From positions 1 through 30,117 of IMG/VR virus record IMGVR_UViG_3300047380_000402: a stretch of DNA of 30,117 nt; one strand, given 5' to 3'. The notes under the pieces were generated by a model, which did no database searches, was not told the origin of the DNA, and saw nothing but the letters and a program-made list of their open reading frames with translations. Shown here piece by piece: positions 1-30,117 of the stretch. Within the stretch, counting starts at the first letter, position 1; every line of letters starts with the position of its first letter. This DNA comes from a virus. Made by a program: the position numbers and the translations under genes.

Positions 1-1385
1 TAACAAGACCTCATTGTTCTAAATGTAGTCTTTTTGTTTTTATACAAACTGTTCCAATTATCAGAACCATCTTCGTCTATAATATCAGAATATACTTCTA
101 CTGTTTCAATATCATATTCTTTAATATATTTTGGATTACTTAATTCACTATCTGGTAAAAACATATAATCATGTCTGAAACTAGACCATGCTTTAAAATT
201 CCATATTACTTCTACCTCATCATAAAAATCTTCAAGTGTACTACCAGGCATAGCTAAAATTAATTCTAATGCTGGTACTGGAAACCCCTCTTCTCTACAT
301 CTTTTTTCAATATGCCTACTTAATTCTAATTTATCTTTACATGATAAGTCTTTTCTTTTAGATACTTTCATAGCTTCTTCACTAATAGATTGTATTGAAA
401 CTGTTGGCACTACCGATACATACTGTGTATCTCCCCACATATCGGTACCTCCCTCGGACTTACTATGTTTTTCTGGTCCTGCACCAACAATTTCAAACCA
501 TTTATCTATCAATCGTTTTCGCCTTTCTAAACTTGGCGACTTCATTGTAGAAATATCTGTTAAATTAAAATTCTTACCCCACGCATAGGCGAATATATCT
601 AAATCTCTTTGTTCAAAGGCACCAAAGTTTGCGTCTGTTAAGTATGCGTCTCTATAACCTGCCTTTTTAATCCAGTCTATATCTCTTTTGACTAACTCAA
701 TATCTTTCTTAATAATCTTTGTATCTGTGCCACCACCCCATTCACAATATACACATTTGTAAGGACAACCTCTGGTCGTTTCTAATATCATAAAGGGTTC
801 CATTTTATTTGCTTTAGCGTAATCTAAAGTTTTTTTGAGGTACTCATGGTGTTCTTCGTAAATAGAAGCGTCTGTATTAATATTATGTTTTGTTGCCTTT
901 AGACTTCTCATCTCCCAACTAATATCTTCTACAACAGGTTTACCATCATTTTCAAACCAACTATTGATTAAATCTTCCATGTATGGTTCGCCAGGTTTTG
1001 TAGGTTGACAAATAAAATCGTATATTCTTTTTCTTTCTTCTAATAATTCATTTTCATAAAGGCCAATGTGGGGTCCGCCAACAACTGTGATTGTTTTGGG
1101 ATTTTGTTGTTTGCAATATTCAGCAAGGCTGTCAATAATAGGAAAATTCCAGCTATAAGAACTAAACATAACAATATCTGGTTTATTTGTTTTACTAATG
1201 TCTTCATATAATTCCTCAATCGTTGTATATTTGTTAAATTTAAATGGCGCTTCTATCCAATTCACGCTTGCCTTATACCTACCAACTAGGTTATAATGGC
1301 TTTGTACCATCAGATAGGTCATATTATTAGCTAATGACCAATCAGCGTGTGGTGGATTAACGAAGGCTATGTTTAATTTTTTCAT
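1..1385 (-). CDS. B12-binding-type radical SAM protein, C-terminus cut by window edge
   Basis: The first 461 codons are present; the last two bases of the window (TA on the coding strand) could begin either a stop or a Tyr codon. Residues about 1-145 look like the Rossmann-type cobalamin-binding domain of class B radical SAM proteins, with the stretches PDIVMFSSYSWN (69-80) and ITVVGGPH (99-106). The radical SAM core follows with CPYKCVYC (C207, C211, C214), which binds the 4Fe-4S cluster that cleaves S-adenosylmethionine. Such enzymes methylate or rearrange unactivated carbons, but the substrate cannot be read from sequence. The ATG at 1385 lies inside the end of the upstream radical SAM gene (29 nt overlap) with no clear Shine-Dalgarno site, suggesting translational coupling. 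It is absent from ordinary long-ORF listings only because it runs off the window. Family assignment is firm; dependence on cobalamin is inferred from the N-terminal domain. Confidence 0.88.
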   Translation of the reverse strand, partial: MKKLNIAFVNPPHADWSLANNMTYLMVQSHYNLVGRYKASVNWIEAPFKFNKYTTIEELYEDISKTNKPDIVMFSSYSWNFPIIDSLAEYCKQQNPKTITVVGGPHIGLYENELLEERKRIYDFICQPTKPGEPYMEDLINSWFENDGKPVVEDISWEMRSLKATKHNINTDASIYEEHHEYLKKTLDYAKANKMEPFMILETTRGCPYKCVYCEWGGGTDTKIIKKDIELVKRDIDWIKKAGYRDAYLTDANFGAFEQRDLDIFAYAWGKNFNLTDISTMKSPSLERRKRLIDKWFEIVGAGPEKHSKSEGGTDMWGDTQYVSVVPTVSIQSISEEAMKVSKRKDLSCKDKLELSRHIEKRCREEGFPVPALELILAMPGSTLEDFYDEVEVIWNFKAWSSFRHDYMFLPDSELSNPKYIKEYDIETVEVYSDIIDEDGSDNWNSLYKNKKTTFRTMRSC

Positions 1386-2388
1386 CACTATATTTGAATG
1401 CCAATCTGAAAGCGCAATCAGGTAAATCGTCTTCTAAATGTTTAAAATCTGATTTGATGAAACAAGACATTGGACATCTTTTGAAATAATCACATTCAAA
1501 ACAATTATATTTGTTTACCCAATTCTCCATTATCTTTGTACCACCCAAATCTTCGGTGTTGTATTCTTTTAATAAAACTGAACCTGAACAACCTGTAGGT
1601 ATCGTACCGTCTGGCATAATTGTTAGACTGTTACCTCTCGTACATGTCATTTTATTTTCTGACTTACCATTTGTAAAATGTTCTATATTTCTACACTTGG
1701 GATACTTGTCAATTAATATTTTATAAAAGGCTAAAACTTCACTCTCTCTTGGCATAATCGCCAAGTCTGATTTTTTACCTGTACTAGGTAATAAATGGTC
1801 CCAATCTACTGGAAATAAACTGTAAAGGTAATCAAAGTATTCATCACCATGTTTTATTGCTTTGATGTTTTGATATGTTTGTACACATGATACCATTCTA
1901 ATTCTGTCTTTAAATCTTTCGACATTTTGTTTGAATAGTGTACTATTATATGAATTGAAACGGCCGTGTGGGTCGTAAGATATAGATATCTTTAAATCGT
2001 TTGCGTCTAAAAATTCTCTGACTAAATGGTGATTTTCAAATACTAGATTACTGACAAAGTTAAAAATAACATTTTTTTCTGGCTTAACTTTATTTCGTAT
2101 TAACTTAATAAACTTGGTGTATATTGGTATATAATTTTGTTGCAACCAATAATCGGAAAACAATTCACCACCCATGATATGAACAGAAAAATCTGTCGAC
2201 CTGGTATTATTATTAATGTAGTGTGATATTGTTTGAGCTTTGTCTAGTATTTCTTTTCTTGAACTACCAACAATACTGTTATGGTCTTGTGGGCAAAAAA
2301 TACAATTTAAATTGCAATGTTCAAAGAGACAGGTTACTATCTCGCAATAATCAACAACCTTGTTGTCAATGACATCATAAAATGACAC
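1357..2388 (-). CDS. Radical SAM/SPASM protein
   Basis: A 343-residue radical SAM enzyme. The cluster motif CNLNCIFC (C25, C29, C32) is near the N-terminus, followed by a glycine-rich SAM-site motif MGGE (72-75). The C-terminal part is a SPASM domain: C249 and C267 flank a MPDGT stretch, then C296-x2-C299-x5-C305-x3-C309 and C325. This is the standard ligand set for two auxiliary 4Fe-4S clusters. SPASM enzymes typically modify peptides or proteins (sactipeptide and ranthipeptide maturases, anaerobic sulfatase-maturing enzymes). The start codon is GTG at 2388, supported by GAGGAA about 7 nt upstream. It lies 13 nt after the 374-residue gene and overlaps the B12-type radical SAM gene downstream. 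Together with the CHxS-tailed gene four positions upstream, this looks like a peptide-modification cassette. The enzyme class is certain, the substrate unknown. Confidence 0.92.
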   Translation of the reverse strand: MSFYDVIDNKVVDYCEIVTCLFEHCNLNCIFCPQDHNSIVGSSRKEILDKAQTISHYINNNTRSTDFSVHIMGGELFSDYWLQQNYIPIYTKFIKLIRNKVKPEKNVIFNFVSNLVFENHHLVREFLDANDLKISISYDPHGRFNSYNSTLFKQNVERFKDRIRMVSCVQTYQNIKAIKHGDEYFDYLYSLFPVDWDHLLPSTGKKSDLAIMPRESEVLAFYKILIDKYPKCRNIEHFTNGKSENKMTCTRGNSLTIMPDGTIPTGCSGSVLLKEYNTEDLGGTKIMENWVNKYNCFECDYFKRCPMSCFIKSDFKHLEDDLPDCAFRLAFKYSDEKIKHSLR

Positions 2389-2401
2389 AAATATTTCCTC
2401 A

Positions 2402-3526
2402 TTATGTTATAGAGTATTTACCCAAAAATGCATTGTCTGACTTATTAGACAATATAGCACCTACAAAATAATGATTTACAGTTTCTAAATCTATTGAAGA
2501 AAAAGAACCTGATTGATTAGCATATGCAGCTTCATCATCTATAAGTGTAGTCAGTAAAGCGTCTGTAAATTCTCCGTTGGCAATTGCTATTTTATCTAAT
2601 TTATCACTTTCTGATAGTGAAGTAAATTCAGCAAATGCGTCCTCAGCTTTGTCTGCGAAAGCTTTTAAGTTTGTTATATCTGTTGAAGTAATATTATCAA
2701 AGTTAATGTTTTTACCAGATGAAGCATAATTCATATATGGATACATCCAATATCTACGATTATTAAATAACTCACCGTATGTCGTTGTATCATCTTCTAT
2801 TTCTCTAGCATTCTCAAATGTATATGTTTTTGCTAGACTTAAACTTGCTGGTAAACTTGAAGTTGTTAAATGTGTATAGAATATTTCTTTTAATTCTAAC
2901 AAGAACTTTTCTAAATCTTTCTTGTATAGTTTTTTAAGTTGGCCTTTTAATTCATCTTTATAAGTACCATCTTTTAGATATGTTGCTAATAGATATTCAA
3001 CTGGTAAATGGTCTTTATTAATTACTAACCAATTCGCTCTATCTTCTTCAATAGGTGCCGAAATGGCCGCCCACTCATCATCAAAGTTATCTTGTTCGAT
3101 TGTAAATGCAATATTTGTATTTGTAGTATTTCTTGAATATCTACCTTTTGCAAAAACTTCATATCTATATACATGACTTTCTAATAATGCTTTACAAGTA
3201 TCTTTATCTGGATTTGCCAATACATATTTCATGTAAGCAATCCATACTGAAACTAAACTTTCGTTGTCACAATATACAACAACTTGTTTGCCTGTAGCAG
3301 TAGTCTTATCGTTCAACTGTTTAAAAAAGTTATACCAGTTTGAGAAATTTTTACCTGGACCTATAACATCTACGATACTAGAACCACATGCCATAAGAGC
3401 ACCTGGAAACATGTCGATATGTTGACTTGCTTTGACACCATTTGTACTAGAGATTACTACTCTATCTCTAAATGTATCAATGATACTATCACTAGCTAGA
3501 TATACCTTTTTAAATAGATAAAACAT
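2402..3526 (-). CDS. Protein of unknown function in the radical SAM cassette
   Basis: This is a 374-residue soluble, acidic protein that I do not recognise. The N-terminal part (about 1-110) alternates strands and helices and includes QVVVYCDNESLVSVWIAYM, loosely like the Asp/Ser-containing strand of DUF1835-type domains; I would not rely on that. The middle (about 190-240) is Lys/Leu rich and helical, and the C-terminal third has many Ala/Asp/Ser residues. No signal peptide or membrane segment is visible. Its ATG directly follows the TAA of the 224-residue gene and it ends 13 nt before the SPASM radical SAM gene, so it is co-transcribed with them. The position suggests a partner such as a scaffold, leader-recognition protein or second modifying enzyme, but nothing in the sequence proves it. 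Confidence 0.75.
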   Translation of the reverse strand: MFYLFKKVYLASDSIIDTFRDRVVISSTNGVKASQHIDMFPGALMACGSSIVDVIGPGKNFSNWYNFFKQLNDKTTATGKQVVVYCDNESLVSVWIAYMKYVLANPDKDTCKALLESHVYRYEVFAKGRYSRNTTNTNIAFTIEQDNFDDEWAAISAPIEEDRANWLVINKDHLPVEYLLATYLKDGTYKDELKGQLKKLYKKDLEKFLLELKEIFYTHLTTSSLPASLSLAKTYTFENAREIEDDTTTYGELFNNRRYWMYPYMNYASSGKNINFDNITSTDITNLKAFADKAEDAFAEFTSLSESDKLDKIAIANGEFTDALLTTLIDDEAAYANQSGSFSSIDLETVNHYFVGAILSNKSDNAFLGKYSIT

Positions 3527-4201
3527 TTACTTTCCTAATTCGTTATTTCTAGCAGTCATATAATCTTTATGTCTGCCGGCAACCGTTTCTCTTGTTAATA
3601 AAAACATTGGGTTGTTTGCATTTGCCCAATATGAATACATATTCTTTCCTCTAAACATATATTCATTAAAGTATTTAGTATAGAATTTCAAGTCATCTTT
3701 CTTAACATGCTTGTAAAACTCGAAAAATCTAGTATTCTTTAATACACTAATAAAATTAACACCCTCTAATTCGTCTGTATCATCATGTGTAAAACCCTCT
3801 GCATATTCTTTGAACTTTGGTTCATTTATTGTATGCATATTGTATAATGATAAACTGTCTAGTTTACTTGTCCATGTTTTAACAATATCTAAATTTTCAC
3901 TAATAAACTTTTGTACCTCTGGACCAAAGTCATCAATTGTCTTAAACTGCAACAATACATCAATAGCCTGTTCTTCTAATTCTTTGCAACATAATAAAGA
4001 TGTAGAATGAAAATAGTCTTTTAATAATGACATGTCCATATTCTTTAAATCACAAGGTAAATCTAAATTACTTAAATAAGTTAATAGTTTTTCACCTTTT
4101 AAATCTGACTTATCATAATCAATTAAAAATTCTACATTCTCGTCTGTAAAATGTTTCTTTAAATCGTCAATTGCTATTGGCGCTTTAGTTTCAATAATCA
4201 T
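3527..4201 (-). CDS. Protein of unknown function following the CHxS-tailed protein
   Basis: A 224-residue, mostly helical, charged protein without a recognisable domain. It contains an adjacent Cys pair (LLCCKELEE, around residue 70) and is rich in Phe, Tyr, Lys and Asp. No transmembrane segment or signal peptide is apparent. The start is fixed by a TAATG overlap: the A of its ATG is the last base of the stop codon of the 140-residue gene, so the two are translationally coupled. Its own TAA abuts the ATG of the 374-residue gene. Tight coupling to the candidate substrate protein suggests a dedicated binding or processing partner. This is inferred from gene order only; an unrelated late protein cannot be excluded. 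Confidence 0.75.
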   Translation of the reverse strand: MIIETKAPIAIDDLKKHFTDENVEFLIDYDKSDLKGEKLLTYLSNLDLPCDLKNMDMSLLKDYFHSTSLLCCKELEEQAIDVLLQFKTIDDFGPEVQKFISENLDIVKTWTSKLDSLSLYNMHTINEPKFKEYAEGFTHDDTDELEGVNFISVLKNTRFFEFYKHVKKDDLKFYTKYFNEYMFRGKNMYSYWANANNPMFLLTRETVAGRHKDYMTARNNELGK

Positions 4202-4623
4202 TATCTTCTACCTCTACTTCCATGACAAGATGAGTGACAACTTGCGTGGCATACATCAATCGTATCTGTGACCACATTATTTGCCTTACTACTATATTCT
4301 GTGGCAATTCTGCCAAAATATGTTTCTAAATTACCATCATCAACAGTATCACCCGTTTCGACATCTGCACCAGAAATTGATGATAATGTCTGTCTTACAC
4401 TTGTTCGTAAGTGTGCAATTTGTGTTGAATTAAATACAACGCCGGCAGTTGGTCTTGAACCTGTATTTCCGCCACCACCTGTGACATTTAAAACTGCATT
4501 TTGTTTTCTAACATTTGTGTATAGTGCTGTCTCGGTTTCTAAAACTGTTCTAATATCATCAGCTTCAATTATATCACCACTCTCAGCTATATCTACACCT
4601 GTTATTCCTATTGTGACTGCCAT
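4201..4623 (-). CDS. Protein with C-terminal CHxS triple repeat, candidate modified peptide or virion protein
   Basis: A 140-residue protein with two clearly different parts. Residues 1-120 are Cys-free, rich in Thr/Val/Gly/Asp, with a GGGG stretch (49-52) and the look of a small virion or leader-like domain. Residues 125-140 read CHASCHSSCHGSRGRR: three consecutive CHxS units and a basic end. All three Cys (125, 129, 133) are there. A precursor with a long leader and a short Cys/Ser-rich core next to SPASM and B12-type radical SAM genes is the arrangement expected of a RiPP-like system; alternatively the tail is a metal-binding tip of a structural protein. Start ATG 4623 has AAAGG 9 nt upstream, preceded by a CATAAATA late box. 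It is coupled to the next gene by TAATG. The reading frame is certain; the role is inferred. Confidence 0.82.
   Translation of the reverse strand: MAVTIGITGVDIAESGDIIEADDIRTVLETETALYTNVRKQNAVLNVTGGGGNTGSRPTAGVVFNSTQIAHLRTSVRQTLSSISGADVETGDTVDDGNLETYFGRIATEYSSKANNVVTDTIDVCHASCHSSCHGSRGRR
4204..4251 (-). other. CHxS-CHxS-CHGS-RGRR C-terminal tail (candidate core peptide)
   Basis: Codons 125-140 of the 140-residue protein encode three tandem 4-residue units with Cys, His and Ser in fixed positions (CHAS, CHSS, CHGS), followed by RGRR. It is the only Cys-containing segment of the protein. The regular spacing suits thioether or other crosslinks between Cys and neighbouring residues, or metal coordination by Cys/His. 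What is seen is the repeat; modification is inference. Confidence 0.7.
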
Positions 4624-4639
4624 AAATTTACCTTTATAC

Positions 4640-4647
4640 TATTTATG
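4640..4647 (-). promoter_or_regulatory. Putative late promoter box CATAAATA upstream of the CHxS cassette
   Basis: One mismatch from the T4-type late box TATAAATA, in the short gap between the glycine-rich adhesin and the 140-residue gene, 16 nt before the ATG. It would give the CHxS/radical SAM cassette its own late transcript. Confidence 0.5.
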
Positions 4648-5569
4648 ATACAAATAAAAATCTGTATCTTATTTCTCCTGCTCCGCCTATTCCACCTGAA
4701 GTAGTGTGTTGAGCACCTCCGCCACCGCCTCCAGAACCTCTTGTACCATCTCCACCTGAAGATGAACTTGCTACGCCACCTATTCCACCACTCACGGCCG
4801 AACCATATGAACTAGCACCTGCGCCACCAGTTATTGTACAGTTATCACTACCACAATTTCCTGGATTTACACCTGCACTACCTGAACCATGGTCATTAAA
4901 TGTTGAAGTAGGTCCGTTTACAAACGAACTTACAATACTACTTGAAGCACCTGTTGTATCAACAAATGTACCACTTGTTAATGGTGTTCCTGAAATCGTT
5001 GCTGTTCCACCTGAACTTGCTGTGTTTGTTCGAAGAGGACCTGAAACTGCTCCTCCTGTACCTGAACCACCAACACCACCTGTTAATGTAAACAAAGCAC
5101 CTGTTGATGAACCTGAAGCTGTAGTTGAACCACCGTTTCCAGCAGTTGTATTATATCCGCTACCTGAACCAGCAGTACCAGCAGAACCTACAACAAATGT
5201 CATTGTTTCTCCGGCAGATACATTGAAAGCTTTATCAGAAATATAACCACCTGAACCACCGCCAGCGCCTGCACTTTCTCCGCCACCTCTGTCATACTCG
5301 GCACCCATAACTCCACCAGAACCACCACCAACAGCAGCGATTATGTGAATTGTATTAGCACCAGATGGTACAGTTGTTGTAGTTGTACCTGCAAAGGTTA
5401 AATTTTGTTGACCTAGAATAGTTGATTCCAACGCATAGTTAGAAGTAGGCATTTCAGTAAAAGGTAAGTTATTTACACCCCAAACTATACCTGCATTAAC
5501 AACATCTGTGACCAAGTCTTCAAACCTGTCAACTATACCTTGTGTACTAACTGGATTCGATATTGCCAT
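4643..5569 (-). CDS. Glycine-rich tail fibre adhesin
   Basis: A 308-residue protein. Residues about 1-60 form an attachment segment, then a strand pair (LTFAGTTTTTVPSGANTIHI) opens a long glycine-rich region with many GGGSGG, GGVGGSG and GGGGGG blocks, ending in a hydrophobic YRFLFVS. This is the composition of phage glycine-rich adhesins, in which polyglycine-helix sandwiches expose variable host-binding loops (the T4-like gp38-type adhesins are the characterised example). It probably sits at a fibre tip and contacts the host receptor. The ATG at 5569 lies inside the end of the SPASM radical SAM gene (23 nt overlap) with AAGG upstream, so it is translated together with that enzyme. A TATAAATA inside the upstream gene could give extra late transcription. 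Adhesin class likely; fibre partner unknown. Confidence 0.8.
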   Translation of the reverse strand: MAISNPVSTQGIVDRFEDLVTDVVNAGIVWGVNNLPFTEMPTSNYALESTILGQQNLTFAGTTTTTVPSGANTIHIIAAVGGGSGGVMGAEYDRGGGESAGAGGGSGGYISDKAFNVSAGETMTFVVGSAGTAGSGSGYNTTAGNGGSTTASGSSTGALFTLTGGVGGSGTGGAVSGPLRTNTASSGGTATISGTPLTSGTFVDTTGASSSIVSSFVNGPTSTFNDHGSGSAGVNPGNCGSDNCTITGGAGASSYGSAVSGGIGGVASSSSGGDGTRGSGGGGGGAQHTTSGGIGGAGEIRYRFLFVS

Positions 5570-6584
5570 ATTTTTCTGCCTTTAATTCCTTCATTAAGCT
5601 CTTTGGAGCACCACAAATATCGCCTTGCCATGATAGTTGGTGACAATCACCACCACAAAATTCAAATACAGGACACTCGAAACATATTGGATTTCGTGCC
5701 CTCTCACAAGCAATATTCTCTATTCTTTGTGGACTATTTATAAGAGATTTTATATCTTGTATTATATTACCAAACTGAAACTCTGGAGCTGCATTAGGAC
5801 AACCACTTAATGTTCCATCTGCATTAATTGTAAATATTTTTTGTTCACAATCTCTACAAAATGTACCACCCTTTAAAAAACCTGTTTCAAACTTGTCATA
5901 TATTACTTCTAGGAATTCATTTTCAAACCAGTCTCTAGTATTATATTCTTTAGATTGATGGTGCATTTTAAGAAACCATAAATCCTGTTCTATATTACTT
6001 GGAAAGATTTCAGGATGTAAATTTGCATTACCATTACCTGTTAATCTCTCAAATGATACCTCTTGAATACCTAGATTTTTTATCCACTTTAATAACTCAA
6101 TAGGTTCTATATTGATTGTATCTTTGGTTACTGATACAAATAGTTTTATTATAGTACCTCTTTCTATTAAATCTCTTACATTATTTTCCCATAAAATATA
6201 TTGTTTGTCATTTGCAAACCGTATTTTAGGATCCCAACTCGTTCCCATTCTATTATTAAGGGGACCAGAAATAAAATCGTAATGTTCTTGTTTAAGTTTA
6301 AATACTAAATTTGATGTGATACCGAATGATGAATGTTTCCACAAATCTTTACATTCTTCATATACTTTCGTCATATGCGAAACTGGTGCTAAGAAAGGTT
6401 CACCACCATGAAACTCAAAATGTGCTTGATGATTTTCGCCATGATATTCTCTAAATCTTTTAAACCAATCTATGGTCTTCTCTGGATTAAAATATATCTT
6501 TGCACCATTAATACCATTTGTAAAACAATGTTTACAATTCAACTGACATGTTTCAGTTGTCTTTACATAAAACATCCAATTCAT
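5547..6584 (-). CDS. Radical SAM/SPASM protein adjacent to the adhesin gene
   Basis: A 345-residue radical SAM enzyme. CQLNCKHC (C13, C17, C20) binds the SAM-cleaving cluster and FHGGEP (58-63) is the SAM-contacting motif. The C-terminus is a full SPASM domain: C243, C246, C262 around an INADGTLSGC stretch, then C301-x2-C304-x5-C310-x3-C314 and C324, ligands for auxiliary clusters. The layout matches the anaerobic sulfatase-maturing and peptide-modifying groups. It overlaps the cupin oxygenase stop by an ATGA junction upstream and the glycine-rich adhesin start by 23 nt downstream, so all three are translationally coupled. It differs clearly in sequence from the other SPASM protein of this window, so it is not a recent duplicate. 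Enzyme family certain; the adhesin is the obvious candidate substrate by position only. Confidence 0.92.
   Translation of the reverse strand: MNWMFYVKTTETCQLNCKHCFTNGINGAKIYFNPEKTIDWFKRFREYHGENHQAHFEFHGGEPFLAPVSHMTKVYEECKDLWKHSSFGITSNLVFKLKQEHYDFISGPLNNRMGTSWDPKIRFANDKQYILWENNVRDLIERGTIIKLFVSVTKDTINIEPIELLKWIKNLGIQEVSFERLTGNGNANLHPEIFPSNIEQDLWFLKMHHQSKEYNTRDWFENEFLEVIYDKFETGFLKGGTFCRDCEQKIFTINADGTLSGCPNAAPEFQFGNIIQDIKSLINSPQRIENIACERARNPICFECPVFEFCGGDCHQLSWQGDICGAPKSLMKELKAEKYGNIESS
5735..5742 (-). promoter_or_regulatory. Exact late box TATAAATA inside the radical SAM gene
   Basis: A perfect TATAAATA on the coding strand, 165 nt before the glycine-rich adhesin start. It could give extra late transcription of the adhesin, or be a chance match in AT-rich coding sequence. 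Confidence 0.3.
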
Positions 6585-7030
6585 CTATTAAACCCAACGC
6601 TCAACGCCCATGTATTTTTTTCACTATCAACCTCATGTTCAACACCGCTGTTAATAACATGTGATTGCCCGACTTGTATAAAAGTTTCGTATTTCATATC
6701 ATCAACCCATTGATAGATTTTTTTACTACCTTGTACGATATGTAGATATACATTTACATCATCACTATGTTTAGGAAAACTAAACTCACCTTTTAAGTTT
6801 GCAAAAAGATGAATACTGTTGATGTTTAAAAATGGAAAGTTAGCTACAATAGAAGCATTATCTTCTAGGCCTTCAACCTTGATACTATCTTGGTTTCGCC
6901 ATTGTTGTAACCATGAGGCAAAAGACATTTCATCTTTTACTCTAAAGTCTTTTCTGTCTTTAAGGAAAATTAATTGATTGTTTTCATAACGAGAATAATC
7001 TTCAACTTCACATTCTAATAATTTAATCAT
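6581..7030 (-). CDS. Cupin / JmjC-like 2OG-Fe(II) oxygenase-type protein
   Basis: A 149-residue single-domain cupin. Residues 80-146 give the double-stranded beta-helix pattern with a candidate iron triad: H88-S-D90 in FPKHSDDVNVYLHIVQG, and H132 in NSGVEHEVD. The stretch KKIYQW resembles the cosubstrate strand of JmjC-type hydroxylases. Such enzymes hydroxylate protein side chains or small molecules using Fe(II) and 2-oxoglutarate. The gene sits between the tail fibre and the SPASM radical SAM gene and ends with an ATGA overlap onto the latter, hinting at joint action on a fibre or adhesin protein. An AATAAATA box lies 8 nt before the ATG. Fold fairly secure; oxygenase activity likely but not proven, since small metal-binding cupins without oxygenase activity share this layout. 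Confidence 0.72.
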   Translation of the reverse strand: MIKLLECEVEDYSRYENNQLIFLKDRKDFRVKDEMSFASWLQQWRNQDSIKVEGLEDNASIVANFPFLNINSIHLFANLKGEFSFPKHSDDVNVYLHIVQGSKKIYQWVDDMKYETFIQVGQSHVINSGVEHEVDSEKNTWALSVGFNR

Positions 7031-7034
7031 ATCA

Positions 7035-7051
7035 CCTGTATTTATTACAGG
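7035..7051. other. Perfect inverted repeat spanning a late-box variant and a stop codon
   Basis: CCTGTA-TTTAT-TACAGG, a 6-bp perfect stem with a 5-nt loop. It covers the tail fibre stop codon and the AATAAATA box in front of the cupin gene. It could be a weak transcript-end hairpin or a regulator site; there is no T-run after it. Confidence 0.35.
7039..7046 (-). promoter_or_regulatory. Putative late box AATAAATA before the cupin gene
   Basis: One mismatch from TATAAATA, exactly 8 nt before the ATG at 7030, the same spacing as at gp25 and the DUF6580-like gene. A transcript from it would start almost at the initiation codon. Confidence 0.4.
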
Positions 7052-8448
7052 CGGCCAACAACTACTTCGATTAGTCCCTCGGTATTTGAATTGTAATCTT
7101 GTAATGCTTTACCAACAACCATACCCATTTGAGGATTACTGTCTGCTGTACCTACGCCGCCTTCTTCACTTACAACTATCATGTCGCCTTTTTGTATAGT
7201 ACCCATTACTTTACATTTTACTCTACCTTGTAGGGCAATGGCAAGTCCATTTTGACAATTTTTATTCATTAAAAAAGCAGGCTTATCCGATACAACTCCT
7301 GCGACTTTTCTCGTTTTTAAGTCTGCAAGGGTAATTTCTTTTTCACCACCAAACATAACAATTGTACCGATTCCATAAGGTTTGTCGGTAACATACATCT
7401 CTGCCAAGTCAGCATATCTAGCCGCTGTAGCAGTTGTATTTAAAATATTCGTACTAGGATTATAAAATAAATCCGTGTCTGTTTCAAGACCTTGGTTACC
7501 AGTAGCACCATCAGCAAATGTTAAGAAAACGGATTCGTCTGTCGAATTGTTGGCAGTTAATGAAACTAACTGTGCAATCGAAGCAGTACCAGTAATAGCA
7601 TTTGCCTGTAAGGTATCTACAACTAATGTGTCAGTAGCAAAGTTTACTTTTGCAGCTCTGATTGTTGAGTTTGCAATATCTTCATTTTGAATAGTTGCAT
7701 TTTCAATCATAGTTGAGGTAACTGTACCTGTATCACCAGATGTAATTAAAGTACCTGTGATATTAGGTAATGTAAGTGTGTGGTCTGCTGTAGGGTCAGT
7801 AGGTGTTAAAGTAGTTTCGAAACCATCAGGTGTAGAACCTTCAAAAACAATTCCGCCACTTGTTAATTCTAAACTTGTTCCCTCTAAAGCACCCGAAGCT
7901 GTAATAGTTGTACCTGAAATTGAACCACTTGAAACAAGACTTGAACCATTTAAAGTAGCGGCCGACATATTACCTGTTGTAATTATGTTTTCATCTCCGA
8001 AAGATACTTGACCTGTGGTATCAACAATTGAACCACTTGATATTGTCATAGTAGAACTTGCTACAATATTACCTTGAAGAGTAGAAATACCAGCAACATT
8101 TAAATCTGTTGTGACTTGTAAATCATTTGGTATAGTGACATCATTTGCAAGTGAGATAGTCATTGTATCTGGAACACTTACAACTGCATTTAATTGATTT
8201 GATGTGCCTCTAAATTTTAATGTTTGACCAGAAGCAACCTGTTGAACTGTTGAACTTGCGTCTTCAATCAAAAATGCCTGTCCAGATGATACAGCAGCTG
8301 ATAATTCGTTTACTGCACCGATAACGGTTGTAGCAGATAGACCGGCGTCAAGCGTAGCAATATCACCAAAATCATTAGCAGTCATTTGGTTAAATTCTGT
8401 TCTAAACTTTTCTAAAGTATCTGTTTGTGCTATGCTTCTAATTGCCAT
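7045..8448 (-). CDS. Tail fibre protein with C-terminal peptidase-G2-like/chaperone-like domain
   Basis: A 467-residue fibre. Residues 1-60 include an attachment segment (TLEKFRTEFNQMTAND). Residues 100-330 are Ser/Thr/Gly/Ile-rich beta repeats (strings like SGSISGTTITASGAL) typical of phage fibre shafts. Residues about 343-467 form a globular end starting ARYADLAEMYVTDK and continuing with VAGVVSDKPAFLMN, the signature of the fibre C-terminal domain common in T4-like cyanophages and related to peptidase G2-type intramolecular chaperone domains. Whether it self-cleaves cannot be judged. The start overlaps the end of the 78-residue gene by 11 nt. It lies just before the modification block, so it may carry or position the modified adhesin. 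Fibre assignment strong. Confidence 0.85.
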   Translation of the reverse strand: MAIRSIAQTDTLEKFRTEFNQMTANDFGDIATLDAGLSATTVIGAVNELSAAVSSGQAFLIEDASSTVQQVASGQTLKFRGTSNQLNAVVSVPDTMTISLANDVTIPNDLQVTTDLNVAGISTLQGNIVASSTMTISSGSIVDTTGQVSFGDENIITTGNMSAATLNGSSLVSSGSISGTTITASGALEGTSLELTSGGIVFEGSTPDGFETTLTPTDPTADHTLTLPNITGTLITSGDTGTVTSTMIENATIQNEDIANSTIRAAKVNFATDTLVVDTLQANAITGTASIAQLVSLTANNSTDESVFLTFADGATGNQGLETDTDLFYNPSTNILNTTATAARYADLAEMYVTDKPYGIGTIVMFGGEKEITLADLKTRKVAGVVSDKPAFLMNKNCQNGLAIALQGRVKCKVMGTIQKGDMIVVSEEGGVGTADSNPQMGMVVGKALQDYNSNTEGLIEVVVGRL

Positions 8449-8674
8449 TGTTTTTACCTATATTCATTAATAAACCTTTTATTTCTCTCAATTCTTTTTT
8501 AAGGTCGTTTACTTCTCTACATACATCTTGCATTTTATCATGTTGAGTTAGTCTCGCCTTTGTTCTTTTCATGTAAATCTCGTATTCACTCCTGTTGGTA
8601 TTTATGATACCATTCGAACCTGTATCTCTGATTAAATCGCCGTGTCCTTCGACTTTTAAAAATCTAATACTCAT
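8438..8674 (-). CDS. Small coiled-coil protein conserved in marine T4-like phages
   Basis: A 78-residue basic protein. The N-terminus (MSIRFLKVEGHGDLIRD, then INTNRSEYEIYMKR) is of a type I recognise from T4-like marine phages beside large structural genes. Residues about 40-70 form a heptad-like coiled coil (VNDLKKELREIKGLL). It has no signal peptide or membrane segment. It lies 1 nt from the 2029-residue structural gene and overlaps the tail fibre gene by 11 nt, so it probably acts in tail or baseplate assembly or is a minor virion part. A CATAAATA inside it (8599-8606) could be an internal late box for the tail fibre gene. Function not established. Confidence 0.75.
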   Translation of the reverse strand: MSIRFLKVEGHGDLIRDTGSNGIINTNRSEYEIYMKRTKARLTQHDKMQDVCREVNDLKKELREIKGLLMNIGKNNGN

Positions 8675-8675
8675 A

Positions 8676-11600
8676 TTATAGTGCCAATGCTATTCCTCTT
8701 AAATCTTTCACCTTAGGTGGATATGATGAAATACTACCTTTCATCACAATCTTGATTTGGAAAGTTGTAAAGTCGTTTATACTACTATCTGAATATTTGT
8801 ACTCTTTGAAAGATGTATCATCTTCAGCAGGTGTCACGGCTAAATCTTCTTTACCGTCACCATTAAAAGGTACAAAACTCAAATCTCTGATATCTCTAGT
8901 ATCTGCTGAAGATATCACTCTATAAAAAACCTCTAATTCTGAACTTGAACGAACATTAGCAGATAATCTAATATCTAATGCTGTTGAAGCATTTTCTAAT
9001 GTTATCGGTCTAGTTATATACGCAGCCGAACTAGAGGCACCTGTGCTTGTTGTTTCTGCAACAAAGTCAGGTGTGTTTGAAACTGTTGGTGTATTAATTC
9101 TATTCTGTACTGCAATCGCTGAACATCTTTGTAAATCAATTACAGGAGATAATTTACTATTTGTAGTTTGTAAAGTAAACTGTACAAATAGAGATTTACT
9201 ACCTGTCATCTCATTAGCCTCATTGATTGGACTTGCAACCATTTGAGGTGTTGTAAAGTAAATGTTATCGTTAGGTACAACTGATTGTTTATTACCTATA
9301 GCAGTCAAACTAAATTCTGTTTCTGCACCGTGAACTGAACGACCACTAGTTGTTCTAATAGTTGTATCAATTTCTGTACCTGGTAATTCCATAGTCTGTA
9401 CATTTAAGTTTAATATATCTAATATTTTATTTTCTGTTGCTCTTATTTCTGTACCACCAATATCACCACTCGCTGAAGCATTTGTAACCACAGTAATATC
9501 ATAACTATCTAATGTGATATTTGATATACTTGTAAATGTGGTATTTAATTCTGTGTGAGGAATACCATTGTATGTACCTGAAGGAATGCCTGATATTGTG
9601 ACATTATTATCTAAACCATGCATACCGTGATTTCTATGGAACACTCTAATTACATTTGATGTAATTGTTGTTCTTAATGAATTAGCACCTAATAATCTAG
9701 TTGGTACATCTTCGTTTACAAAAGTAACCGTACCTGGATTAAGAGAATACTCTGCTCTATTAATTTTGAATTTTAAATCTTCTTGTTGGTCAGCAGTCCA
9801 AGTAGAACCGTTTTGTGATTTAAATAAAACACCAGCATATGGCTGTTGTGATATTGTTCTATTAGAACCTAATTGAGTTTCACCTAATCTACTTGCATAA
9901 ACATTGTAGTCTTGTGAGTTAGCTAATAGTACCATACAATACTCAACATTCTCTTGTATAAACACAGGAGAAGGAAACTTAAAGTTTGTTGCTGTTGCAC
10001 CGTCTTCACTTGTACTTACTTGATTTGGATTTAATGACAATTCAGAAAATGGTAAAATTTTATTTCCAGGATAACCATTGATAACTTCTCTAATTTGTAA
10101 AGTTACCGGAATATTATCATCTTTAGTAGAAAAGAAAACATCAATACTAGATAATTGTACACCGCCTGGTTCATCAATCAAGAAAGTTTGTGCTAATGGG
10201 TCAACCCAACCAATCGTTCTAGTTGCGTCTCTTGTTGTTGTTCTTGTAATACTTCTATCTTCATTTACAGCATTTCTAACAATTTGTGGTTCTCTTGTAG
10301 AGATAATTGTATTTTGTACTGTTTCTAATAAACCTCTTGCTACATAATCTGCTTCAGCAGCCGTTTGAATATCGTCTGTTTTTCTATTTGTTGCTGAACT
10401 TGATAATCTGAATACTCTTGTACCTGCTCTCCATCTAGGATTAGCATTTACTTTAGGGTCAGGAATTGAGAAAGTACCTGTACATGCACCATTAGCGTCT
10501 GTTGTTAAATTACCACCTAATGCACCACCAGATGGTGTAATGTATGAAGCGACATCAACATTGTCAAAGAATCCATATACTCTTGTATTAGGTTTCATTC
10601 TTGTAGCAGTAAATGATACTACTCGACTTCTAATAAACGGTACAAATGCAACTGATATAATTCTGTCACCAATTGAGTTTCTTACAGTTTGAGGTACGAT
10701 TGTTTGTCTGATACCTGTTCTAGTTTGATTAGCTTGTTGAGTAGATGTAATTTCAGTATTAACAAATAGTCTTCTACCTGCTCTTCTATGACCTGAAGTA
10801 TCTCTCGAAGCAATGTCAACAGGATTACCTGTCCATTGGTCTTGCCATTCATTCCAAATTGTACCAATCTCGAATCCACCTAAAGCTGCATTGCCTAAGT
10901 TTGAAGCTAGTGTATCGAAACCACCAACATTATTGATAATTAATTCTGGGGCTCTTTCTGTTTCTTTCCACTCATCTGTCGGTGGATTTAATTCTATTGT
11001 GCCAACAAAGCTTCTAATATCGAATGGGTTAACATTTAATGTTTTACTTGCGAAAGGTTGGTCAACAATTGTTACCTCTGTAAATGGTAACGAAATAAGG
11101 TCACCTGTTTTTGCATAGTTGCCGTCTGTTCTATCAGTTGCTACTATATCAGAACCATCATCATCAGCTTCTTGTAATTCGATAATGTCCTCTGTAAACA
11201 TAGGTCTTAATTCACCTCTTGCCATGTCAACTGAACATTTATAACCCTCATTACCTACATCACCAATATTGTGACCTGTAAAGTTATCTACAATAAATCC
11301 GTTTTTAAATCTGTCAAAACCACTTGCGTCTTGTATTTGTAAAGATTGTGCTTGAGTTTCTAATAATGATAATTGAGTATAGTATTCTAGGTTTTGAATT
11401 CTATCTTCCAATTTACCAATATCTCTCATAGTAAATCTTCTATTATCAATTTTCTTAACTGATACATCTTCGGTAGATAATGTGTAAGCAGGTATTTCTA
11501 TTGTGTACAAGTGTAATGCACCCGCCAAATTCATAGGAACTTGTGGCACTAATGCACTTGAACCTTTTGATACTTTAAATGCACCCTCTTTATCTACAAA

Positions 11601-14600
11601 TATTTTATCAATTCTAGGTAAGTAATATTCAAAGTCAGAGGTTACATCTGAATTAAATTTAACAACATCTACTATTGAAGCGCCTGTGCCGTCAAAAGAA
11701 CGGTCAACTGAACCACTATCAATTGTACTTGCGTCATCTACTCTAGGTCTAAAGTCTAAACAATCTCTTAAATCATAAGTGTCACCGTTTGTATCACTCG
11801 TATAAGATAATACATCTTCGTAGTCAATACCTGATGAAGTATAACTATCAATATCAAAGTAATCACCAGCGCCGTGTGAGAAATAATCAAAGTCTATTCT
11901 TAATCTACCAGTTGGTACTAATGCACCTGTTTTTAATTTTAATCTACCAATGTCATAATAGTTATCTCTTTGACCATTATCTAAAATAAATCTATCTGTA
12001 ATATCTACATGAGATGTTGTAGCAGCTGTACTAAAGTCTGGTGCCATGAAAACTGTATTTAAAGTTTTAACATCTGCCTTACCCATATTAATAATACCAT
12101 TCTCAATTTCTACTTGATTTGATACTGCTTGAATTTCGTTTGAGTTAGTTGATTTAGTTTTAGAACCTGCTGAAGACCGGTCTACTGTTGCAATAATTTT
12201 AATTTGTGCATTTGCATAATCAGTACCGTAATCTAATTCTAATGTCTTACCTGTAGGAGAACCGCCAAGTGTGAATATGTCGCCACCTGCGTGGTTTGTT
12301 CCTGTATTACTTAATACATTACCTACAACAGCAGTAGAAGAAGAACCAGCACTAATAACAGAAATCGTATAATCGTTTTCTGATAAGATAGCAAATGTCT
12401 CGTTAGTACCAGCAGTAATTGTAGCAGTACCGGATGATAGTGTAGCAACAAACTGTCTTCTTATTTTAAAGTTTGTATCTGTTAAACCACCATTAGCAGT
12501 AGTCTTTAATGTTTTAATTTTTTCGTATGGTAATTTAAATAAAGAAATATTTTTTTGTGGTTCTTGTAATTTACTTCTTTTTCTTACTGGTATAGAAGCC
12601 GCTACTGCGTCTGAACCTATAACAGCTGTTAGAGTAATACTTGTGTCACTAATAATTTCTTCTATTTCTCTTTGAATAGTATTAGCACCTGCGTCTATCA
12701 TTTCAATGATATCGCCAACTTTCAACTCTGTTGTAAATTTAGTACCAGAACCTATTACAGCGTCTGAAGCTGCTGTGATTGAAATATTACCTGTTAGTGT
12801 TAATACTTCACCATATAAATCTGAATTATCTGTATCTGCTGTATAAGTTGGAGAACCTGGTTGACCTAAAGATTTAGTTTCACCAAAGTTAAATGATTGT
12901 ATTGCTTTGTAACCAACTATGTCAGATTGTATTGTTCTTGTTGAACTTGATTGAGCACCAGTAATTGTTTCTGCTGGATTAAAAGTACCTTTTACATTTG
13001 ATACAACTAATACACCGTGTTGTACATTACCACAACTTGTGAATGATGTCACATTTGGTCTTGTTGTACCATCAGCATTAAATAATTCAAAATTGTTACC
13101 TGAAATTTGTCTTACAGTAAATACATCTGTTGAGGTAACTGCTACACTAGCAATATTAAAACTAGGGCTATCAAAAGAAACTTGTTGACCCTCTTCTAGT
13201 TTAGGTGCCGAAGCAAACTGAACTTGAGGAGTTGCACCAGTTGTTATAGCTGCTACTGCTAAAGAATTATAATTTGTTGAAGCACTTTGTACAATCGCTG
13301 TTGCAGCTGATGTACCACCAGTTACCACTTCACCGTTTGTAAATGAAGCATTACCAGCATAATGAATATGTGTAAACATTTCAGTATCAAATAGATAGTG
13401 TTTGTAAACGCCACTTGTTTTAGAAGCACTTGAAAATATATTTGCTGCTGTTGTACCTGCGTGATATTCGAAACCTCTTGATTTAGATTGTCCTACTTGT
13501 GGTACGATTGCACCGTCAGTTGAAGGTAATGTTCCTCTAACTGCATTGGCAACATTAAATAATTGTACAGGTTTAAATGCCTCTGTTGAACCAGAAACGA
13601 AACCTATATCAGGAGCGCCGTAAACTTTATTAACATAAACAAAGTTTGCAACATTAAATCTTGTCTTAAAGTTATTTTGTGTTGAGAATTCTCTTGCTTT
13701 TTCTACATCAATAAATTGTGTACCAATTGTATCTACTTCGTAACCTTGAATGTATGCTTTTCCTGGAGATAAACCAGCGGCCATTTTTGCTTCACTACCA
13801 CCTTGAGCAAGTGTAAATACACCTCTGTTATCGCCATCAATAATATGTTCTCTGATATCTAAATCAAAATTTCTTACAACATAGTCCCCACTTTCGTCAA
13901 ATGTTCTACGAGCAAGTGTATCTTCTAATACTGAATATTCAGTTGTTCTAACAAGGTTTCGTAAAACGCCATTTGATAGTCTCAACAATTCTACAAAGTT
14001 GTTATCTTCCGTAGATGATAATGTTTTCTTTGTTAATGTTAAATCTATTTTAAATCTGTCTGCACCAGGAGCATTAACATTTGAACTACCTTGTGCGTTA
14101 TCTAATAAACTTGCGTCATCTGTACTTTGTACAAAACTTTCTGTGACTTGTAAACCAACTCTAAATGATGGTGTGTTTGTGTACTTGTCTAATAGTAAAG
14201 TCTGTGCATTTACTTGAACATGGAAACCATTAATATAGTAAGTACCCTCTGCTATGAAAGCAGCTGAACCTGTGTGTGTAGATGATACTGTTAATGAAAC
14301 GGAAGTTGAAACACCATCAATTGTAGCCGTGCCTGATAATGTTTCATTATCATTAAACGATTGAGTAGTGTTATCTGTACCTGATTTTAAGTATTTAACA
14401 AATATTGTATCGGCGTCTGAACCTTCAGCAACTTGTGTATTAATAACTTCAGCTTCAATACCTGAAGCACCACCAGTTAATTTTACATTTTGAAAATTTG
14501 CAAGAATTGATGTGCCTGTTAAATTCTCTACCTTGACTGAAAAGTAATTTAAATCATAAGAGATTTCGCCAGGTATAACCATTGCACCTTTTTTGAAAAA

Positions 14601-14765
14601 GTGGTCTGATAGACTTTCAACTTGGTTTTGTTGAATAGTTTGTGATTGTGTTAACTCTCTAGCCTGAACTGCATACGCTGGTCTAAAAAGGATTCGGTGA
14701 AATTTCTTATCCTCATTAAAGTCGTCAAAGTAAGGCGTGAGGTTAAAGTCAGTTGGACTTGGCAT
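8676..14765 (-). CDS. Giant virion structural protein, DUF4815-type (baseplate/tail fibre connector)
   Basis: A 2029-residue protein, the longest in the window. The N-terminus (NLTPYFDDFNEDKKFHRILF, then an RPAYAVQARELTQ segment) is the DUF4815 signature of large T4-like cyanophage structural proteins, often annotated as a tail fibre or gp10-like baseplate protein. The middle is rich in Thr/Ser/Gly/Asn beta repeats; residues about 1070-1200 contain a helical patch (LEDRIQNLEYYTQLSLLETQA). The C-terminal part (YPPKVKDLRGIALAL at the end) also matches this family. It probably links baseplate wedges to fibres. The start has a strong Shine-Dalgarno site, AGGGGAG, 4 nt before the ATG, fitting heavy late translation. 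It sits between the gp8-like gene and the small coiled-coil gene. Structural role strong; exact T4 counterpart uncertain. Confidence 0.85.
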   Translation of the reverse strand: MPSPTDFNLTPYFDDFNEDKKFHRILFRPAYAVQARELTQSQTIQQNQVESLSDHFFKKGAMVIPGEISYDLNYFSVKVENLTGTSILANFQNVKLTGGASGIEAEVINTQVAEGSDADTIFVKYLKSGTDNTTQSFNDNETLSGTATIDGVSTSVSLTVSSTHTGSAAFIAEGTYYINGFHVQVNAQTLLLDKYTNTPSFRVGLQVTESFVQSTDDASLLDNAQGSSNVNAPGADRFKIDLTLTKKTLSSTEDNNFVELLRLSNGVLRNLVRTTEYSVLEDTLARRTFDESGDYVVRNFDLDIREHIIDGDNRGVFTLAQGGSEAKMAAGLSPGKAYIQGYEVDTIGTQFIDVEKAREFSTQNNFKTRFNVANFVYVNKVYGAPDIGFVSGSTEAFKPVQLFNVANAVRGTLPSTDGAIVPQVGQSKSRGFEYHAGTTAANIFSSASKTSGVYKHYLFDTEMFTHIHYAGNASFTNGEVVTGGTSAATAIVQSASTNYNSLAVAAITTGATPQVQFASAPKLEEGQQVSFDSPSFNIASVAVTSTDVFTVRQISGNNFELFNADGTTRPNVTSFTSCGNVQHGVLVVSNVKGTFNPAETITGAQSSSTRTIQSDIVGYKAIQSFNFGETKSLGQPGSPTYTADTDNSDLYGEVLTLTGNISITAASDAVIGSGTKFTTELKVGDIIEMIDAGANTIQREIEEIISDTSITLTAVIGSDAVAASIPVRKRSKLQEPQKNISLFKLPYEKIKTLKTTANGGLTDTNFKIRRQFVATLSSGTATITAGTNETFAILSENDYTISVISAGSSSTAVVGNVLSNTGTNHAGGDIFTLGGSPTGKTLELDYGTDYANAQIKIIATVDRSSAGSKTKSTNSNEIQAVSNQVEIENGIINMGKADVKTLNTVFMAPDFSTAATTSHVDITDRFILDNGQRDNYYDIGRLKLKTGALVPTGRLRIDFDYFSHGAGDYFDIDSYTSSGIDYEDVLSYTSDTNGDTYDLRDCLDFRPRVDDASTIDSGSVDRSFDGTGASIVDVVKFNSDVTSDFEYYLPRIDKIFVDKEGAFKVSKGSSALVPQVPMNLAGALHLYTIEIPAYTLSTEDVSVKKIDNRRFTMRDIGKLEDRIQNLEYYTQLSLLETQAQSLQIQDASGFDRFKNGFIVDNFTGHNIGDVGNEGYKCSVDMARGELRPMFTEDIIELQEADDDGSDIVATDRTDGNYAKTGDLISLPFTEVTIVDQPFASKTLNVNPFDIRSFVGTIELNPPTDEWKETERAPELIINNVGGFDTLASNLGNAALGGFEIGTIWNEWQDQWTGNPVDIASRDTSGHRRAGRRLFVNTEITSTQQANQTRTGIRQTIVPQTVRNSIGDRIISVAFVPFIRSRVVSFTATRMKPNTRVYGFFDNVDVASYITPSGGALGGNLTTDANGACTGTFSIPDPKVNANPRWRAGTRVFRLSSSATNRKTDDIQTAAEADYVARGLLETVQNTIISTREPQIVRNAVNEDRSITRTTTRDATRTIGWVDPLAQTFLIDEPGGVQLSSIDVFFSTKDDNIPVTLQIREVINGYPGNKILPFSELSLNPNQVSTSEDGATATNFKFPSPVFIQENVEYCMVLLANSQDYNVYASRLGETQLGSNRTISQQPYAGVLFKSQNGSTWTADQQEDLKFKINRAEYSLNPGTVTFVNEDVPTRLLGANSLRTTITSNVIRVFHRNHGMHGLDNNVTISGIPSGTYNGIPHTELNTTFTSISNITLDSYDITVVTNASASGDIGGTEIRATENKILDILNLNVQTMELPGTEIDTTIRTTSGRSVHGAETEFSLTAIGNKQSVVPNDNIYFTTPQMVASPINEANEMTGSKSLFVQFTLQTTNSKLSPVIDLQRCSAIAVQNRINTPTVSNTPDFVAETTSTGASSSAAYITRPITLENASTALDIRLSANVRSSSELEVFYRVISSADTRDIRDLSFVPFNGDGKEDLAVTPAEDDTSFKEYKYSDSSINDFTTFQIKIVMKGSISSYPPKVKDLRGIALAL

Positions 14766-14774
14766 TTAACTCCC

Positions 14775-16244
14775 CTAAAATTCTATAATCAACTTAATGT
14801 TTTCTGTCTGGTCAGCCGCCCTAACGATAGGCGCTCTGTTCTCAACATACATAACATCACCACTATCGTGGTCAAATTCACTAGCAGAATACCCACTTGT
14901 GATTGATACTTGATTAATTGTTCCAGTTGTACTTGTTGATGGTGTACCAGTAGCAGTTGAAGTTGAACCTGTGATTACTCCTGCTCCCGAAAATGATGTG
15001 TTGTCTCCGTTTGCGTCTGCACCTTCACTCGCAAATCTTGTTTGAATGAAGTATAAAATTCTGTTTGCACTATCCCATTCTACTACTTTACCTGTTGCGC
15101 CTGTGCCAGTTTGAGTAATATTTTCGTCTGCAACAAATGTACCTGGTGTAGGTGAACTTGCAAAATGAACAGCTGTTGTTGCTCTCATTGTAGTTGCTGT
15201 TGCAGCTGAACCCGCTGATGTGGGGTCTCTGAATAGTACAATTTTTCTAAAATCGTTTTCGGCAGTATAGTCACCAGAGTTTGCTAATTCTGTTCCGTCT
15301 AGTGATTGGTTTAACATAACAAAGAATCCACCTAATTCTTCTACTGCGTTAAATCCGTGTCCGCCTTTTGGTCCTATAATTACATCAATCTCTGCGTTGA
15401 TTAATGAACCACCGCCAGCAGCATTAATATCTGCAACTGTAATGTAACCAATTGTGTAATCTGTTCCTGCTGTAGTTACCGAAATGTCTGTAATTGTACC
15501 AGCTGAAATGGTAACAGAAACTTTTCCGTTTGAACCATCTCCTCTTATAGGAATATTTGTGTGTGTACCTGCTGTACCACCTGTACCTGCAGCCTTAACT
15601 AAACAAATATCAATCTTACCGTCAACGGCGTCACCATTTACAGTTGAATCCGTTTCAACTGCCATAAAGTCAGTTGATAAAAAGTTAGATTGTTGCGAAG
15701 CAGTTAAAGTGTACATTAATTTCCACTTGTAACCATCACTTGTAGATTGAGTTGCTGTTGATGTTGTTGTTGGTTCTTCCGTAGAAGCAGCGTTTCCATT
15801 ATTGTCTAAACATTTATAAACTCTATTCGCTGAAGTCTTAACATAGAAAGTTGCGTCATACAAAGTAGTCGCACCTGAATTTGATGTGATTAAACTAGTA
15901 CCACCAGTTTCTCTTCTACCATAGTCATGTCTGTAAACATCATATGTAGTACCTGTTGTCCAGTTTCTTCTAGGAACAACGAATGATATATCTGAAGCGC
16001 CAATTTTCTTAGCCGCTAACAATTCATCATAGATGTATGCTTCTTCAGCAATTGCGTCAACAGGAGTAATAGGTGCTGTATCAGTACCTAAATTCTCTGT
16101 TCTTCCGTCAGGTCTAGTAGTCGTAGTAAACGGATGAGGTCTACCAATACCTAGATAGTAAGTGTTTCCTGCAGCTTCTGTGAAGCTTTCGTGAAATTGC
16201 TCACTATTGTGAATTCTAAATTTGTTCGTAATAATTGCTGGCAT
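14775..16244 (-). CDS. Baseplate wedge protein, gp8-like
   Basis: A 489-residue protein beginning MPAIITNKFRIHNSEQFHES and continuing with YYLGIGRPHPF and DISFVVPRRNWTTGTTYD. This N-terminal pattern is characteristic of marine T4-like virion proteins placed in the gp8 baseplate wedge group. The rest is Gly/Thr-rich beta sequence. In T4, gp8 forms a dimer within each wedge with gp7, gp10 and others; here the neighbours (a gp7-like gene upstream past one fibre gene, the DUF4815 protein downstream) fit that. A TATAAATA box ends 24 nt before the ATG and AAGGAAG serves as the ribosome site. Baseplate protein is likely; the specific gp8 label is moderate. Confidence 0.72.
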   Translation of the reverse strand: MPAIITNKFRIHNSEQFHESFTEAAGNTYYLGIGRPHPFTTTTRPDGRTENLGTDTAPITPVDAIAEEAYIYDELLAAKKIGASDISFVVPRRNWTTGTTYDVYRHDYGRRETGGTSLITSNSGATTLYDATFYVKTSANRVYKCLDNNGNAASTEEPTTTSTATQSTSDGYKWKLMYTLTASQQSNFLSTDFMAVETDSTVNGDAVDGKIDICLVKAAGTGGTAGTHTNIPIRGDGSNGKVSVTISAGTITDISVTTAGTDYTIGYITVADINAAGGGSLINAEIDVIIGPKGGHGFNAVEELGGFFVMLNQSLDGTELANSGDYTAENDFRKIVLFRDPTSAGSAATATTMRATTAVHFASSPTPGTFVADENITQTGTGATGKVVEWDSANRILYFIQTRFASEGADANGDNTSFSGAGVITGSTSTATGTPSTSTTGTINQVSITSGYSASEFDHDSGDVMYVENRAPIVRAADQTENIKLIIEF

Positions 16245-16266
16245 AGTTTTTTATTTCTTCCTTATC

Positions 16267-16291
16267 AATATTTATACAAGTTTTCTAACCG
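16267..16291 (-). repeat. Extended late-promoter repeat, copy 1
   Basis: A 25-nt stretch from the CGGTTAG around a stop codon through TATAAATATT. It matches the copy at 23607-23631 in 23 of 25 positions, the two differences lying between the flank and the box. It covers the end of the C1q-tipped fibre gene and the promoter of the gp8-like gene. Confidence 0.6.
16269..16276 (-). promoter_or_regulatory. Late promoter box TATAAATA upstream of the gp8-like gene
   Basis: An exact T4-type late box in the 40-nt gap between two genes, 24 nt before the ATG at 16244, with AAGGAAG between box and start. Confidence 0.75.
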
Positions 16292-17832
16292 ATTTTTAAA
16301 ATAGTAAAGTGAGACCTGTTCATAGTCGTATTACCTGAAAACTGCGAACTACCTGAACCACTATGTTCTAATTTAAATTTCTCATTTGCCGTGTCTTGAC
16401 AATTGAAAATATATGTTAAATTGTTATTTCCATATCCACCTGCACTTACACTATCCTCGGATACTGCAAATTGTGTATATGTACTATTATTATCTGTAGC
16501 AGAAAAAGCAACTCTTACGAAATCGCCATTTGCACCAGTCCATTGAAAATTAACTGTGACTAGGTATAGACCGGTTGAAGGTAGTGTAAATATTCCTGAA
16601 CTTTGCGTTAACAAAGTACCTTTACTACTGTATAATGCGTCATCAGCGTGTTCCCAAGCAGTAGCGTCAGCATAAGATGAGTTACCAGTTGAGGTAGTTG
16701 ATGTTGTTATTCTCCAAGTTTGTGCTAAACCTAATGCTGTATCACCAGCGTTAAATCTTGCCTGTACACTATTCCATACTAATATATTACCGTCTGCAAC
16801 ACCTGATATATTAACATCTTGGTGTTTTGAAACGGATGAGTTTTCTGTAAGTAATTCTATATAAGAACCAGCACTTGCAACTTTTGGTGTAGGTGGTGTT
16901 GTATCTTCTTGTAATACAAACATACCTGAATATGTTGCATGAGCAGGTAGAGTAGCCGCTGAGGCAAAGTTACCTCTTACTTTTGAACCTGCGCCTGTTT
17001 GGTCAATGTTACCTGTTCCTGATAAAGAAGAAGTACCATCTAAATTTAAATCTGTAATTGTTGTTTGTGTTGCACCAAGATTAATTGTATCTGCACCTAT
17101 TGTAATATTAGGATTTGCTATATTAGCATTTGTAATTCCAGCAGAACCAGATAAGTTTGAGTTTGCAAGACCTGAAGCTGTAATAGTCATATCACTACCA
17201 CTTACAACGGTTGTAATACCTGAACCACCAAGAAATTGCATTGAACCACCTAAAGCGATATCACTTGTAGATGATGAAGTGTCTGCGAACTGAATTGAAT
17301 TATTTGCTAATTGGCCATTTGTAATACCATTAACTGAAATCGTATAAGTCGAACCTGCGACTGCCGTATCAACAGCAGTACCACCAGTTAAAGTTAAATC
17401 AGCACCTAAAGCAATACTACTTGAAGTCGCTGATTTGTCAATTAAACCTAATGTACTATTTGCTAATTGTGTATTTGCAACTGTACCTGAAAGTGAAGCA
17501 CTTGGATAATTTGTTGCGTCTGTAAGGTCTAAAGCTGGCGTAGCGTCTGTTGTTCCTAATTGAATAGAAACACCACCTAATGATATATTATCATGGGTCA
17601 ATGCCGAGTTTGGTATGTTTGATAGAGTATTCGCTGAACCTGATATAACCTTATTTTGAACTGTATTAGAACTTACATCTGTTAAAAAGTTACCAGAGTT
17701 AAGTGTAGTACCGTCACCAATTGCTGTATATATCTCATCAAAATTGTCGTTAACTTTACCAGCACCTGCACGGATATTATCACCTGTGCCGTCATTGGCA
17801 GTTGAACCTCTATTAATACTTTGTTTAGCCAT
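16285..17832 (-). CDS. Fibre protein with C1q/TNF-like C-terminal tip
   Basis: A 515-residue fibre. The N-terminus contains NRGSTANDGTGDNIRAGAGK followed by VNDNFDEIYTAIGDGT, the virion-attachment motif of many marine phage fibres. Residues about 60-340 are shaft-like repeats (variants of LTLTGGTAVDT and NSxLxGSAGITNANIANP). Residues about 370-515 look like a C1q/TNF-type jelly-roll: FTLPSTGLYLVTVNFQWTG, then FVRVAFSATDNN, ending SHFTILKIG. Such trimeric tips bind host surface ligands. Its position between the gp7-like and gp8-like genes suggests a short fibre or baseplate-attached spike rather than the long fibre. It has its own TATAAATA late box 23 nt upstream and an AAGGAAAAAG ribosome site. 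Fibre role confident; the C1q call rests on pattern only. Confidence 0.78.
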   Translation of the reverse strand: MAKQSINRGSTANDGTGDNIRAGAGKVNDNFDEIYTAIGDGTTLNSGNFLTDVSSNTVQNKVISGSANTLSNIPNSALTHDNISLGGVSIQLGTTDATPALDLTDATNYPSASLSGTVANTQLANSTLGLIDKSATSSSIALGADLTLTGGTAVDTAVAGSTYTISVNGITNGQLANNSIQFADTSSSTSDIALGGSMQFLGGSGITTVVSGSDMTITASGLANSNLSGSAGITNANIANPNITIGADTINLGATQTTITDLNLDGTSSLSGTGNIDQTGAGSKVRGNFASAATLPAHATYSGMFVLQEDTTPPTPKVASAGSYIELLTENSSVSKHQDVNISGVADGNILVWNSVQARFNAGDTALGLAQTWRITTSTTSTGNSSYADATAWEHADDALYSSKGTLLTQSSGIFTLPSTGLYLVTVNFQWTGANGDFVRVAFSATDNNSTYTQFAVSEDSVSAGGYGNNNLTYIFNCQDTANEKFKLEHSGSGSSQFSGNTTMNRSHFTILKIG

Positions 17833-17855
17833 TCTTTTTCCTTAAAATCTATACC

Positions 17856-17863
17856 TATTTATA
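17856..17863 (-). promoter_or_regulatory. Late promoter box TATAAATA upstream of the C1q-tipped fibre
   Basis: An exact late box in the 37-nt gap between the gp7-like gene and the fibre gene, 23 nt before its ATG. A small hairpin-capable CCGTAAAACGG just precedes it. Confidence 0.75.
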
Positions 17864-17869
17864 ACCGTT

Positions 17870-20800
17870 TTACGGCGTTGTGTCATCAAATGTCATTGTT
17901 GTTGTATCCCACGATTTTAATGCCGTACTATACAAATCTTTAGAGAAAGATATCTGCGCCGGTATTGCAAAATTACATTTAAGTAGTTTACCATTTGGTG
18001 TAGAAACCGTCTTAAATAACGCTTTAGTCTCATCAAGTCCTGATTTTGTATAATGTATCAATATCTCATCTAGTGTTTTAAATGTAATATTTGAAGCATT
18101 AGGATATCCTGGCGAACCAACTATAAATGAACTATTATGAAGTCTGTTTAATGTTTCCCACCTAGGTCCAGAATATGCAAATCCTTGCTTGACATTGAAA
18201 CCTGCAACTTGTCTTCTAATTCTTGATACTACACCTGTAACCTTAAATTGTAATCTTACAGTAGTTTCTCTAGTATTTGTTGGAAAGTGTTCAGGACTAG
18301 GAGAACTTACTGGTTGAGCAGATACATCTACAAGAGGATTAGGATTTAATGTTGTACCATCACTTTCTGTTCCCATTCTTCTACCAAACATAGTAGAGAA
18401 AATAGTATTGAGTAATCCAAATAGTGGACTTTCTTCAAGACCTGTTTCGATACCTCTAACAGGAAATCTTAATCCACCCTTAATTCTGTTTTCAATAGAT
18501 ACTCGACCTGTAAAGTAGAAACCGGCACTATGCATAGTCTTTTTAAAACTATCACGCCATGTATTAATACTTTCACCAACTTTGATAATATAAGAATAAT
18601 CTTGATACAATAAACTATCTTGTACCAACATTGTATCTTCCGATATATGTCCGTCTTGGTTAACATAAACACCGTCTGTAGCAATTGATGGTGTGACAGA
18701 AACGGTAGCACTTGCATGGTCTGTAATGTACAATTTACCTGTAGCGCCTGATAATCCACCGTTAATTATTTCTCCAACTACTGGACCACCTGTCACATTT
18801 TCTAATTTTAATAAACCTCTGTCTGCGTCATAACTTACAACTTCACCTGTAAAACCTGAAGTCGCACCGGTGACAGTTTCAGTCGTACCAAAAATACCTG
18901 AAACATTGACAACAATACTATTATTAATGAATTCAATTGTAGGTGGAGATGGCGGCTGTTCATATCTGATACCATGTTCAATCGTAGAAATCTCTACAAT
19001 TCTTCCTATCTCACTACCAAAACATTTTAATTTGAAATCTTTACCTGAAGAGGTACTTACAACTGTGCCGTCAGGTAAGGTTTCAGTAAAACCAATTTTC
19101 GGTAATCTTTTATAACCATTACCTTGATTAATTGTAAAGATGTCAGTTATATCACCAACACCAGTATTTCTTTCTTGTACTATTTTATTACCTGAATAGA
19201 AATCGTCAACACCTGTTTCATCTTCTACTACAAGGTGTTCATTATCTTCTAAACTATCACTTGTGTTTCTTAGCATTTGATAAACGGAATCTCTATCAGC
19301 AATAGTAGCTTCTGGACCTATTGTTTGTTCTCTACCAAAATCTGTTCTTAATCTTGCTGTGAATTCTTTTACTATGGTGTTTGCTTGACCACCCATGCCT
19401 GCGTGTGAGGCACAATAATAATATAAAGTTGGAGCACCGATAGGTACAACAAATGTTGTGACGCCTGAAGCAGTTGTGACACCGGATGTGTACTCAACAC
19501 CTCCGCCATGAGTACCGTCAGCTGTTTCTGAAAATCTTAATGGATGTGAAGTAGGATGATTGAAGATGTAAGTATCGCCTTCATTTAAATCTAATGTTTT
19601 GGCGTCAACACCATCAATATTAAATTTTCTATGTGGACTTACGCCTGTAACCGAAACGGCAATTGTATTTGTTTCGCCACCTTGTTTTATGGTAATTACT
19701 TCGCCTTTTTGAAACTGTTTGTCTAGTGTGGTGTAATCTATGTAAACTACATTTTCATTAAAATCTAATATTAGTTTTTCGCCAAGATGGTCGGGGTCAG
19801 TATTAATTTTTGAACCGTCTGGTGTTCCGAAAGGTGTAAATCTAACAGTCGCCTCAGCTCCTGATAATGAACCAGTTATTTTTAAATTAGCATTTGATGT
19901 GCCGTCATCTGTATCATTAATAGTACCTCTAAAATTACTTTCTGAAAAACCTGTTTGAATTGTTTTAGGGTCATATGCTATAACAGGACCATCTAAAAAT
20001 TTTATACCACTAGTTGCTGTCGGGTTTACAGGAAATAATGTTCTTGCCGTGACATTGGCTTCTTCGGGAGCAAAACCACCATTTACTACTGATACAAAAC
20101 CTTGAGCACCACCACCCTCTGTGCCGTCATTGTCATAGACTAATCTATCACCAATTTCGAAGTCAAATCCACCATCATCAATAATAGTTTCATCTATTTT
20201 ACCAGAACCAATTTGATTGGTAACAAACTTACCACCAATACCACCACCTGTTAATACGATTTTATCGTTTACTTCATTTAATGCACCATCATTTGTAATT
20301 GTTTTAGTACCAGGAATACCTGTGACGGTTGCTTTAATAAATGTATCTGTATCGTCTGATTCCGTACCTCTAACATTTTCACCTATTTGAAATGTACCAG
20401 ATGTTGTTTCTGCGTTAATTGTAAATTCTGTAATACTGTATTCACCAAAAGCATACTTAAACACATTCTCAACAATAGCAGTTGCTTCGGATGTTTGACC
20501 TGTGATTGTTCTACCAATTAATTTTACAGTATCAGTTTCACCATCATTAATTGCTCTTAAAATTAATCTACTATCAAATTTACCGTCTGATACTCTTAAT
20601 AGATTTTCTCTAGGATAAATTGTTTCTGAATTTTCACCAAATAATATTCTAAAAAATATTTCATTACCTTTAGCAGTACCTTTTAGTCTGTAAAGTGATT
20701 TGATGTTTTTAATTAAACTTCTTTTATTAATACCTGTTGCTAAGTTTTCTGGTATGGTTGCTAAAAACTCATCTCTAAAGTTTGTTAGAAAAGAACTAAT

Positions 20801-21313
20801 AGCTGTATCCGGGTCTCTATAAGAAACCAAGTCTGAAATATTCTTAACTGGATTCTCTTTGTAAGAACCTATAATAGCACTTGCGTTTGATGATAAACCG
20901 ACAATTATTTCGCCAGTTTCTAATTTGTTTTGAGATGATATGAATATTCTGCCGTTTGCTAAATCTTCAGCAACAATAACAGCTTTGGCGTTTGATGTTT
21001 GACCTTGTATAGTTTCGCCGGTTGTAAATTTACCGTAAACTGAATTTTCTTGTAATACTTTATCGCCAGCGTCTAACTGTGTTGTATTACCACCTTTACG
21101 ACCAGCGTCTAATAATAATAAGTTTTCTTGGTTAGTTTCAGTTTCAAGTAATATACCCTCTGTTGTCTGAACACTTGTAACCTTTAACTCGACACTTTCT
21201 AAAAATTGATAATAAGTTTTTAAAAATTGAGCAAACTTGGGGTGGTCAGCTACAACAAATTCAGGTAGCTGAGAACTTATTAGTGATGATAGTTTGTCAT
21301 TGAATTTTGCCAT
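17870..21313 (-). CDS. Baseplate wedge protein, gp7-like, with embedded cupredoxin-like domain
   Basis: An 1147-residue protein starting MAKFNDKLSSLISSQLPEFV and continuing with HPKFAQFLKTYYQFLE, the N-terminal signature of T4-like marine phage gp7-type baseplate wedge proteins. Residues about 150-250 (DLVSYRDPDTAISSFLTNFR, then SLYRLKGTAKGNEIFFRILF) are the conserved core. Many short beta modules follow. Residues about 560-648 form an inserted cupredoxin-like domain with H590, C634, H637 and M640 placed like type 1 copper ligands. The C-terminus (1050-1147) returns to conserved gp7-like sequence. In T4, gp7 joins gp10 and gp8 to the inner wedge. It lies 6 nt from gp6. Baseplate call strong; copper binding unproven. 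Confidence 0.85.
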   Translation of the reverse strand: MAKFNDKLSSLISSQLPEFVVADHPKFAQFLKTYYQFLESVELKVTSVQTTEGILLETETNQENLLLLDAGRKGGNTTQLDAGDKVLQENSVYGKFTTGETIQGQTSNAKAVIVAEDLANGRIFISSQNKLETGEIIVGLSSNASAIIGSYKENPVKNISDLVSYRDPDTAISSFLTNFRDEFLATIPENLATGINKRSLIKNIKSLYRLKGTAKGNEIFFRILFGENSETIYPRENLLRVSDGKFDSRLILRAINDGETDTVKLIGRTITGQTSEATAIVENVFKYAFGEYSITEFTINAETTSGTFQIGENVRGTESDDTDTFIKATVTGIPGTKTITNDGALNEVNDKIVLTGGGIGGKFVTNQIGSGKIDETIIDDGGFDFEIGDRLVYDNDGTEGGGAQGFVSVVNGGFAPEEANVTARTLFPVNPTATSGIKFLDGPVIAYDPKTIQTGFSESNFRGTINDTDDGTSNANLKITGSLSGAEATVRFTPFGTPDGSKINTDPDHLGEKLILDFNENVVYIDYTTLDKQFQKGEVITIKQGGETNTIAVSVTGVSPHRKFNIDGVDAKTLDLNEGDTYIFNHPTSHPLRFSETADGTHGGGVEYTSGVTTASGVTTFVVPIGAPTLYYYCASHAGMGGQANTIVKEFTARLRTDFGREQTIGPEATIADRDSVYQMLRNTSDSLEDNEHLVVEDETGVDDFYSGNKIVQERNTGVGDITDIFTINQGNGYKRLPKIGFTETLPDGTVVSTSSGKDFKLKCFGSEIGRIVEISTIEHGIRYEQPPSPPTIEFINNSIVVNVSGIFGTTETVTGATSGFTGEVVSYDADRGLLKLENVTGGPVVGEIINGGLSGATGKLYITDHASATVSVTPSIATDGVYVNQDGHISEDTMLVQDSLLYQDYSYIIKVGESINTWRDSFKKTMHSAGFYFTGRVSIENRIKGGLRFPVRGIETGLEESPLFGLLNTIFSTMFGRRMGTESDGTTLNPNPLVDVSAQPVSSPSPEHFPTNTRETTVRLQFKVTGVVSRIRRQVAGFNVKQGFAYSGPRWETLNRLHNSSFIVGSPGYPNASNITFKTLDEILIHYTKSGLDETKALFKTVSTPNGKLLKCNFAIPAQISFSKDLYSTALKSWDTTTMTFDDTTP
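19370..19636 (-). other. Cupredoxin-like domain inside the gp7-like protein
   Basis: Codons about 560-648 contain SHPLRF (H590) and YYYCASHAGMGG (C634, H637, M640), with a hydrophobic strand before each. Cys-x2-His-x2-Met is the ligand loop spacing of amicyanin-type blue copper proteins. Ligands and spacing are seen; actual metal loading is inference. Confidence 0.65.
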
Positions 21314-21319
21314 TATTCA

Positions 21320-23173
21320 TTAATAACTGCTAGCTGGTGTATATCCTACTCCTGCCGTAGCAGAACCTCCTACAAATGTGTCTGGTGAAACGACAATGCT
21401 TAAAACATTTTCGTCAATCTCGATTACTTGATTTCTTACTGGTACAATATCTTTGGAATCCGGTTCAACAGTTATTTCAATATTAGTTGAAGCACTACCT
21501 CTGATATTTGATACACTAGAAATTGTTAGTGAGTTAATCGAAACTTGACCAGTATCGTAGTCAATTGTACCTTGAGTTGGATTTACAATTTGTTTAATAC
21601 CAGAAGCCATATAGTATCTTCGAATATTTCCTGAACCATCTTCATCTAAAAACATTTCATTAGCATTTCCGTCAACAATAAAACCTGAAGATGATAAAAT
21701 ACCACCCATTGCTGATTGGTGTCCGTCATGTGGGTGATAAAATTTATTTCTAAAGAATAAATCATATTTTGTAGATGAACCAATAGTCGGTGATAATAGT
21801 TTTTTAATCTTAATAGTAGATATGTTTGATACAATAGAATTATCTACACTATCAATTAAACTAGATAGTTTTGAAAATCTAAAAACACCATCAAATCTTT
21901 GTAGTGTGTTTAAGTTGTAATCTTGAATTGTCGTAATTACTTCACTACCAATTGTTTCTTTAGATTTAGCAGTAAGTTTAGTATCGTAATTTACATTTGA
22001 AGATAAGATAATATAAGTTATCTCCGGGTCAACAATTTCTGGTCTAACTGAAGCAACATTGAATTCTTTTAGTTTTGTAATAATAGTTTGTTTAGTTGCA
22101 TTTGTTAAAGTTGAACCAGATTGTGGTTTGATAGAAATTTTAACTACACCATAAATTGGCGTCTCTTCATCTTCTCCACCCCATGAACTAACTGATAATG
22201 TGTTAGGGTAAATATTTCTAACTAATGTTTCGTAGTCAGTAGATGTGACTGCTCTGTTTTGTCTTGAATAATCGAAAGGTGCATTAAATCTAATACTATC
22301 ATTTGTTTCTGCTAGTGAACCACCTTGAGCAGCTGATTTACTTGAAACGGTAACATTTGTAAAACCGCCGACATTGCCTTCTAATGTAAATGCACTTGCG
22401 CCATTGGCATTAACTTCATTTGTGACAACATATTGTAAAATGATAATGTTGCCATCAATAGGTCTTTTACCGATAATACCATCACCAAAATATATTTGAA
22501 ATCTGCCTGTATCTGTTTCTTGTAAAAAGAAAACTTCACTATCTGCGTTAACATCAGCATAATCTTTTGAATATGTGTAAGTTGTTCTAGCAGTATCTTG
22601 TGAAGAATTTTGAACAATAACATTTAAAGTTGATGTGTCTGCTTTATCACTAGGAATTATAAATTTTTGGTCTGTATCATTATTGTCAACACTATATTTG
22701 TATTCTACTAAAGTACCCTCATATAAACTTACATCACTAAATCTATAAACACCACTTGATGGTGTAATTGTGACATCACTATTAACTACGAACTGATAAC
22801 CGATTTCATCAATTTTAGTTTTGAATATTGTACCCTTGTCTAAAGTTAAAGTTGTACCTGTAGCATTGTTTACTGTTATGTCAACTATTGCTGTTGGTGA
22901 TTTAGAAGAAGAAGGTGTGTAACCTAACATTCTTGCTATTGAAACAATATTTTTTCTGATATCTGCACTATCAAGGTAAACTTCGTTTGTTGCCATGTTG
23001 GCAAGATAACCCATGTAATGAGTATTGTATGAAAGTGTATCTAATAGAATTGAAAGACCAGAACCTTCAAAGTTGTAGTCTTGGAATTCAGCTTGACTTT
23101 GTAGAAATACTTTTAAATTTCTTTTGATTAAATCAAAGTCTAATTCTGATATGTCTAGTTTGCTTGACGGCAT
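21320..23173 (-). CDS. 6: Baseplate wedge protein gp6 (baseplate J-like)
   Basis: A 617-residue protein with the conserved T4-like gp6 N-terminus (KLDISELDFDLIKRNLKVFL, then FEGSGLSILLDTLSYNTHY and MATNEVYLDSADIRKNIVSI). Residues about 290-420 carry the baseplate J-like core (DYSRQNRAVTSTDYETLVRN, WGGEDEETPIYGVVKISIKP). gp6 dimers form the ring that joins the six baseplate wedges in T4. It follows gp25 with a 1-nt gap, as in many T4-like phages, and is followed by gp7-like after 6 nt, so it is transcribed within the late tail operon. The length is close to the T4 protein. High confidence from several conserved blocks and gene order. Confidence 0.93.
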   Translation of the reverse strand: MPSSKLDISELDFDLIKRNLKVFLQSQAEFQDYNFEGSGLSILLDTLSYNTHYMGYLANMATNEVYLDSADIRKNIVSIARMLGYTPSSSKSPTAIVDITVNNATGTTLTLDKGTIFKTKIDEIGYQFVVNSDVTITPSSGVYRFSDVSLYEGTLVEYKYSVDNNDTDQKFIIPSDKADTSTLNVIVQNSSQDTARTTYTYSKDYADVNADSEVFFLQETDTGRFQIYFGDGIIGKRPIDGNIIILQYVVTNEVNANGASAFTLEGNVGGFTNVTVSSKSAAQGGSLAETNDSIRFNAPFDYSRQNRAVTSTDYETLVRNIYPNTLSVSSWGGEDEETPIYGVVKISIKPQSGSTLTNATKQTIITKLKEFNVASVRPEIVDPEITYIILSSNVNYDTKLTAKSKETIGSEVITTIQDYNLNTLQRFDGVFRFSKLSSLIDSVDNSIVSNISTIKIKKLLSPTIGSSTKYDLFFRNKFYHPHDGHQSAMGGILSSSGFIVDGNANEMFLDEDGSGNIRRYYMASGIKQIVNPTQGTIDYDTGQVSINSLTISSVSNIRGSASTNIEITVEPDSKDIVPVRNQVIEIDENVLSIVVSPDTFVGGSATAGVGYTPASSY

Positions 23174-23174
23174 T

Positions 23175-23600
23175 TTATCTTAACCTTTGTAAAAATGTAG
23201 TGACTGATACCGGATCCGGAACACCTACTACATAAAAATATATACTTACTACTAATCTGTTATTATCAATATCATCATCTAGTGTAATTTGCTCTAAAGT
23301 TATTCTAGGTTCGTAATTTATTAAAACCTCTTCAATTTTTCGTTTTAAGAATATACCTGTGATTGGTGTAAAGTTTTCAAATAACATCTCACGAACACCA
23401 CAACCTAATTCAGGTTGGAAAGGTCTTTCGTAAAAATTAGTCTGAACTAAATTCTTAACACTACGCTTAACTGCGTTTACATCAACAACTTGAGCAACAT
23501 CACCTGTCACGACATTCCTTGAGAAGTCGAGGTCAATATCTACATATTTTCTAGTTGCTCTAGTAGATGAATTTGAATTTGAACTGTCGTATATTGCCAT
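23175..23600 (-). CDS. 25: Baseplate wedge subunit gp25
   Basis: A 141-residue protein of the gpW/gp25 family. Diagnostic parts are RKYVDIDLDFSRN (17-29), VDVNAVKRSVKNLVQTNFYE and RPFQPELGCGVREMLFENF, then ITLEQITLDDDIDNNRLVVS. It is the small inner wedge component, structurally lysozyme-like without catalysis, that anchors gp6 and the sheath. It lies directly before gp6 and after PAAR, a typical order. An exact TATAAATA sits 8 nt before the ATG and no Shine-Dalgarno sequence is visible between them, so a late transcript would have almost no leader. The upstream part of this promoter is nearly identical to the one before the gp8-like gene. Confidence 0.94.
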   Translation of the reverse strand: MAIYDSSNSNSSTRATRKYVDIDLDFSRNVVTGDVAQVVDVNAVKRSVKNLVQTNFYERPFQPELGCGVREMLFENFTPITGIFLKRKIEEVLINYEPRITLEQITLDDDIDNNRLVVSIYFYVVGVPDPVSVTTFLQRLR

Positions 23601-23606
23601 AACAGT

Positions 23607-23631
23607 AATATTTATAACAGTTTTCTAACCG
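23607..23631 (-). repeat. Extended late-promoter repeat, copy 2
   Basis: 23 of 25 bases match 16267-16291. It contains the PAAR gene stop codon region (CGGTTAG) and the TATAAATATT of the gp25 promoter. Confidence 0.6.
23609..23616 (-). promoter_or_regulatory. Late promoter box TATAAATA upstream of gp25
   Basis: An exact late box, 8 nt before the gp25 ATG. By T4 geometry, initiation would fall only a few bases before the start codon. Confidence 0.72.
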
Positions 23632-23930
23632 TTTGCAAAAACATTACCTGAACCGGATGTCATAGCACCTGCGTCAGCACTATCGCCAATTCTTCCTAAA
23701 GGTATTCCGTTGACAAACACATTTGGCGAACCTGCATTTAGATTGGCAACATGTGAAGGACAAGGTGGAATAGGCGGAACTGTATGTGATACAGTAGGAG
23801 CGCCAACAACTATTGCATTGATACTATTAACTTTAACTGTTGTATCTGTTGCTGGTGCAGCTATTGTTGTTGTACCAGTACAACCGTGTCCTGTTGCTAA
23901 AGTGTCGCCTACTCTACATACTCCGGGCAT
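23625..23930 (-). CDS. PAAR-domain spike tip protein (gp5.4-like)
   Basis: A 101-residue PAAR protein. It begins MPGVCRVGDTLATGHGC and has the repeated short beta pattern ending VFVNGIPLGRIGDSADAG, with SHTVPP and PCPSHV in the middle. His and Cys residues (H15, C17, H49, C57, H60 approximately) suit the metal site at the cone apex. PAAR proteins cap the central spike of contractile tails and sharpen it for membrane piercing; T4 gp5.4 has this role. The start abuts the upstream stop (TAA-ATG) and has AAGGAAG just before it. It is followed by gp25. High confidence. Confidence 0.93.
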   Translation of the reverse strand: MPGVCRVGDTLATGHGCTGTTTIAAPATDTTVKVNSINAIVVGAPTVSHTVPPIPPCPSHVANLNAGSPNVFVNGIPLGRIGDSADAGAMTSGSGNVFANG

Positions 23931-24182
23931 TTATCTTCCTTGTAATTTCTTTAAAGCTGCTCTTCGTCTTTCATCTACTATGGCTTGTTTTATCTTTCTA
24001 CCAATCGGTATCAAAATACCATGACACATTTCTTTACCTTTTTTACTGATATATTCAACACTAATCATTCTATCTTTAAAATCGCCTTGAACAGACATAA
24101 CAGCTTTCTTTAAACTCATTGCTTCTTTCTCTTTTTCATCACCATTTGCATTCCAAAACTTAAATAATCTCATTTTGCTCAT
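23931..24182 (-). CDS. Small basic protein in the tail operon, unknown function
   Basis: An 83-residue protein, very rich in Lys/Arg (net basic), beginning MSKMRLFKFWNANGDEKEKE and containing SVQGDFKDRMISVEYISKKG. No membrane segment or signal peptide is visible. The C-terminal 20 residues are helical and basic (RRRAALKKLQGR), which might bind DNA or RNA. It starts 1 nt after the zinc-ribbon gene and ends directly at the PAAR ATG, so it belongs to the late tail operon. Small proteins of this type occur near the spike genes of related marine phages, but no function is known to me. Confidence 0.72.
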   Translation of the reverse strand: MSKMRLFKFWNANGDEKEKEAMSLKKAVMSVQGDFKDRMISVEYISKKGKEMCHGILIPIGRKIKQAIVDERRRAALKKLQGR

Positions 24183-24183
24183 A

Positions 24184-24357
24184 TTAACTTTCTATATTGT
24201 ATTTTTCTTCATCTTCATAATTGGATTCACACTTTTCACAACGACAATGTTTACATATTTCTCTCATATACGCTTCTCCTGTAAAACCATCTTCGTCTTC
24301 AACAGAAAAGTTTGTTCCACAATGAGATTGATGTCCACAATTGTTGCAATAAGTCAT
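24184..24357 (-). CDS. Small zinc-ribbon-like protein
   Basis: A 57-residue acidic protein with two Cys pairs: CNNC near the N-terminus, and CKHC followed by CEKC near residues 40-47, plus two His in HQSHCG. This suits a zinc ribbon or treble-clef fold. I chose the ATG at 24357, since an exact TATAAATA late box lies just 5 nt upstream; a GTG at 24381 would add 8 residues but falls upstream of that box and inside the lipoprotein gene. It is followed after 1 nt by the 83-residue basic gene. Possible roles are protein-protein contact or late gene regulation; the sequence does not decide. Confidence 0.7.
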   Translation of the reverse strand: MTYCNNCGHQSHCGTNFSVEDEDGFTGEAYMREICKHCRCEKCESNYEDEEKYNIES

Positions 24358-24362
24358 AATAC

Positions 24363-24370
24363 TATTTATA
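24363..24370 (-). promoter_or_regulatory. Late promoter box TATAAATA upstream of the zinc-ribbon gene
   Basis: An exact late box between the lipoprotein stop and the ATG at 24357, with only 5 nt spacing. Initiation would fall at or next to the A of the ATG. Confidence 0.68.
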
Positions 24371-24541
24371 TTAGAAACCACACTCCATTTTCATTGCTCG
24401 TAATTCAGTTTCAGATAAATTATCTTGATTTTCAACTGCCGACTTAATTGTTTTTTCGTAATCCGGCGAAATTTCACAATTTTTGATATTTCCTGAACAT
24501 GAAATGAGAAAAAAGAACATAACAAGAACAAAATACTTCAT
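24371..24541 (-). CDS. Small phage lipoprotein
   Basis: A 56-residue protein below the usual length cut-offs. It starts MKYFVLVMFFFLISCSGN: one Lys, a hydrophobic stretch and LISC, a good lipobox with C15 as the lipidated residue after signal peptidase II. The mature part is about 42 residues, polar, with two further Cys. A ribosome site TAGGAAA lies about 9 nt before the ATG. It is the first gene of the minus-strand late block, at the divergent junction. Small phage lipoproteins often block receptors against superinfection (T5 Llp) or help lysis (Rz1-type spanins). It is not proline-rich, so Rz1 is less likely. Lipoprotein status likely; role inferred. Confidence 0.72.
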   Translation of the reverse strand: MKYFVLVMFFFLISCSGNIKNCEISPDYEKTIKSAVENQDNLSETELRAMKMECGF

Positions 24542-24567
24542 TTTTATTGATTTCCTAATATTTTTTT

Positions 24568-24605
24568 AAAAAAAAGCAAAAAAAAGTGAAAAAAAGCGCT
24601 TTTTT
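24568..24605. other. Phased A-tracts and A6-GCGC-T6 palindrome in the divergent junction
   Basis: Runs of 8, 8 and 7 adenines begin at 24568, 24578 and 24589, about one helical turn apart, and end in the 16-bp perfect palindrome A6-GCGC-T6 (24590-24605). A T7 run precedes them. Such phasing bends DNA; the palindrome could also act as a bidirectional terminator. Both the minus (from 24541) and plus (from 24672) transcription units start beside it. Confidence 0.6.
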
Positions 24606-24608
24606 CGC

Positions 24609-24637
24609 TTGCCTTTTATATTTATCTAGTGTAGGAT
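24609..24637 (+). promoter_or_regulatory. Possible sigma70-type promoter, weak
   Basis: TTGCCT, a 17-nt spacer and TAGGAT, four of six matches in each hexamer, directly downstream of the A-tracts that could act as an UP-like element. It would drive the 63-residue membrane protein gene. Confidence 0.4.
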
Positions 24638-24642
24638 GTATG

Positions 24643-24650
24643 TATAAATG
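24643..24650 (+). promoter_or_regulatory. Possible late box TATAAATG
   Basis: One mismatch from TATAAATA, 21 nt before the ATG at 24672, a spacing like that of the other late boxes followed by a ribosome site. Confidence 0.35.
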
Positions 24651-24671
24651 ATAACAAAAAGGAAAAACACT

Positions 24672-24863
24672 ATGAAAACAATGATAAACACTTTTGGCGC
24701 TGTATTAATCGTAATTGGTATTATGATGATGGCAGGTTCAGGAGGCGATTGTGACGGAAAATGTATGGAATCAGCAAATACTCTACTTGAAACACTTATG
24801 TACGCATTAATGGGTTTAACAATAATGTTAACTGGTGGTTTTATTGCAATAAAAAGCAATTAA
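24672..24863 (+). CDS. Small two-helix membrane protein
   Basis: A 63-residue protein with two hydrophobic segments, about residues 7-21 (FGAVLIVIGIMMMAG) and 42-60 (LMYALMGLTIMLTGGFIAI), separated by a short polar loop holding two Cys (GDCDGKC). The ATG at 24672 has AAGGAAAAAC ahead of it; an ATG at 24648 in the same frame would overlap the promoter-like region and has no ribosome site. It is the first plus-strand gene after the divergent junction. Small two-helix phage proteins can be holins, antiholins or membrane modulators. There is no endolysin in this window to support a holin call, so I leave it open. Confidence 0.65.
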   Translation: MKTMINTFGAVLIVIGIMMMAGSGGDCDGKCMESANTLLETLMYALMGLTIMLTGGFIAIKSN

Positions 24864-24867
24864 ATGG

Positions 24868-24896
24868 TTGCCAAACAAATTAAACTATGGTATAAT
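24868..24896 (+). promoter_or_regulatory. Near-consensus sigma70 promoter
   Basis: TTGCCA at 24868-24873, a 17-nt spacer, and a perfect TATAAT at 24891-24896. Initiation is expected near 24903, 25 nt before the ATG of the next gene. It should be read by unmodified host polymerase, that is early in infection. Confidence 0.8.
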
Positions 24897-24927
24897 ATAC
24901 CTATTAACAATGAAAAAGGACACTACT

Positions 24928-25287
24928 ATGACAATGATAACTAAAACTGCTGAAACACTACAAGACGGAATTAAAAATATGATGGCGGCTGCCAAAGAAG
25001 ACTACAATAGTTGGTCATCTGGTGGTGACGGTCAATCTTCATATTGTAAAGAACAACTTGATAAATGGGATAGTAAAACATCTGTTCGTGAAGGACGAAA
25101 GTTTATCAAAATAGTACAAGAAAACTCTGTGTTTGCTTTTGTATGCAAAACAGACTTCAAGCATTTTAAGGTTGGAGATGTTTTGAAACCTGCTGGTTTT
25201 AATGCACCTGCCTTAAATCAACCGAGAGGAAATGTTCTAACTGGTAATTACTATATCAGATGGACTGGACCTCTTTATTTAAAATAA
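24928..25287 (+). CDS. Conserved marine-phage hypothetical protein
   Basis: A 119-residue soluble protein. The N-terminus is helical (TAETLQDGIKNMMAAAKEDY); the C-terminal part (about 50-119) contains GRKFIKIVQENSVFAFVCKT, VGDVLKPAGFNAPALNQPRG and YYIRWTGPLYL, a pattern I associate with small hypothetical proteins of cyanophages and related viruses. The start at 24928 follows AAAAAGGA at 8 nt; an in-frame upstream extension is ruled out because the sigma70 promoter begins at its first base. Expression is therefore probably early. It is followed after 18 nt by the 81-residue gene. No biochemical role is known to me. Confidence 0.78.
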   Translation: MTMITKTAETLQDGIKNMMAAAKEDYNSWSSGGDGQSSYCKEQLDKWDSKTSVREGRKFIKIVQENSVFAFVCKTDFKHFKVGDVLKPAGFNAPALNQPRGNVLTGNYYIRWTGPLYLK

Positions 25288-25305
25288 CCTATAAGGAACT
25301 ATATT

Positions 25306-25551
25306 ATGAAAAATGTGAAAACTGAAATACAAAAAATGAACCTTGCTCAACTTAACGAATTATCTGAATTTATTTCTGATATGAAAGTTATGGTTGGTAA
25401 GGCAACCTTATCTGTTGGACAAAAAGTGAATGTTGTTCAAAAAACTAAAAAGACACCTGGTGTGATTACTAAAATTAATCAGACTAAATGTCTGGTAGAT
25501 ATGTTAGGTAAAATCTATCGTGTACCAATGTCTATGTTAGAGGCTGCTTAA
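25306..25551 (+). CDS. Small protein with SH3/KOW-like C-terminus
   Basis: An 81-residue protein. Residues 1-35 are helical (EIQKMNLAQLNELSEFISDM). Residues 38-78 read as a small beta barrel (SVGQKVNVVQ, GVITKINQTKCLVDM, KIYRVPMSML), like the SH3/KOW-type modules found in many small marine phage proteins. It is basic and may bind nucleic acid or ribosomal components. AAGGAAC lies about 8 nt before the ATG. It follows the 119-residue gene in the early-looking unit and overlaps the next tiny ORF by one base (TAATG). Function unknown. Confidence 0.78.
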   Translation: MKNVKTEIQKMNLAQLNELSEFISDMKVMVGKATLSVGQKVNVVQKTKKTPGVITKINQTKCLVDMLGKIYRVPMSMLEAA

Positions 25552-25640
25552 TGTTCTCTTTGTTATATTATCTTTCTGTCACAGCTTTGGCTGTGGCAGG
25601 ATTTTATGTCTATGTTCTATGGCCATTGACAATGCTATAG
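25551..25640 (+). CDS. Possible 29-residue single-helix membrane protein
   Basis: A tiny ORF starting on the last base of the preceding stop (TAATG), which favours reinitiation. The product, from MFSLLYYLSVTALAVAGFYV to the end PLTML, is one hydrophobic helix with hardly any charge. The frame coincides with a strong hairpin (25576-25599), so the conservation needed to call it a gene might instead reflect the RNA structure. Confidence 0.45.
   Translation: MFSLLYYLSVTALAVAGFYVYVLWPLTML
25576..25599 (+). terminator. Strong stem-loop, possible terminator of the early unit
   Basis: CTGTCACAGC, loop TTTG, GCTGTGGCAG: a 10-bp stem with one G-T wobble. It is followed by GATTTTATG, only a short T-run, so termination would be partial. 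It separates the early-looking small genes from the late-promoted DUF6580-like/receptor pair. Confidence 0.45.
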
Positions 25641-25648
25641 AAATCTGA

Positions 25649-25656
25649 TATAAATA
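25649..25656 (+). promoter_or_regulatory. Late promoter box TATAAATA upstream of the DUF6580-like gene
   Basis: An exact late box on the plus strand in the gap before the DUF6580-like gene, 8 nt before its ATG, with no Shine-Dalgarno site between. It implies late expression of the membrane protein and receptor pair. Confidence 0.7.
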
Positions 25657-25664
25657 TAGTCACA

Positions 25665-26063
25665 ATGAATGTGACACCAATTTTTGCAATTGCATTATTA
25701 TTGCCTCAATTTACGACCAATAAATATCTGCAATACTTTATACCTCTTTCGCTAATGTTAGTGAAAGATTTTTTTTATGGTTTTCATGGATTAATGATAC
25801 CTGTTTATTGTTGTGTAAGTTTATTCACAATACTAGGTAGTCATATGAAAAATGAAATCTACGCTACATTTGTAGGTGCAATTATGTGGCATTTAATTAT
25901 TAACTTCTTCGTCTGGTACAAATGGGGTGGAGATTTATTGAACACTTATATAATGGCGATACCATTTGATTTTAATTTATTGGTTTCGACTTTAATATGT
26001 GTCGTTATAGGAAAGATATGTTTAGAATACTACTACCGTTATTTTGTTTATTATTACCGTTAA
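25665..26063 (+). CDS. DUF6580-like multi-pass membrane protein, putative transporter component
   Basis: A 132-residue protein with four to five hydrophobic segments. The start NVTPIFAIALLLPQF, then YFIPLSLMLVKDFFYGFHGL and WHLIINFFVWYKWGG, follow the DUF6580 pattern (TPI-A-ALF, P-L-LL-SD---GFH, NF-VW) of small bacterial membrane proteins annotated as putative transport proteins, resembling ECF-type S components. It sits in the inner membrane by prediction. It overlaps the BtuB-like receptor gene by 46 nt, so the two are co-expressed from the TATAAATA box 8 nt upstream. An outer-membrane receptor plus an inner-membrane protein suggests uptake of one nutrient. Family moderately sure; substrate unknown. 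Confidence 0.65.
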   Translation: MNVTPIFAIALLLPQFTTNKYLQYFIPLSLMLVKDFFYGFHGLMIPVYCCVSLFTILGSHMKNEIYATFVGAIMWHLIINFFVWYKWGGDLLNTYIMAIPFDFNLLVSTLICVVIGKICLEYYYRYFVYYYR

Positions 26064-27724
26064 CTGCAAAAGCAGAATTAGAAATCACAATTTATGCCTT
26101 TAGAACTTCCAATGATTTGGCATTTAAGACTTATTCGTATGATGTAGTCACACCGGATAAAATCAAATCCATACCCTCATTAAATTTAGTACAATCAGGT
26201 CCTGAAGGCCAGATGACTTCTACATTTTTAAGAGGTACAAACTCAAACCATACACTTATTACATTGAATGGTATTGCAATCAAAGACCATTCTACTCCAG
26301 GTGGTACAGATGATATTAGTCAACATAGTTTTTTAGGTGTTGAACGAGTAGAAGTAATCAAAGGACCTATGGGTAGTGTTTATGGTCCTAACTCTATCGG
26401 TGGTACAATCAATATGGTCACTCAACCAAATGAAGAAAATAGTGTGAGTGTATCAACAGGTTCTAATAATACAAATACACAAACAATCAAACTAGGTAAA
26501 TTTTATAACAACACTCTTGTAGATGTAAGAATTGAAAATGAAACAAGTGATGGTATATCTGTTGTAGATGGTAATGAAGATGATAATTACACAAACAGAA
26601 ACTATATTATACAAACTGAAACATATAATGCTATACCTGATTATACTTTAAAAACAAGTTTAATTGAAACTAATAATAAAACAAATTTAGATAAGTCAAC
26701 TGACTATACAAATTATACGGCTGATTGGCAATTCAATAATTATTATATGTCACTACAAAACAAAGATGAAGAATATACAATCAATCACACAAAACATGAT
26801 AGAGTGTATGATGATAAAGGTACAGTTGACACATATAAAAATGATACAACAACTTTACTTGCAAAGAAAACAATACATCAAGATAATAATAGTCATACAT
26901 TAGGAACTGAATACGAATATAATGATATTGAGTTTGATACAAACATTGCTGGTTATGATAGTAATGTTACCAAGAATAGAACAAACAACGGATACTTTTA
27001 TAGTTTAGACCAAACAACTTTAGCAGATGTACAAATGCATTATGGTATTAGATTAGATACACCAAATACATTTGATGACCAATTAACATATAGAATAGGT
27101 GCTGAAAAAAATGGTGTACGATTAAGTTATGCAACTGGTTATAAAGCACCAACTGTTTATGAAATGTATGGTAAAAACAATTATGGGTTTCTAGGTAATA
27201 AAGATTTAATTCCAGAAAAAAGTAAAACATACGAATTAGGTTACCGTTGGGAATCCGGTGATATTGTATTTTTTAAAACAGAAATAGACAATCTTCTAAC
27301 TTACGATAGTAATACATATATTAACGACACCAAAAAAAGTGATAGACATGGTGTTGAATTAGGCTTGACATCTAAAGTCGGTGATGTTAATATACAAAAC
27401 AATACGGCATTCATCATTGCTGAAGACGGAAACGGAACAGAAATAGTACGAAAGCCAAAATGGACGAATACAACAAACTTTAATCTTAATAACTGGAATT
27501 TAGATGTTAATTATTACGGCAGTCATCTCGACATTGATAACACGACTTATGCGAAAATTAAAATGGAGAGTGTGACAACAGCAGATTTATTTTACAAAGT
27601 AGATAAAGGAGGCTTGACAATCTATGGTAAATTGAGTAATATAACAGATGAAGATTACGAAAGACCAGACGGCTATAATCAACTCGGCCGTTCATTTAAT
27701 ATCGGACTAAAAAAGACATTTTAA
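26018..27724 (+). CDS. TonB-dependent outer-membrane receptor, BtuB-like
   Basis: A 568-residue receptor. Signal peptide MFRILLPLFCLLLPLTAKA (1-19), then ELEITIYAFRT, a TonB-box-like start. The plug (about 20-150) has MTSTFLRGTNSNHTLITLNG and VERVEVIKGPMGSVYGPNSI followed by GGTINMV, the hallmark plug motifs and closest to BtuB. The barrel ends YERPDGYNQLGRSFNIGLKK then TF, with the terminal Phe needed for outer-membrane assembly. BtuB imports cobalamin, though related receptors take other ligands. I chose the ATG at 26018 (AGGAAA close upstream, clean signal peptide) over an in-frame ATG at 25997. It overlaps the DUF6580-like gene and appears intact, unlike a decaying fragment. Receptor class certain; cobalamin specificity likely but unproven. 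A full receptor in a phage is unusual. Confidence 0.92.
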   Translation: MFRILLPLFCLLLPLTAKAELEITIYAFRTSNDLAFKTYSYDVVTPDKIKSIPSLNLVQSGPEGQMTSTFLRGTNSNHTLITLNGIAIKDHSTPGGTDDISQHSFLGVERVEVIKGPMGSVYGPNSIGGTINMVTQPNEENSVSVSTGSNNTNTQTIKLGKFYNNTLVDVRIENETSDGISVVDGNEDDNYTNRNYIIQTETYNAIPDYTLKTSLIETNNKTNLDKSTDYTNYTADWQFNNYYMSLQNKDEEYTINHTKHDRVYDDKGTVDTYKNDTTTLLAKKTIHQDNNSHTLGTEYEYNDIEFDTNIAGYDSNVTKNRTNNGYFYSLDQTTLADVQMHYGIRLDTPNTFDDQLTYRIGAEKNGVRLSYATGYKAPTVYEMYGKNNYGFLGNKDLIPEKSKTYELGYRWESGDIVFFKTEIDNLLTYDSNTYINDTKKSDRHGVELGLTSKVGDVNIQNNTAFIIAEDGNGTEIVRKPKWTNTTNFNLNNWNLDVNYYGSHLDIDNTTYAKIKMESVTTADLFYKVDKGGLTIYGKLSNITDEDYERPDGYNQLGRSFNIGLKKTF

Positions 27725-27743
27725 TTTTAAGAGGAGTTAAGTC

Positions 27744-27989
27744 ATGTTTCACAAACATGCACTCAAGCAATCACTACAACAAACAGCTGAGTATTTGCTT
27801 GCCGTTTACAACTGGAAAAGAATACCTCTCCAGTACCTACCACACATAGAAGAATATTCAAAGAGAATAAAATACATTAAGATAAAACTGAACAAGGCAG
27901 GAAAAGGATTTGAGTCCTTTAGTGTCTTTACAATATCTGCTCGTAGCTCAGCAGGAAAGAGCAACGGTCTTCTAAACCGTAGGTCGTAG
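27744..27989 (+). CDS. Possible small protein running into the tRNA-Arg gene
   Basis: An 81-codon frame with a strong GAGGAG ribosome site 7 nt before the ATG. The first 58 residues (MFHKHALKQSLQQTAEYLLA, then VYNWKRIPLQYLPHIEEYSK) look like a helical basic protein. The last 17-18 codons lie inside the tRNA-Arg gene and read as tRNA sequence. Either the protein truly uses the tRNA as its 3' end or an ancestral stop was lost when the tRNA was acquired. I do not recognise the protein. Confidence 0.5.
   Translation: MFHKHALKQSLQQTAEYLLAVYNWKRIPLQYLPHIEEYSKRIKYIKIKLNKAGKGFESFSVFTISARSSAGKSNGLLNRRS
27903..27920 (+). other. Small hairpin upstream of the tRNA genes
   Basis: AAAGGA-TTTGAG-TCCTTT, a perfect 6-bp stem, 16 nt before the tRNA-Arg. 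It could mark processing of the tRNA precursor or a weak terminator. Confidence 0.3.
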
Positions 27990-28013
27990 GTTCGAATCCT
28001 ACCGAGCAGGCCA
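27937..28013 (+). tRNA. tRNA-Arg (UCU)
   Basis: Full cloverleaf: acceptor CTGCTCG/CGAGCAG, D stem GCTC/GAGC, anticodon stem ACGGT/ACCGT with loop CTTCTAA (anticodon TCT), T arm GTAGG-TTCGAAT-CCTAC, discriminator G and encoded CCA. It reads AGA, a codon frequent in AT-rich phage genes. Confidence 0.95.
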
Positions 28014-28022
28014 ATTCTATGT

Positions 28023-28105
28023 ACCGGTGTGGTGAAACTGGTAAACACAACGGACTTAAAATCCGTCGCTTAGGCTTACAGGTTCGAGTCCTGTCGCCGG
28101 TACCA
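28023..28105 (+). tRNA. tRNA-Leu (UAA)
   Basis: Class II tRNA: acceptor ACCGGTG/CGCCGGT with one G-T pair, anticodon stem ACGGA/TCCGT with loop CTTAAAA (anticodon TAA), an 11-nt variable arm, T arm ACAGG-TTCGAGT-CCTGT, discriminator A and encoded CCA. It reads UUA. It lies 9 nt after tRNA-Arg and 4 nt from the convergent A-type carrier gene. Confidence 0.94.
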
Positions 28106-28109
28106 TAGA

Positions 28110-28424
28110 TTAAACTTTAACTGAAAATGATGTACCACACCCACATGATGTGGATGCCTGTGGATTATCAAAAGAGAATTGAGAACCAAATATCTCTTCT
28201 TTGTAATCAAGAGTAAGACCTCTGATATACAATTCGTTTATTCTATCAATCAATAAAATCTCATTAACTAATATATCATCTTTTGTTTTCTCATCACCAA
28301 ATGTCCATTCATAACCGAAACCGGCACAACCACCACCTTTAACAGATAGTCGTACATATTTCTTATCATGTTTTTCTGATAATGTATTTAAATGATTTAA
28401 TGCGTTATCTGTTATTGTAATCAT
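28110..28424 (-). CDS. A-type iron-sulfur cluster carrier (IscA/ErpA/SufA family)
   Basis: A 104-residue protein beginning MITITDNALNHLNTL, with VRLSVKGGGCAGFGYEW (C33) and a C-terminal STSCGCGTSF (C94, C96). These are the three invariant Cys of A-type carriers, which receive clusters from a scaffold and hand 4Fe-4S clusters to target enzymes. The length is normal for the family. The start at 28424 overlaps the upstream stop (ATGA), so it is coupled to the 54-residue membrane protein gene; an in-frame extension upstream would lack a ribosome site. Together with Nfu it gives the phage a cluster delivery pair, which may support its radical SAM enzymes. Family certain; client proteins inferred. 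Confidence 0.93.
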   Translation of the reverse strand: MITITDNALNHLNTLSEKHDKKYVRLSVKGGGCAGFGYEWTFGDEKTKDDILVNEILLIDRINELYIRGLTLDYKEEIFGSQFSFDNPQASTSCGCGTSFSVKV

Positions 28425-28585
28425 TTGTACACCGAATAATCTGCGTTTTCGTTCCATCTATCGAACCAGATAGATAATGCTAAGGCACCGAATCCTATTC
28501 CTAACAAAACCCAAAAGAATGGTTCTGTTGTAAGTAAATGCCATAACACTTGTAGGCCGTCCATGTTTTCAAACTCTTTAGGCAT
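28421..28585 (-). CDS. Small single-pass membrane protein between Nfu and the A-type carrier
   Basis: A 54-residue protein with one transmembrane helix, about residues 23-41 (PFFWVLLGIGFGALALSIWF), flanked by an acidic N-terminus (MPKEFENMDGLQ) and a polar C-terminus. The ATG at 28585 lies inside the Nfu 3' end and has AAAGGA about 10 nt upstream; the stop overlaps the carrier ATG. So three genes are translated as one coupled unit. It does not match any Fe-S assembly factor I know. It might tether the carriers to the membrane or be an unrelated small phage membrane protein. Confidence 0.72.
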   Translation of the reverse strand: MPKEFENMDGLQVLWHLLTTEPFFWVLLGIGFGALALSIWFDRWNENADYSVYK

Positions 28586-28850
28586 ATGGGTTATATCCTT
28601 TTTCTCCTGGTTTTGTTTCATCTTCAGCAACTATCTGCTTCACTTCAGGTACATAATGTTTCATCATGTTTTCTACACCTCTATGTAAAGTCATTTGTGA
28701 CATTCTACAACCAGAGCAACTGCCTGCCATTAATAACTTTAATATTCCTTCTTCAAAAGAAACAAACTTAATCTCGCCACCGTGGGCGGCTACATTAGGT
28801 TGTATCTTCTCTGTTAATACCTTTTTGATATTATCTATTGTTTCACTCAT
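28578..28850 (-). CDS. Nfu-type Fe-S scaffold (NifU C-terminal domain)
   Basis: A 90-residue stand-alone NifU C-terminal domain. It has the expected order: helix (MSETIDNIKKVLTEKIQPNV), AAHGGEIKFV strand, then the cluster motif GSCSGCRMSQMTL (C45-x2-C48) and a helix. Two such Cys pairs hold a 4Fe-4S cluster across a dimer, which is delivered to apo-enzymes. The last dozen residues (ETKPGEKGYNPYA) are a phage-like extension. Its ATG overlaps the stop of the 2OG oxygenase gene upstream (4 nt). It forms a coupled unit with the membrane protein and A-type carrier. High confidence in family; the recipient enzymes are not known. Confidence 0.93.
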   Translation of the reverse strand: MSETIDNIKKVLTEKIQPNVAAHGGEIKFVSFEEGILKLLMAGSCSGCRMSQMTLHRGVENMMKHYVPEVKQIVAEDETKPGEKGYNPYA

Positions 28851-29437
28851 AAAATTTGTCCTAATAATCTATTGTCTGTAAGTGTACATACAAGATGTAC
28901 TCTATCTATTTCACTACCGTTAAAAAAGTTATGATATCTTGTATTGTCTGTAATGTATCCGTTACCATTTGATGGCATATGAAACGCTGTATCTTCAATT
29001 ACCATTTTACAACCTTTATTGGTTATAATAGGAATATGTAAACGCATTTCAGGATCCCTATGCCAAGATAAACAAGAACGAGGTGGTTTCATTAGAAAAC
29101 GACAACGACCTAATTTAAATCTTTTGTTAATCATGTTATATACTTCTTCAACATACGACCCTTTAAATTCAGGACATAACTCTGTATATTTACTTTCTTC
29201 AATAAAAGGTAATCTCTGTTCTTCAACATTCGTAGTATCAGGCATTGTCCAATATAATCCACGAACATTACCACCTGTGATACTTCTTTCATCACCTGGT
29301 ATTCGATTAATGCAAATAGCATTGAAATCAATATTGTCGGGGTTATCGGTTTTAAAACCTAGATGATGTTTAAAGTCGAGGTACTCTTTACCTAATTTAT
29401 CTATATTAAGATTTAACTCTATCTCTTCGTAATACAT
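28847..29437 (-). CDS. Aspartyl/asparaginyl beta-hydroxylase-like 2OG-Fe(II) oxygenase
   Basis: A 196-residue oxygenase of the AspH-like cupin group. The iron triad is H126-R-D128 in LSWHRDPEMRLHIPI and H169 in NTRYHNFFN; R179 in EIDRVHLVC should bind 2-oxoglutarate. These enzymes hydroxylate Asp/Asn side chains or related substrates. I prefer the ATG at 29437, which has GAGGAG 12 nt upstream and puts the first family-like strand (YYEEIELNLNI) at the N-terminus. An in-frame ATG at 29578 would add 47 residues, hydrophobic and unlike the family, without a ribosome site, but cannot be excluded. It is coupled to Nfu downstream by a 4-nt overlap. Family firm, start and substrate uncertain. Confidence 0.8.
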   Translation of the reverse strand: MYYEEIELNLNIDKLGKEYLDFKHHLGFKTDNPDNIDFNAICINRIPGDERSITGGNVRGLYWTMPDTTNVEEQRLPFIEESKYTELCPEFKGSYVEEVYNMINKRFKLGRCRFLMKPPRSCLSWHRDPEMRLHIPIITNKGCKMVIEDTAFHMPSNGNGYITDNTRYHNFFNGSEIDRVHLVCTLTDNRLLGQIL

Positions 29438-29611
29438 TATATCTACAATCTCCTCATAATCTCTTATATTTATCCGAGAAGTTAAAGAGATTTCCGGCGA
29501 TTTTTTTACATCACCGTACAGTAAGTAATAAAGTAGAATATAAAATAAAAGAGTATCATCACCTTTATACGAGGCCATAGTGAGTGACCATTCTTGTGTG
29601 AGTCCATTGTA

Positions 29612-30079
29612 TTATTTAGAGAATAGGTAAACACCACCAACTAATAACAAACCTAATAATACTATAAGAGAGAGTATAAGGCAACCCTCTATTATACTTT
29701 TTCTTAATTCTCTTTTACGATATATCTCTTTCTCTCGTTGTTTTCTTAACTTGCGTCTTAACTCAATCATCTCATTGTAGATAGTAGGACCATATGCGTA
29801 AGTAATCAAAGTACGCAACTCTTTTTCTTGTTCTTGTATCTTTTGCCTATTCATTGTGATGTCTAACGCCATTTGTTCTATACTACCTTTCATTAGTAGT
29901 TTAGAAATACCGCCTGTGTTATTCACCTCTTGTTCTGCATAATTAAAATCTGATACTGCACCGTACCAACGAGAAAGAGATTTAGACATAGTATCTAAAT
30001 CATTACCGAAAGCAATGCCTTTTTTGATAAGATTGAATGCTGTTGTGGCCGTCGCCACCGCTGTGATAGGGTCTAACAT
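29612..30079 (-). CDS. Membrane-anchored coiled-coil protein conserved in marine T4-like phages
   Basis: A 155-residue protein. It starts MLDPITAVATATTAFNLIKK, continues with a helical SLSRWYGAVSDFNYAEQEVN segment and a long charged coiled coil (about 80-128, many Lys/Arg/Glu), and ends in a transmembrane helix (about 131-152, CLILSLIVLLGLLLVGGVYL). I know this architecture from cyanophage-like genomes, where it is a hypothetical protein. GAGGA lies about 10 nt before the ATG. The C-terminal anchor suggests a membrane-associated role such as remodelling or virion assembly; the sequence gives no enzyme motif. A 174-nt gap, or 33 nt if the longer oxygenase start is right, follows. Confidence 0.78.
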   Translation of the reverse strand: MLDPITAVATATTAFNLIKKGIAFGNDLDTMSKSLSRWYGAVSDFNYAEQEVNNTGGISKLLMKGSIEQMALDITMNRQKIQEQEKELRTLITYAYGPTIYNEMIELRRKLRKQREKEIYRKRELRKSIIEGCLILSLIVLLGLLLVGGVYLFSK

Positions 30080-30117
30080 GTAATAAGTGTCCTCTGATAA
30101 ATGTTCATATCAAAATC

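Follow-up and report, generated by a model that had tools for sequence, protein, structure and literature searches.

A BtuB-like receptor and a DUF6580 membrane protein as a putative late-expressed vitamin B12 import module of marine phages

Described uptake systems and the phage locus

Part of the microbial growth in the ocean is limited by vitamin B12. In bacteria, BtuM is a solitary S-component that transports B12; its prediction came from genomes that lack BtuCDF, in which its gene adjoins btuB (PMC6072759). The regulation of SAR11 btuB by B12 has been stated as an open question (PMC9296465). Two phage-encoded TonB-dependent receptors comparable to the one described here have been reported, namely a SusC-like receptor of Mar_Mega_1, reported as carbohydrate-related (PMC9723777), and an adsorption-related receptor of Skadi (PMC10504331); no B12 partner is reported for either in the excerpted accounts of these phages. 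The main text of a pelagimyophage survey makes no mention of TonB or cobalamin (PMC7029224). A search of the open-licence literature gave no account of phages encoding a module for B12 uptake, which is weak evidence of absence. Phage TonB receptors and phage-carried uptake genes are already known; a B12 module with a function assigned to DUF6580 would appear to be new.

The window, i.e., the whole stretch of DNA that was analyzed, is a 30,117-base IMG/VR virus record (a metagenomic contig). Its gp6 baseplate protein is nearest to those of Mosig (63%), HTVC008M (52%) and the OM43 phage Melnitz (51%), and the virus is, judged from its sequence, pelagimyophage-like and nearest to Mosig and HTVC008M. 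The features of the locus are as follows.

25649 to 25656, plus strand: T4-type late promoter TATAAATA, exact motif, 8 nt ahead of the DUF6580 ATG
25665 to 26063, plus strand: DUF6580 (PF20221) inner-membrane protein, 132 aa (Pfam 60 bits, gathering cut-off 27)
26018 to 27724, plus strand: BtuB-like TonB-dependent receptor, 568 aa (reading frame open from 25997, likely start ATG 26018)
26078 to 26098, plus strand: TonB-box-like LEITIYA, which aligns with DTLVVTA of E. coli BtuB and follows the predicted signal peptide
27937 to 28013, plus strand: tRNA-Arg(TCT), which forms a boundary of the variable slot and also flanks it in Mosig, L017, L021 and L028
28023 to 28105, plus strand: tRNA-Leu(TAA), boundary of the variable slot

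The plus-strand order is TATAAATA, DUF6580, receptor, tRNA-Arg(TCT) and tRNA-Leu(TAA), and the first codons of the receptor overlap the 3' end of the DUF6580 gene. Genes for IscA-like and NifU-like proteins and an Asp/Arg hydroxylase are located 3' of the tRNAs on the opposite strand. The IscA-like and NifU-like iron-sulphur assembly genes (28110-28457 and 28578-28850, minus strand) adjoin the slot of a phage that is rich in radical SAM enzymes.

The slot is positioned between the gp25 and gp5 region genes, beside the baseplate genes. The equivalent slot contains a porin (Porin_4) in HTVC008M and a PstS-like binding protein in Mosig, which are likewise uptake genes but belong to different cargo families; the pair of the window is thus one kind of uptake cargo among several that occupy this variable region. 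The cargoes lie at 14451-15305 of L181 (porin), 13382-14326 of L180 (PstS-like protein) and 25665-27724 of the window (B12 receptor pair).

Late promoter and conservation of the pair

The motif TATAAATA occurs six times in the AT-rich window versus 5.9 times expected by chance. In 14 of 19 related loci, which represent six of eight lineages by our grouping, it lies 13-16 nt ahead of the DUF6580 start, and the upstream DNA of these 14 loci otherwise differs. A fixed position within otherwise different DNA marks the motif as a real element, beyond chance. The DUF6580-receptor pair thus carries the motif at a fixed distance before the gene, as in T4-type late genes, and the late expression claimed for it in the earlier note is also predicted here. 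A scan of phage loci detected no cobalamin riboswitch. Since the 8-nt spacing leaves nearly no leader, a leaderless late mRNA would be expected for the pair. A second late-promoter motif (23609-23616, minus strand) is located 8 nt ahead of the start codon of the gp25 open reading frame, and the spacing at both sites implies that late mRNAs would be leaderless in this phage group.

The receptor gene, the DUF6580 gene or both occur in at least 30 viral contigs. The first phage group is window-like (L002 and L017-L020), with both genes beside the baseplate genes, and also includes L038, which ends after DUF6580. In the second group (L021, L023 and L028), the receptor is found at the same place, and no recognisable DUF6580 was found beside it. 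The third, L003-type group has a TctA gene added downstream of the receptor, and the fourth (L039-L045) has a different neighbourhood. The receptor of L009, L014 and L059 resembles the L003 type, and their downstream radical SAM gene resembles the L040 type. The TctA-family (PF01970) gene of L003 (7788-9074) overlaps the receptor stop codon; its homologues occur in L004-L006, L008, L010, L011, L013, L015 and L016, with no TctB or TctC seen alongside.

Frameshifted copies, which the earlier note had named as counter-evidence if found in most related genomes, were absent from the related loci examined, apart from reading frames cut by contig ends. The dN/dS values are 0.09-0.25 (receptor) and 0.10-0.27 (DUF6580), and purifying selection acts on the pair in several marine phage lineages. 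A contig from a metagenome, such as the window, could be an assembly artefact or contain hitchhiking bacterial DNA, and the closest gene from bacteria (L060) sits in a MAG. However, independent contigs show the same genes with the same baseplate and tRNA neighbours, the genes also occur in other phage backgrounds, dN/dS is low and the promoter is conserved in position. The independent contigs refute this explanation, and its probability is negligible.

No near relative of the receptor was found among isolate phage records. Five weak matches were rejected: three labelled Salmonella (two of which are Salmonella whole-genome contigs) and two Acinetobacter 'phage' records. The 'Flavobacteriaceae' match of L059 was likewise rejected, being a phage contig binned into a MAG.

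The receptor and the DUF6580 protein

The receptor is intact and full-length, as the earlier note had described it, with a signal-peptide-like N-terminus (cleavage site judged by eye), the LEITIYA motif and a C-terminal Phe. The Pfam Plug (54 bits) and barrel (93 bits) domains both score above cut-off and the model superposes on BtuB, so that the protein has the plug and 22-strand barrel of a TonB-dependent receptor. The best NCBIfam match is TIGR01779 (TonB-B12) with 175.5 bits, which is below the equivalog cut-off of 599.7 bits. The best PDB sequence matches are BtuB (1e-30). The AlphaFold model has a mean pLDDT of 78; the leading PDB ranks in Foldseek are all BtuB (TM 0.8), and VIA-align gives Z 38-42 for BtuB crystal structures versus 36 for the next family. 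E. coli BtuB aligns with the model over about 506 residues with Z of about 41, an rmsd of 1.9 Angstrom and 24% identity.

The receptor shares with E. coli BtuB the two-domain fold over its whole length and a TonB-box-like start, and some of the presumed acidic calcium-site positions align. It differs in its late promoter, its score far below the BtuB equivalog level, and its shorter plug and loops. Aligned to E. coli BtuB, the receptor keeps the TonB-box region and has a plug that is shorter by about 12 residues. Under what we take to be the E. coli numbering of the calcium site, D193, D195 and D230 correspond to E, D and D, respectively, whereas D179 corresponds to S and D241 to A with D in the next column.

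The membrane partner named in the earlier note was confirmed as DUF6580 by its Pfam score. The model of the protein has a pLDDT of 88. In structure alignment, ECF S-components fill the ten best places (Z 8.1-10.6), followed by an entry with 5.4; the Foldseek matches by themselves are weak (best E 0.33), and the DUF6580 profile has no match among PDB sequences at E up to 1. Helical folds can reach such Z values by common arrangement, and the match therefore supports an S-component-like fold while falling short of proof. The S-component fold also occurs in MreD and sensor kinases, and helix 1 of S-components carries an AXXXA motif for EcfT docking (PMC11109136). All phage DUF6580 copies begin after helix 1 and have neither this helix nor its docking motif. 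The absence of helix 1 would exclude ECF docking but not solitary transport, and would suit a solitary importer.

The DUF6580 protein resembles BtuM in being a small S-component-like membrane protein whose gene lies beside btuB in genomes without BtuCDF. Unlike BtuM, the phage protein lacks helix 1; it shows no sequence match to BtuM, and no cysteine is common to the bacterial and phage forms.

TonB-dependent receptors are classical phage receptors, and a late-made copy could swamp, replace or decoy the host surface receptor or bind competing phage particles. The late timing fits such superinfection control, and the annotation of the Skadi receptor has been taken as an adsorption clue (PMC10504331). 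Nevertheless, this explanation leaves the inner-membrane DUF6580, the conserved plug and TonB-box region and the link to B12 enzymes unexplained, and an extra receptor should raise adsorption rather than lower it. No support was found for receptor replacement, masking or superinfection control, the second reading of the earlier note, and we consider it highly improbable.

Bacterial relatives and cobalamin-dependent enzymes

Bacterial receptors were found by searching Alphaproteobacteria with the phage alignment. Their hosts have small genomes (1.0-1.3 Mb) and belong to one order. An AdoCbl-II or Cobalamin riboswitch is located directly upstream of eight of the 11 bacterial receptors (L166, L167, L182, L183, L184, L187, L189 and L190), and DUF6580 is the next gene in nine of the 11 loci (L166, L167, L182, L183, L184, L186, L188, L189 and L190). 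In bacteria, the same two families are thus paired under B12 control. A B12-binding radical SAM gene is found nearby, mostly adjacent, in six loci (L182-L186 and L188), as called by Pfam for L182, L184, L185 and L186 and by homology for L183 and L188.

The SAR11-like riboswitch operons (L166, L167, L182-L184, L189 and L190) share with the phage pair the adjacency of both gene families and a related receptor clade. In contrast, the phage pair has the reversed gene order, a late promoter in place of the riboswitch, a DUF6580 without helix 1, and a receptor that is only 24-28% identical to those of the operons.

In the phylogenetic tree, the phage receptors and L060 form one clade (100/100); its sister group consists of nine SAR11-like receptors (100/98). 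Next out are L189/L190 together with the BtuFCD-operon receptors L168/L169, and a branch with 97/91 support unites the receptors of the phages, the SAR11-like bacteria and the BtuFCD operons. E. coli BtuB joins next with weak support, and CirA, FepA, FhuA and PqqU fall outside. The phage receptor therefore groups with corrinoid rather than siderophore receptors. The phylogeny that the earlier note had asked for places it with cobalamin-riboswitch and BtuB-like receptors, without any non-corrinoid placement, and tree and structure agree on the BtuB-like assignment.

Among bacterial genes, only L060 (5974-7734) is closely related to the phage receptor (42% identical); it is located between housekeeping genes in a Rhodobiaceae MAG. 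Its product shares the plug deletion and has no adjacent DUF6580; the genome carries DUF6580 elsewhere (L139). L060 is possibly a donor or a recipient of the phage receptor.

Genomes with the receptor-DUF6580 pair contain weak FecCD matches only, versus full BtuC with about 280 bits in the two BtuFCD genomes; the weak matches in the SAR11-like genomes are unlike BtuC and were rejected as such. No TonB_C domain was detected in the SAR11-like genomes G264, G538, G565, G569, G620, G641, G657, G679, G690, G733 and G823. Their TonB may be divergent, or the genomes may be incomplete. Of five sequences that we take to be SAR11 FISH probes, four have a site with 1-2 mismatches in the 16S of L166/L167, which is suggestive, not proof, that these represent SAR11 or a neighbour.

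A candidate user of imported corrinoid is present in the window itself.

3 to 1388, minus strand: B12-binding-domain radical SAM protein, 3' end cut by the contig end (PF02310 43 bits, PF04055 32 bits)

This protein contains a CPYKCVYC motif and is likely to use the imported corrinoid. L003-type contigs have two B12-binding radical SAM genes each; in contigs of the L040 and L059 types, the immediate neighbour of the receptor gene is a radical SAM gene whose B12-binding match is sub-threshold. PF02310 is absent from the complete genomes of Mosig, HTVC008M and Melnitz, all three without the receptor, and from 21 gp6-related contigs without the receptor. B12-binding domains are found in six of ten receptor-bearing phage contigs versus none of 24 receptor-less relatives (Fisher p 1.6e-4), or in two of four lineages versus 0/24 (p 0.016), counts that come from few lineages, partial contigs and related sequences. 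G847 and G848, which carry the radical SAM gene without a receptor, were counted neither way because, as we read their gene order, these contigs end before the expected place of the receptor.

As the bacterial relatives of the pair are switched by vitamin B12, the phage probably has the infected cell take up B12 for phage enzymes that depend on it. The pair is probably a late-expressed, two-membrane corrinoid import module feeding cobalamin enzymes of phage and host, a reading in which we have fairly good confidence. The BtuB-like receptor would be inserted into the host outer membrane late in infection and energised by a TonB-type system of the host, and scarce corrinoid would enter the periplasm. 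DUF6580, a solitary S-component-like protein, would then pass the corrinoid across the inner membrane in the manner of BtuM. The corrinoid would serve the cobalamin-dependent radical SAM enzymes of the phage and the B12 enzymes of the cell during a long infection. The analysis shows the intact conserved genes, the promoter, the BtuB-type fold and tree position and the S-component-like fold, as well as their context, i.e., the bacterial cobalamin riboswitch with DUF6580 and the co-carriage of B12-binding radical SAM genes. From these we infer the substrate, transport by DUF6580, energisation, and use by and benefit to the phage. Cobalamin uptake, one of two readings in the earlier note, is favoured by the riboswitch-controlled bacterial pairs, the placement with BtuB in tree and structure, and the B12-binding radical SAM protein of the window. 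The B12 enzyme, the riboswitch link and the S-component fold of DUF6580 had escaped the earlier note.

Several observations weaken the import module: the 175-bit score, the shorter plug and the partial alignment of calcium-site acidic residues; the lack of a cobalamin riboswitch at the scanned phage loci and of a recognisable DUF6580 in L021, L023 and L028; the occurrence of the S-component fold in MreD and sensor kinases together with the missing helix 1; and the few lineages and partial contigs behind the co-carriage counts. Energisation is the largest gap, because TonB_C was undetected in the SAR11-like genomes.

The receptor might instead import another scarce ligand, such as a cofactor, siderophore or organic substrate, with its BtuB ancestry being historical only. 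The long branch to the riboswitch-bearing relatives, the plug deletion and the partial calcium site are compatible with such a change of ligand, as are the TctA-family transporter gene directly downstream in L003-type contigs and the porin or PstS-like protein that fills the same slot in neighbouring phages. Against it, three of the four phage groups retain DUF6580, tied to cobalamin riboswitches in bacteria, beside the receptor, the same contig carries a B12-binding radical SAM gene, and BtuB provides the best fold and profile matches. Import of another ligand is therefore rated unlikely.

Beyond the import module of the window, it can be proposed tentatively, with slightly less than an even chance, that marine phages carry a complete B12 import module for both membranes, with a BtuB-like receptor and a reduced S-component-like importer, feeding phage-encoded cobalamin-dependent radical SAM enzymes and, jointly, that DUF6580 is the missing inner-membrane B12 transporter of streamlined marine Alphaproteobacteria without BtuCDF. 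If the import reading is right, the vitamin supply of infected cells is a further target of viral manipulation. For the DUF6580 family, whose function is unknown, this would mean a concrete and readily testable candidate role in carrying B12 across the inner membrane. The same data also suggest that btuB of SAR11-like bacteria carries a cobalamin riboswitch. A riboswitch of another class, the glutamine riboswitch, is known from Melnitz and Mosig; it was also observed in L017 (6912-6960, minus strand), a phage contig of the group to which the window belongs.
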